Shown: positions 1 through 64,000 of the stretch, in pieces
Numbering within the stretch: position 1 is the stretch's first letter
How the letters are laid out: every line of letters begins with the position of its first letter
Source of the DNA: Syncephalastrum monosporum B8922
Taxonomy: Eukaryota; Mucoromycota; Mucoromycetes; Mucorales; Syncephalastraceae
Reading direction: 5' to 3'
DNA: 64,000 bases
NCBI GenBank assembly: GCA_000697355.1
Contig: JNEN01001207.1
Coordinates: 332,595-396,594, forward strand
Made by a program: the position numbers and the translations under genes
The notes under the pieces: generated by a model
Told to the model about the DNA's origin: nothing
Database searches by the model: none
The model's input: the letters and a program-made list of their open reading frames with translations, nothing else

Positions 1-75
1 TCCTCGGCAATGGAGGAGAATTTTTCGGTCGGCGCGCAGAACAACGTCGAACAGGCTTTTTTCAGGACAGTATAA
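1..75 (+). CDS. Possible 3' end of an unidentified gene (partial)
   Basis: The reading frame beginning at base 1 is open to a TAA at 73-75. It would encode a short hydrophilic C-terminus ending in ...NNVEQAFFRTV. The NVEQAF string resembles the region after the G5 motif of Rab GTPases, but the SAK motif expected just before it is absent, so I do not assign a family. A pyrimidine run followed by cag at about 58-64 could instead be an intron acceptor. The piece is too short to be sure that it is coding. Confidence 0.2.
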   Translation, partial: SSAMEENFSVGAQNNVEQAFFRTV

Positions 76-959
76 ACAACATCATAGTAAAATCCTTGAC
101 TCTCTTTGGGAATCGCAAGAGGTAGTGATTCCCAAAGATATAATGATAAGGGCGTGTAAATGTATGTTCCGTGAGATATGGCATTGTGCGAGTAGACAAT
201 GAAGTATGAAAAGAAAAGGATATAGGAACAGAGTGAGGAAAATTATAGACAGAAAAGAAATTCAAGATGCGTAGAATAAGGTACATACGGCTGTCATTGG
301 CTACACCGTCTTGAACAACAGAAGATAGATCGCTATGAAAGAGATTATGAGAAGGCAGAGAATATAGAGAGAGATACGAGGAGGAATGGGTTCATTCGTT
401 TCTTCTTTAGAACAATTCTGGGTTTAAGCTCTGCGTGTGTGATGAGTGGAGAAGTGGACCAGTTTGGGTAGTTTCCATATGAGGACTTCCCCTTTCGTTT
501 GTGCAGCGTGACTTTTCCAGCAAAGGGCCTGAGCAAGGACTTCTCGACGTCACTCACAAGGTTTGGAAAAAGTATTTGCAGAGAGCCCAAGAAACGGGGC
601 CCTTTTTCCACTCTTGCTCTTCTTCTCACTTTTACTCTTACGCTTGGACAGCGCATTCATTCGCTCCACCTTTTCAATCTCGAAACGTGTCTAATCTAGT
701 GCACGCCAATTCCGTCCCATTCAGGTAAATACAAAACCCCTTCCCCCGCCCGAACCCAATCTGGACCCCTTCTCTTCTCTGAGATGGGGCGATGCAAGGG
801 AACCCACCCACACCTGCACCGTGCGCCGACCGCTTTTGTACACGTAATTGATGCCATTTTCGTGAATTTTCTCAGGCACCACTCCAGTCAATACGGCACC
901 ACTACCCGCCTTCGCTCTCTTTTATCTTTTTTCGTCTGTTTAATTTTGACACGCGTGCT
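76..959. other. Intergenic, promoter side of the FYRN/FYRC gene
   Basis: No recognisable gene. Open frames here are short, overlap on both strands and have no family signature. The stretch just before the next start (about 880-960) is pyrimidine-rich, as in several other leaders in this window. Confidence 0.5.
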
Positions 960-3177
960 ATGTCTCTCAGAGTTTCTGATACGTTGAACGCGGACATGGC
1001 AACTGAAGTGTCTGAAGAAAAGTACAAGCTCCTGAAACGGCGGCTGCGTGAAATGACCGAGGTAAGGAGCCATTCCACCTTTTTTTTTTCTTCCCTTTCT
1101 TATTTTTTGTTATGTATATTTTTTTTTCTCATTCATCTCTTAATCATCCTAGCGGAACGAGGTCCTTGTTCATGACTTGAGCAAAGCAAAGAAGCGGCTG
1201 CGGCGATTGGCGAGAGAGAAAGAGTAAGTCGGATGATTACCATAAATAACATACAAACAACACAAATACAGCATGCAATTGACACGTCTTCCTTTAGTGT
1301 TTTACTCGAGAGGATCTGTCGGTACGACCGCGTGCCGCAGCATGTTCTTGATCACAACGATGACTCGGCCAGCACCGTGTCCGAACCCGCTTTCGACAAG
1401 ATCCCTGCTTTGAAGCCCTCTGAACTTCGGTCTCGCCACTCACCACACCACCAGCAACAAGAACTGCAACCTGTACAACAACAGCAATCAGAGCAGCAAG
1501 AACGAGAAGAGCAGCACCAGCAACAACAACAACAACAACAGCAGCACCAGCACCAGCACCAATTGCAACTAGCACCTTCACCTGCACACCCTTCACCGTT
1601 GCAGCAACGAGAGCCACACCATACATCCTCGCTTGGTCTGCCGCATACACCCATGCCGTACCTGCCGCCACCTTCTGCCATGGCTCGTGATCTTGCCACT
1701 GCGCCCGTGTCCACTGCTTCCACACCTGCGTCGTCCTCTTCTTCGTCTTCCGCTCCGTCTGCTCCCCTCCCTGCCCGTTCTTTGCCACCTCCGACACTTC
1801 CGCCTATGGCGGCACCTCCACACCATCTGAATCACCATCCACACCACCAACACCAAAACCAAAACCAAAATCAAAACCATCTTCATCATCATCATCCTCC
1901 GCCGCCGCCGCCGCCGCCTCCTACCCATGCACCTTACTCTTCCACTGCCACCTCCATTGGTGGTCCCGCTATCACGAATAGCACAGCCAGCATCAGCCCA
2001 CCACCACCTCCCATCATGAATGCGCCACCCTCTTCTTCGCTCATGGATATCGACCGCTCCCCACCCAGCTCTACTTCTGACCCTGGATCGTCGCATTCTG
2101 GCAGCCCTGTCCAACCCCGCGTCGACGTCATCCTGAAAGACGGCAGGATGGTGCCATCCTCTCGGCCAAAGCGGATGCGGCGCGGGCCCGTGGAGCCTAA
2201 AATGCGCCGTGTGCAACCGCTCGAAAAAGATCCCGTATCTGGTGAATACAAGCTGCCCGCCCGTGTCGGTATCCTCACCGTCCATTCCCTTGGCCGTGTC
2301 GTGCCTCTACCCACATACCATAACGACCGCTATATATGGCCTCCTGGCTTCAAAGTAAGCAGGTATGTATATCGAACATTGGATGCTCGCTTTTTTTTCT
2401 TTTGTACCCCCCATTCTTTTCTGGAACACTTCCACTTATCCTTTTCTAGAACATATCTGAGCATGGTCAACCCCAACGTCAATACTGTTTACACTTGCTC
2501 CGTGGAAGAAAACGGCGAACAGGGACCCAGAGTAAGCTTCCCGCCCCCTCCCTAGTACGCTTAAGTCTCATTTTGCTTGCTTGTAGTTCCGAGTTGTGGC
2601 CGACGACTGCCCTGATCAGCCTATCATTGCCAACTCGGCAACCGGTGTTTGGACAGCCATTGTGAAGCGTGCCAATGAGATCCGCAACCGGGACCATTCC
2701 AATTCCGGTAAGTCTATAAATCACAAATGAACAACCGCGGCCCTCTCGTATCCCCGAAATCTTACAACCTTGGTTTTCTTCTTTCGTTCACCGTGCGTAG
2801 CTTCTGGCCCGGACTACTATGGCTTCACCCATGCCACAATTGCCAAGATGATCCAGGATTTACCCGGCACAGAAAATTGTATCAACTACGTGTGGCAAAA
2901 ATTTGGCGTCATGCAGCAACGGACAGCTGCAGGAGTGGCAGCTGCTGCTCAAAAGAAGTTGACCAATTTGGAGATTATGGGGAGCGCCAACAAGCGGCCA
3001 CCTCGGGCATACCCCTCCGCAGCCAACACTAGCACCAGCAGCACATCCAGCAACGCAAGCAACCGCGATGAAACAGTTTCACCCATTCCTTCCTCCACTA
3101 CAATACCATCTAAAGCGGAGGAAGATCCTTACGAAGTAGTCGAGCCTTCTCCTGTCTATCCGCCGAGAAATGATTAG
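960..3177 (+). CDS. FYRN/FYRC-domain nuclear protein (TBRG1-like)
   Basis: Six exons (960-1061, 1153-1223, 1298-2362, 2450-2531, 2587-2707, 2801-3177) join to 605 codons. The N-terminus is a basic, coiled-coil-like segment (KYKLLKRRLREM, then KAKKRLRRLAREKE). A long disordered part follows with Gln, His, Pro and Ser tracts. After a basic patch (RPKRMRRGP) comes an FYRN module (VGILTVHSLGRV...WPPGFKVSR, with Y/F-rich strands) and directly an FYRC module (FRVVADDCPDQPI...YYGFTHATIAKMIQDLPG). FYRN and FYRC pair into one fold found in MLL-type proteins and TBRG1. A coiled coil plus FYR with no SET or PHD domain is the TBRG1-like layout, so a chromatin-associated role is likely. The C-terminus is Ser/Thr-rich. 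An internal ATG at 996 is an alternative start. The exact function is not shown by sequence. Confidence 0.85.
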
Positions 3178-6022
3178 CAAGCTATAAATCATCACACACA
3201 CTCACACTCACTCACACGCTCTCAACGACCGTAACGACAGCCATACGTCTTGTTTTTGTCTCTCTCGCATATTCGCAATTGGCCTATGATACCCTCTTAT
3301 TTTACCGGCTGTTTCTTCCCCTCCCCTTCCCTCTCATTGTCGCATTTGCTTTGTGCTCGCACTCTGTGTCTATGACTCCAGCTTCCGCACTTGTCTGGGA
3401 TCTTCTGATGCTCGATAGGGTTATAATTCCCGACAATACTCCTTTTCAAACGAAGCTTATCATGATATTGTATATACCGAGTGCTTCTTTTCATTCGTAT
3501 CACATTACCGAGTTTAAAATACGGTTCCATCTGTATGGCATCTTAAAGCCCCGGCTAGAACATGCATATAAAGTCACGCCAAAAATTCCTCCACTTTTAA
3601 AGCAACTGTGGACAAAGGCACTCCATGCATCATCATCACCCCTTCAGACTGCATATCATGCAGAAACGTAACAAACAAAATAAAGGGGGGAGATATTTGC
3701 CAACAATCGCGAGAACGCTGATTCTGCCGATCATATGAACGATCCCTAGGACATGGCACAGAATTCAAAACTTTAAATTTGTTGCAAGTGCGTCTGGCTT
3801 AAAGCGAATAATCCGGATTCTCGTTCGTCTTGATCCAGTAACGCCTGCATGCATAAACAACAAACGAGAGATGACCAAGCACCGACACGTGTTCTCCCTT
3901 TTGTAGAAAGCATTCGAGGATCATTCAGATAGAAAGAATAAAAGTGAAAAGGATCCCTTGAAGCAAAATGAATAGCTCAGGAATGGACAGCGATGATGTC
4001 ATCTCAGAAATTCATCGGTTGTTCTAAACACATATATCTAGTCTGTTCTCGGATTAAACGTAGACAATGCTTAACGCTACCGTACTAGAACAATGAGAAA
4101 TCAGTCGCTGCCAACACACTTCTATAAGTGGTTGCTCCTTTTCTTGCTCCTATTTGAAACATAAGTCACTGTATTCGAATGAAACAGCGTTCCTTTTGCG
4201 AGATACCTCGGCGCATGTGAAAGTTAGAAGAGAGCAAAGATAAGACAATATAAAAATACACAAGGCCGCCAGGGCCGACTCATCGACAGAGTGATTAAAC
4301 GCATACTGATGCATGCCCTACCGAAAGAATCGCACCGTGACGAGGAACAGGAAGGACGCAATCGCATTTGGCGTAAAACATCTCCAAATCCCACATATCG
4401 TAGATCCCGACATACGATCATTCCTACTTCTACATGAACACTGGTGTGAAGGCGTCTTATCCTGCTATCTTGGCCATTGCATCCAACTTTTTACGTGGTG
4501 AACACATCCGACATCTTGCTTTGGTACCTCTCAATTATCGTTTTGAGAATGCTGGAAGCACCTTCGCAAAAGGTAAAGCACCTCGCAGTTGACATGGCAT
4601 TGATCTTACTTGTTTTCTATAGAGCATGTGCCGTATCTGACACTTGGCACTCCTGCGCATACTGTGGACAAAACTTTTAACGCTACACGCATTCCGAGCT
4701 CGAAGCTATACACTGCTTGGGTGACAAACGGCCCTCTGGATGGAACATCAATCTGTGCTTGACTCATCTCGGCTGCTGCAACGAAACAAAAAAAAAACCA
4801 AATCAAACCAAAAAGCGTCGTCCGGCCCAGACATTACATGGTAAGCAAATATGACAGTTGATTTGCATAGTCAGGTGCTGATTCCATCATTGTTCAATGC
4901 CTTGCTTAGGTCACCGGACATGGTAGACGGACACATACACAAAAAGTCCCTCTCTACGAAGATCTGTTGCCCTACGAAGCAGTGGGCATATCCAAAGCAA
5001 AACTCTACTCCATCTGCTTTCACAAGCATCAACTATCAACGGAAACATACGCAGCACACGCCCCAAGGAAAAGAAAAAAGAAAGGAAAAAAAAGGAGCAA
5101 GCCAGTTATACGATGCACTATCCAGCAAACGTACGTGTTTCACCCGGGTAGCATCGCCTAGAGCTCCCCTTACAAATAAATATGCCACCCATTTATATCA
5201 TGATATGTTTTGCATCTTGACACCGTTTATAAAATGTTGGTGGTGTGTACGTTACACCTATTCTATATACTACATATTTGACGAAGCTGAAAGGTTTAGG
5301 ATAACTAGCTTACGAAATTTCGTTCCGAAATTAGTTCTCGTGGACTACACATCATTTTGATTCTACATACCAGCGGCCGGGGCCGGGGTCATCGACGAGC
5401 GCTCACGGCGAGCTGCCGCCGGCTCACCTAAGCTGAATACACGTTGAGTCACAGTGACACATTACCCAGTTGCAAAACACTTACCGGTGCCCGGCATGAG
5501 ACATTTGGCTCAGGGGCGATGTCTATGAGAGTATTTTGAACGGTGGTTCTGGTCACCGACCGCCTAGGCTACTTCGTCGCAAACGGGGAAGAAGGAGAGA
5601 GGGCGAGCAAGCGGAGAGGAAGAGACGCAAAAGGGAAGCGAAAAAGGAGCGGAACTGAGACGTGTGTTAATGTCTCATAGTCAATGATATAGATAGATGT
5701 TTCCCGTTGTTTCTTTGAATCACCATCCCTCGCCTTATCCTCACAAGGTTGCCGTCAAGGGCAATTGCTCCTTGCTCATGTCACTTATTCTGAAATTACA
5801 TACCATACCTATCTACCAACAAGTGGGGCTATCACTGTAAGGTATAGATAGATTCAAGACGACTTTATCCAATGGTATGTCCCACCATGCTTACGTTACG
5901 CGGGAAAAAATAAAGTGATACGCGGCATTTGTGCGCTCAGGCTCTTCCATCGAAAATTCAGCTGTCCAGTTCACCGACACTCTTCCTCTTCTATTTTTCT
6001 TCCTTCCTGGTCCATTTTCGAC
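3178..6022. other. Long AT-rich intergenic region with repeat arm
   Basis: No intact gene. It contains one arm of the dispersed repeat (about 4376-5285, annotated separately) and, at about 5363-5525 on the minus strand, a GC-rich island that reads as two short spliceable exons (see findings). The rest has short, unsupported open frames. Confidence 0.5.
4376..5285 (+). repeat. Dispersed repeat, arm 1 (inverted relative to 62490-63400)
   Basis: About 0.9 kb here matches the reverse complement of 62490-63400 almost throughout. Examples are acatacgatcattcctactt near 4411 and the stretch around 5240-5265 with gtgtgtacgttacacct. The two copies differ by many scattered transitions and small indels. 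A frame encoding a ...YDHSYFYMN... segment is open in the other copy but carries TAG and an extra base in the ACTTTT run here, so this copy looks decayed. Boundaries are approximate. It may be a mobile-element remnant or a decayed multicopy gene; no transposase motif was recognised. Confidence 0.75.
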
Positions 6023-6933
6023 ATGGCCAGCAGAAAGCTTAGAATCCTGTGCCTACATGGCTGGACCCAGAATGGCGCAATTATGGAGCGCAAGACGCAT
6101 GCGATCCGCCGCAATCTCGATGCCGACTATGGTGAGCTTCTGCTTTTCATGCTGACCGATCCGAATTCCCAAGGGACTCATTAGAATCTCTCGAACAGTC
6201 TTTTTGACCGGTCCTATCCAAGTGCCCGATCCCGAATATGGGACTGTCTCGGAGCGTGCTGAAGCTTCCCGGGTGGTGGTGCCTGACGGTAAAAGCTACA
6301 AATATATTGATATGATGATATCATGCATTAACCCGGGTATTCGGATCTAGAGTTGAAGCCATACACATGGTGGTTCCATCATACACGAATGGCACCAACG
6401 CCGGATGGATACTTTCAAGGTTTCAGCCAGACAATGGACCTGATCAAGTCTGTGCTGAAAGAGCAGGTATGCTCGATATGGTCATATGTTAATCACCGTG
6501 TGCTGAACATGTCTTTCAGGGTCCGTTTGACGGTGTCATGGGCTTCTCGCAGGGTGCGTGCTTATCCGCCATGATTACCCGAATGTTGGAGCGTCCTGAT
6601 CTTGCCCAGGCCCTCGAGCCCCCGCCGTTGTCGTTTGCTGTGTTCGTCGGCGGCTTTGTGCCTCTCCAAGAAGCCACGCGCCATATGTTCTCAACCAATG
6701 ACAAAGCCAAGACACCGAGCCTGCATATCTTGGGCATGGTCGATACTATCATCCCACCCGAGCGCTCGCATGAGCTCGTCACCATGTTTGAGAAGCCCGT
6801 GGTGTTCAAGCACCCTGGCAGTCATTTTGTGCCTAACACGACGGAGGCAAGAAACGTCTTTACAAAGTTCATCCAGCAAGCAGCTCAAAAAGTAAACGGT
6901 TCGACCCTCCCTTCTGAACGTGCGCGCTATTAA
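6023..6933 (+). CDS. FSH-family serine hydrolase
   Basis: Four exons (6023-6131, 6199-6288, 6351-6466, 6520-6933) give 242 residues, the usual size for the family of serine hydrolases (yeast Fsh1-3, human OVCA2). Visible features are the N-terminal strand RILCLHGWTQNG, the nucleophile elbow GFSQG at the start of exon 4 (Ser nucleophile), an Asp in GMVDTIIPPERS, and the catalytic His in HPGSHFVP. This is a complete alpha/beta-hydrolase triad. The start is the first ATG before the conserved LHG strand. No signal peptide is seen, so it is probably cytosolic. The substrate is not predictable; family members cleave small esters or thioesters. The next gene is convergent and its stop lies about 160 bp away. 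Confidence 0.88.
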
Positions 6934-7091
6934 AATATAATATACCACACTTTGTGATAGATAATTTTGTTGTATTTTCTACAGAATGATGGGAATAATA
7001 TCCAATGTATAAACACTTTTTCAACCCTTCCCTTTTCTTTTTTCGTTTCTTCCTTTTGTTTTTTGGCGCATAAAATAAACTGATTATGTGA

Positions 7092-9742
7092 TTAGAAATG
7101 GGGTACGCCTGTCGCACGCAGGACCATGTTGAGAATGGCAAAGGTGCCCTCGCCAAGCACAAAACCACTGGCCACGATAATAATGAAGACTTTGCCAATT
7201 TGCACGCGGTAGCGGTTACTCCACCGATGCAGTTGGCGGAACATGCTCGAGAGACTGTCCTCATCGATACGAGCCTCGCAGTAGCGCAGCCACAGGTGGC
7301 CTAGCAAACCACCAATCACTCGTGCCAGTGTAAAGTTCGGCGGGTTGTACATGCCAATGGCAAAGGCGATGCCTTGCGGTAGATAGCGGCGCCAGCCTCT
7401 GTCCTTGGCCTCTGTACTGGTCTCTTTAAGCAGAACAAAGATCGCAAACAGGATGGCAAAAACGCATACAAACTCGGTCACATGCGCAGGTAAGGGCTGA
7501 CCGTTGACAAGACGCGACATGTCGAGCCAGACGTATGCGGTTGGGACAGGGAACTCTGGGCCAGGTATCGTGTACACAGTTGTGTACATTTTGTAGGCAC
7601 CTGATAGGGGTTGTCAGTTGCTGACTTTTAGATCGGGTTATAAAATCGCGCCATACCTGTAGCAACAAAGGCACTGACAAGAGAGCCGATCAATTGTCCA
7701 TAGAATTGTGCTTTGGGTGACGCGCCCAACAGATGACCTGTTTTGAGATCTATTCCCGTGTGAGTCACAGATCTTGGAGATTCGCAGAATATGTATGCAT
7801 ACCTTGCATGAGGTCGCCAGCTTGCTGCGCACCAGCCTCTGCGATACCGCCTGCGATCAGGTTCGCAGCAATACCACCGGGCATGACAAGAGCAAAGACA
7901 ACCTGACTGATCTTACCAATACCGCTCACCTAGCATATATCCATCTATGTTAATCACATAGCAAGGCACAGCGCTTCCGTGTAACATACCGGGTTGAGAT
8001 CAGTCTCTCCCAAAGCACGCACGGCAAGCACGCTGAGGAACATGGCGACGAGGACGGCCAGGACGGTCATACCAACCGGTAGTACGTTTGTACCAAAGAG
8101 GTAAGTGACCACGCAAATGCAGAGCAAAGTAGACGCGGCTATACCCAGCACGGTGACAGGTGCTTTGACGCGCTGCTGCTCTGGCGCATCGTTATCGTCG
8201 CTCTCGGGTCTGTCATCCAATCGGTCGGCTTCCATCAACTCATGTTCAATTTCACCTTCGGTTGAGCTGCGACTGGCACGATCGTCCTCTTCCGATACCG
8301 ATACCGACTTGTACGACTTCTTGATGTTTCGGCCCTTGACACATGTCTGGGCGAGGGCGCGCACAAAGACGATTCCAAGGGACATGACAGACTCGGCAAC
8401 CATGACGCCGAGCGAGATCCATAAAATCCAGCCTTTTGAGCCCGTCTTCCAGTCACCAATGGGACCGGGTGCCCAGCCTGCATAATAAGCGATGGGCGAC
8501 AGTATGCCCCAGCCAACAAGACATCCAGCAAGCATGGATAGCGTTGTCGGTAATCCCTACAATAGACGTGTAAGTGGGCATTCCGATTCAGCGGATAGCA
8601 CTTACCATGATGATGCCTTGGCCAGTGTAGCTGAAACTCGGTGTGAAGTACCACTCCCAAGAGACAAAGTCGACGAAGTTGAAAGTTAACCAGTTGAACA
8701 GAGGCAGGTTGTAGATGATGGGGAAGAAGTAGGACAGGAGGGTGTAAAGCGATGAGACGCTGAACGAGATACCCAAGGCATACAACTTGAGTGTCCAGTT
8801 TCGCTCATGATCGACGGCATTGAGTGACGAATGAAGCGAGTTGGTGCTGGAGTGCATGCTCTCCGGAAGAGGAGCAGGGGGAGGAGTCGATGGGTTGCTC
8901 GCAGGAGATGGTAATAGCGGCGAATCTTCGTCATTCTCGACCGGTTCGTGATAGCGTCGTCGTCTCAAGGAGATCTCAGAAGGGGATGAGCTGGTGTTCT
9001 GTTGATGGAGGAGCGATATCATTTCAGCCGTGGCCGTGCCAGACGGAAACCGCAGCTTTTCACGAATAATGGTTTGCTTGCGCAGAGGCACAGCAAAGAA
9101 GACACCAAAGAAGGCGACGCCGAGCGACCACAAGACCATCTGCCACCCTGACAGCTCGATCGGGCCGCCTGGATTGTCGTCGGTGGTCAGGAGCCCAAGG
9201 GCGGGTATAATGCCAACAAAACCTGCATTTGTTTGATTTGTCAGCCAAACCGGGAAGCAGCGATATTTGGCAAGTCAAGTGGAATAGGCAATACCAGCAG
9301 CAAGGGGCATCGTTGCCGTAGCAACCGCAGTGGTCTGTAGTACGACATTTTCAGTTGGCCCAAAGGGCCGTGATAACTTGAGAGGCTTGAAGACAGCGTA
9401 ACCGAGTAGCGACGCTTGGAGTGACATCATGGAGATCCACCCCGATTGAAGACCAAAGTACATGTTGGAGAAACACATGACGCTGCCAATGCACAGACCG
9501 ACGATCGTCGCTCGTATCTAACGTTTTCGGCCAGTGTCAAACAAGGCCGGAATGCTCAAAGTACACACATACAGTGAAATGGTTCTCCCCGTTGTCAAGC
9601 GTGTTAACAGCGTCGTCGTCGCCGTGTGCTCGCCCTCCTAGGTGAACAGCCTTGCAATGAGCTTATATGCTTAATGGGTCATGAGTCGCATACCATTCGA
9701 TTGCAAGGTCCCGCCAGGACCAATGTCCGGAGTCAATGGCAT
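7092..9742 (-). CDS. OPT-superfamily membrane transporter
   Basis: Eight exons, read on the minus strand from 9742 (9694-9742, 9573-9637, 9295-9517, 8606-9222, 7990-8556, 7803-7929, 7657-7749, 7092-7600), join in frame to 749 residues. Many hydrophobic segments alternate with loops, as in the oligopeptide transporter superfamily (ISP4-type and YSL-type). Recognisable OPT features are the early NMYFGLQSGWISMMSLQASL segment, the loop ending KLRFPSGTATAEMI, SGIGKISQVVFALVMPGG, and DLMQDLKTGHLLGASPKAQF near the C-terminus. A hydrophilic acidic loop (SVSEEDDRASRSS...) lies mid-protein and is probably cytosolic. The substrate could be small peptides or metal-chelate complexes; the sequence does not decide. 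The chosen ATG has no in-frame upstream ATG nearby. Confidence 0.88.
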
Positions 9743-10801
9743 GGAGGAAAGAGCTGCGGCTGTCTCTGAGAACAATAACGACAAGCAAATAACTATGGCG
9801 TGCTCGCAATCAAATGGCAACACCGCTCATGCAGAAATTGCGCGGATATACTTTGATTAAAACAAAGTTTTTTGATATGCAGAGCCAAAAGAGAGAGGTT
9901 AAAGAGCAGATGACCAGACGCCCACCGACGCTTTTCAATAAGACCTATTAAAGACTGTATGTACGACTTCGAACCAGGACAACATTAGACTGAGCACACT
10001 TGACAGTTGTAGCCATATAGACAAGGCGACGAGGTCGACTAGTTAGAGGAGTCATGTGTTATTTACTGTAGCAAGAAGCCCTTGGCCTTTTATGCGATGA
10101 TCCCAATTATCTCAGTGTCCTGGCTAGAAATAGCGGAAATTACCTATTTTTCGCTCGTGCCGTGTGACACAGGGAAACATTGGGAAGTGGGTAAGATCAG
10201 GTGCCATATTTGTAGTGCTGCGGCCGGCGTGTTTAGGTCGCGTAGAGCTGGTAATTGGAACACTGCAACTTATGAAAGCACTTTCAAAACCAAGTTCGAA
10301 CTTGGTAAGCAATGACCATTTAGAAAAACATTGCATAATTTGCCCACTAACTATTCCATTTGATAAGGGCATGATGGTTAGTGTTGGGTTCGACACGGTT
10401 GATAGCAATGCTCAATTCAATAAGAGCACAAGCTTAGCCCTCCGCAGCAAAAACTAATGCGCCTCCCACAAGTGTAGATTTACTTGGTAATCGCGATCAG
10501 CCTCAACATGTGTGAGAAATACGTACTTATCTTTGCCATTGTATGTCCTTGTGCAGAAGAGCAATTTGTTCAAGTTGCCAATTAACGCGACCCTTCAACA
10601 ATATGCACGAAATAACGTATAATCATCAAAGATCCGGGACTCCACAAACTACAATGGCTAAATAGGAACACAGCACAGGACCTAATCTCTATTTCTCTAT
10701 ATTAATTGCTGCTTACCCAGATGTTTCACATATAGTCGGTACATATCTGCAGAGATAGCAAATCACTAACTTTTGTATTATATTCTAAGAAAGTATGATA
10801 T
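9743..10801. other. Intergenic, about 1 kb
   Basis: Lies between the start of the OPT transporter and the end of the SET-MYND gene, both on the minus strand. Short open frames occur on both strands around 10080-10460, but none has a family signature, intron signals or a convincing composition. Nothing else recognised. Confidence 0.5.
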
Positions 10802-12599
10802 CTAAACACGTGTCATTAATCGTTGAGCCAACTTGGTCTTGGGATGATCCTTGCCAAACACGATGGACCTAACACGGATCGTGTTGGCGAACGCAGTCTG
10901 GGCTTCCTTTTTCCACCGCTTCACAAGAGGACTAGCACCAGCCGCTTGATATTTGGCCGCCATCAAATCACACATCTCGCCGAGGTTCTGCCAAAAGTCA
11001 CTGACCTCGGGGGTGTTTTTAGGCAAGTTCTGACGCGCATTCTGTTCCATAAACTCAAGAATGGTCTTGTTGACGTTGATCGCGCCTGAGAGATCCTGCT
11101 CATGCCGCAGACAGTTCATCAAAGGAATCGAAGCGTTCAGACGCACTGCATTTTGAGGGTGCAGGTCGCCAGGTTTGACGTCCTTTTGAGCGAGGGGTTC
11201 GAGTTTGGCGCGTGCACGGCGGTAATTGCGTTCGCGCCTGATGGCTTTCATGGCCTCCAGGTATTGCGACTCGGCTTGCTTGACGCGCGATGCCACCTCT
11301 TCGGATTGGCTGGCGTGGCCACACTTGGCGCACTTGTATTCTGATGCCGGGACGTCTAGTGCACTCTTGCCTTGTACGACGAGATCAATGGGGGCAGGCG
11401 GGATGACGTAGACATCCTCACCGCATTGATCACACGTTACACTTTGCAGGAAACGGTCGACCGATTCGTCCATGGGGGTCGTGCAGCGCTGGCACTTGCA
11501 CCAAAAGTGTTTGCTCCCCAATAAGGTGTTTCGCCGCTCGTCGCGCGGTGCATACACATCAATATAGCTCACTGTCAATTCCTCGCCCTGAGCCACGTCG
11601 CGGATAGTACGAAATGCCAGTTTGCCGTTCTCGGTGCCTACAAATGCGCACGTGGGATTGCACGCGTGGTTGAAAAACATGGCACCCACTGGAAACAGAC
11701 CCAATGCCACGTCTGTATTCCGTGCCTCGTTATCGCCCAGCCCATGCGCATTTGAATTGATTCTTGGACAGGTCTCAGCCATCCCTCTCACCAGAACGCA
11801 TACGAGTGTACGTACCTGCATGCAAGTGTAATGACCTCATCGACGGGTATCTGTGCCTCTTCAGGAAGTTCCGACAGGAGGCGAGGCGCTACAAATTTGA
11901 GAGAGGTAGAATTTGGGTTACACACCACAGAACAGGAAGAAAAGCAGAAATTTCAGACGTACCTGCTTCACCAAACACTTCAAGGAAGCCCGGGTCTGCT
12001 TTGTTACGATGGCTGACGAGATCTTCGGTGCACCAGTACGGGGTGGGTGCGCCCGGTACGGGTTCATCCTCTTGACTCCCGTCGCGCGCGCGTCTGGCCA
12101 GGAGCAAAGCAATCAACCGCAAGAAATCGGGCTCAACGTCGGTCGAGCGGGCAATGGCATCCACCTGGGCCATGGCCGAGCAGACCAGCGTATGGGTATC
12201 ATCGCGTTGGAGGCAGGTCTGCGAGCAGTAGAATGCTTTCTGACAGTCGGAACACATGAGTTTGGTGGCCAGGGTAGCGAGACACACATGGCACTGTTGG
12301 TCCAAGTAATCGGAGCGCACAACGAAAGCCGTTCCCTTTTCATGGCAGACGGTGGTGCCCTGATCCAGATCTGTGGACGCAACCGCATGACGCCCTTTCG
12401 CTTTGTTGGAGCGTAGCTCGACCGGATAGTCTTTCATGTACTGCGAGTAGTAGGGCCGCAGGGTAGGGGCGGGTTTGGCTGCTGCTTTCTTCTTCTTTTT
12501 GTTCTTTGATGTGGTAGGTGGCGGATTGGCGTCCGATTGACCCGGTTTTTCTTCCGGTGGATGGGAGGTAAGGTTGGCTGTTGTGTCTGCAGCGACCAT
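10802..12599 (-). CDS. SET-MYND (SMYD-like) protein methyltransferase
   Basis: Three exons on the minus strand (11963-12599, 11816-11888, 10802-11762) give 556 residues. A Lys-rich N-terminal tail is followed by the first SET strand, then a MYND zinc finger at about 103-140 with all eight ligands (C103, C106, C116, C119, C125, C129, H136, C140). The SET core resumes with NHACNPTC and GEELTVSYIDVY, and the post-SET cysteines follow (FWCKCQRC). A helical C-terminal part resembles the TPR-like end of SMYD proteins. The split SET with an inserted MYND finger defines the SMYD group, which methylates lysines on histones or other proteins. The target here cannot be told. The upstream region is shared divergently with the Pumilio gene. 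Confidence 0.9.
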
Positions 12600-13243
12600 A
12601 GTGTGAACAAATAGTTAAAGTGGAAAGAAAGAACGGTCTGGGTGTTGTAGAAAAAAATAGAACAGACTGTGTAAGTCTTCCTTGCGGGCTGTGACGTGCG
12701 GATCCGGGATGCGGTTTTTTGGGATTGCTGAAACCCCTAGTGCATATCTCAAACGCCTTTCCTTTACTGTAGCAACTGAAAATTTGGTCCAAAACATCAT
12801 TATCGCTTGCTGCTATGGCGCATTTCCATGGTTGCACATACACACCCTACGTGGTTCTGCTTTGCTCGATGGCGAGTGTATGAGAGGGGGTGGGTATCGA
12901 GGGCTGATCAAACACATGACATCATTTATGCGGAGTCAGAAAAGTTTTGTTTGCTGAAGCATCCGCCGGGAGAGCGGCTTCGCTGAGAAGCACGGTAATA
13001 AATTTTCTGACGTCTAGGAGAAATTGGGCAAAATGGCAGGCGGGACTGGGAAGTGCAGGTGGGACTGGGTTGGGCGGAGGGGGCGCATGGGCGCTCTCTT
13101 ACTTTCAGCGTCGCCTCGTTTGTCTGCTTTATAAACCTTCTTTTTTTTTTCTGCTGCAGCAACATTGCGCTCGCCTGTATATATCTTCACGCCTAACTGC
13201 GCGTATATATACTCTCTGGAATCGATCGTAGCCATCTCTCGAG
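12600..13243. other. Divergent promoter region (SET-MYND / Pumilio)
   Basis: 643 bp between two divergent starts. TATA-like runs (gtatatat and gcgtatatatac) lie at about 13175-13212, 30-70 bp upstream of the Pumilio ATG. No other recognised element. Confidence 0.45.
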
Positions 13244-14208
13244 ATGATGCCACAGCACTCCATGTCCCCGAGTGCTCACAAATCTGACCTCCATCAGCCC
13301 AAAGCGAAGAATCAGCCCCAGGGTCAGGTAAGTCTATGATCTGTTTGCTCTTTTTTTTTCCGGCCCCCTTCTTTTGAGGCCATTCAGCGCTGTGCATTGG
13401 CGTGCCTCACGCTGGGTAGCTCACCAGAAAGAGAGAGAGAGTGTGTGTGTGTGTGCGTGCGTGAGACGGGTGTCATATTAGGGGAGATGGGTTGTAAGGC
13501 TCTTCGCGCGTGTAACACTAACGGGTTTATATTGTATTATTATAGCTGGCCGCGCTTCTTCACGGCAAGCTCGACTATGACTATGATTTCCTGGGATCAC
13601 CTGATGGGACCGATATCCTGGCGTCCGACGACTCGTACAACCGTTCTTCGAGCGCACCGCCCATGAACGTCTTGGCACAGCGTTCGAATAACAACCTGGA
13701 GCGCATCAACCCTTCTGATCCACGCTCGTCCAACCACCGTCACCCCCAGCAACAGCATCCTCAGCAACAAGCTGGCGCCCGTGACCCGCGCTTCCCTCCC
13801 TTCGACCCGGGCCAGTCCTGGCAGCTCTGGGGCGACGGTGCCCAAAGCGATACCAACGGTCCTGGTGGTAATGCGATCTGAGTCTATTATCAGTCATCCC
13901 CCCTCTCATCCTTATATCGATCGCCCTTTTTTCTCGTATTAGGTCTCATGTCTCCGCAAGATCCCGCCTCGGGCTATGGCCGACGTGTGACCAAGCATAC
14001 TGCCGCCAAGTCGGTCGATGCGAATGATCTGACTGGCAATAGTGGCAGCAGTGGCAGCAATAGTAATGCCCGCCGTGGAAAAAATCTCGTTGATCTAATA
14101 CAGGAGGTAAGGGGATGGCACCCACCCGATATACATATAAAAAAACAGAGGATCCCAACTCACAGTTGCAAAAAGGATTTCCCGAGAACGCCATCGCCAT
14201 TTTTTGCC

Positions 14209-14244
<36 letters not shown>

Positions 14245-16819
14245 CAACAACAGCAGCATCAACAGCAGCACCAGCAACAACAGCAACAAGGTCGCTCGCG
14301 CACTGCCGGTGCTGCTGCAGCTGGGGGGATTTTCCCCGATGATTTGGGCAGCGTGTCCAATGGTGATCTACATGCGTTGCAGAAGCAATACCGTGAGCAG
14401 CTGAACGCCCTCGACAACGACGCTCGGTTCTCCAGTACTCGGCCGCCCTTTGAGTCCGCGGGATCGTCATCGTCGAGACCAGGTCGCTCAATGGAAGAAA
14501 CGCATGCCGATCAGCTGCCTTCGCTCCTGCAAATGTCGATGGAGCCCGATGCCAAACCTTATGGCGTCCAAGCCGCTTCACGTATCAACGCACTTCGCAC
14601 GCTGTCGCCGCAGCTCCCGCAGAACTTCTCGACTCCACCTCCGGCCCGGTCCAACTCGACCCCGCCCGGGCGCCACATGGGTGCCTACGGTGAGGATTTC
14701 TCAAGCCTCGGCGATGATGAAATGATTGCGCGCCAGTTTGCTGCGTTGGGTCTCCGTGGAAAGGTAAAGCGGGATTGTACGACCTCGAGCGTCGTTTCTC
14801 ATGCCGTGTTTTCCTGTAGCCGGACGAAATGAGTATGGCTCAGCAGGCACGCTTGCTGCATCAGCAGTCGCTTCGTCTGCAGCAACAGACCCCTGGCTCC
14901 AGTGGCCCTCAGAGCCCATATACCGGCCAGTTGGATAGCCCGCTCCTCTATGGCGGTGGCACTGGCTTCTCCCAGGTGGGAAGCCAGTCCGCTTATGCAG
15001 CGCGGGACTACACCAGCGACCTCGGCTCAGACGGCCAGGGTCCTTCGCGCGAGTCCCTTCTCGACGGACGCTGGACGCCTAGCTGGCAGCAAGGTAATTG
15101 AATACGCGTATCTTGCGTGCGTACATCCTCACTCTATATATTCTAGGCTCGGCATTGGGGTCGCCCGGAAGTCTGCTTGAAGGACCGAACGGATACCCGG
15201 ATCCACACATGGCAGACAACGACAAGAAGCTGCGTGCATTGCAGATGCAGCAGCAGCAACTGCTGATTCAACAACAACAGCAGCAGCTCATGGCCGCTCG
15301 ACAGCAACTCCTTCTTCAGCAGCAGATGCATGCGCTCGGCTCGCACAACCTTGCCCATCCGCGTCACCTGGCACAGGAGCCCGTGCGTTCGCAGGACATT
15401 GCTCTCAGCATTCGTAGCCCTCTTCTTGAGGAATTTAGAAACTCGAAGAGCAAGAAATACGAGCTCAAGGTAAAAAGAGAAAAAAAACTCGGCCCTACTA
15501 GGGAAGGAAGACAGGATCTTAATTTCTTTTGGCTTTTAATCAGGATATCGCGGGCCACATTGTCGAGTTCAGCGGCGATCAGCATGGTTCCCGATTCATT
15601 CAGCAAAAGCTCGAGACAGCCAACAGCGAGGAGAAGCAGATGGTGTTTGAGGAAGTGCTGCCGAATGCGCTACAGCTGATGACGGATGTGTTTGGCAATT
15701 ATGTGCTCCAAAAATTCTTTGAGCACGGCAACCAAGCGCAAAAGACGATCCTGGCCAAGCAGATGGAAGGACACGTGCTCTCGTTGTCCCTGCAGATGTA
15801 CGGCTGCCGCGTTGTACAAAAGGTTTGTCAAACATATATTATAAATGGATGGTCTGCTCATACTATGATTTAGGCGCTGGAGCATGTTTTGACGGAACAA
15901 CAAGCTCGTCTCGTGGGCGAACTCGATGGGTGTGTCTTGAAGTGCATCAAGGATCAGAACGGCAACCATGTCATCCAGAAGGTAACCTTTTCATAGCGAA
16001 TGGACGAAAGCAGATCTGACCTTTTTCTTTTCTAGGCCATTGAGCGTGTTCCTGCGCAACATATCCAATTTATCATTGACGCATTCCACGGTCAGGTGTA
16101 TAACCTGGCAACGCATCCCTATGGTTGCCGAGTTATCCAGCGCATGTTTGAGCACTGTACTGAATTCCAAACGGTAAGGGCAATGGAAAGACAAAGAGCG
16201 AAAACACCCACACGGCTCCAGGGACCTTTGTTGGATGAGCTTCACCGATGCACGAGCCAACTCGTCCAAGACCAATATGGCAACTATGTCATTCAACATA
16301 TCCTGGAGCGCGGTCGACCCGAGGACAAATCGGTTATTATTGAAAAAATCCATGGTCAGGTGTTGCAGCTCAGCAAGCACAAATTCGCGAGCAACGTCGT
16401 CGAGAAATGCGTCGACTATGGCAGCAAAGAGGACCGTCAGATTTTGATTGAAGAGGTGCTTCAGACCCGACCTGACGGGTAAGTGGGTTGCAGTGAGGGA
16501 TGCCAGAAGCTCAAGTTTTTTTGTCTTTGTTTCTCTTCACCAGATCGTGCCCACTCGTGACAATGATGAAAGACCAGTATGCCAACTACGTTGTGCAAAA
16601 GATGCTGGACGTTGTAGATGAAAACCAACGCGGCCGACTCGTGGGCAAGATCAAACCGCATATGCAGTCCCTGAAGCGATTCACGTACGGCCGCCACCTC
16701 TTACTGAGTACGTATCATCTATGAACCGCAGAAAAAGATGATTAACTCCCATTGCAGAAGTCGAAAAGCTACTTCCGCTGGTGAACGGCGAGAATGAGGC
16801 TGAGACCCAAGAGTCGTAA
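13244..16819 (+). CDS. Pumilio-family (PUF) RNA-binding protein
   Basis: Twelve exons join to 920 residues: 13244-13327, 13546-13867, 13943-14106, about 14176-14763, 14820-15093, 15147-15469, 15544-15822, 15874-15981, 16036-16173, 16222-16478, 16544-16707, 16758-16819. The N-terminal two thirds are disordered with Gln tracts and contain the conserved Pumilio segment [15 protein letters not shown], split by intron 3. From about residue 570 the Pumilio homology domain begins ([29 protein letters not shown]). Successive repeats carry the RNA-contact tripeptide pattern: [64 protein letters not shown]. That is eight repeats, the full number. PUF proteins bind UGUR elements in 3' UTRs and repress or localise mRNA. 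The intron 3 acceptor was chosen to preserve the DFPRTPSP motif. Confidence 0.93.
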
Positions 16820-16958
16820 ATATGCTGTTTTGTATATAGACACAAACCCCCTATTTTTGTGGTGGAAAGAGGTGGACTGTACAGTGCTGAATAATTCGTA
16901 ACTCTTCCAGATGTACATTCTATGAACATATTGAAAAAAGAAACCATTTTATATTTTT

Positions 16959-18590
16959 CTACATCATCACTGCGTATTTCTCTGCGCCCGAGGGCCACAG
17001 GGCCTCCAAATCCAGCTTGGGGTGGGATTGTTCCCTAATAGATTGCGCGTTTTGCTCGTCCTCGAGGAGCTTCGTCGACTCGGAAAATGTGGCGATTGCA
17101 TGCGCTAGACCACGGGCGTGGAGCAAGAACGCCTCGGTATTCAGGTTGTCAATGTTGTCACAATGCTGGTGGTAGCATGCATCATAAGGTTCACCCGCCT
17201 TGCCACCGTATTTCGCCGCTTGCTCTTCGGTCTTGGCGACTTCAGCGCCGGTAAAAAGACCTCCGGAAGGAATACCCACGTTCTACAAAGCATGATGGAA
17301 TTGAGTTTGAGGTCACATTGCCTTGGATTTGAAACACCTACAATGAATGGGCCATAGTCACTTCGGCCATCAAATTCCGAGGGGTCTGACGACTCGCCCT
17401 TGCTGGCAAAGTAGTCCTGGAAAAGCTTTTCAATGGCGCCCGAGCCAGCCGGCCCCTTGATCGCACTGTCGGAGCCATCGCCATCGTAGATACCGTTGTA
17501 GTAATTGGGACTGGCAATCATGTCAAAGTTGAGATAGAGCGCAATCTTCTTGCGCTCCTCTTCTGAGAGGTTCTCCACGTAATGCTTTGCACCCAAGAGG
17601 CCATACTCCTCGGCGGTCCACCAGCAGAAGCGAACCGCATTGTTGGGCTCCGTGCGACTGACGAGGTGGGCGAGCTCCAGAAGCGCGGCGGTGCCTGAAC
17701 CGTTATCGTTGATACCTGGGCCGGCTGCGACACTATCTGAATGGGCACCAATCACAATAACGTTCTCCGGGTTGCCGGACTTGGTTTGAGCAATGACGTT
17801 GTAGGTGCGACGTTCTTCGCGCAACTCGACAATGGCCGCATACACCTGGACGTCGCCTTGTTGGAGGAGGCTGAGAAGATATTGGCCGTCCTCGTCCGAC
17901 AGACCGGCGGTGGGAGCGCCCTCGGGGAAGTCCTGGCCGAGTGTGCCCGACAAAGGGCCTTTGTCGTTGTTATAAATCAACACAGCGCTAGCACCCACTA
18001 CGCCGCCGGCATACGCCTTTTGGCCGAATGCACACTCGCCGCGTTCGACGAGAATGACCTTGCCGTTAGCGTTGTCGGGGTACTCTGCAGCATCACAGCC
18101 ATGGCCCTGAATATGAAGCAAAGGCGCTTCAATGCCATCGACAGGCGTGCTCGTCGTGAACGTCATGAGTTTCAGCGACGACAGAGGCTTCCCGCCGAGA
18201 ACGCTTGCTTCTGCCTTGACCGTCTCGGTGTAGTTCAGGTACATGGCTGCCATTATGCCAAAAAGAGTCAGTTACATTGGTTGGGCTGCCATGGCAACCG
18301 AACTTACGTTCAAAATAGGTATCGTATCCATGCTCCGTCGTCCATTCGTGAATGTACTCGAGCGTGGCATTGTGTCCGGGCGAGCTGAACACTCGCGTGC
18401 CATCGTGCTCGTCGGCGATTTTCTGAAGTTGGCGCGAATGACGCACGAGACCCTCCACCGACAAACCCGACTGCAGACGCTCGGACAGACTGCTACTGTA
18501 CGAGGCCTGGAAGGTGGTCTGACGACCCGCGTCTGCGCTTGCAGATACAGCGGAGAGAGCAAGTAAGATCGACGCAGAGAGCCAGCGCAT
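16959..18590 (-). CDS. Secreted M28-family aminopeptidase with PA domain
   Basis: Three exons on the minus strand (18308-18590, 17342-18246, 16959-17282) give 503 residues. The N-terminus is a clear signal peptide (MRWLSASILLALSAVSASA), so the product is secreted or vacuolar. A protease-associated segment follows (about 115-235, ...HGCDAAEYPDNANGKVILVERG). The M28 catalytic core starts near 245 with the two-zinc ligands in order: H263 (GAHSDS), D275 (GINDNGSG), E307/E308 (WTAEEYG), D336 (LNFDMIASPN) and H434 (DACYHQHCD). Cys432 and Cys437 probably pair. This matches yeast aminopeptidase Y and secreted fungal leucine aminopeptidases, which remove N-terminal residues from peptides. Its end converges with the Pumilio gene about 140 bp away. 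Confidence 0.92.
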
Positions 18591-20906
18591 ATGTAAGAAA
18601 CAAAAGAAGAAAAAAGATAGAAGAAACGTATATGATCTGAATGCCCGCGCTCCCGGATAACGTATGCAATCGTTATCTCATTGGGTAAACATGACCCCGA
18701 TCGAGATGTACGCGACATACCAGCATGAAAGCACGCCACCCCTTAATTGTCTCATGCAAACACCTGCATATGTCATTCCACTCATGCAGTCAACCAGAGA
18801 TCCATTACACCACCGGCTGAAATACAGCATCATCTCTTTATCTATACTCTCACTTTTCTCTTTTTTTTTGTTCAAGACAAAAAATTTGTCGATGAGGATT
18901 ACATCATAAAAGAATGTAAAAGGTATCTCGCTTTTTTGAAGAGCTTCAATACAGTTAAATGGGCAAGAGCAATAAACTTAAGGAGAGACTGTGGCAGCAC
19001 AGGCAGTAATCACCAGGAGAAGGCAGCATCATCGAGAGCAGGGTTTGATTATGAGGATCAGCTGCTATAGTGTTGAGCCTTGGTTCCTGGATGACAGGTC
19101 ATCCCCGTTCTTCACCGACTATTCGGATCATTCATGCGTGCGGGACTGTCATACTGATGTTGTTCTGCCACCCTATTAACCAATTAAGAGCTGCCCTCAT
19201 GGGCCAACCACCACCACCACCTATGAAGGGCCTGGCTTGGCAAGTATCGTAGCTTTACGGACAGCTGTCGCCCGCCAAGAATAACATAATAAGATCAAGC
19301 CCATAGAGTCAAGGTGTTGACCTGTCCTCGTCCGTGCACAGTCCCGCAACTGGGTTGACTTTTTTCAAATATTGTCCCTAAGAAAGTATTCTTCACATAT
19401 ATTAAAAAAAGCATGAGCTACCGGCTAGGAGAATTACGGCATTTCCTTTTTGACCAGGAGATTGACCGCAAAATGAAACGTATACGAAGATGTATAAAGT
19501 GTATACAGATACGTATGTGAAGTTGCCACGATCCTTCGATTTTTTGCACTGAGATCCGTATACTGTAGCCCGTCATACTGTATATATGCAAGATGCATAG
19601 CCCTTTGCTCACAGGGGCTGCTTCCCACAAATCATTTTCACCGAGCCACAACATGGTACCAAGTATTTTCAGCAGGCATGCTTGAAACAGGCAATTTTGG
19701 AGCCCAGCAGCAGAAACTATATGCATAGACTTCATTTCCCCCAATGTATTGACTGTGTCTGCTAATATTGCTACTGGATATACATAGCGTCGTCTACTCG
19801 GATTTCGGTAAAGTTCATATATTTAGACCATTTCAAAGCTGAATAGTCACGTAGCAAACACTCGTATCAGATGTTCAAGCCCGACACCATGCGGGAGTAT
19901 TTTATGAGAATCAACTGCATAATTTTGAAGTTCTTAATGTGTGAGGCTTCATCTACATTATGGCGCCTATTGGCCTACAGGTTGATTAACTTCAGCTTCT
20001 CCTTTACAGAGTATCTCTATTATACTCTTGACAGATGAGCGTGTGACCGAAGTTCAATATCTTCATCTTCTACAATAAGAGCAACAGTCGACGAAGATAA
20101 CTGTACTCGACCTTTTGTCATTACAAAACGTAGCAAATATCCACATGAATTCAGAAGTCTCAGGCAACATCGTCCCCATGTAGTTCACATGTGCACGTGG
20201 TACCACGTCGAAAAAGAAGTGGACAAAATACACCCGGTCGCGTAATTTGTAATGGGCCCCATCATATTTCGTCTATCTGTGTGTATTACAGAAGATACCT
20301 GATGAAACAAGGAACTAATTCTCCCTTAGAGTGTTGGTATATGACAAAACATCGGTCTTGTGACACTAGGACTCCTCCATGACATTCAACGACTCAGACA
20401 ACGGTACCCATAAAGCTAAACGATCGCGCATGCGTCGCCTAGCAACATTACTGCTATACGTATGCCTAAAGAGATACTGTAGTGTTAAGCATATCTCAGG
20501 GCTCTCAAAGCAGACGGGCGGGGTTGCACTGCGTATGAGCTGCGCATTATTTTTATCACGACACCTCTTTATTGAGTGTTTATATCTCGGCAAATTTTCC
20601 ATTATACACAATGTCAAAAAGGCATAAATGAGATGCATGGACACGTGATAAATAAAAGCAAAACAGGGCTATTGTGCAAGTGGGTATAATGTTGGAAATA
20701 CGGCCAATTGCACAGGCACTCCGTGCCAGTAATGCCCCGCACGTGTGCGACTTATTGCATTAAGAGCAGGCGTCGGTCTTTCATTTTCCCACGTCCTTGT
20801 AGCTGTCAGACTTGTGGTACCTATCGCCTCTCTCCCTTTCCGCTTCACTTTTTCAGCTTTCACTTGTCTTCCACATTTACCACTTTCTTCTCTTTTTCGG
20901 ACAACA
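18591..20906. other. 2.3 kb intergenic region upstream of GDE1
   Basis: No gene recognised. Open frames are short, AT-biased and lack motifs. The right end is the likely promoter of the GDE1-like gene and holds three CACGTG hexamers (20194-20199, 20642-20647, 20740-20745). Confidence 0.5.
20642..20745 (+). promoter_or_regulatory. CACGTG (Pho4/NUC-1-type) hexamers before GDE1
   Basis: CACGTG occurs at 20642-20647 and 20740-20745, 265 and 167 bp before the GDE1 ATG, with a third copy further out at 20194-20199. In yeast and Neurospora the bHLH phosphate regulators Pho4 and NUC-1 bind CACGTG, and yeast GDE1 belongs to the PHO regulon. The same hexamer also occurs elsewhere in this window, so the link is suggestive only. 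Confidence 0.4.
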
Positions 20907-23900
20907 ATGAAGTTTGGCAAGACTCTTTTGCAGAACCAGATTCCCGAGTGGTCCAAGAACTACGTCTCATACAAGGCCCTCAAGAAGTCGATCAACGAAG
21001 CCAGCTCGCACAATCCGCCCACCGAGGAAGCCATCACGGGTATGGATTATCTTCTTATAGTGGACACATTGTGTATATGTGTGTGAGCGATGCGCTCATG
21101 CGAGGATAGCCATCTTTTTCCAGCTGGATCGTGAATTGGAGAAGGTCAACACATTTTATGCATACAAGCAATCGCAAGTCGATCGGCGGCTGTGGATCCT
21201 TTCTGAAAAGTACCACCAGTACTATCCTGCGGTGAAGAACAACAGCGCCACGTCTCCTGACGTCAAAGAGGAGCTCGTGAGTGCGCTCCAGGAGACCCGG
21301 GCTCAGATTAACCGCATTATGTGGTATGCCGAGCTGAATACCAAAGGTTTCAGAAAAATCCTTAAGAAGTACGTCATCCCCGTCATTTAGACTTTTTGCT
21401 CATTTGCGTCACATCCTCCTGTGTATGTAGACTCGACAAAAAGCTGGGTTTGGAGACACAAACCGTCTATTGGCAGACAAAGGTAAGGCACTTTGCCACC
21501 GATTTGGATACGGTAAACAAACCCCTCCTTTCTAGGTATCGGTGCTTCCTTTCGTGTCTCATGCACGCTTACGCTCGGAGGTGGAGAAGCTCACAAAGTG
21601 GATCTCGACCCTTTCGCCGGGCGACGATCGCTCCTTGACCCGCGAGCCCACTATCCGCCACCCTGCCTCCGTCTCGGTCAAGATGCCTCAGCCTTCTACG
21701 ATTGGCAGGCACGGCAGTGTCTTGACAGATGAAGAGAACATGCAGCTCGCCAATCTGATTGAGAAAGACGATGCGAACGCGGTCGCCGCTCTCTTGGAGG
21801 CAAAGTCGCTCAGCGGCAAATCCAAAAAAGAAGCTGATCAGGTAAGCGTTTGCTCAATTTTAGTGGTTCCAATTCGCGTTTTTGCGTAACCACACGTGTG
21901 TTTCCTTTAATAGACCGGCTATGCACTCTTGGAGCTCGCGACCCAGCGCGGGTCACTCGAATGCCTGGAGTATCTGATCAAGCATATCGTCACGCCCTTG
22001 AATCACAGGGACATTAACGACCGCAACCTGCTCCACAAGCTCTGCATCCTTGCGGGCGAAAACAGCGACCCAGGTGTGACGTCTGCGCCTACTTTGAGCA
22101 AGCTTCTAGAGCTCGCGCCGAATCTCGCACTGCAGCAAGACTTTGCTCGTCGGCGTCCTCTCCATTATGCGTGCGAATTTGGTCAGGCCCAGGCTGCCCG
22201 TCTTCTGCTGGAGCATGCGAAGACGCATGGACACTACAAGCAATCCGGCTTTGCGGAAGGCGCATGGCAAGACCGCGAAGGTCACACGCCTTTCTTTCTG
22301 GCTATCCTCCATGGCAATCACGAGACTTTGGATGTTCTCATTGACGTCGGTCACGTAGCAAGCGTCGATGGCGTTTTTACTGGTAATTATTCACATGGCC
22401 GCATCAGACCACAGCTCGCTGATTTTGTTATCGATATAGACAAAGACGAAAAGCAGCCCAACGGTAGCAATATCCTCAACCAGCTCGAGTCCGTCCCGGA
22501 GTTTGCACGATTCTCGCACCATCCTTCTTCAGTCGCGCTGGCCTGCAGCATCGGCAACGATAAACTGCTCCGCCTGCTCATCTCCAAGGGCGCGGCCGTG
22601 GATTTGGCGGACGAAGATGGTGAAACAGCGTTGCATATTGCTGTGCGTAAGAACTTTGTGCAAGGGGTGCGTAGCCTAATCGAGTATGGTCATGCCAATG
22701 TCAACCTCGCGGAGAAAATCAATGCGTGGACGCCCCTCATGGTCGCTGGTACGTCAAGTGACATAGTAGAGTGTGCATGGTTCGACTCATAGGCACTTCA
22801 CTTGCATGATAGCCATTGAAGGGTGCACAGAGATCGCCCAGATCCTCCTGGACGCGGGTGCGGACAAAACACCTGAAGATCACAACGGCTGGGCGGCGTA
22901 CGAGCACGCCGTGTTCCGTGGGTACCTTGACATTGGTCGGATGACGAAGCCAGATGAAACAAAGCCGTTTGCGCACACCCCAAGCACGGTCCTCAACGGC
23001 GACAGCAAGACGAACGGCAGCCACATCACCAAGGCGCGCTCGCGTGCCAGCCGCTTGTATGGCCACAAATATCTGACAGACGAATCCATGATCATCATCA
23101 CGCTCGGCTCGAATGACATTCGTAACGCACTCTCGCAATGCTTTGTCCAGCTCGACAAGACTCTTTCGGACGAGCGCCGTCTCTCAATCGCCATCTCGGC
23201 TAAGGGCGCGTATGGTGATGTGCCCATCATTGACTTGCCCACCGACAACGAGCAGCACCTGCAGCATCCCGAGCCCATCGTACTGTTCGCCTCCAAACCT
23301 GAAGACATTGTCCTGCGTTTTGACGTGGTTGAGACCTTTGGGTCGACCGCTCCAGAGAACGTCCTTGCGCGTGGTACCGCTGTGCTTGCCACCGATCAGA
23401 TCTTCACAAAGTCGCGTGGGTTCCAGGGCCGAGTCTCGGGTAACTCCTCCCTTCGTGGCGCTCAAAACATTCCCTTGATCCAAGCCTCGACACTCGAGTA
23501 CATTGGCACGCTCGGCTTCGAGTATGTGGTCGTCACTCCGTTCGAGCACCCGAAAATGACAGTCGGTGATCGCTACACCTACTACAAGTCGCTAGACACA
23601 AAGGTAAGAAACGGGAAGGGGGTAAAAAAAGTGGTATCCTGACGGTGTTTTGTCAGATCATTGGTCATCGTGGCTCGGGCATGAACAAGCGCGAGGCCCA
23701 GCTCCAGGTCGGCGAGAACACCGTCTTGTCTTTCATCACGGCTGCATCGCTGGGTGCCGAGTATATCGAATTTGGTAAGCCAAACATAATAACCGTGTAT
23801 CTATTATTGAGTTGGGAACTGACCTTTCGATAGACGTCCAGCTCACCAAAGACCTTGTACCTGTCATTTACCACGACTGGACTGTGACCGAATCCGGCTT

Positions 23901-24960
23901 CGACATTCCCTTGAACGCGATCACGTCCGAGCAGTTCCTCAACCTGCGTCCCTCGGGCCATATCAAGGAGTATCACACCGGTGTCAGTGATGGCGTATAC
24001 GGTGAAGTCTTGTCAACATCGCCGCGCGCTTCCGCGAACGAATCTATCCCAGACCACAGCCACCTCATCACGACGGCGTCGTCTCCTTCGAAGCGCATGA
24101 ACCGTTCACATTCGGTGGGCTCAATTGACGACTCGCCCGCAGGCGGTCGCTTCTCGCGGCGCCAGGAACTGACCCGAACCAACAAGCTGGGCAAACTCAA
24201 AGGCAATGGTCCTGAAAGCATCCAGGCACCTTTCACCACTTTGGCTGAAGCACTCAAAGTAAGTTTGAAAAGAGAGTTTAAGCTTTTTACGTGCTCACAT
24301 GGCGAGCAAATTATTAGAAAATTCCCAAGTCGGCCGGATGCAACATTGAAGTCAAATACCCGATGGTGGATGAAGCCGAGGGTGACGAGCTGCACCAGTT
24401 CCAAGAGTTGAATATCTTTGTGGACACAATCCTCAACTGCGTCTACGACCACATTGAAGAGGATCGACGCATCATCTTCTCGTCCTTCCATCCCGAAGTG
24501 TGCCTTTTCCTCAATCTGAAGCAACCCAACTACCCGGTGTTCTTCTTGACCGATGCGGGCACGCTGCCGATGGCGGACGTTCGGTGCAACTCGCTGCAGG
24601 GTGCGGTGCGGTTCGCCAAGCAAGCCGATTTACTGGGTATTGTGTCTGCAAGCGAGCCCATCTTGCAGGCGCCGCGGATGTGCAAAGTGATCAAGGAATC
24701 GGGTCTGCTCCTGTTCACATACGGCGTGCTCAACAACGAAGTCGAGAACGCAGTAGCGCAGAAGAACTATGGCGTGGACGCGGTGATTGTGGTAAGTAGG
24801 ATAGGATCAGGTTCAAGAAGAAAGAGCTGACGGGAATATGGCGACGTAGGATTCTGTCTTAGCTGTGCGCAAGGGCCTACGAGGCGAGACCCAAACGCCG
24901 CCTAAAATCCAGACACCCCCCAACGGCACGGCCGTCGTAGAGTCGAACTCTTTACATTAG
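20907..24960 (+). CDS. GDE1: SPX-ankyrin-GDPD glycerophosphodiesterase
   Basis: Ten exons (20907-21039, 21110-21368, 21431-21482, 21536-21841, 21914-22748, 22813-23603, 23657-23774, 23834-24258, 24318-24791, 24850-24960) join to 1167 residues. Residues 1-190 form an SPX domain (MKFGKTLLQNQIPEWSKNYV start; FFQLDRELEKVNTFY), which senses inositol polyphosphates and phosphate. Ankyrin repeats follow (RRPLHYACEFGQAQAARLLL; DGETALHIAVRKNF). A linker leads to a GDPD phosphodiesterase domain from about 793: IIGHRGSGMNK (His796, Arg797), YIEFDVQLT (Glu830, Asp832), VIYHDW (His845), NIEVKYPM. The catalytic set looks complete, unlike Pho81, whose GDPD region is degenerate. The family hydrolyses glycerophosphocholine to choline and glycerol-3-phosphate in the cytosol. 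The second exon begins at the upstream acceptor (tag at 21107-21109), because this keeps FFQLDRELEK in frame. Confidence 0.94.
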
Positions 24961-25070
24961 AACATGATGAGCGAACGAGTGAGTCGAGAAGCCAACACAT
25001 GGAGCATATATGTGGATGTGTGTAAAATATGCGTGTGTATGTCGTATTGTTTTCGCACATTATGGTTTTA

Positions 25071-28000
25071 TTATTGCTGCTTCCGCGCAATGCCTGCGTT
25101 GATGATGATCTTTTTCGGACTTGCCAGCCGTCTGTGTTTGTCTGCTCGTTTCGCCAGCAAATCGTCATCCTCATCTTCATCGTGGGATCTTTTTGGGATA
25201 GGAAGGTCGGGTTTTGTGTCCATTTCTTCGCTTGACGATGGAGGAGGGGGAGAGGGCGATGATGATGGAGGTTGCTCCTCCTCTTTTGGTTTCGCTTCCG
25301 TGTCGTCCTCGTCGTCATCTTCATAGTCCACGAGCGGTTTACTGCCCGAGCTACTCGTCGACTCCTTATCATCCTCCTCCTTAGTATCGTCGGGTTGACT
25401 AAAGTATTCTTCTTCGTCCATATTGACAGTGGATGAGGTCCAGCCCCCTGTTCGTTTGGAATTGATCGATTCATTGTCGCTCGCGACGCTCGCCTCTCGC
25501 TGCTCTTTCTCTGCATGGTTCTCATCATACTTTGCTCGTAGTAACCGGCACGTCGAGACGTAGCTGATGGTATCCATGACTGTGCCAAACTGCGGCACAA
25601 GATGGTTGAGCAGTAATTTAATGTTCTCCTACGGGGCTGTCAATAAAAAGCGAAACACTGGTTTTTTTTCTCTCATTTTTTTTTACCTTTCGGATGTAAT
25701 CGAGCAGTTCAAGACAAGCCGAGTTGAGCAAATTATCTCGACCGTCGGTATCCAAGAGCACGCGGATGGTAGGCTCGAACACATTGTGGTTAATCAGATT
25801 ACGGACGTAGAAGTCATCTCGTGTTCCGACGCACGCACGGATCACCCGTAATGCAGCTACAAGTCCGCCCCAACGCGTGGGTTAGGGAAAAAAATAACAA
25901 GAGAGAACAAGAACTAGAGCTTACCGAGCTTGAGGTAAATCTCAGGGCACCGGTAGAGCTGGACAATCTTGACAAAGCAGTTGGTGGATAATAAAAGGAA
26001 TTTGCTCCGGAAGGAATGCTGTCGAACAATAAAGCAAAGTATGTCACAAATGTACAGATACAGCTCGCCCTGTTCCTGAGAGAGTTGCAACGCTTCGATC
26101 GGCCCTATTCATGATGCACGATGGTTAAACTCGGTCTTCGCATTGCCTAGTCCACTTTTTTTCTTTACCATCCAGCTTGATGTTTTTCGTGCTGAGGGTC
26201 TCCATGGGCTCTAACAGGTACCGGGCATACAGGTCGTAAAAAGTCGTCAAAAACTGCTCAGCCTCTGGATCCTGTTTCCGGGCCATCTGGAATCATAGTA
26301 AGTTTCATCACCCCACAGATATCCATTTTGTGTACCTCAGTCGCCATGGCGGTACCTGGCAGGGGTCCACTGCCAGGGTCGAGGAGCACTTTGAGCATTT
26401 CGGTGTATTGCATCTTGAGGTTCGCGTCAGTGTCGCTAATGAGACGAGAGACGATTGTGTACAGCACGGTCTTTTCGAGCGGGTCTTCCTTGGCTTGCAA
26501 GCCAAGATGGGTCCGTGCGAGGGAGGTATCGAGCTCGATGACGGACAGCAGTACGAGGCAAGCCGAAGTGCGCAGCTGTTCGTCAGGATGAGTCAGCGCA
26601 AAGGAGATAGTGCTGAAGAACCCATGGGCGGCGAGTGCTCTAGGTCACCGGTGAGTTAAGCAGTCCGGTGAAATTTCTTTTTCTTTCTTACTTGTAAAGA
26701 CCGGCCCGGGCAGAGGCTTGCAAGGATTTTGCCATGATACAGAGCTGGACGATGAACTTGCTGGCATCGGTCTTTTTTTCAAAGGACACATCGTCGTCTT
26801 TGAAAATGCGAAAAAGGTCGGTCAGGAACTTTGAATTATGCTGAAAGTGATTAATAATGTCGATATGGTTGAAGAAGATCAGAGAATGCACGATAGAGAC
26901 AAAGGCATCGTCATTTGTCTCGGGGAGGATGGCGTCCTTGAGGTAGCGTAGCCGGTAGGTCTGGTGGATTTTGGAAAGTGTGGCCTCGTCCTTGATGGGT
27001 ACCACCGGATCGACCTTGGTGCACTTTGCTAAGAATTCACGGTGTTTTGCTTTCATTTTCGGTGTCTCGGGGTTATCTAACAGGCTGCATGAGCAAAGAT
27101 AAAAAATGCATGTCGTTAGGTTAATGCGTTACATTCAAGCATGCCGACTACGCCAAGGATGATTTCGTCCCGGATGATGTATTCGATGATTGTATTGTCG
27201 TTCAGCATAACTGAATGTGGTGAGAAGAGCCGTCCTTTTCAAATAGGTGCCTGGGACTTACTGATTGCCTTGGTAATGGTATACAGTTTATGCAAATCAT
27301 CAATGCTTTCGAGATCCTCGCAGGTCTCAAATAGCAGCAGAAGCTTATCGATATAGTTCTAAATGCGGGGCATAAGTTTTCGTGCAAGGCTATAGGTTTT
27401 TTGTGCTACCTCAATTAGAATGAAGGACGCTAATCGATCCTTCTCCTGTATGGTTTTTGCGTTTGACAGGACATGCGCAATATCGGAGAGGTTGGCGAGT
27501 TCGGGCGCGGGGAGGGCAGCGGGTTCGGGGACGTCTTGGCCATAAGGAGGCGTGGATTCCTGATCATCTGTATCGGAATCTGCCATGGTAAGTGTACAAG
27601 TTCGCCCAGTTTGCCTATCAATGGAATGTACCTCTTGCCCTCGCCATTTCCTGCTTATGTGTGATGTTGCGCCTGCCAAACTTAAAATTAGGACCAAGAA
27701 CACGACCATCGTAAAGAAAGAAAAAAGAGAGAATGGTTATCCACGTGCCATATCTTGTCGCAGCTGTCTGATTTCTCGAAACTCAATGCCAAGTCATGTG
27801 CAGTGTCCTCGGTCCAGACAATGAGTGTATCTTGTAGGATGATATCAGCCATGGATCACTCCATTATCGTTCGGTAACGAGAGTATTACCTTGTTGCCGC
27901 TGGTATACCTTGCGCTTGTGAATCTTTGAGATCAAGAGGGGTGACTGATCTTTTTCGGAACGGACAACAAGTTCATCGGGTTCGTCGTCCGAAGCCTGTG

Positions 28001-28232
28001 GCGAGATTAGTGGCCGTGCGTTGGAATAGGAAGAGAGACACGCGTGCGATCGAAAAGCATGAGGAGAAAAAGAGGGAAGATTACGACCACTTACGGTTGT
28101 GTATATACAAAAACCTGTGCCTTGATCCTCCCATCCGCCTTCGGTGTCCAGCTTGTAGAGCTTGACACGAAAAGCGTTTGGGGTTGTCTTTGAGTCATCA
28201 GGCTGGTTGTGGTTTCCGACTTCTTCCGCCAT
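25071..28232 (-). CDS. PSY2: Protein phosphatase 4 regulatory subunit 3 (SMEK/Psy2)
   Basis: Thirteen exons on the minus strand, from the ATG at 28232 to the stop at 25071, join to 812 residues. An EVH1/PH-like domain is at the N-terminus (FRVKLYKLDTEGGWEDQGTG; DTLIVWTED; ALSFEKSDSCDKIW). The SMEK helical repeat domain follows: NYIDKLLLLFETCEDLE, MLEYNPETPKMKAKHREFL, KIHQTYRLRYLKDAILPE, HSLIFFNHIDII, DDFYVRNLINHNVFEP, NLLNSACLELLDYIRKENIK. The tail is acidic and Pro/Ser-rich (PLVDYEDDDEDD) and ends with basic residues, as in Psy2 and SMEK. PP4R3 targets the PP4 catalytic subunit to substrates such as gamma-H2AX and other checkpoint proteins. Intron 7 uses the ttag acceptor at 27077-27079; the nearby gcag would hit a stop. 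The gene converges with GDE1; the two stops are 110 bp apart. Confidence 0.94.
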
Positions 28233-29347
28233 GGTGGAATATGAAAAGGAAATAAGAGCAGTGAGGGAAATAGGAATAAAAAAAAAAAAGGCCGTTTGCG
28301 AAGGTGTTTTTGCGTCGGTATCGATAAAGGTCGAAAAAGAAATGAGACTGCTGCGATGCAGACGGGTTAGGATTGAACTGCTAATTCAGAGCGTGCGATC
28401 TGTTTTTACAGTTTCTTTTACAATGTATATAAGGACGTCGATCGTGAATGTAAGCCGAACCGCGGCGCGCACGGCTTTTATCAAAAACGTCTTTTTTGCT
28501 TTTCACTCCATTTTCCAACTCAGTGACGTGGCCCTTTTTTTTTTATATATATTTTTGCCTCTTTTCTAGCTTTCCTCAGTTTTTTCCTTTGTTTTTTACA
28601 TCCCCTTTAACTTTCTTTTGTGCTTTAACTTTCTTTTGTGCCCTGTTGAAACCGATCTTTCGCTTTTGTCTTTGGTCAGGGTTTTCGTGGAGACCATCAA
28701 AGTGATATGCCTGAGGCAGCCCGTCTTTGGCCATCATGTACGTAAATATCGGGATTTCGCTCTGCAGCTTCTCGCAAAAGACAGAGCTTATTTATAGCCA
28801 AACTATATGCAGCCTGCTAGGTTCGCGTGGCCGAGCAGGGCGAGAGGCGGGTAAGGGAAAGCTTAAGCAAGCTTGAGTATTTAAAGCGTCTGTGTCTCGT
28901 GATCCTGCGGGAGTTTGAGTGTGTGTGTGTGAGCGTGTTAAAAGTGTAGGATTTACTTTTATGCGTTTCATGTGCCCCGGCCATCTTTCCCGGTATCCAA
29001 ACCTGCGCATGCCCATGTTGCTACCGTCGTCTCTACATGATAGGGTAAAGAGAAGGCATCTGACCGTTTTTCGTCGTGAAGACACCGAAGACAGGGACTG
29101 AAGAACTTGCATAATCGTCCGTTTGAGTCAGCCGCATATCCTTAAGAACAACTTGAAGAGCTTTCAGGTCCTAATTAGCATTGCTCATATCATTTGACGG
29201 ATGAGCAATGATAATGGAAATTCAGACGCGGGAAAATCCCAAGCCCCATACATTCGGAGCGTTATACTTCATATAAGATTTGCCTTTTTCTTTTTTGTTC
29301 TGCCTTCTTTCTTCTCATCTATTTCACTACATTTTTATCCCAGCAGC
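28233..29347. other. Divergent intergenic region (PSY2 / 2-hydroxyacid dehydrogenase)
   Basis: No gene recognised in 1.1 kb. It contains T-rich runs (28540-28640) and a short GT tract near 28918-28930. It should hold both promoters. A frame open from 29201 runs into the dehydrogenase, but its extra 49 residues are encoded by a T-rich leader and look untranslated. Confidence 0.5.
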
Positions 29348-31401
29348 ATGACGCATGGATTCCAACTGACTGCACTGACCTGCGACAAGCTTGATCGTGT
29401 CAAGCGCGACCCGCGTTACAAGAAGGTCGGTTATCTGCATGAAACAAAGGTCGACACAAGCGCGAACAGCTCACCTCCCACAAATATACGTATACAGATT
29501 ACCGATAAGGACATTGCATATTTCGAAACCATCTTGCCACACTGGCGCGTGCTCGTGAAAAGCGAAATCCCGGAGAAGGTCCATCTCGAGTATGCTAACG
29601 ACTGGTACAATGTGTACCGCGCCAACACGCCCGTCATCCTTTTGCCAGAGACGACGGAGCATGTGTCGGAGATCCTAAAATACTGCAACCAAGAGTCGAT
29701 CGCTGTAGTTCCACAGAGCGGTAATACCGGTGCCTCCGGAGGTAAGCACAGCTGGCACCTGGTTTCGCACGAAAAAGAAGCCTTAGTCCTTTTACTTCAC
29801 AGGCAGCGTCCCCGTCTTTGATGAGATCATCATCAGCACGCGCGTCTTGAACCAGATCCGGTCATTTGATGCGTTACGAGGTGACTTGGTGTGCGAAGCC
29901 GGCTGTGTTCTACAGGATCTCGACGAATATCTTTCTGAGGCGGGATTTCAGGTACGATAATTCTCCGTACGGGAAATAGCATGCGAATTAAAGACACCTC
30001 AGGTGCCTCTCGACCTACCTGCGCGTCATATCTGCCGCATCGGCGGCAACATCTCGACCAACGCGGGCGGTATTCGGCAGATGCGATTCGGTAACTTGCA
30101 CGGCAATGTCATGGGCCTCGAAGTGGTATGTTTGCAGTCAATATGGGTTTAGCGGTTCCGTGCCTCATGAATGGAAAGGTTCTCCCGGATGGCACCATTC
30201 TCGACAATTTGACGACCATGCGCAAGGATAACACGGGCTATCATCTCAAGAACTTGTTTATTGGTTCGGAAGGCACGCTTGGGTTCGTTACGGCTGTCTC
30301 AATCGCTACGCAGCGGATCCGACCCGCCGTCAATGTGTTCTTGTTGGCTTTCCGCAGCTTTGAAGACGTTGTCAAGGCGTATACGCTTGCGCGTCGCGAG
30401 TTGCCCGAGACGGTGGCGGCTTTTGAGGTCTTGGACAATGACACAATTCAGGTGGTGCGTGGGCAAGACTTTCAAATTCCCAAAGGCAGCGTTTTCCCCA
30501 TCAATGACACTCATCCTTTCTATGTTGTGATGGAAACGGCTGGAAAAGACAAGGATATCGAAGACATGGTAACAAAAGGCAACTGGGTCTGTTGAAAGCA
30601 AAAGCTTACCGGTCATCCCACTACACATAATACGATATATGTAGAGAGCGGACAGATTCATCAAGTTCCTTAAGGAAGAGCAAGTGACCTTGGATAGTGC
30701 CGTCGCCCGGACACCCGAAGAGGTAAAATGCGTTTATAAGAGTAGAAAACTGAGTGTCCTAAATTGGGCATCACTTACGCGACACAGATTGAGAGGTTCT
30801 GGTCCTGGCGTAATAATGTCCCGAAAGCCATTGTGCAGAGCGCCCCATCGTCAATCCACTTTGACGTGTCGCTTCCCTTGCCTGAGCTGTACAACCTGGT
30901 CAAAGCCTGTCGCGAGTGGGCGATGACAGAGGGTTTGATCGGTCCCGATATTCTTGCTGTATATGGCTATGGCCACGTTGGAGATGGCAACATGCACCTG
31001 ACGATCCCGGCCTTGCGCGACGACGAGGCGCTGCGCGTGAAGATTGATGATTTCGTCTACGGCTGGACGGCGCAGTTCAGCGGCAGCTGCAGTGCAGAGC
31101 ACGGTATCGGACTGATGAAGGTGCGTACGGGTTGTGTTTAAAAGAAAAAAGAAGGGAAAGACAGCATTTTCGTACTTTGCAAATGCTACATGAAAACTGA
31201 CCTGCATCCTATCGCATATCATCCTTTTTTTAGTCGCCGTACCTTGCATTTACCAAATCAAGCACAATGATTGCCAATATGCGCAAAATCAAAGACTTGT
31301 TTGACCCCAAGGGCATTATGAACCCTTACAAGGTGTTCCCGACCAAGGAACAGGAAGAACACGGCGAGGTAGTGCGCCGAAGTGCGCAAGCAGGATGTTA
31401 A
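29348..31401 (+). CDS. D2HGDH: FAD-linked D-2-hydroxyglutarate / D-lactate dehydrogenase
   Basis: Seven exons (29348-29741, 29803-29951, 30003-30125, 30179-30568, 30645-30722, 30788-31120, 31234-31401) join to 544 residues. It is a VAO/PCMH flavoprotein: the FAD-binding region shows [40 protein letters not shown] and [20 protein letters not shown]. The C-terminal FAD-oxidase domain has [14 protein letters not shown] (metal and substrate site), [10 protein letters not shown] and [12 protein letters not shown]. These match human D2HGDH and yeast Dld2/Dld3, which oxidise D-2-hydroxyglutarate or D-lactate to the 2-oxoacid. The chosen ATG precedes the first conserved part. An upstream in-frame ATG at 29201 would add a Phe-rich stretch that looks like translated leader. 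Mitochondrial targeting is not evident from either start. Confidence 0.92.
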
Positions 31402-31902
31402 ATAGGATGTAGATGTATTTATAGTACGAAAAAGAACGATAAACATGGCTGTGTCACCGACGCGGTACAAAGAATGATGCATTGCATTCATTTGCGACGT
31501 ACAGTATTAGCCTGCTGGATATGGTGAAATTGTAATCCCGTACATAGACCGTGGTCTCTGTGTGCATTCGCGCGTGTATATTGACGGGCATTTATGGGAT
31601 ACTTTTTTTCAGCAAACGCTCGGTAAGAGTATAAGCAAAAGGAGACAAGAGCATGGGACAGAATAGAGAGAGAGTGTGTGTGTGTGGTGGAAGTAAGGGT
31701 GTTTGGAATTATTTTAGAAGTACAGAAGAACTGAACAATCCCTGCCAAGTGTTGGCACAAAAGAAAAATAAGCATCTTAACAGGGAGTAAAGAAGTGTGC
31801 GAAAGCGTGCGGTGTGTTTGCTGAAATATAGAGCGAGTGCTTTTTGTGTTGCTGATTAAGAAAAAAGTACGTGGTGGTGCAAGTTTTTGATGGCGTGTTC
31901 TA
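31402..31902. other. Convergent 3' intergenic region
   Basis: 500 bp between two convergent stops. A short GT run (31675-31685) and AT-rich tracts are consistent with 3' UTRs on both sides. No gene seen. Confidence 0.5.
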
Positions 31903-34460
31903 TTAGGCGGTCTGCTGCGTAGAGACCATGTGTAGCGGTTGCTGCTAGGAACAAAGGACAGCCGTTTAGTATAACGAGGAAGAGATGCGGCGATGTGCAC
32001 TTACCGCAGCGCCACTGTATCCTAGACTCTGCTGTCCGTGTATGTGCGCGTACGCCAGAGACTGACCGTTTCCGCTGCCGATCATGATGGGGCCATGCAT
32101 ACTGGGCGTCCCGCTCGCGCCCGCTGCTTGGACGGTCTGTGTGGACGCGGCCTGGACCGCCTGCTGGTGGGCTTGTTGATGTAGGTGTGCTTGTTGTGAA
32201 GAGTGGTGGGTGAGAATGGAGGTCGGGCATTTGGTTGGGGAAGACCGGCCCATCATGGAACGTGGCTGGCTGACTTCGAGAACGGCTTCGTCCGGAACGG
32301 CCTCGAGGAACTCTTGCCGCACGATCGGTGGCATCTGGAGCAGGACGTCGGATTTCAGTACCGAGCCATAGTTGCGGAACATGTAGTCCAGTGCCAGCAT
32401 CTTGAGACCCATTTCCTCGGCCATGATGGCCTTTTCGAATATCGTGCCGCAGCTCTCAACCGTCATATGGTGCCGGTAAAGACGCTCGCAGCATACTTTC
32501 TTGAGCCGGTTGAGAAGGTACATGTTGGCGATCACCAGGACCTCGCAGATGACCTCCCACGACTCGTTCTCGTCCAGACGATCACTGTAAAGGTACTTGA
32601 GAAAGGCCAGCACAACTTCGTACGGCTCGGGTATCTCCATGCGGCGCTGCTGGGCCTCGATCATGCCCGACTTGTAGATGTTCCTGAAGTGCGGCCAGCG
32701 CGTAATCAGGATGACTTGGTGAACGTGCAACTCTTGCCCGTTTGCAGGGACGATCACAAAATCAGAGAGCTCTGGGTTGTTGAGCAACTGTGCGAACTCG
32801 TGCGAGTACTGTGGGGGTGAGATATCATAAAGGCCGAGCGACTCTCCGTTAACGACGAGCGCGTCCCGGAAGTGGTCGTAACCTTGCTGGCGAAGTGGAT
32901 CGGTATTGCCGAGGAAAAGGAGGTTGTTGTTGGCGACCTGGGCCGGCCCATCCTCGCCTGCGAGCTCAGAAATCACCGTAAAGTAGTTCCAGCCACCGAC
33001 ATCAAAGTTGGTGTTGCACTCTTGCCGTTCCCATTCCAGTGTATCCAGATCCAGCATCCACAAACCATAGACCGAGTCTTGCTGATTGGCTGTATTGTTA
33101 GGCTGCAGCCGCGCGCCGTTGGCGAGATAGCGTCCAAACACGAGCAGTTTGCCACATACTGCCTCGCAAAAATGCTGGCTCTTGAGGAGGACCATGTTGG
33201 CATTATTCTGTGCACCGCTGAGGACAAGGTGTGGGGTGTAAGGAGGACTTGCGAGATTAATGACATATAAGTCGGATACGGTGTTGCCGTGCTCGTCTTT
33301 TCCGGCGTAAATGTAGACCTTGTGTCCGATCAGAGTCGCAGAGTGGTTGTATCGAGGCGGGACGCCGGTGTACTTGCTCCAGCGGAATGTCTTAAGGTCG
33401 AGGATGCTCAGCTCGTCTAGGACATAGGTGCCTATATGAAATCATGATTTTCGATGATAAGCGTATGCCCGGCTTTGAACCGCCCCCTGATCCCTGTTTT
33501 CCTTTCTCTGGGCCCCCGCCTCCTTCTTTTTTTCTTTTTCTTTTGTCACCCCCTGCGTCGATCCCACATACAGTCGGAATTCTTTGCAAAACCACCATAA
33601 ACAAAGAGCTTGTCATCATACACAACGGCGCTGTGTAAATAACGGGCAGGGACGGAACCGGAGATATTGGGCTGATGCCAGGTCAGTTTGTCCAGATCAA
33701 ATATGTGGATGTCATTGCAGTACTCGGATGCTTCGTTGCAGCCACCTACATATATAATGAATTCAGGACCCATTAGTTTGGCATATATACATTACATTGC
33801 TTATGCAGCAACACCACAGAAATAAACCAGGGACACTTACCGAAAATGATAATGCAGTTATTCCAGAGGGTGGCGGTGTGCCCATAGCGCTTGCAGGGCG
33901 GGTAGCCTTTGACAGCCTAACCGTCATGGAAAAATAAAGAAAAGTCGTCAGCCTCGCTTCACAATAACACAAAAGAGAGGGGTAAAGAAAGAAAAAGGAT
34001 TAGGGGAATTCATGGTACGACCGTCATTTTGCGTGCACAGTATGTGCGTAGCAAAATGGAGTCAAGAGGGGAAGGGAAGGGGTTTTCGTATGTGCGTGGG
34101 CGAGCGCGTGGGCGTGGGCCTTGGGAGTAAAATGATGTTGTATGTAGGTGGTCTTCAACCCTCAAGTGGAAGACCATCCACTCACTCACGCAAAGGTAGA
34201 ACACAAAGAAATAATAGTCATAATAACAATAATAAAAAGACAGAATGTGGCAAACGTGTCTATTTGTTGTTGTTTATCATTACCTGGATCGTCTCCCAGC
34301 GCATGCTGCATAAATTGAGGACATGAAGGTCATTCGTGACGTGCCCGCCGCCGCCATAGACAAAGAGTCGACGGTCGACTTTGACAAAGGAAGGACGCCA
34401 CAGACCGACGAGGTTATTGCCAGTGGTTCGGATGGGCTGGCCTGGTTTCAGAAGAGGCAT
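31903..34460 (-). CDS. Kelch-repeat BTB/BACK protein (LZTR1/Ral2-like)
   Basis: Five exons on the minus strand (34284-34460, 33841-33916, 33572-33745, 32005-33431, 31903-31944) give 631 residues. The N-terminal half has kelch blades, each with the paired-Gly and Trp pattern: LFVYGGGGHVTNDLHVL...RWETI, IIIFGGCNEASEYCNDIHIF...TWHQP, LFVYGGFAKN...LKTFRWSKY, VYIYAGKDEHGNTVSDLYVI. Then comes a BTB domain (NPELSDFVIVPANGQELHVH, KYLYSDRLDE) and a BACK-like helical part. The tail is rich in Gln, His, Ala and Ser. Kelch before BTB is the LZTR1 and fission-yeast Ral2 order. LZTR1 is a Cul3 adaptor acting on Ras proteins and Ral2 works in the Ras pathway, so a Ras-related adaptor role is plausible but inferred. 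Intron 1 is unusually long (367 bp). Confidence 0.85.
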
Positions 34461-36701
34461 GATTCAGATTGAGAAAATCGACTTTTTTCCCGCGTGTCAA
34501 GTGGAAGGTGTTGTGCGTAATGAAGCTGATGGTCGGATTATTTTTATGCTGCCGTGTCAATCCGGTGACGTGCGTTTAGTGTGGATTCGTCGGGTGAGCT
34601 CGCGTTCGTAGAGAAGTGTGATGGAAATAAGGTCGCCAGATAAATCGTGATGACGGCAGAGGCAAAGGAAGGAAAGAAGGAGATATGTCAAAGAAGAAGA
34701 GAAGAAAAAAGAGGAAGAGGAAGGAAGAGAGAAGGGAATAAAATAGCGAATGGGAAATGAGAGAAAAGGGGTGACGGATTGGAGACCCAACTGTGTGCTC
34801 TACCAACATCAACATCGAGTATGAAAATTTCCGCCCCTCCTTTTCCTGCCTGTTTGTCTTGTTGACCCTTCGCTCTGGGCTGTCGTGCCACCCGATGCAC
34901 ATCCTTGGGTTCTTTATTCATTTCTGTTTTTCTTTTTGTCTCTTTATATCTACCACCAGATATTGCTCCGAGACCATCTAAACCACCCGCCTTGGACTTA
35001 GTCATGTCCTTCTCTCGGCAAATTTACCTTGCGAGCTCGACCTTCTGAATACACTCACGTGCGCGTGTCCTGAGTCGCGTTCTGCTGATCGGCACGCTGA
35101 TGTCGGATCACCTCCGTCCCATTAGACATTTATACATTGTACCACAATACACACGCATTGATTATACATTACAGCACATTGCCACCCAAGTTTTTTTAAC
35201 CGCGGATGCAGCCCGTTCAATGACATACACATAACAAAGAATGCAACCGAATCACATTTATGTTTTTCTAAACATATACATATGCACATGCACCAGGCAG
35301 GGACCTAAAATAAGACCACCTCGTCATCCTGCGCAACCCGCCATCAAAGTTCCATCTGTCAAACCTGCCCTTCCATTTTTCCATGCTGTTGTTAGGAGTG
35401 CCTGCGTCATGTTGTGCTCCATTGGACTCTACCCTGAACCCCCTCTTTTTGATTTTCGTAGATATGGCTAGACTTTCAGTAGAAAGTGGGCAGCCACCCA
35501 TAACCTATATCTGAACTCCCTCCAACTCACCCGTCTTTGAGACTCTATCCGTGTCGCATTACTCTTTAAGGAAACAGAAAAGATACGCACAATGGTTTCT
35601 TTTGACAATGAAATCTACTACCTCCAGTGCTGGGCAGACATAGAACGCCTTCCAAATTATCGAACATGATTTATGAGAGCTGAAGTCATTATTTTGTAGA
35701 AATAGGTTATTCGCTATCTTATCTTAGCACCCTTTTCATGCCCGGTGTGCAGAGTGTAGCAAAGCTCTAATAGGTAGGAGGGGATTTTCTGGAGAAAAAT
35801 ACATTCATTACAAAGAGCTAAGCAGAGTTAAGCTGCTCACATAGATCGATGATTATCCATCAATATTATCCAAGGAAACTGGAGTGCATGCTGGAGATGT
35901 TCTACAAGTTCTCCACTAAACTTATGGCATCAGTTTTGTGGGTAACGGCTGTAGTGGAGTTATTCGAACGGCATATCAAAAAGTTACAAGCGACGAGTCT
36001 GTTACATAGGACAACCTTACGTTGTATTGTATTATCCTAGTGATGACATATAATCCAAGCAAAGGATCCTACATTTGATCTGCTTTATAGATAATGCAGT
36101 TTGTTACAGATGTATATGTTGCTGAAGGGCTTCCAGGTCATCTAGGTATCTTCCTCCAAGCACGACTTCACAGCGACAAAAAGGTTGGAGCGGGCAGCTT
36201 TTCTAATGAGTTGTGCTTTACCAGGCGGTATGATTGCTGATGCTGTGCCAATACTATTGTACGTGTTGTGGGTGTCAACATAGCAGCGAATGGAGGCCCC
36301 TTTATGATACTCTTTGACTTTCGTACAAATTAGTACAAATAAATGTACAGACCCCCCCTTTTCTTGTTGTTATTCTGTTGTGTAGCGTATAAATAAACAT
36401 GATCCAACGCGGAGAGGATGGACATCACCCCATCATCAGGCAATCAGTCTATGGACACTAGTTCTCTCCTATGTTGTAGTTGTACAAACAGTGTCTGATG
36501 GATAGACACGACGCCTGTATTTCGCCTGCCCCTGACCACAGCACTGATGACATTTTACCGAGGTGCTACCTTATTTGGAAATAGAATTGCGGAATCTGAA
36601 AGGTGACGGAGCGAGAGGCCATGGACGCGCAAGCCGATTGACGCGCGAACGCTTGTTACATTCACCCACACGCACCCATATATAAACACACAATCGACAA
36701 G
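34461..36701. other. 2.2 kb intergenic region
   Basis: No gene recognised. A minus-strand open frame at 34688-35005 begins MTKSKAGGLDGLG and could be an upstream exon of the kelch gene through the ccag acceptor near 34442, but this is unproven. The remaining frames are short and lack motifs. A TATA-like run (catatataaaca, about 36678-36690) precedes the RPN9 start. Confidence 0.45.
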
Positions 36702-38179
36702 ATGGCCTCGATGGACATTGACTTTGACGTTCCCAAGTTCTTGCACGACCAGCGGCAGAAAGCAGCGCCTCAGCTGCAGCAATACTTTACCAAATTTGAG
36801 GATCTTTACGAGCGAAAGTGAGTATTCCCTTTCAACCGCAGAATCTGTGAATGGGACCCCTTACGTTTGAATCCAGGTTGTGGCATCAGCTGACGCAGGC
36901 CGTGCTCGAATTCTTCAACATTCCTGAGTCGGGGCCTCATCAGATCCCCGTCTTTCAGCAGTTTGTCGCCGAATGGGAAAACAAGATCAACAAGCTGTCG
37001 CTGGCTACGATTGCCCTCAAGGCAGCCAGCAACTGCTCAGGTACTACTTTCTATAGGCATGCGATGGTGAGAACACACCCACTGACTTCAAGTAGATGTC
37101 AAGGAGTCTGTCCAGTTCTTGAACGATGTTTCTTCCAAAGTCGACACCCCCGAGACGAAAGACGTGCACGTGCTGATGCGCATGGAGACCGCGCACTATC
37201 AGCTCAAGCTGAACGAGGTCGATGCCGTCAAGGATGCCATCGACTCGTCCTCAAAGATCCTCGACCAGTTTGACAGCGTCGAGACCGTGATCCACGCCAG
37301 CTTCTATCGAGTCAGCACAGAATACTACAAGGCCACGGCCGAATACGCTCAGTACTACAAAAACGCCCTGCTCTACCTCGCATGCGTCAACACGGACGAG
37401 ATGCCGCAGCCCGAGAAAGTCGAGCGTGCGTATGACCTGGCTCTGGCTGCCCTGCTGGGTGAGATGATTTATAACTTTGGTGAACTGGTAAGCCCATCTC
37501 AAAACAGTGAGAACTGGGAGGAGCGGGAGAACGAGAGACTTACCGTGTTCTAGTTGATGCACCCTATCCTGGATGCGCTGAGCAACACAGAACATGACTG
37601 GCTCCGCTCGCTCTTGTTTGCTTTCAACAGCGGCGATATCGGCAAGTTTGAGGCGCTCGCGCCCCACTTTGCCAAGCAGGTAAATTGAAGTAACCGGACT
37701 GAACACAGCATACTGATGCATGAATTTTAGCCGTTATTACAAGAAAATTCCGAGGCGCTGCGCCGCAAGATCTGTCTCATGTCTCTCATCGAGGCTGTCT
37801 TCCGCCGGTCAAGCGACAACCGTGTTATTCCTTTCTCTGAGATCGCAGCAGAAACCAGACTTCCCACCGACGAGGTAAATAAACCGAGTCTCCGTTCTGA
37901 CCCAAATCGAGGAAAAAAAGAAAAAAAAAAAAAAAAAAGGACTCATTTCCAATTGTTTCTCAGGTTGAGCACCTCGTGATGAAGGCCCTCTCTCTCAAGT
38001 TGATCCGCGGCTCGATCGATCAGGTCGACCAGCTGGCGGTGATTACCTGGGTACAGCCCCGTGTGCTCGAAAAGGAACAGATTGATGGCATGCGGCGACA
38101 ACTCGAGGAATGGAACAACCAGGTCAAGAAAATCAGCACATTTGTGGGTGACCAAGGAGGCGAAGTCTTTGCACAATAG
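36702..38179 (+). CDS. RPN9: 26S proteasome lid subunit Rpn9 (PSMD13)
   Basis: Six exons (36702-36817, 36877-37040, 37096-37487, 37554-37679, 37731-37874, 37964-38179) join to 385 residues, close to yeast Rpn9 (about 393) and human PSMD13 (376). The N-terminal helical repeats include LWHQLTQAVLEFF and YYKNALLYLACVN. The C-terminal PCI domain shows LRRKICLMSLIEAVFRR, IPFSEIAAETRLPTDEVEHL and ALSLKLIRGSIDQVDQLAVI, ending with a helix (VKKISTFVGDQGGEVFAQ). Rpn9 is a structural PCI subunit of the regulatory particle lid and helps incorporate Rpn10. The stop lies about 60 bp from the stop of the convergent ILV3 gene. Confidence 0.95.
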
Positions 38180-38238
38180 ATTGCGCTTTATATCAAATAT
38201 TTTACATGTTTTCCTTTTCTTTTTACATTAACACCATG

Positions 38239-40439
38239 TTACAATTCATCCGTCACTGCACCCTCACTGGCACTCTTGACCGTCATCGCATAACGCGCCA
38301 AAGCACCCTTGGTATACTTGGCAGGCTTGGGCACCCACGCCGTCTTGCGGCGAATGAGTTCCTCCTCAGAGACGTGCAACGTCAGTTCGCGCGTCTTGGC
38401 GTCCACCGTGATCTTATCACCGTCGTGGACAAGCGCGATCGGACCGCCCGCCTGCGCTTCAGGGCAAACGTGGCCAATAATGAAGCCCTGTGAAAGAAAG
38501 ATCAGAACAGCAGTGGGCTGATTTATGTTTAACTTACGTGAGATGCGCCCGAGAAACGGCCGTCTGTGATCAGAGCCACGTCCTTGCCGAGACCAGCACC
38601 CATGATAGCCGCGGTGGGTTTTACTAAAACAGGGAGTGAGTGACGATCTCTATGCAACCGCTACAAGACATACGCATTTCAGGCATGCCAGGGCCGCCCT
38701 TGGGACCCTGGTAGCGCACAACGACGACCGAGCCCTTCGGGATATTGTTTTGCTCGAGTGCGACAAAGATATCGTCCTCTTCATCAAACACTCGCGCAGT
38801 ACCAGTAAACTCAAGGCCCTCCTTGCCCGTGATCTTGGCGACTGCGCCCTCAGGGGCGAGGTTGCCGCGAAGAATGGTCAAGTGGCCGGTCGCCTTGATG
38901 GGATTCGACAGCGGACGGAGGATGTCCTGACCAGCGGGGAGACCCTCGCACTCGGCCAAGTTTTCAGCGAGCGTCTTGCCCGTGACGGTGAGACAATCGC
39001 CGTGGAGCATGTTGTTCTCCAGGAGGTATTTGAGGACGGCGGGGGGACCGCCGAGGTTGTGCAGATCCTCCATGACATACTTGCCACTCGGGCGGAGGTT
39101 CGCGAGGAAGGGAGTGCGGTCCGCAATGACTTGGAAGTCATCAATGGTCAGAGGCACCTCGGCTGCCTTGGCCATGGCCAGCATGTGCAGCACGGCGTTG
39201 GTCGAGCCTATGCGGACGTGGCGTGAGATTTTCCGTCAGTGATATATGTGGCTGTTTACCTACCTCCGAGGACCATGATGACAGTCAAGGCATTCTCAAA
39301 CGCCTTACGGGTAAGGATATCACGGGGCTTGATGTCCTTCTCGAGCAGGTTACGAAGAGCCGGGCCGACCATCAAGCACTCTTTGATCTTGGCCGGGTCC
39401 TCAGCGGGGATCGAAGAACTGTAGGGGAGAGACATACCGAGAGCCTCGATCGCGCTCGACACTGACTCGAGTGAGTTTTCTTTTGTTCTGGTTCTACACA
39501 TCCTAATACTTACTGGTGTTGGCCGTGAACATGCCACCGCAGGCGCCAGCACCTGGACAAGCGTGACGGATGATATCCTGACGCTCCTCTTCGTTGATCT
39601 TGCCAGAAATGAACTCGCCGTTGCACTCCAGAGCGTTGCCGATATCAATGTCGCGACCGGCGCAGGCACCAACGGTGGTACGGCCCTTGCGCATGGTACC
39701 GCCATAAACAACAATGGAAGGACGGTTGAGACGCGCGATGGCCATCATACAGCCGGGCATGTTCTTGTCGCAACCGGGAAGGGAGACATTGGCATCGTAC
39801 CAGAGCGCGCTCATGACGGTCTCGATCGAGTCGGCAATGATATCACGGCTAGGGAGCGAGAATGACATACCGGCACTGCCCATGGGCATGGCGTCACTGA
39901 CACCGATCGTGTTGAACTGGGCGCCCACCAGTCCCGCCTTCTGGACACCCTCCTTGACCTTGGCAGCCAGATCGTTGATGTGCATGTTCTATGTTACGAA
40001 ACGAGTCAGTTGATTCATGATACACACTCCGGCAAGTCGTGTGTAACGTACGCATGGATTGCCATCGTAGCCGCTATTCGAGGCACGTAAGTAACGCGTT
40101 TAATTCGAAGCAAGAAATACTACTTACAAGCTGGCAATACCCACTTGGGCCTTGTTCATGTCCTCATCGGTCAGGCCGGTCGCGTACACTTTGTTTTACA
40201 CACTGTAAGCATCCTTCTTCTTATGCTCGAGCAACTACTTACGTTGGGCTTGACCGGCGCCGGCGGTGGGTTTCTGCGTAATGGTGCGACTGTACTTGTT
40301 CATGACATTGCCAGCCTTGGCGACATCGCGGTCGCGCGGGGTCAGCTTGTGGCTAAACGGACGGCAGGTTCAGACTCACAGCTTTTCGACGATATATATT
40401 CGCCTTCACTTACATCATAACTTCGCCTTCGTTGGACAT
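38239..40439 (-). CDS. ILV3: Dihydroxy-acid dehydratase
   Basis: Nine exons on the minus strand (40414-40439, 40243-40352, 40128-40188, 40052-40073, 39514-39988, 39264-39461, 38674-39207, 38538-38623, 38239-38487) give 586 residues. This IlvD/EDD-family enzyme makes 2-oxoisovalerate and 2-oxo-3-methylvalerate in valine and isoleucine synthesis. Fe-S ligand motifs are present: [23 protein letters not shown] and [15 protein letters not shown]. Other signatures are [28 protein letters not shown] and [20 protein letters not shown]. The encoded N-terminus ([18 protein letters not shown]) has no evident mitochondrial presequence, although the yeast enzyme is mitochondrial. Four very small 5' exons make the start less certain, and an upstream exon or a second start could supply targeting. 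Confidence 0.93.
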
Positions 40440-42493
40440 AGTGTATAATAGAAGAGTTGGGGGGTTTTGGAGTACAAGAGAGCAGGCAATCCCGGATTAT
40501 TATTTATGTTACTTTCTCGATGCGGGGTCGAAAACATGCTTGATGATCAGTGTCATGCCTTCTCGGCCAATCGGGGAATACTGGGGACTTTCGAAAAATA
40601 AAATGATAAAAAAAAGGTCCCAGGCTAAAAATCAAGGCAGTATTTATTTGTCCCTGCGCATGTATTTGTGTGTCTGTGCATGTGCGTGGGACTTTCGACC
40701 TCTGCATTTTTAGTCAAACTAATTCAATTGTAGAAGTAGTAGAAGCAAAGCCTGCACTCTCGATTGCTGTGTAAAAAGGTACGGAATATTTTCGCGATGT
40801 TCCGTTCTGTCGGTTCACGTTACGCCGACACTATGCTCTATCTTGACCTGCAAAACACACCGAAATCGAAAAATGAACGCGTTCTTACAATGGTATACTG
40901 TAAGGCACGTATTTATACAGGATATCATATACTGTATGCAGTACCTACGGAAAATAAAATGGGGTTTTTAAGACGTTGAGCCTATACCCCATACCGAGCA
41001 CTTAAAGGAAGCAAATCAGCCTAATTTATTAGGGCAAGATATTAAAACAGGTGGATTGCAATGACCTTGATGCGCTATGTACATGTTGTACGTAGATGCA
41101 CTTTCTTATTTTTTATTTTTATTTTTGCATATACTGAGTGACCTCAATCTGTTTACAATTTTTTGGTATGACCTAACATCGTTCGGAAGCAGCCATGAAT
41201 CCTCGTATAGCAAATCGGCTTCAATTCTACGGATATTACTTGCCACGGCCACTATCGAAGTCATATGTTGCTCTTCTTCACCAGCGGCTCCTCTCGTCTT
41301 TCTTTTTAGAGTTATTTCGGTCTATGCTAGGCTTGGAATGACTTCTTATTCCCACAAGTTCGTTCCCATCCAATGATCTCACCCACGGCAATAAAAGTAA
41401 CAGCAACAGCTAGAGAACGTCTCATATTTAGGTGCTCGTCCAATCCTCTCCAAAAAACGTCTCTTGAAAGATGTTCTAAATGACAGTGGCATCACACAAA
41501 GTTGTCCGATTGAGACGTACACAACGCTCCAGACAATGTACGGAGACAAGAACAATCAACACTCAGTTTTATATAAATCAACATGTGTAACTCGTAGCCA
41601 GACCTAATCCACTCTGAGGTCTTGACGACATAAGCAATGCTATATTGCCCTCCTGTCTGGCCATCTGAAAAGCATATATGCGATTTATTTTCTCAGAAAT
41701 GCTCGCGTACTATTACCAGCGTCTTTCGTCATTTTGTTGAACGCCTATCAACATTATCTATGTGGAGCATTTACTACAGGGTGGACCATGGTAGTACAAG
41801 TCGTCTTATGCTGGTAATCAGCCATTATACTAAAAGTGAATTCTTGCTTTTAGCTCGATCAGGCCAAGATACAGTAATTCCTACCGATTGGCTTCATCTC
41901 GTTTACGAAGGTATATTCCAGTAGAACAACGCACACCTTTGGGTCTTTACTGTGGTGTATGTATCTGCTAGTTTGCTTCCTTAGGTCCCCTAATGGCCAA
42001 TTTGTCCACCAAAAGTATCTTTCTCGGTCAGGCTGCGTATAAGGCTGACCGTGCTATGCGAAAACCAAGTCACCACTCCTCGAGGCGATACCCACAACTT
42101 GGCGATTCTTTGGGATTTCTTTTGGATTATCCAGTCTGAGGTGGCTGAGAGCAACTCCGTCATATGAGTATGTGAATAGATTGAATTGGGAGATGCTTGC
42201 AACTGCCGCTATGAGGCAATGGCTCCTAGTGGTCCCATCAGGGTGAATATACACCATATTCACATTTGTATAGCATAGTTTCGCGCAAAAAATGATCCAG
42301 AGCCATCACGTTTCCCTCTCCCCCTCCTTCATCACCGCGAGACTCATGCACGCATAATGCACGACCGTTTGTTTATAGTGCTCACTCTTTTTTATTTGAA
42401 ATTTTGATACATTCTGAAATTACGCCATCTGATATATTCTCTCGCGCATGAGAAGATGAAACCAAAAAAAAAAGCATAACGGCTATGACATGT
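40440..42493. other. Gene-poor 2 kb region
   Basis: No gene supported. Frames at 41077-41376 (+) and 42054-42263 (-) are short and hydrophobic or compositionally ordinary, without family motifs. The left part is the promoter side of ILV3. Confidence 0.5.
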
Positions 42494-43033
42494 TCACTGC
42501 TGCTGTTCATGCTGCTGCTGCCGTTTGTATTGATGATAAGTCGAGCGGAGACTTGCATGATTCGGGAACGTGGAAAAGTACCCTTCTTTCTTTCCTTGTG
42601 CGTAAATTCTTTTCCACGTCATCCCAGGTCGATGGGGGTCCATGATAGCATCGACATAATCCCAGTTACTGTTGCCTTGGGTCCCGTCTTCTCCATGGAA
42701 TGAGGTAGCCTGATTGTGAGGCGCAGAGAAAGAGCTCGCCGCCCATCTTTGATATAGCTCGGTCTTGAGTAAGGCATCTCGCAGCAAGATTTCCAGCGTA
42801 TCCTTCTTCTGATTGACTCCATGATTATCCGTTATTTCCGGGATGAGTGCCAAGCATTCTTTCAATAACTGCAATATCTTTCGAGAAAATGCTATATGAG
42901 CTTGTGCAGTCAAAAGAGCTTCCATGCAATGGGTGTCTCGCGGCATGATGGAGGAAATAGGGAGATGAAAATTGTGTTCAAGAAAGAGTGAAGAAAAATG
43001 GGAGGCCCATCGTTTCATAGATAAGAAGATCAC
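42494..43033 (-). CDS. Small protein of unknown function, possible SANT-like end
   Basis: A single-exon frame of 179 residues. Its composition looks like real protein: an amphipathic helical N-terminal half (ALLTAQAHIAFSRKILQLLK), then a Trp/aromatic segment NWDYVDAIMDPHRPGMTWKR followed by IYAQGKKEGYFSTF and LRSTYHQYKR, ending in a Gln-rich tail. The spacing of Trp, Gly-Lys, Phe and Leu-Arg-Tyr recalls Myb/SANT-like DNA-binding segments, but this is only a resemblance. Internal starts exist (for example MPRDTHCME at 42946). No neighbour suggests a role. Confidence 0.5.
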   Translation of the reverse strand: MIFLSMKRWASHFSSLFLEHNFHLPISSIMPRDTHCMEALLTAQAHIAFSRKILQLLKECLALIPEITDNHGVNQKKDTLEILLRDALLKTELYQRWAASSFSAPHNQATSFHGEDGTQGNSNWDYVDAIMDPHRPGMTWKRIYAQGKKEGYFSTFPNHASLRSTYHQYKRQQQHEQQQ

Positions 43034-44833
43034 TGTTCAGTGATCATTTCTCGGAGGTCCAATTTTACAAGACACCAAGATTGTCTGTGCATTCAAGGCT
43101 CATGCCTGCAGAGCCTTGTTGTATACGTGCTATCCGAACGTTTAATAAGAAATGATATGAAGGAGACCACCTGTGGTCAGTCAACGAATACGCTAGCATG
43201 CTTCTATACACCGTCGCAGACTGCAATAGGTTTGTACCGGTTTATTCAAAGCCGCCTCTTATGTTTTAATGGATCCAATCCAACTGCAGGAATATCTTTG
43301 GTGTCATGCCTCACGAACTGAGTTAAGTAAGAATGTCTTTCCTCTCTGGTCTACAGCAATTTTTGGACATTGATAACCGTTGATTCTAGTGCTTTCTATC
43401 AGCACCTGTTAGAATAACAAGAGGCTTCTACTCAACTTATCGGCACCCCCGCCTGCGTCTGTATCTATGCTGGCTAAGCCTTCATAATGTTCAAGTATGG
43501 CTAAAGCCGCTGCCTATAAGGTTATTCAATCGAGATGTACCAAAATATCGATCTGTGAAGCATGCCACCTGCGTCTCTGGTTCATCCTCAACATGGGCGA
43601 CCAGGTAAAGCACTGCTGTTCACAGAACCATAAGCGGAGCGCCAGTTCTGCGACTTCAGCAAATGGCTATATTAACGGCATGCTTTGAAAATGCTCCGCT
43701 CTTTGTATGCCACTCGATTCTGAACGTATATAGTATATACTGTAGCATGCGCAACTAAAAAGGATTTCATCGTTCTGTCATAAACAAGGTATAGCAGACG
43801 GATTCTGTCTTGTATAGTAGAGCGTACATTAGCTCTTGCGTGCTCGACGCAAGTCCTAGAACGTGAACTGACACTGTGTTTGACATTGCCTGCCAGAGTG
43901 CTGACATAGGACGACATTCTCTCTCGGATATGTGTTCTCTCCAACAAGATCCCGGTCGTAGAAGAAGATCGAATAGTGTCATGGGTATGGTATGCTCATA
44001 TCCTATACATATAGCCTTGAACATCGCATCTATCTGGTTGTCTACTAGATCCTTAGTAGTCTAGAACCTGTTGTCTCACAGGAAATGTCTCCTGTCATGA
44101 GACTCTCCGCTTTATTGTAAGCCCGAGGTTGCGAAGGAGACTGATCAAAGCTTATGAATTCTCTTCTCAAGCAACAACGCGTCCCACAAATTTCGGAGTG
44201 TCTCTTAATAATGTTACGGGGCAATTCTGTAGACCGATGGCATAATCCAATTGCTTCGTTGACCAAACAGACACTCGCAGGCTTTGGTACGCTTGCACCA
44301 CTCCAGCCTATCAGCATGCTAATAATGACCCCTCATTTCCCAGTATATATGGTCTAAATAGGGAGATAGTCATCTATGTGTAGGCACTCTCTTACCTCTT
44401 GGGACTTTGGAAAAAATTATCATATAGTTCATGAATACAACCCGTCGGCTTGCACGAGTATGTATGCTTGTTATCTTATTGCTGTCATGGGTATAATCGC
44501 ACGCTTTTCATGTTTCTGGTGGTGTCTATATCTTTTGTTACTCTGAGATTTTTATATATGAGATACTTTTCTGCTTCATTGCTCGAGCTTAGTAGATATG
44601 AAATAGCTATCTAATGCTATCAACAATAGACCCCATGCTCATGGAGGAAATAATGTGATCTCCAAAATTTCCTTTTCGGGAACACACACACCTACAATTT
44701 GTATCGATTCCACGTCAGCTTTCTCCACGGCTTCTCCACCACCCTCCCGCGCTTCTCCCTTTAAAAGATACAGAAGAAGGTAAACGTCTTGTTGTCTAAT
44801 TTTCCGACCGAGCTTACGTATATAAATTCTAGC
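43034..44833. other. Gene-poor 1.8 kb region upstream of DSK2
   Basis: Open frames here are all under 95 codons, on both strands, and show no conserved motif. The last 150 bp before 44834 are presumably the DSK2 promoter and leader. Confidence 0.5.
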
Positions 44834-45248
44834 ATGAGTGACCCCATCACCATCAACGTGAGGCCTTCGTCTGGGAAAACATTCTCTCTCGAAATCGTCC
44901 CCGATGCGACCTCGATTCGCGACCTCAAGGATAAGGTCAAGGATAAGCTAGAAGGCTTTAACGGGGTGGATATCAAGCTGGTCTATTCGGGTCGTGTCTT
45001 GAAGGACGAGGACAATTGTAGCGACTACCGTAAGTCCCTTCTCTGGCGGAAGAGAGAATCATTCCTCACTGACTTGTATGACTTGCAGGAATGAGTCAGG
45101 GCCATACTGTCCATGTCGTGCGATCGCCTAAACCCAAGACGTCATCCCAGTCTGCTTCCACCTCCGTCTCAGCTGCTCCTTCCGCCACGACCAGCACCGC
45201 CTCGTCGACGACTGCCACCACCAACCATGCTAGTAACAACCCTCCTCC

Positions 45249-45279
<31 letters not shown>

Positions 45280-46733
45280 CCGCCAGCACAGCAGACACCA
45301 GCAGCATCTTCGGGTATGCAGGACCCGTTCTCGTCGTTCCCTTTCATGGGCGGTGGCATCGGTGGCGGCGATCTAAGCAGCAATCCAATGATGTCGGATC
45401 CCGCTGCTATGCGGCAGCTCATGGACTCACCCATGATGCAGAGTATCATGAATAACCCCGGTAAGTGTTAAATGAGGTGGGGGTTTTGACAACAGATGCT
45501 AATGATAGATTAGAGTTGATGCGTTCCATTATCATGAGCAACCCGCAGATGCGAGCGCTTGTCGAGCAAAACCCAGAGATTGGCCACGTCATCAACGACC
45601 CATCCTTCTTGCGCCAGTCCATGGAAATGATTAGGTAATGTGTATGGTCTGGTTGCGAATGAAACTCACCTTCTCGTTCTTTGATAGAAACCCGGAAATG
45701 ATGCGCCAAATGCAACGAAGCAACGACCGTGCCATGTCTAACATTGAGGTAATCACGGATTGATCACCCGCCTTCATAGGCTTAACCAGGAGAGCCCGCA
45801 TATAGGCATTGCCGGGCGGATTCAACCATCTGCGACGTATGTACAATGCCTTCCAGGGACCATTGGAAAATGCGGCTCAGCCGGATAGTAGCTCCTCGGA
45901 TGAGGCAAACGAGCGCATGGCACGTCGACTCAACGTGTCGAGTATCCCAGGTAAATACGCCTATCGCGATGGACAAACGGGATGTGTTGACCCATGACGT
46001 TGTGTAGAGAATCAGCTGAATACCCAGGCGCTGCCGAACCCGTGGGCGCCGCCTCCCGCGTCTTCACAAACAACACAGTCAACCCCAGCCCCTTCGATGC
46101 CCGGTGCAGGTGCGAACCCATTTGCAGGTACTACACACCGCTGCTATCGTATGTTTGTCTAACTCTCCCCCCGGAACCAGGTCTCTTCCCCTTCGGAAGT
46201 CCATTTGGTGGGCAGCAACAGCAGCCACAGTCAACGCCGGTAAGTTTTACCCAGGGAATGTTCGAATGAGATACTCATGCATGACTAGGATAATAATAAC
46301 AATAATAATAATAATAACACCGGCAGCGGCAGCAACAATAACCAATTACCATTTTGGGCCGATCCATCCTTCATCCAAGCCAGCATGCGGCTCCGGTCGA
46401 TGATGGAACAGCAAGGCAATCAGAGCAACCCATCCCAAACCAACCCTGGTGGCGCATTCCCTTTTGGTCAACCACTCTGGCCCATGGGGGGCATGGGAGG
46501 GTAAGGACAAGGACAAGAGGCGATGACAACCCGAGATATTGACAGAGTAGCATAGATTCGGCACAGAAACAGGCAGTCAGCAAGCACCGCAAGAACCGCC
46601 GGAGACCCGGTTCCGTTCACAGCTGGAACAGTTAGAGGAAATGGGCTTCTCCGAGCGCCAGGCGAACGTGCGCGCATTGCTGGCGACGGGTGGAGATGTC
46701 CAGGCCGCGATCGAGTATTTATTGTCCAACTAA
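44834..46733 (+). CDS. DSK2: Ubiquilin/Dsk2 UBL-UBA shuttle protein
   Basis: Nine exons (44834-45029, 45089-45460, 45514-45634, 45688-45748, 45806-45950, 46008-46127, 46181-46239, 46289-46500, 46556-46733) join to 487 residues. The N-terminal ubiquitin-like domain reads [17 protein letters not shown]...[17 protein letters not shown] Ser/Thr/Ala-rich linker with an Ala run follows. STI1-like repeats come next ([60 protein letters not shown]). After Asn- and Gln-rich low complexity, the C-terminus is a UBA domain ([20 protein letters not shown], then a [12 protein letters not shown] helix). Dsk2/ubiquilin carries ubiquitinated clients to the proteasome, using UBL for the proteasome and UBA for ubiquitin. 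Confidence 0.95.
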
Positions 46734-47105
46734 ACAAGGGAATACTATCTATACTGCTTACCTGCATTTACGTTCTTTTCTCTATCACACCTCCTCTTCT
46801 TATACACCCTTACTGCCCTCGACCTTGTTACCCTTTTGCCCGCCGCCATTTTGCATTATCTAAATACTACTTCTCTTTTTCTCTCATATTTATGATATGC
46901 GGAAATGGGTGAATGGGCACCACATCGCTCTCTCTCTCTCTCTCTCTTTTGCAGAGCAGCGTGTTTTTGTGTAGTGATGGCTTATTTCGGGTGCAGTAGG
47001 TCGGACGATAGTCTCTTTCCATCGACGAGACAATAGACTGAGTGACCGACCTAGCAGACCAATGGAACGTCTGGTTGCTTTTCCGTTTGACCGGACGTGG
47101 CTTAT
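46734..47105. other. Intergenic between DSK2 and the JmjC gene
   Basis: About 370 bp in tandem orientation. It contains a (TC)n run at about 46927-46949. No gene seen. Confidence 0.5.
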
Positions 47106-48540
47106 ATGGAGATACCGTACTATGAAGAACCACCAAGCTATGAAGCGTTTCTGCAGAACCACTTGCGGCCCAACTTGCCTGCGCTGATTGGGCCCGCCTT
47201 GACGCAAGAGTGGAGAGCGCGGCGTGAGTGGGTGGAAAGAAGGGAGGAATGGAAGGAGAATGAGCCGACGATGCAGCCGCGCTTTGAGTTTCTGAAAGCC
47301 AAGTTCGGCAGTGCAGAAGCCCATGTGGCGGAATGTGACCAGCGCGAGTTTACGGACCAACGTCGGGTGGTGATGGGCTTCAGAGAGTTTGTCACGCGGT
47401 GGCAGCAAGGCGACGCACGACTCTATCTCAAAGACTGGCACTTTTGCAACGCTTTTCCTGACTATGACGCCTACCAAGTTCCCGAGATTTTTGCAGGTAA
47501 CTCCGCGCGACTCTGTTGTTGATGATATCATACTGATAAAGTGAATCTATGCAGACGACTGGATGAACGAATACTGGCAGGCGGAAGGGAAGGATGACTA
47601 TCGCTTCGTGTACATGGGCGGCGACGGAACCTTTACCCCGTTCCACGCAGATGTTTACAGGTGAGCGTCTCTTTTCGGGACTGGGCATATCCTGTTCCGA
47701 ACAAACACAGAAGAGGGCGGGATATAGCAAATAGCAAGGTGTCTGACGCTATCACGTCATGTAGGTCGTATTCATGGTCCAGTAATATCTGTGGTGTCAA
47801 AAAGTGGACACTGTTTCCTCCGGGCCAGGAGCACCTTTTCAAGGACAAGCTGAACAACCTCGTCTATGACATCCGATCCGTGGATGCGGAGCAGTTTCCC
47901 GAGTTTGACAAGGCGAGGCGCATGATTGTATACCAACGCGATGGCGAGACCTTGTTTGTACCCAGCGGATGGTTTCACCAGGTAGGGAAAGAGACACACC
48001 CCATCGATGGATACTGGTTTTAAACTCGCCATCACAAAAAAAAAAAAAAAGGTCGAGAATATCGGGGCAACGATCTCGATCAACCATAATTGGGCGAACG
48101 CGTGCAACCTCGACAAAACATGTGCGTCCCTGCTTGGGGATCTAGACGACGTGGAGCAGTCGATCGAGGACTTGAAAGGCAGCATGGACGGAAAAGAGTT
48201 TGGCGAGACATGCCAGAGGTTGCTGTTGGCACATAGCGGCTGGGATGTCAAGATGTTCTTGCAGATGCTGAGTTGCGTTGCACAGCGCATGGCGCATCAA
48301 CAGCAGCAGCAGCAGCAGCAGCAGCAGGAGGAGGAGGAGGAGGAGGAGGAGGAGCCACAGCAGGAGCAGAAGCACAAGCAAAAGCAGAAGCAGTTTGATG
48401 TCGTACAACCGCCTGCCGCTTGGCAGGGCGAGCGGATCGGACAGGCTCTGGGACGGGTCAAGGGGCTCACCAAGGATGCGGATGACTGGAGCCCTATCAT
48501 TACACAGATTGAAGCCTATCTGGAACAACTACCAAAATGA
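47106..48540 (+). CDS. JMJD4: JmjC-domain 2-oxoglutarate oxygenase (JMJD4-like)
   Basis: Four exons (47106-47496, 47555-47660, 47765-47981, 48052-48540) give 400 residues. The order matches JMJD4: an N-terminal segment (MEIPYYEEPPSYEAFLQNHL, then LRPNLPALI), LYLKDWHFCNAFPDYDAYQVP, then the JmjC barrel with the iron ligands His161 and Asp163 (FTPFHADVYRSYSW), the 2-oxoglutarate lysine in CGVKKWTLFPP, and the distal His250 (ISINHNW). FVPSGWFHQV is the usual strand before it. Human JMJD4 hydroxylates a lysine of the release factor eRF1. The C-terminal part carries a (CAG)n(GAG)n-coded Gln/Glu run near 48300-48360. A GTG frame extends a few codons upstream, but 47106 is the first ATG. The last intron ends in a 15-A run plus G, an unusual acceptor. 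Confidence 0.88.
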
Positions 48541-48839
48541 AACATAAAAAAAAAAGTAAAAAGTGGGAACCTCATGTCAACGGCATGGTGCATCCAGTGC
48601 ATCCTCGTATCAATTTGTCAGAGCAAGCTCTTTGTCATTTTCGTTTTTTTCCTTTATTTTTTTTGTTATTTCCCTGTGCGGCAAGAGCTGTACTTTTTTT
48701 TCCCCTAACAAACACATACCCTTCCGCCTCTCTTTTCTTTCTTTCCCTCTCTACGGACTCACACCAAACATACTTTTTTTTTTCTTTTCCTTCTCTCTTC
48801 TATTCTTTTTTAAGACACCACAATAAAAAAAGAAGCCAT
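48541..48839. other. Pyrimidine-rich leader before the unknown protein
   Basis: About 300 bp, strongly T/C-rich from 48640 to 48810, consistent with a promoter/5' UTR. An in-frame ATG at 48537 overlaps the JmjC stop but would encode a Phe-rich translation of this leader, so I reject it as the start. Confidence 0.45.
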
Positions 48840-48905
48840 ATGGTTGCTAGCTCGTTCACAGGAGGAGAACTGCTTCAGCAACAGCGAGAACAAGGACAAG
48901 AACAA

Positions 48906-48937
<32 letters not shown>

Positions 48938-51871
48938 ACCGTCTGAGCCCGCCACCCCTTCTCCTCCGACCTCCATGAGCAACGCAACGACCACAACGAC
49001 CACAATTGCGGAGCCTTCTTTTGTTTCTTCCTCTTCCTCTTCCTCCTCTTCTACTTCGACTTCTACTACGTCTTCTGCGTCTTCTATAGCACCCCTCCTA
49101 TCGTCCTCTGCCACCCGTCTTCGCTCATCCTCGCCATCTCATCCATCCACCACCATGTCCACTTTGTTGCCATATAACTTTGGTAACTATCCGTCCTCAA
49201 CAAACCCCCCCACTGCCGCTGCCGCTGCCGCCGCTGCGTCCTCTTCTGGTCGTACGACGAATGCCTTTGATTCTTCCGCACATCATCCCTCCAGGCTGAC
49301 CGAATACGCTTCTCCCACGCCAAACCCAATCAGCCCGATCCCCCTCACACCTTCCCTCTCCCCCAATCACGCCATCACCGTCGCCGAATGGGCCGGCATT
49401 CGCACACAGAGCCTCGTCGACTGTATGTTTCGATGCTTTCGTTTTATTTATACAAGTGCACTAACTCCAGGTTACGCCCTCCCCCCTCTCCTTCTTCCGC
49501 TTAATCAGCCTGCACGCCGCCCATACCCGTCGAGGACACCCACAAGAAGGACGAAAACAGCTGGCGAGATGTGCACCGCAATATCAAGCGGATGGACCAG
49601 CTGTACGATGCCACGTTCTATTCCTGGCTAAAGTCAGAAGACAACGTGCTTGTCACCGCCATGTATCTGCACCGGATCGCCAACGAATACCCTCTCGAAC
49701 GCATCGCAAACGCGCTCAAGTGGCTCGTGGCAGACTGGCGATGGGAGTCAACCAGTATCTTGGTCCGCCACGTGACCGTCGACTGGTGCGATGAAGCAGG
49801 TAAGAAGAGGACCCAAAGAAAAACGAGCGAGAGTTTGCAGAGAGCATCCACCCGTCCTTGTCATTGAGATTAACCGACCATTTTTTTATATACATATATT
49901 TCCCTTGTGATTATTCCATTTTGAAAAGGAGATATGAAGCGGGCCTATCTCTTGCGGCACCTGACCCAGAAATGGGCAACTCAGTACACCGCGACGCTCA
50001 TCACGACTATCCTCGCCACGCCGCCCTACATGTCAGCCGACAATGCTCAACGCGAACGCTTCTTGCGCGCTTTCACTGAAGACTGGGACTTTTCAAAGCT
50101 CTCCGAGTTCTTCATGTACCTCCAGAGCCGAGCCAATATCGACTACAAACTCAAATGCGTCATGCTGCAGGAAGCAGCAGGCCGAGAGCGTGAAACCCTC
50201 AGCGCAAAACTCAATAGCAGAAAGAAACGGAATGCGGCGGCGAACCATCCTCCCGCGGCCTCCGCCGCCTCTTCCCTTTCCTCCTCCTCCTGTTCCTCAT
50301 CTTCATCCTCGTCTTCCCCTTCGTCTTCGTCTTCGTCTTCGTCTTCCTCTACATCGCCGTCGTCTACAGCAGCCACCGCTTCTTCTTGTTCTTCTTCTGC
50401 CGCGCCCGATGTCAAGCGTACAGATGGCACGCCACTGCTCTTGTCACAATCACCACAGCCTCCCCTTCTGCCGAGCCAGCGTCAGCCAGAGGCACGGACA
50501 CAGATGCAGTCGCCCCAGGTTTTGCCACCGATCACACAAGTACAACATGAAGATCAGCCGCAGGTGGTGCAGGAGCAACAACAACAACAACAGCAGCAGC
50601 AGCAGCCAAGCGTAACACCACCACCGTCCCAAATTGCGGCACACTCGGTTTTGCCACCACCGGCACTACAGATACAAACAGGACAGGATCACCGGGATCC
50701 TGTGAGGATACCCGTCACTGTTGGGTCGTCAAGTGATATGGAAGACGTCAGTGCCACCGGTCCACCATGCAATGCGACGAGCACGTGCCTTGGCAACAGT
50801 AACGAAAGCACACCGTTGGATGCCAATGTCAAGGACAGTAGTAGCACACACTCTGCTACTCCTACTGCTACTGCTATCACAGCAGCCACCACCGCCGCCG
50901 CCACCGCCACCGCCGCTGTTGGTGGTAGTGATGATGGTATCAGCGCCAGCAGCGTTGAGGACCACGTCTCTCCAGAGAGTGCAGGCCCATCGACAACGAC
51001 GGCATCGCCATGGCGGCATCATCATCGCCGCACATCCAGCAACGACGCTGCAGACATGAACAAACGCTTCCGGCTCTCGCGGCCCGAGCTCGAGCCTGAG
51101 GAAGAGGACGTTGCTTCTGCCTCGGCCCTGCCGTCCTCGTCCGCCAGTGTGGGTTGTATCTCCAACACGGTGTCCCCGGGCCCGTCTCCTTCGAGTTCGA
51201 CCCTCGCTCCCGCTTATCACCACCACCACCATCATCATCACCATCATCACCACCATCAATATCAATATCAATATCAGACAAGCTCAAGTAGCGCCACTAC
51301 CGGAACCCGTCGGGCCGCAACGCCGGACCATCCCTATCACCACCACCACCATATTCGATGCGCGACGGCGTCAACGGCGAGCACGAGTAATGGCGACGAC
51401 CAGGTGGTGGATGTGGCGAGTAGTGTCGGGTGTGACGGCAGCCATACGAGCGCCATCAGCAGCGAACTGTCGCATCTTCATCTGAGCTCGCGGATGACAG
51501 CACCTTCCTCGAGTGGGTCGACAAGTAACACAACACCGGTTTCGCCGACGATGGGCAACACGCCGCCGGCTGCGTCACCCGCCCCTCAGCAAGGCACACC
51601 CACACAGCGCACACAGCAAAGTAGCAATCCCGTCGTAGATGTATTCACGAGCGCGCGGCATACCAGCTGCTACCCGACCTCGTCGACGTCGCACCTGCAT
51701 GTGCATCCCGGCTTCCGCTTGCGGCGCCGGTCAAGCTCGAGCAGTTCCACGTCCTCTGCGGGCTCGGCGCAGGGCACATCTGCCACCGAGGACGACAATG
51801 CCGCGTCGTCTTCGGTCAAGAAGCGCAACACGCCTGTCAGCGGCAGAACACCTCGTTTTACGGATGAATAA
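48840..51871 (+). CDS. Large low-complexity protein with conserved-looking helical core, unknown function
   Basis: Three exons (48840-49422, 49509-49799, 49929-51871) join to 938 residues. I do not recognise the family. The first about 170 residues are Gln, Ser, Thr and Ala tracts. From about 185 to 400 there is ordinary, Trp-rich helical sequence: HAITVAEWAGIRTQSLVD, NIKRMDQLYDATFYSWLK, ALKWLVADWRWESTSILV, RFLRAFTEDWDFSKLSEFFM, ending in a basic helix (SRKKRN). The remaining about 540 residues are disordered, with Ser, Gln, Ala and His runs (a His run around 51220-51260), and end with KKRNTPVSGRTPRF. The structured core split over three exons argues for a real gene. The disordered tails suggest a nuclear or scaffold protein, but that is a guess. 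Confidence 0.75.
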
Positions 51872-53501
51872 ATCTCGGTGACTCTCTCACGTGAATCTGC
51901 CACGTTGACAAACCTTGTTTTTGTGTGTGTGTGCGGTGAAGAAAAAAAAGGGGGGGGGGGAATGAGTGGGGTGAGGAGGAGCAAAGAAACTCAAACTTTG
52001 CGTTTCTTGAACTTTAGCACAACCTTGAAGAATTCGAGAGGCGATGTAGAGGATACTGTACATGTAGAAGAGGGTGCCGGTAAACGACGCGAGCGACAAG
52101 TGCACGATAGGAAAACGGAATACTCCTCTCCACATCGAGTCTCCTTTTTCATTGCCCGATTATAAACTACCTTGGGAAAGAAATGACTTGTAGGGAAGAA
52201 AGAAACAGCGACCATCGTTGGAAGCCAAGCGGATGAGCTTGTATGTGTTGTGTGTACACCTTTATCTACTTATCCGATGAGCTGCTATCGTGTTTATTCA
52301 GGGGCGACGTTGCTATCCCGTTCAACACGCGTCCGTTGCCAGGATGCCCTTCCATTCGTTACAGTGACAGTCTTCCCATACGTAAGGCATACATCATAGA
52401 TATAGCACACAAATTCGTGGCATCTTATGGCTGTTCCGTTTGAGCAACAAGAAATCTCATTTGATAATCCAAGAACGACAAGGGCTCTGGACTTGCATAT
52501 TGACAAGTTCTGACAATAACGGTCTCTGGGAAAGAGCTCATGCTTGCAATACCGTGTACACCTTGCCAGGCTTTTCCGTTTTCCTGAACGATAGCGTATG
52601 TATGGCTGTATAAGGAAGACCTTTATCGGTGTAATCTATGGCTGATGCCACACAACTCGCCAAGAGCGTTAAGCGCTCTCTAAGCGCTCCTGCTTAAACA
52701 CTCTTGGTGAGCTGTGTGGCAACTGTCATTCTTTAAACTCAATGGTTCACCGACCAGAAGCAATCAAGGTCAGAGGTTAGTCTTTGAGGAGAGGTGGTGT
52801 GGCCTGGTCCTTCCAGCATAGTGCGCCTTTGTAATCACACCGGTTGGTGAAAGTGTGTTGGGGTTCCCATTGTCCCGTTCGTTGGGATCGGGGTGCTCGC
52901 GCCGAACAATGGCTGTAGGGGAACGTGGATTTAGAGGGAGTGAAGACCAGCTATTGGGCCAGTGTTTTTTGTGAGAACGATGGCGGCGTGCCTCAGAAGT
53001 GAGTTTAATGCATGGTCTAGTAAATGAGGTGTTTGGCGGGATGGTATCGGGGATGTACTGGACAAGTAGCGTCTGTGATAGGCTCGGCTCTGTAGGGGCA
53101 GCCAGTGTAGTGAATAGGATCGATGATCCCGGTACTGCGTAGATGGGGGTAGCAGGTAGACTTTTCAGGACGTATTTTGTATGGACGTGTATCAGACTCT
53201 TTGTTGCGCCATGTGTTGTGATGTGTACAACGACGCTGTTCTACCACCACAGGCAACGTAATCAGGAGCCTGTAGGTTGACACAGGGTTCTGGGATGTAA
53301 AGTGGTTCTAGTGTGGGTTGGTCAGGATGTATGGAATACGTTGCGGGCAGATGTCGGTATGCGCCAGAAGCATGAATTCTTGCGAGCGGTCCCCGAAATG
53401 TAAGGTCCAGCGCCCCCATTCATTGTTTCGACACGTCTCTTTCACTTGCTCTTTTCTTGCCGCAATGTTGCAAGCCGGCCTACGTCGTGATTTACTTCTG
53501 A
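51872..53501. other. Gene-poor region with hairpin
   Basis: 1.6 kb without a supported gene. It contains an A/G homopolymer stretch (51940-51960) and the 74-bp imperfect palindrome at 52647-52720, annotated separately. Confidence 0.5.
52647..52720. repeat. 74-bp imperfect inverted repeat (hairpin)
   Basis: The left arm starting gccacacaactcgccaagag and the reverse complement of the right arm, gccacacagctcaccaagag, match over about 25 of 28 bases, with a loop of about 17 bases. The mismatches are transitions, which as RNA would mostly leave G-U pairs. The loop side holds a small direct repeat of taagcgctc. It could be a tiny transposon-like palindrome or a small-RNA precursor. It does not fold like a tRNA. 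Confidence 0.6.
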
Positions 53502-55190
53502 TTGACCCGATTGCATACGACGGTCTGTGTGCGACGATTGCTGATTCTTCCAATGTACCTTGATTCCACCCTCGCTCCAGAACCCTTGGTCTGGTACAGG
53601 GATGCAGACGACCCGCACGATAACAGCGTTGGCGACCGTAGCAGCGATAATGACGATAATTTCGATAGCGATATTGAGAGCTTTATTTCTGAACCATCTG
53701 GCGGGCAGCTGCCCTTCATTGGCCCCACTTTGCGGCTGGAGTCATCGCCGAGCGCCAACCATTCCCGCGGAAAAAACAACGGATATTCGATGACGCCGTC
53801 CTACATGCCTGCCAACAAGAAGGCAGCCCGCCACATGAGAAGATGAAGACCATTTCATACTTGATAGTATGTCAGCACATCCGTTCTTCTCATTCTTGAC
53901 GAAGAAGGCCCCGAGCGTCAACTTCAAATATCGGTTCCTCAAAGCTTCATGTATCAGCTTCAAGTATCCAAAGTCTTGCATTGAAACATAGCTCAACCCA
54001 GCCCAGCATACCTTTGAACCCAGTATCCGAAACGACTGATACATGTATCAATTGCAGTCCTGTGGCGGAAGAAGGTCTCGTTGATTTGTTCGCCGTGTCA
54101 CCGTATTCGAGACTGCTGCAACAAGGCGAATTTATCTCGCCCAACGATCAGATCGCCAACATTGTGAGCAAAGACTGGCGATCTCATCCTCAAGCAATAT
54201 TTTCCTCTGCCGCAGTCTTATCCGGAAGCTGTCCTCATTCTCGCCGCAGGGAAGCGTACGGCAGAGACAGCTGGCTTGAACGGCGGAAAGATCGCGGAGA
54301 AGTGTACGTGATGGAAAGGCAAGCCCGCTCAGGAGGGCGTCAAGCAGAGCGGGCAATGCCAACCAATCCCTCGGATACATACGGCCTTTGCGGACCGGCA
54401 GCGTGCAGTCGTCGCTCCGGTCATTCTACAATACGAGTGTTGTGAAAAGGAAGACATGGGACATTTCGCGCTCGATCCGATCAGCCCATGACGGCCTCTC
54501 GGATATGGTACTCGATTCCGGGGGCTTTTGCCCTTTTGCTCTACACGAGATTTCTGTTCTCGTTGAGCCCCCCTTAGGACACCTGCGTTATTGTTTAACA
54601 GATGTGCCGCCCCAGCCAAACTCCCCACTTGACAATGTCAATTACTTGGGTCACCTTGCAAGAAGGCTTAATGCTAGAATGTTGGACGTGAATCCATTCC
54701 GCACTCCCGGCCGCCAGTAAAGCAGACCTAGGTCTTGGCATGGACGTATTTACCAGCCACACGGCAAAAGGCAGACAGTCGTCCATGGATGCAAGGTTGC
54801 TGGATGCCCTGGCAACGAAATTTGAAGGAAGCCGACCATCATGTCGTCCGTGTCGACGATTGTTTCACTAGCCAAGCATGCCCCGCGTGTGTACAGAAGG
54901 GTGAATTCGCAAAGACAGAACACCTGGCAAGAGTCGGAGACGACGGAAAAAAAGGATACTACGTCTTAAGCGCTGCACGTCTTGCCGATCATGCATCCAC
55001 CGTGATGGCATGACTGCCCACAACATTGCCCATATTATAAAAAGCATGATCACATACGGGCAGCGCCCTAATCCATTCATATCCTCAGCAAGAACCCTCA
55101 AGGTGACGCAAACAAGGAAGCGACCGGCCGCGCAAGGTTCATTCTACAGGCCCGTACGGTGTAAAAGACTTGTACTGTTAAAATGAAACT
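53502..55190 (+). pseudogene. Decayed Fanzor-like (TnpB-related) RuvC nuclease gene
   Basis: Several open segments in changing frames carry, in order, the marks of a Fanzor/TnpB RuvC nuclease. Around 54070-54120 the sequence EEGLVDLFAVS stands where RuvC-I usually reads DPG..DLF. At 54722-54840 a frame reads GMDVFTSHTAKGRQSSMDAR, like the RuvC-II region. At 54800-54960 there is HHVVRVDDCFTSQACPACVQ, the first half of the zinc ribbon (CPxC). At 54974-55090, in another frame, come CTSCRSCIHRDGMTAHNIAH and GQRPNPF, the second CxxC and the RuvC-III HRD..A.NI motif. Stops (for example TGA near 54444) and at least one frameshift between 54960 and 54974 break the gene, and the RuvC-I Asp is replaced. 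The frame at 53502-53846 (Asp/Ser-rich) may be its N-terminal part. I could not define element ends. Fanzors are RNA-guided nucleases in other fungi; this copy should be inactive. Confidence 0.62.
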
Positions 55191-56268
55191 TGTTTGATCT
55201 AGCAAAAATGCATAATAGAGATAAGAGGAAGCGGAGCTGCTGTCGAAATGAAAACAGGCCTTTTTTTCTGTAGAAAGAAAAAGAACCATCTATACAAAAT
55301 CACGCTCTACTGTACATACTGTACAGAACAACAATGATAGCTGTCCTTGCTCTTTGAACGTATGTCTTGGTTATGCATACACATACATAGCTTATCCGAC
55401 AGTCATGTGCAACAGGTGTAAAATTCAATGAAACCCCATGTTGTGTCACGACGGGACCAGACGCGTTACCCCAGTAGCTTTGCCGTCACTATAAAATAGG
55501 TATTCCTCGCTACATTTTCGCGCTGTTACGTTGAAAGGGGCCCATGACTCTCTGCTTTAACAAACCTGCATTTCTTCTGGCTATTTCGAGCGGCTGTCGC
55601 GGGAATAAACCAAAGTAGGGATCAAAGCCGGGAAGAAGGCGGCTTCGGTACCAAGTCAGGAAAAATGCCTTACACATCATATTTTATCTTAATTTCCGTA
55701 TTCGTATAGAGCAAAAAACACAAACTGAAAATCACTTTTGCTTCAAGAAGGGCCTGAGCAACACGCACTACGTAGGTGTCAGCACGCTATCGCTGCAAAT
55801 AAGAAAAGGGTTGTCTCGATCGGTGGGGGGACAGGCATGAGAGAACACCGAAAAGAAATAGGAAGAAACCTCACAGGGTGTGAACGGCACCGTCATGGTT
55901 CGTCGGCTCGGAGCGGTCGCGCCACTGGCCCGTGGCGTTTATCGGGAGCAGAGAAAATGCCATCAGTTAGTAGGATATGTGGAGAAAGGTACGCTTGCAT
56001 ATAGAAAAGAGAGCGGGAAAGATTAGATACGAAGAAGACGAGGCGAGGAGCAGTTTACATAAGAAGATATGGCTGGATGATGTGCACATGTCGAGAGGGT
56101 GCTTGATCATATGTACGTCTTTGCGGAAGTGAAAATTTCTTGCCGAGTCTTCCCGTTTAGCGGTGTTCAAGTTGGACTGACAAAGCCGGATTGTTCCTGA
56201 CAAGCAATTTTTTTCTCGGGACTTCACATTTACCCGCCCTTTTCTTCTTACACCATACAACTCCAGAA
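55191..56268. other. Intergenic, about 1.1 kb
   Basis: No gene recognised. Short palindromes occur (tactgtacatactgtaca at about 55309-55326). The right end is the LSC1 promoter/leader. Confidence 0.5.
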
Positions 56269-57679
56269 ATGTTGAGAACCACTGCCACCCGCGTTGCCCG
56301 CCTCACTGGTAAACACAGCGACCGCCTAGAATGCATAGGATAAGTCAACTCACGCGGTGTAAACCAACGTGTCGTAGCGCGCCGTTCGTTTGCCAGCCAG
56401 GCTGGTGGTTACGAGTCCACGGCCAAGAACCTGATGCTGAACAAGGACAGCAAGGTCATTTGCCAGGGCTTCACCGGTCGCCAGGGCACATTCCACTCCG
56501 AGCAGGCTATTGCGTATGGCACCAACATGGTCGGTGGTGTCTCGCCGAAGAAGGCCGGCCAGACTCATCTCGGTCTGCCCGTCTTTGGCTCCGTCAAGGA
56601 GGTAATGGGAAAAAAAGCAGTAACGGCGCCACGGTAGCTGACGTTGCTTGATTAGGCTGTCAAGGAGACGAACCCCCACGCCAGTGTCATCTACGTGCCC
56701 CCGCCCGGCGCTGCTGCTGCCATTTTGGATGCGATCGAGAATGAGGTTCCGCTTGTCGTGGCCATCACCGAGGGCATTCCCCAGAAGGACATGGTCTTCG
56801 TCAAGCAGGCCCTCATGACCCAGAACAAGACGCGTCTGGTCGGCCCCAACTGCCCTGGTATCATTGCGCCCGAGCAGTGCAAGATCGGCATCATGCCCGG
56901 TCACATTCACAAGCGCGGCAAAGTCGGTATTGTGTCCCGCTCGGGCACGCTCACCTACGAGGCCGTCAACCAGACGACCCAGGCCGGTCTGGGTCAGACC
57001 CTCTGCGTCGGTATCGGTGGTGATCCCCTCAACGGTACCAACTTCATCGACTGTCTGAAGGTCTTCCTCGAGGACGAGGCTACCGAAGGTATCGTCATGA
57101 TCGGTGAGATTGGTGGCACGGCCGAGGAGGAGGCTGCCGAGTTCCTGAAGCAGTACAACCTCTCGCGTGAGAACCCCAAGCCCGTCGTTTCCTTCATTGC
57201 TGGTGTCACTGCTCCCCCTGGCCGTCGTATGGGTCACGCTGGTGCCATCGTCTCTGGTAAGCGGCAGAGTGCTTTTGAATGGGAAGACTCGGAGGCAAAA
57301 CGAAATAGAAGCGGAGAACATGACTGGAAAAAGAGTGATGTACTGATATGCATTATCCTTTGCCATTCTTTCCAATAGGTGGCCAAGGTACGGCTCAGTC
57401 CAAGATTGCTGCCCTTGAGAAGGCCGGCGTCGCTGTCACGCCCTCGCCTGCTGAGCTGGGCTCAACCCTGAAGGAGGTAAGCAATTAAAAAAAGACAGAT
57501 TGCCACCACCCACTCTATTTTTGCTATTGCACCCCTCCATCGGGTGGGATGGGTTGCATAAGAGCGAATGAATGAAAGGATGGGTGGGTGGGGCAACCCC
57601 TGCCCCTTTTCTATGATTATGTCTCACTTGCGGTTTCTTGATGATTCTGTAGCGCATGGTTGCTGCTGGCTTGGTGTAG
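56269..57679 (+). CDS. LSC1: Succinyl-CoA ligase alpha subunit, mitochondrial
   Basis: Five exons (56269-56308, 56378-56601, 56656-57256, 57379-57476, 57653-57679) join to 329 residues, the same as yeast Lsc1. The N-terminus is Arg/Ala/Thr-rich with no acids ([13 protein letters not shown], then RRSFASQ), a typical mitochondrial presequence. The CoA-binding Rossmann domain shows [20 protein letters not shown] and [12 protein letters not shown]. The ligase domain has [44 protein letters not shown], the [14 protein letters not shown] loop, and the phospho-histidine in [21 protein letters not shown]. With the beta subunit it converts succinyl-CoA to succinate with substrate-level NTP formation in the TCA cycle. 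The last exon encodes only RMVAAGLV. Confidence 0.95.
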
Positions 57680-58296
57680 ATAGATTGTATGGCTCTTTCA
57701 TACCAAAATCACATTTTATCTTAAAGAAAAAACAGACAATCGAAATATACGTATGGATTTCATAGACACGCGAAATCATGAAGCCGTTGCTATTGGATGG
57801 GTCAAGACGAGAGAACAAAGTAAAAGGTCAAAAAAATAAGATAAAAAAAAGCCAGAATGAGATTCAGCAAAATAGGGAGTGCGAGGGTATCCGTTTTCGA
57901 TAGCTTGTTTGGGAAGGTAGACGTGCCCGTGCACGCTTGCACTCATGTACCGTTCATACAGTAAAATTGAATTTTCCAAGCTTACAGTGAGAAAAAAAAA
58001 ATCAAAAAAGTCTGAGGTTGCACAAAGACCAAGTCTTCACCTGCTGAATCCCAGTCAAGAGAAAGGTGAGAGAAGAACAAAGTTCAGTCTCGCGGGCCTT
58101 TGTCTTTTCGAACTTTTTAGCTGCTTGTCCTTTTACCTTTTTGCTGTTTTTCGGTGTCCTCATATATATTTATATCCATTCTCTGTTTATACATACTCAC
58201 ACACACAACGCACCACAACGCAACAGCCGCAAACACACCCACATACATACACTCGGACCCGCGCTCTCTATTTCGTAGCGAAAGTTCATCATCATC
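57680..58296. other. Intergenic between LSC1 and the PAK gene
   Basis: 616 bp, AT-rich, in tandem orientation. No gene seen. The last 250 bp are T/C- and CA-rich, like a fungal 5' leader. Confidence 0.5.
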
Positions 58297-60716
58297 ATGG
58301 GCAACACGTTGGCAACGCCGGCGCCTTCCCACAGTGCCGGCGCGACCATGTCTGCTTCGACACCAAAGAAACCCCATCATCATTCGAGCAAACACCATGT
58401 CGATTCCCGTCCATCCACAGCCGGCCTCTCCCCCACCACGTCCAGTCTGCGCAAGATTGAATCCTCGTCGACCCTCTCAAGTATGGCCCGCTTCTACCAC
58501 CATTCCAACCCTTCCAACACCTCCATGGCCTCCAAAGTGTCCAAAGCATCTTCCGCGTGGCGCAAACACCCTTCACAACCACAGCAATCCCCAGATAAAG
58601 TCCTAGATATAGGCAAACCCACCCAATTCGAGCACGGCATTCATGTAGAATACAATAAGGAAAACGGCCGATACATGGTAGGATCCCTGTTCTGATGTAC
58701 CATGGACACGCTGCTCATCTTTTACTTCAAGGGCCTTCCGGACGTGTGGCAGCAAACGGCTTTGCCTAGCGACGATATCCTCGATACCAATTACATTAAT
58801 CCCAACCTCGTACCTCCTCCCGCCTCGAGTAAATGTAATGGACAATGAAATGTCACGACGATCACGATCATCGGTTACTGACTCAGGCATTCATCTCTCT
58901 TTATTAATTAGCTGCCCCGATATTACGCAAGTCAGCCTCGGTCATTGGCAAGCCGTACAATGTCCACCACAACATCCACGTCCAGGTCGACACCGCAGGC
59001 TCAGGTTTTATCGGCTTTCCCCCCCAATGGAAGCACATCTTGACGGCATCGGGCGTACCTGAAGAGGTCGTTGCAGCCCATCCCAAGACGGTCGAGAGCT
59101 TAATGCAGATCCGCATGCCCGATGCCCTGCAGCAGAAAGCCCTTTTGCCTGACTCGCCCCATTCGCCCAACGAGAACATCCTCAACTCCCCCGACCCGAA
59201 CCGCAACGCCAAAGAAAACATCAGCAACAACGATCATACCAAAAACAAAACGCATCTGAATCCTCATACTTTACCCGCCGGCTTTGCTCCACCCACCCGC
59301 GCACGCTCCTCCAAAGTTCTCCAGCTCTCCAACCTCACTCGCTCCGACACCACCCACTCAACCGCCACTGCTACCTCTGCCCCGCGCCTCGACGATCCCG
59401 ACGCCGAAGCTGACACTGGTGATCAGCCTTCTGTAAGCCTCGAAGCTTCCGAGAGCCACCTGTCCCTGGATTCGAGCTTTATTGGTAACAGTTAGAGTTG
59501 TACAGGTCCCTTTCATAAGCTCACGGGGTTGATTATAGATGACATGGTCGACCACGCCGATCCAAACAGCGTCTACACAGACTTTGTCCTGATAGCCGAG
59601 GGCGAGTCCGGCCCATTGTACGCGGCTAAGCATGCGGCGACGAGCCGTCTCGTGGCCATTAAGAAAATCGCGCGCACAGCCAAGCAGAAGCTCGCCAAAA
59701 TTCGCAATGAACTGCAAACCATGAAGATGAGCCGGCACCCGAACGTGGTCGAGTACATCAACAGCTATATTACCAAGGATGAGATCTGGGTTGTCATGGA
59801 ATGCATGGATGTCTCCCTTGCGGACGTGCTATCGGTCTTGCTCGAGGACCAGCGGCCGCAGATCATGACGGAGGCCCAGATGGCAAGGACGGCACGAGAT
59901 GTCTTGCGTGCTCTGTGCCGCATCCACCGCCTGCACCGCATCCATCGTGATATTCGAAGCGACAATGTCATGCTGAATGCACGCGGCGAAGTCAAGCTCT
60001 GTAAGTCGAACGATGATAACCATGGGTAGTATTGCTTACATTATATGATACTGTAGCCGACTTTAGCCACTGTGCACAGTTGACCAAACAGCAGCCGAAA
60101 CGTAACTCAGTGATTGGCACGCCCTACTGGATGGCACCCGAGGTGATCAAGGGCCAGGAATACGATGCCAAGGTTGATATTTGGAGTCTTGGTGTTTTGA
60201 TGGTGGAAATGATGCAAGGCGAGCCGCCGTACGTCGAGTATCCGCCGCTGAGGGTAAGAAACGAAACACAATATATTAAAAAGGACTTTAATCCAAATGC
60301 GGCATGGACTCACCTCTTCTTTTCAACAGGCGCTCTTCTTGATTGCCTCCAACGGTTTGCCGACCCCGCCAAAGTCGGAACGATGGTCGGAGGATTTATT
60401 GGATTTCGTAAAGTCCTGCACGCAAATGGATCCGGCGGATCGACCGGACGCAGAAACCCTTGCCAAGGTATACACGGGAGCATGCTTGGAAAATGATCAG
60501 AAGTGAAAAGACTGACCTCCTATCTAGCATCCCTTTCTGTCCACGGCCAAGGTGGCCAATAGCGAAGACATGCTGGCCCTGATCGACGAGACTCGCCGGT
60601 TAGAGAAGCTCCGTCAGGACGAAGAGGACAATGAAGAAGCTGAAGACGACGACGACAATGCGAGCGCGGCTGATGAGGACCGTGTCGTGGAAGACCTCGC
60701 GATCCGGACCGCCTAA
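58297..60716 (+). CDS. PAK/Ste20-family kinase with two CRIB motifs
   Basis: Seven exons (58297-58677, 58732-58834, 58912-59484, 59539-60000, 60057-60253, 60330-60467, 60528-60716) join to 680 residues. After a Ser/His-rich N-terminus, residues 105-117 read [13 protein letters not shown], a canonical CRIB (Cdc42/Rac binding), followed by GLPDVWQ. Residues 173-185 read [13 protein letters not shown], a second CRIB-like motif followed by [13 protein letters not shown], the usual PAK continuation. The kinase domain starts near 365: AEGESGPLY (first loop Gly missing), VAIKKI (Lys394), HRDIRSDN at 488-495 (Arg where PAKs have Lys), DFS at 508-510 in place of DFG, then [11 protein letters not shown] and [19 protein letters not shown] intact. 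The tail is acidic. PAKs act downstream of Rho-type GTPases in polarity and signalling. The altered HRD and DFG motifs make reduced activity possible. Confidence 0.9.
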
Positions 60717-62008
60717 CGAACATCTTCTCTTATATTTATTTACACACCTTTTTATTTTTGCATCACCCATCTACTATTTTCATATCCGTCTCGCTCGCTC
60801 GCTATTTCTCTCTCCTTCGCTTCCTTCCGATCCCCACCTATCTCCTGTTTCTCCATACTGCCAGAACCAACAACGCACAATTACGCATACATGTTTTATT
60901 TCACAGCGGTAACGCAACGCACGACATATTTTTCTTTGCACTATACACAATGACAAGCGACGACTGCGGCACTCTTCCTTTCAGAAAAGAAAAAGAAAAA
61001 AAAGTACAAAAAAGCTTTTTCTCACCATCCAATGCAACATATACTCACACACTCGCACACTCGCACACATTCATTTTTCCTTTTTGTTTTTGCTCACTTG
61101 ACCACCATAGCGTAATCACTCTGCGCCTACCCTACACACTTATATATATATCATATATAGTACAATATGGATCGGATTAATGATTCGCAATTAAAATCAC
61201 AATGGCATAATTTGCATCACCAATTATAAAAAGCAAATTAGACATTGACATCTATAAAGTAATGGATATCTGACGTATTAATTCCCTTATAGATAGCTAG
61301 ATCAGCTTCTGCACTCTGCACTATGCAGCTGCTCGCTTGCGGGGTATGTGGTACTCCCAGGCTTTCTTCATGACACGCCGGGACCATCTGTACCTGGGCA
61401 ATTCAGAAAGCCTATAGATACACGTGAACAGACACCTGCTACAGTATTCCGCACAGCATTTCATCCTATCAAGAGGACACAATATATATACACTCGTGCG
61501 TTAATATACCGTGGAAACAACGTATGCGAGCACAAGTACGAATCCGTATTTCCTGCCAGATAAATTGGTGGCGAGGGTGTGCTAATGGTGGTATTATAGA
61601 GTCATTCTGTGCTCCACGCATGAAAGCATCTTTCCTAAGCTAGCTTTTTCAATCGGGTTCCCGAGTAGCGCGCAGTAAATCTGTATATAGTATGGGTCAT
61701 ACCATGCAACAGGGAGCCGTAGTCCGGAGTTCAAGTAAAGCAAGGCATCGAATACATATTATCATGTACATACTTATCCTTAAGCTAACACCAGCCAGGA
61801 GAAAAACTTGAAACGCTACTGTCTATCTGAGCAGATCAGACTATTCGAGGTTGGCGATTAGAAATGGTCAATAAAACAGCACGAGAACAGCTGGTGGATA
61901 TCGAGTGGAGGCCTCCACATTTGTCTCAAGGCCACCCGCACATTTTGCCATAACCCATTGAAAACAAGGGCGATCATACATTTATCCAAGGTATACACGG
62001 GAGCATGC
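60463..62008 (+). repeat. 23-bp exact direct repeat pair
   Basis: The 23-mer starting ccaaggtatacacgggag and ending catgc occurs at 60463-60485 and again at 61986-62008. The first copy spans the exon 6/intron 6 junction of the PAK gene (junction after 60467). No similarity extends clearly beyond the 23 bases on either side. Confidence 0.7.
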
Positions 62009-62489
62009 CAGAAGGAAACGCAAAAAAGCGGAGGGCCACGTGTATATAGTATGCATTGAATGGTTACAGTTTATAGCAAGATACTGTATCTCGATATTGT
62101 TGACTATCCGAGTTATGGTAGGTACAGTTGTTGATACAGTATCAACAGTGATAGCGTTGTGTGTTCGGGATGTATATGAGCGTTACTACTTGTCTCCACA
62201 GGTCTCTTGTCGATACAAACAGAGACCTTGCTTGCGCAACTGGATAGCCTGGTCAAGTTTTGCACAATAACTCTGTGTTAAATATAACCATACATGCTTC
62301 TTCCATTAGAGAAAGGCAACGTGGTATATTCACGAATACTTTCTTTACCTTTTTCGCCGTGTGATTTCCCGGCGTATGTCTCTATACATATGCTCGCAGA
62401 GTAAATATAATACGAATGATATCCACCAAAAAACATTTTTCACGATTACAAGCACGTCTCTTCCAATACAGAGATTCATCTGACGATTA
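60717..62489. other. AT-rich intergenic region downstream of the PAK gene
   Basis: No gene recognised in 1.8 kb. It has a CA-rich tract (61045-61070), a TATA run (61140-61165) and the second copy of the 23-bp repeat. Confidence 0.5.
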
Positions 62490-63400
62490 TACAAGTAGCA
62501 TATAGAGTAGGTGTAACGTACACACCACAAACATTTCATAAACGGTATCATGATGCAAAATAGATGATGATATAAAGTGGGTGGCATATTTATTTGTAAG
62601 GGGAGCTCTAGGCGATGCTACCGGGGTGAACCACGTATGTCTACTGGATAGTGCATCTATAAATGGCTTGCTCTTTTCTTTTCTTTTATCCTTGGGGCTT
62701 GTGCTGCGTAGGTTTCCGTTGATAGTGGATGCTTGTGGAAGCAGATCGAGTAGAGTTTTGCTTTGGATATGCCCACTGGTTCGTAGGGCAACAGATCTTT
62801 GTAGAAAGGGACTTTTGTGTATGTGTCCGTCTACCTTGTCCGGTGACCTAAACAAGGCATTGAGCAAAGATGGATTTAGTACATGGCTATGATCACCACC
62901 TGTCATTTCTGCTTACCATGTAGTGTCTGGGCCGGACGACGCTTTTTCACTTGGTTTGGTTTGACTTGGTTTGGTTTTTTTTTTGTTTCGTTGTTGCAGC
63001 CAGCCGAGATGAGTCAAGCACAGATCGATGTTCCATCCAGAGAGCCGTTTGTCCACCCAAGCAGTGTATAGCTTCGAGCTCGGAATGCGTGTAGCGTAAA
63101 AGTTTTGTCCACAGTATGCGCAGGAGTGCCAAGTGTCAGATACGGCACATGCTCTATAGAAAACAAGTAAGATCAATGCCATGTCAACTGCGGGGTGCTT
63201 TACCTTTTGCGAAGGTGCTTCCAGCGTTCTCAAAACGATAACTGAGAGGTGCCAAAGCAAGATGTTGTATGTGTCCACCACGTAAAAAGTAGGTTGCGAT
63301 GGCCAAGATAGCAAGATAAGACGCCTGCGCACCAATGTTCATGTAGAAGTAGGAATGATCGTATGTCTGGATCCACGATATGTGGAGTTCGGAGATGTTT
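62490..63400 (-). repeat. Dispersed repeat, arm 2 (inverted relative to 4376-5285)
   Basis: On the minus strand this is the better-preserved copy of the repeat at 4376-5285. Two long overlapping frames are open here (62913-63335, 140 codons; 63184-63513, 109 codons). One contains a hydrophobic stretch (ASYLAILAIATYFL), the other a CAYCGQNF segment. Comparing the copies, most differences change amino acids in each frame, so neither frame shows clear selection. Intron-like gt...ag segments (for example gtaaagc...ttctatag near 63155-63205) suggest that it descends from a spliced gene. Function unknown. Confidence 0.7.
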
Positions 63401-63479
63401 GGATTCGTTTTCGCGCGACTGTCAACGAACAGAATCAGTATTGATACGATTGTCCAGGTGCAATCAATGTAATACCTTT

Positions 63480-63980
63480 TTGTTCGCTCACAATCAGTCG
63501 CCGTCTGACCCAATGCGTCCGCCCGATTATCTTTGTGTCCTGTCAGCGATGAAGATACAATATAAGTATCTGATATTGTTACTTGGATGACGCTAAAAGC
63601 TTACCTTTGTGTATACATGCCCTCGTGTTGTCTGTGTGATTGTCTGTCGTAGTTGTTTCGTCGTAAACAGTCGCCATCTGGTCCAATGCGTCCGCCCGAT
63701 TATCTTTGTGTCCTGTCAGCGATGAAGATACAATATAAGTATCTGATATTGTTACTTGGATGGCGCTAAAAGCTTACCTTTTTGTACACATGCCACTGTG
63801 CTGTCCGTGTGATTGTTTGTCGTGGTTGCTTCCTCGTCATCAATCGCCCATCCGATCCAATGCGTCCGCCCGATTATCTTTGTCTGCCTATCAATGGTCC
63901 TGGCATAGTATAAGTATTTGATATTGTGAACTGAATGGGGTCAAAAGCATACCTTTCGCACACATGTCCCCGTGCTGTTT
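63480..63980 (-). repeat. Tandem array, period 173-174 bp (about 2.7 copies)
   Basis: The string caatgcgtccgcccgattat recurs at 63511, 63684 and 63858, giving periods of 173 and 174 bp. On the minus strand each unit reads as a 65-bp intron (gtaagc...ctgacag) plus a 108-bp exon-like block that begins GACACAAAGATAATCGGGCG. The exon blocks diverge in their second half more than the introns do. The array abuts the dispersed repeat and may be its 5' part. The window ends in (GTCT)n (63980-64000). Confidence 0.75.
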
Positions 63981-64000
63981 GTCTGTCTGTCTGTCTGTCT

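Follow-up and report, generated by a model that had tools for sequence, protein, structure and literature searches.

In a window of 64,000 nt from Syncephalastrum monosporum B8922 (GenBank assembly GCA_000697355.1, contig JNEN01001207.1, positions 332,595 to 396,594 of the forward strand), we identified the remnant of a dead mobile-element gene of the Fanzor1 type. The fossil spans window positions 54239-55145, where some 245 codons of the gene's C-terminal end survive in decayed form. This account, including the inferred live form of the element and the later insertion of a piece of ribosomal DNA, is very probably correct as a whole. The features concerned are listed below (window positions).

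54239..54520, plus strand: part of the RuvC I-to-II linker of the fossil Fanzor, frame-broken (nhmmer E 9.9e-48; Fanzor open reading frame of the own genome)
54519..54695, minus strand: 28S rDNA insert, antisense, 177 nt, splitting the fossil; missed by the sequence-only reading
54694..55145, plus strand: RuvC-II, zinc ribbon (CPAC, CTSC), RuvC-III (HRDG) and GQRP..F tail of the fossil (nhmmer E 8.2e-128)
54858..54860, plus strand: GAT (Asp) codon in place of the relatives' DEYxTS Glu, aligned with the catalytic E541 of SpuFz1
54879-54890: CPAC
54974-54985: CTSC
54998-55012: HRDGM
55058-55078: GQRPNPF
55148..55174, plus strand: perhaps what is left of the right end of the element, weak by shuffle and tile scores
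56656..57375, plus strand: succinyl-CoA ligase alpha exon, a neighbour outside the fossil (PF00549, E 4.7e-30)

The two homologous blocks were found with an nhmmer profile built from four relatives (L010-L013), which had no further match within the 3,700 nt of the window searched. With the intact Fanzor frame of C164, a contig of the same genome, as the query, 54289-54519 (E 1.5e-6) and 54716-55087 (E 2.1e-6) are found independently, and the 2.1 kb around the fossil match many dispersed places in the own genome, where many Fanzor copies were found. Profile, protein and genome-wide comparison thus back the sequence-only reading in what it had proposed, a decayed Fanzor-like gene. Of the extent it gave (53981..55190), homology covers 54239-55145, while the part upstream of 54239 is unrecognisable. 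A Pfam scan of eight open reading frame pieces of the window, the kind of profile check that had been suggested, returned PF07282 for one of them (54732-55010; E 0.0017), its 18.9 bits falling below the curated cut-off of 26.3 bits; NCBIfam gave no match for three window pieces. This single fragment below the cut-off is what speaks for a chance resemblance or an unrelated zinc-ribbon gene, a reading that is already refuted and whose probability is negligible, given that two blocks are collinear with many dispersed Fanzor copies, at 71-82% in DNA, and that an intact Fanzor protein recovers both blocks.

In the window copy, the linker is followed by the 28S insert, a block matching the relatives' GLGMDG, the Asp codon and CPAC, and then by CTSC, HRDGM and GQRPNPF; the zinc ribbon, HRD and G.RP..F motifs are present as claimed. 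The stops and frameshifts noticed earlier are also real: there are stops in all three frames, and a frame shift within the zinc ribbon leaves CPAC in one frame and CTSC, HRDGM and GQRPNPF in another. Two CxxC pairs and the RuvC-III Asp are all present, but no single open frame holds them. Because these three motifs do not share one frame, we take the window copy to be a pseudogene, a member of Fanzor1 by descent only.

The middle block (54241-54519) carries a trace of its earlier history. Between the window and L010, 35 of 91 third codon positions differ, against 39 of 181 first and second positions (p 0.0049); the corresponding counts are 34/91 and 36/182 for L011 (p 0.0028) and 36/91 and 38/182 for L013 (p 0.0018), three comparisons that share the window sequence and are not independent. 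The concentration at third positions implies that much of this divergence dates from a time when the lineage was still selected at the protein level. The 3′ block (54729-55143) shows no third-codon excess against L010, L011 and L013 (p 0.99, 0.66 and 0.77, respectively). One could take the excess in the middle block, together with zinc-ribbon and RuvC-III motifs that are still readable, as the mark of a domesticated, functional Fanzor-derived gene that is expressed by way of frame changes or splicing and is no fossil at all. Such a gene would have to live with stops in all three frames, a frame change in the zinc ribbon, an rDNA insert, an unrecognisable RuvC-I, Asp in place of the DEYxTS Glu and a 3′ block lacking the excess, and we hold it to be very unlikely. 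As to the origin of the dead gene, the window and L010 agree at 72.8% of the codon-aligned sites of the middle block and at 90.3% of those of the 3′ block, the values for L010 and L011 being 90.8% and 82.7%, respectively; because the two blocks have different nearest relatives, the comparison suggests a mosaic origin of the window copy.

Upstream of 54239, the RuvC-I Asp region could be recognised neither by anchored nor by local alignment. When the 300 nt upstream of 54240 were aligned in anchored fashion with three relatives, 134/300, 300/300 and 126/300 mononucleotide shuffles were equally good, and local alignment to the relatives was likewise no better than shuffles. The peptide EEGLVDLFAV, which had been taken for a RuvC-I motif, exists (54068-54097) but lies outside the homologous part: the relatives' RuvC-I reads VIGVDLGEVCPAATFAMP, and a forced MAFFT alignment sets EEGLVDLFAV upstream of it. 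The replacement of the RuvC-I Asp by Glu claimed along with it cannot stand, RuvC-I being unrecognisable; the real change is that of the DEYxTS Glu, which the relatives keep, into Asp. This Glu is the invariant one of the relatives and does not occupy the canonical RuvC-II position, a candidate that we rejected, as the relatives of both families have Met, Val or Leu there (P0006 and P0007 have Glu).

A tblastn search with the family's 994-aa N-terminal model had no match in window 48000-58000, and the window copy has lost the N-terminal part as well as most of the 3′ RNA scaffold. Three nearby pairs of inverted repeats are chance-like and unconvincing as termini of the window element. Left of the fossil, 53485-53588 (75-82%) and 53771-53887 (76%) match other places in the genome.

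The fossil is split by an antisense piece of 28S rDNA. Rfam LSU_rRNA_eukarya scores 115.2 bits at 54486-54617, and 54520-54696 is 90-91% identical to four LSU loci. The piece is not present in the alignments of the relatives, and its insertion came later than the Fanzor gene. We consider the 177 nt most likely to be filler from break repair. Retroposition of an rRNA fragment is a possible, less favoured origin of the insert: ATTC stands on both sides of it (54515-54518 and 54696-54699), and a second dispersed LSU fragment (L025) exists, but the repeat is just 4 nt long, the junctions carry no A-rich tail and the piece is internal to the 28S. That other fragment, at C154:305826-305961, is 83% identical to the window insert, with an LSU match of 279.6 bits.

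Fanzors had been expected to be sparse, which does not hold here: the 27.5-Mb assembly contains 26 PF07282 matches, 25 of them above the cut-off, which fall into at least two broad groups; with these matches and intact frames of the C164 type, the intact relatives anticipated elsewhere in the genome are also at hand. A young group consists of copies in C164, C179, C173, C176, C24 and C156, whose Fanzor frames share 95-97% protein identity with C164 over the parts present, several further copies being cut by contig ends. In C164, C179, C173 and C176, the core is an open frame with the RuvC-I Asp, the DEYxTS Glu, the zinc ribbon and the RuvC-III Asp; D348 and E294 are invariant in an alignment of seven rows (A4) and D113 in one of three rows (A1). 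Elements of the relatives are about 7 kb long, some of them near-identical. C164 and C179 are 97.8% identical over 6.9 kb and have their ends in common, from which it follows that the wider Fanzor group moved recently in this genome. The family of the window copy is older (C16, C166, C3, C116, C179:32 kb, C158, C185, C83 and C85), with 72-82% identity to the window.

The left-end pattern of the young element occurs at four places and the right-end pattern at eight. In C164 and C179, the two complete elements, we identified no clear inverted repeats and no target-site duplication. No transposase was matched among the further open reading frame pieces scanned, six of C164 and two of C179, a scan that shorter or spliced genes may escape; two of these pieces do have matches, one to a part of Sec61 and the other to a Rieske domain. 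The Sec61/SecY piece lies in the 5′ part of the element (L041:8793-9368:+ and L046:478-1088:+; E 1.5e-10) and is 88% identical in DNA to C60:51548-52156 elsewhere in the genome, where a source-like SecY frame of 394 aa lies; this is an apparent capture of host gene sequence. The Rieske-coding stretch of 353 nt occurs in C179 (L049:689-1041:-, C179:182289-182641) and at C154:614903-615255 and is absent from C164. At C158:206173-206580 (-) and C158:206649-206992 (+) (L015/L016), decayed Fanzor ends stand head to head with a gap of about 70 bp. A further set of Fanzors, family “a” (L031, L033, L035 and others), has a large upstream open reading frame, 965 aa long in L031, which carries knuckles of the CxxC type and shows no match to the XPG-like part.

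The core of the relatives matches SpuFz1 (E 2.4e-5) and PpFz1 (E 9e-4) as the best two of four matches among solved proteins. A Foldseek search with a core model found only Fanzor or Cas12 among the 16 matches at E <= 1e-3, a supporting result only, the model being poor (mean pLDDT 44.3, pTM 0.49). The counterpart of the DEYxTS Glu in SpuFz1 is E541, and that of the HRDG Asp is D606 (numbered 935 and 1000 in the chain, with the published spacing of 65); both are named as residues, and E541 as catalytic, in the sections of PMC10432273 on which we draw. Descent from a bacterial TnpB by horizontal transfer, instead of from a eukaryotic Fanzor, might be argued from the match of the intact relative to NCBIfam guided_TnpB (E 4.7e-6, 26.1 bits, cut-off 100). 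Among solved proteins, however, SpuFz1 and PpFz1 come closest, the relatives lie among fungal neighbours, in elements of some 7 kb with intron-like gaps and a sizeable additional N-terminal part, and the nearest database proteins are from Syncephalastrum, among the matches listed; a bacterial source is thus improbable. The family's database proteins come from Syncephalastrum racemosum, among the matches listed: at E <= 0.001, the composite of XPG-like part and Fanzor had at least one relative among 7984 scored candidates, a second comparison gave at least four matches including the query among 7997 candidates, and a third gave three matches among 4956. Judged by transposon sequence alone, the host is probably a Mucorales fungus of the Syncephalastrum kind.

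As a eukaryotic Fanzor, the family compares as follows with described systems. SpuFz1 (Spizellomyces punctatus, PDB 8gkh) has the same order of RuvC, DEYxTS Glu, zinc ribbon, RuvC-III Asp and GxxRPxxF tail. It also has a 3′ non-coding scaffold of tens of nucleotides followed by a variable flank, given in the pertinent sections of PMC10432273 as a 75-nt scaffold and a variable guide of 14-15 nt. Its element, as far as described in the passages of PMC3627910 used here, has a single open reading frame, measures some 2.1 kb, ends in inverted repeats and uses TA target sites; the relatives here, in contrast, measure about 7 kb and have the extra XPG-like N-terminal part, and the window copy is dead. 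PpFz1 (Parasitella parasitica, PDB 9cf0), the second-best solved match, is likewise a Fanzor1 from Mucorales; its RuvC-insertion domain binds cyclophilin, according to the relevant part of PMC11423790, and the main text of that paper never mentions XPG, FEN1, fusion or fused. The MCi and ROr Fanzor1 elements of Mucor and Rhizopus (Bao and Jurka 2013, PMC3627910), compared by description and not by sequence, resemble those studied here in that a single Mucorales genome has several families, some of which lack clear inverted repeats and have large 5′ regions; unlike the present relatives, they are given no XPG/FEN-like part in those passages of the paper.

In the relatives, the element ends within some 55 nt of the stop codon, and six copies of the young group have differing flanks past the right end. 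The right-end stretch folds into three hairpins (all five relatives folded, C185 without the third), with folding z of -2.98 to -4.98 in five relatives and +0.55 for the equivalent stretch of the window. Base pairs with changes on both sides number three of the 16 tabulated for five chosen right ends, the table leaving out C16, C166, C179b, C85 and C158 as well as one stem each of C186, C116 and C185. A covariance model, R1, built from six right ends, gave 16 matches at E <= 1 in 30 sources, L015 and L016 being one place. Those outside the training set include L038 (34.6 bits) and L023 (45.5 bits), and also L014 (69.4 bits), which is very similar to training sequences. There was no R1 match in the window, in the fossil relatives L022 and L027 or in 11 loci of other groups, and the Fanzors of family “a” (L029-L035 and others) are without the R1 scaffold.

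In place and form, the three-hairpin right end is as expected from descriptions of Fanzor, and we regard it as a putative guide-RNA scaffold. In TnpB-like systems, the guide usually occupies the position that follows the scaffold, and the flank would thus predict the guide of each copy. Possibly, the window retains at most the last 27 nt of such a right end (55148-55174): depending on which relative it is compared with, its score is reached by 11-44 of 1000 shuffles and by 6-26 of 1121 window tiles.

Upstream of the Fanzor part, relatives encode a region resembling XPG/FEN1 nucleases, at the following places.

L046:1452-2431 (C164 element): XPG/FEN1-like region upstream of Fanzor, same strand, young family
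L051 (C166:72500-75000): XPG/FEN1-like region upstream of Fanzor, same strand, old family
L010: XPG/FEN1-like region upstream of Fanzor, same strand

Seven exons chosen by hand upstream of the Fanzor frame of the C164 element give one model of 994 aa, with a provisional last exon junction to Fanzor; its first 350 residues include MGVKNLHYH, LREADAQVV, SRDGDLFAYGG and SGNDY. Introns are commonly spliced at GT-AG borders, and motifs of this sort are familiar from XPG nucleases. XPG_I (PF00867) matches both members searched (E 7.9e-5; 23.4 bits, below the gathering score of 24.9), and fen_arch, the archaeal flap endonuclease-1, matches one of the two over 200 residues (E 1.7e-4; 20.8 bits against a cut-off of 351.95). 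A PDB profile search with the N-terminal part found no XPG/FEN chain. The N-terminal part of the relatives is, on these sequence matches, likely an XPG/FEN-like domain. None was found in L030, L031, L036 and L039 of family “a”.

In S. racemosum, the automatic gene model for the hypothetical protein BCR43DRAFT_559548 (P0001; 1166 aa) combines an XPG-like part, a middle region and RuvC-I in one protein and in the same order as here; unlike the relatives, the gene model ends before the zinc ribbon. Its predicted structure (mean pLDDT 39.6) is too low in confidence to judge an XPG fold. The “partial” records P0002-P0004 span 54% of P0001 residues 1-1000, and P0002 begins in the middle region. XPG-like and Fanzor parts follow each other in this order along C166, a member of the fossil's own family, and pieces of the same order are found in C16, the nearest window relative for the 3′ block. 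C166 is 81% identical to P0001 over residues 380-969. An XPG_I search of the own genome matched C166:74124-74237 (E 0.025) beside an unrelated place of equal score in C129 (E 0.023), C164 and C179 not being among the matches; by itself this XPG_I match proves nothing, and the P0001 matches along C166 are better evidence. Taken as a gene model, a single XPG-Fanzor fusion protein seems more likely than two genes.

From the relatives we infer a live element that would have encoded a single large protein, in which an XPG/FEN1-like nuclease region and a middle region precede the RuvC/zinc-ribbon core of Fanzor, and that would also have made a guide RNA at its right end, three hairpins followed by host flank as the guide. 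The complex of protein and RNA would cut empty sites matching the flank, which would help the element to be restored or copied, and in the course of repair flaps or branched intermediates could be trimmed by the XPG-like part. The window copy would then have drifted, lost its ends and gained the 177-nt piece of 28S rDNA, which most likely filled a break under repair. For the lineage as a whole we offer, tentatively, a Fanzor1 fused to an XPG/FEN1-like nuclease, in which no transposase was found and which might spread in a homing-like manner by guided breaks at empty sites, flap processing and repair, with host DNA (rDNA, Sec61, Rieske) as filler; we think this doubtful as yet.

We found no report of a Fanzor with XPG in the open literature (subscription papers and preprints lying outside this scope), and term searches of the same literature returned nothing on Fanzor in Mucoromycota or Syncephalastrum; Fanzor and FEN1 do occur together there in a paper on cargo integration. 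As far as the searched open literature goes, the family with the XPG-like part is new; the kind of fossil found in the window is already known.

By itself, the fossil is another dead transposon gene, and its relatives matter more: one fungal genome offers several related Fanzor families, recent near-identical copies, a recognisable RNA scaffold and an apparent link to a domain resembling flap nucleases. To judge from the rDNA insert, such elements can incorporate host DNA. If the link between the XPG-like part and Fanzor is real, it would give a handle on what Fanzor does for its element; the pairing of a guided cutter with a structure-specific nuclease, if true, would suggest repair-driven copying and not ordinary transposition.
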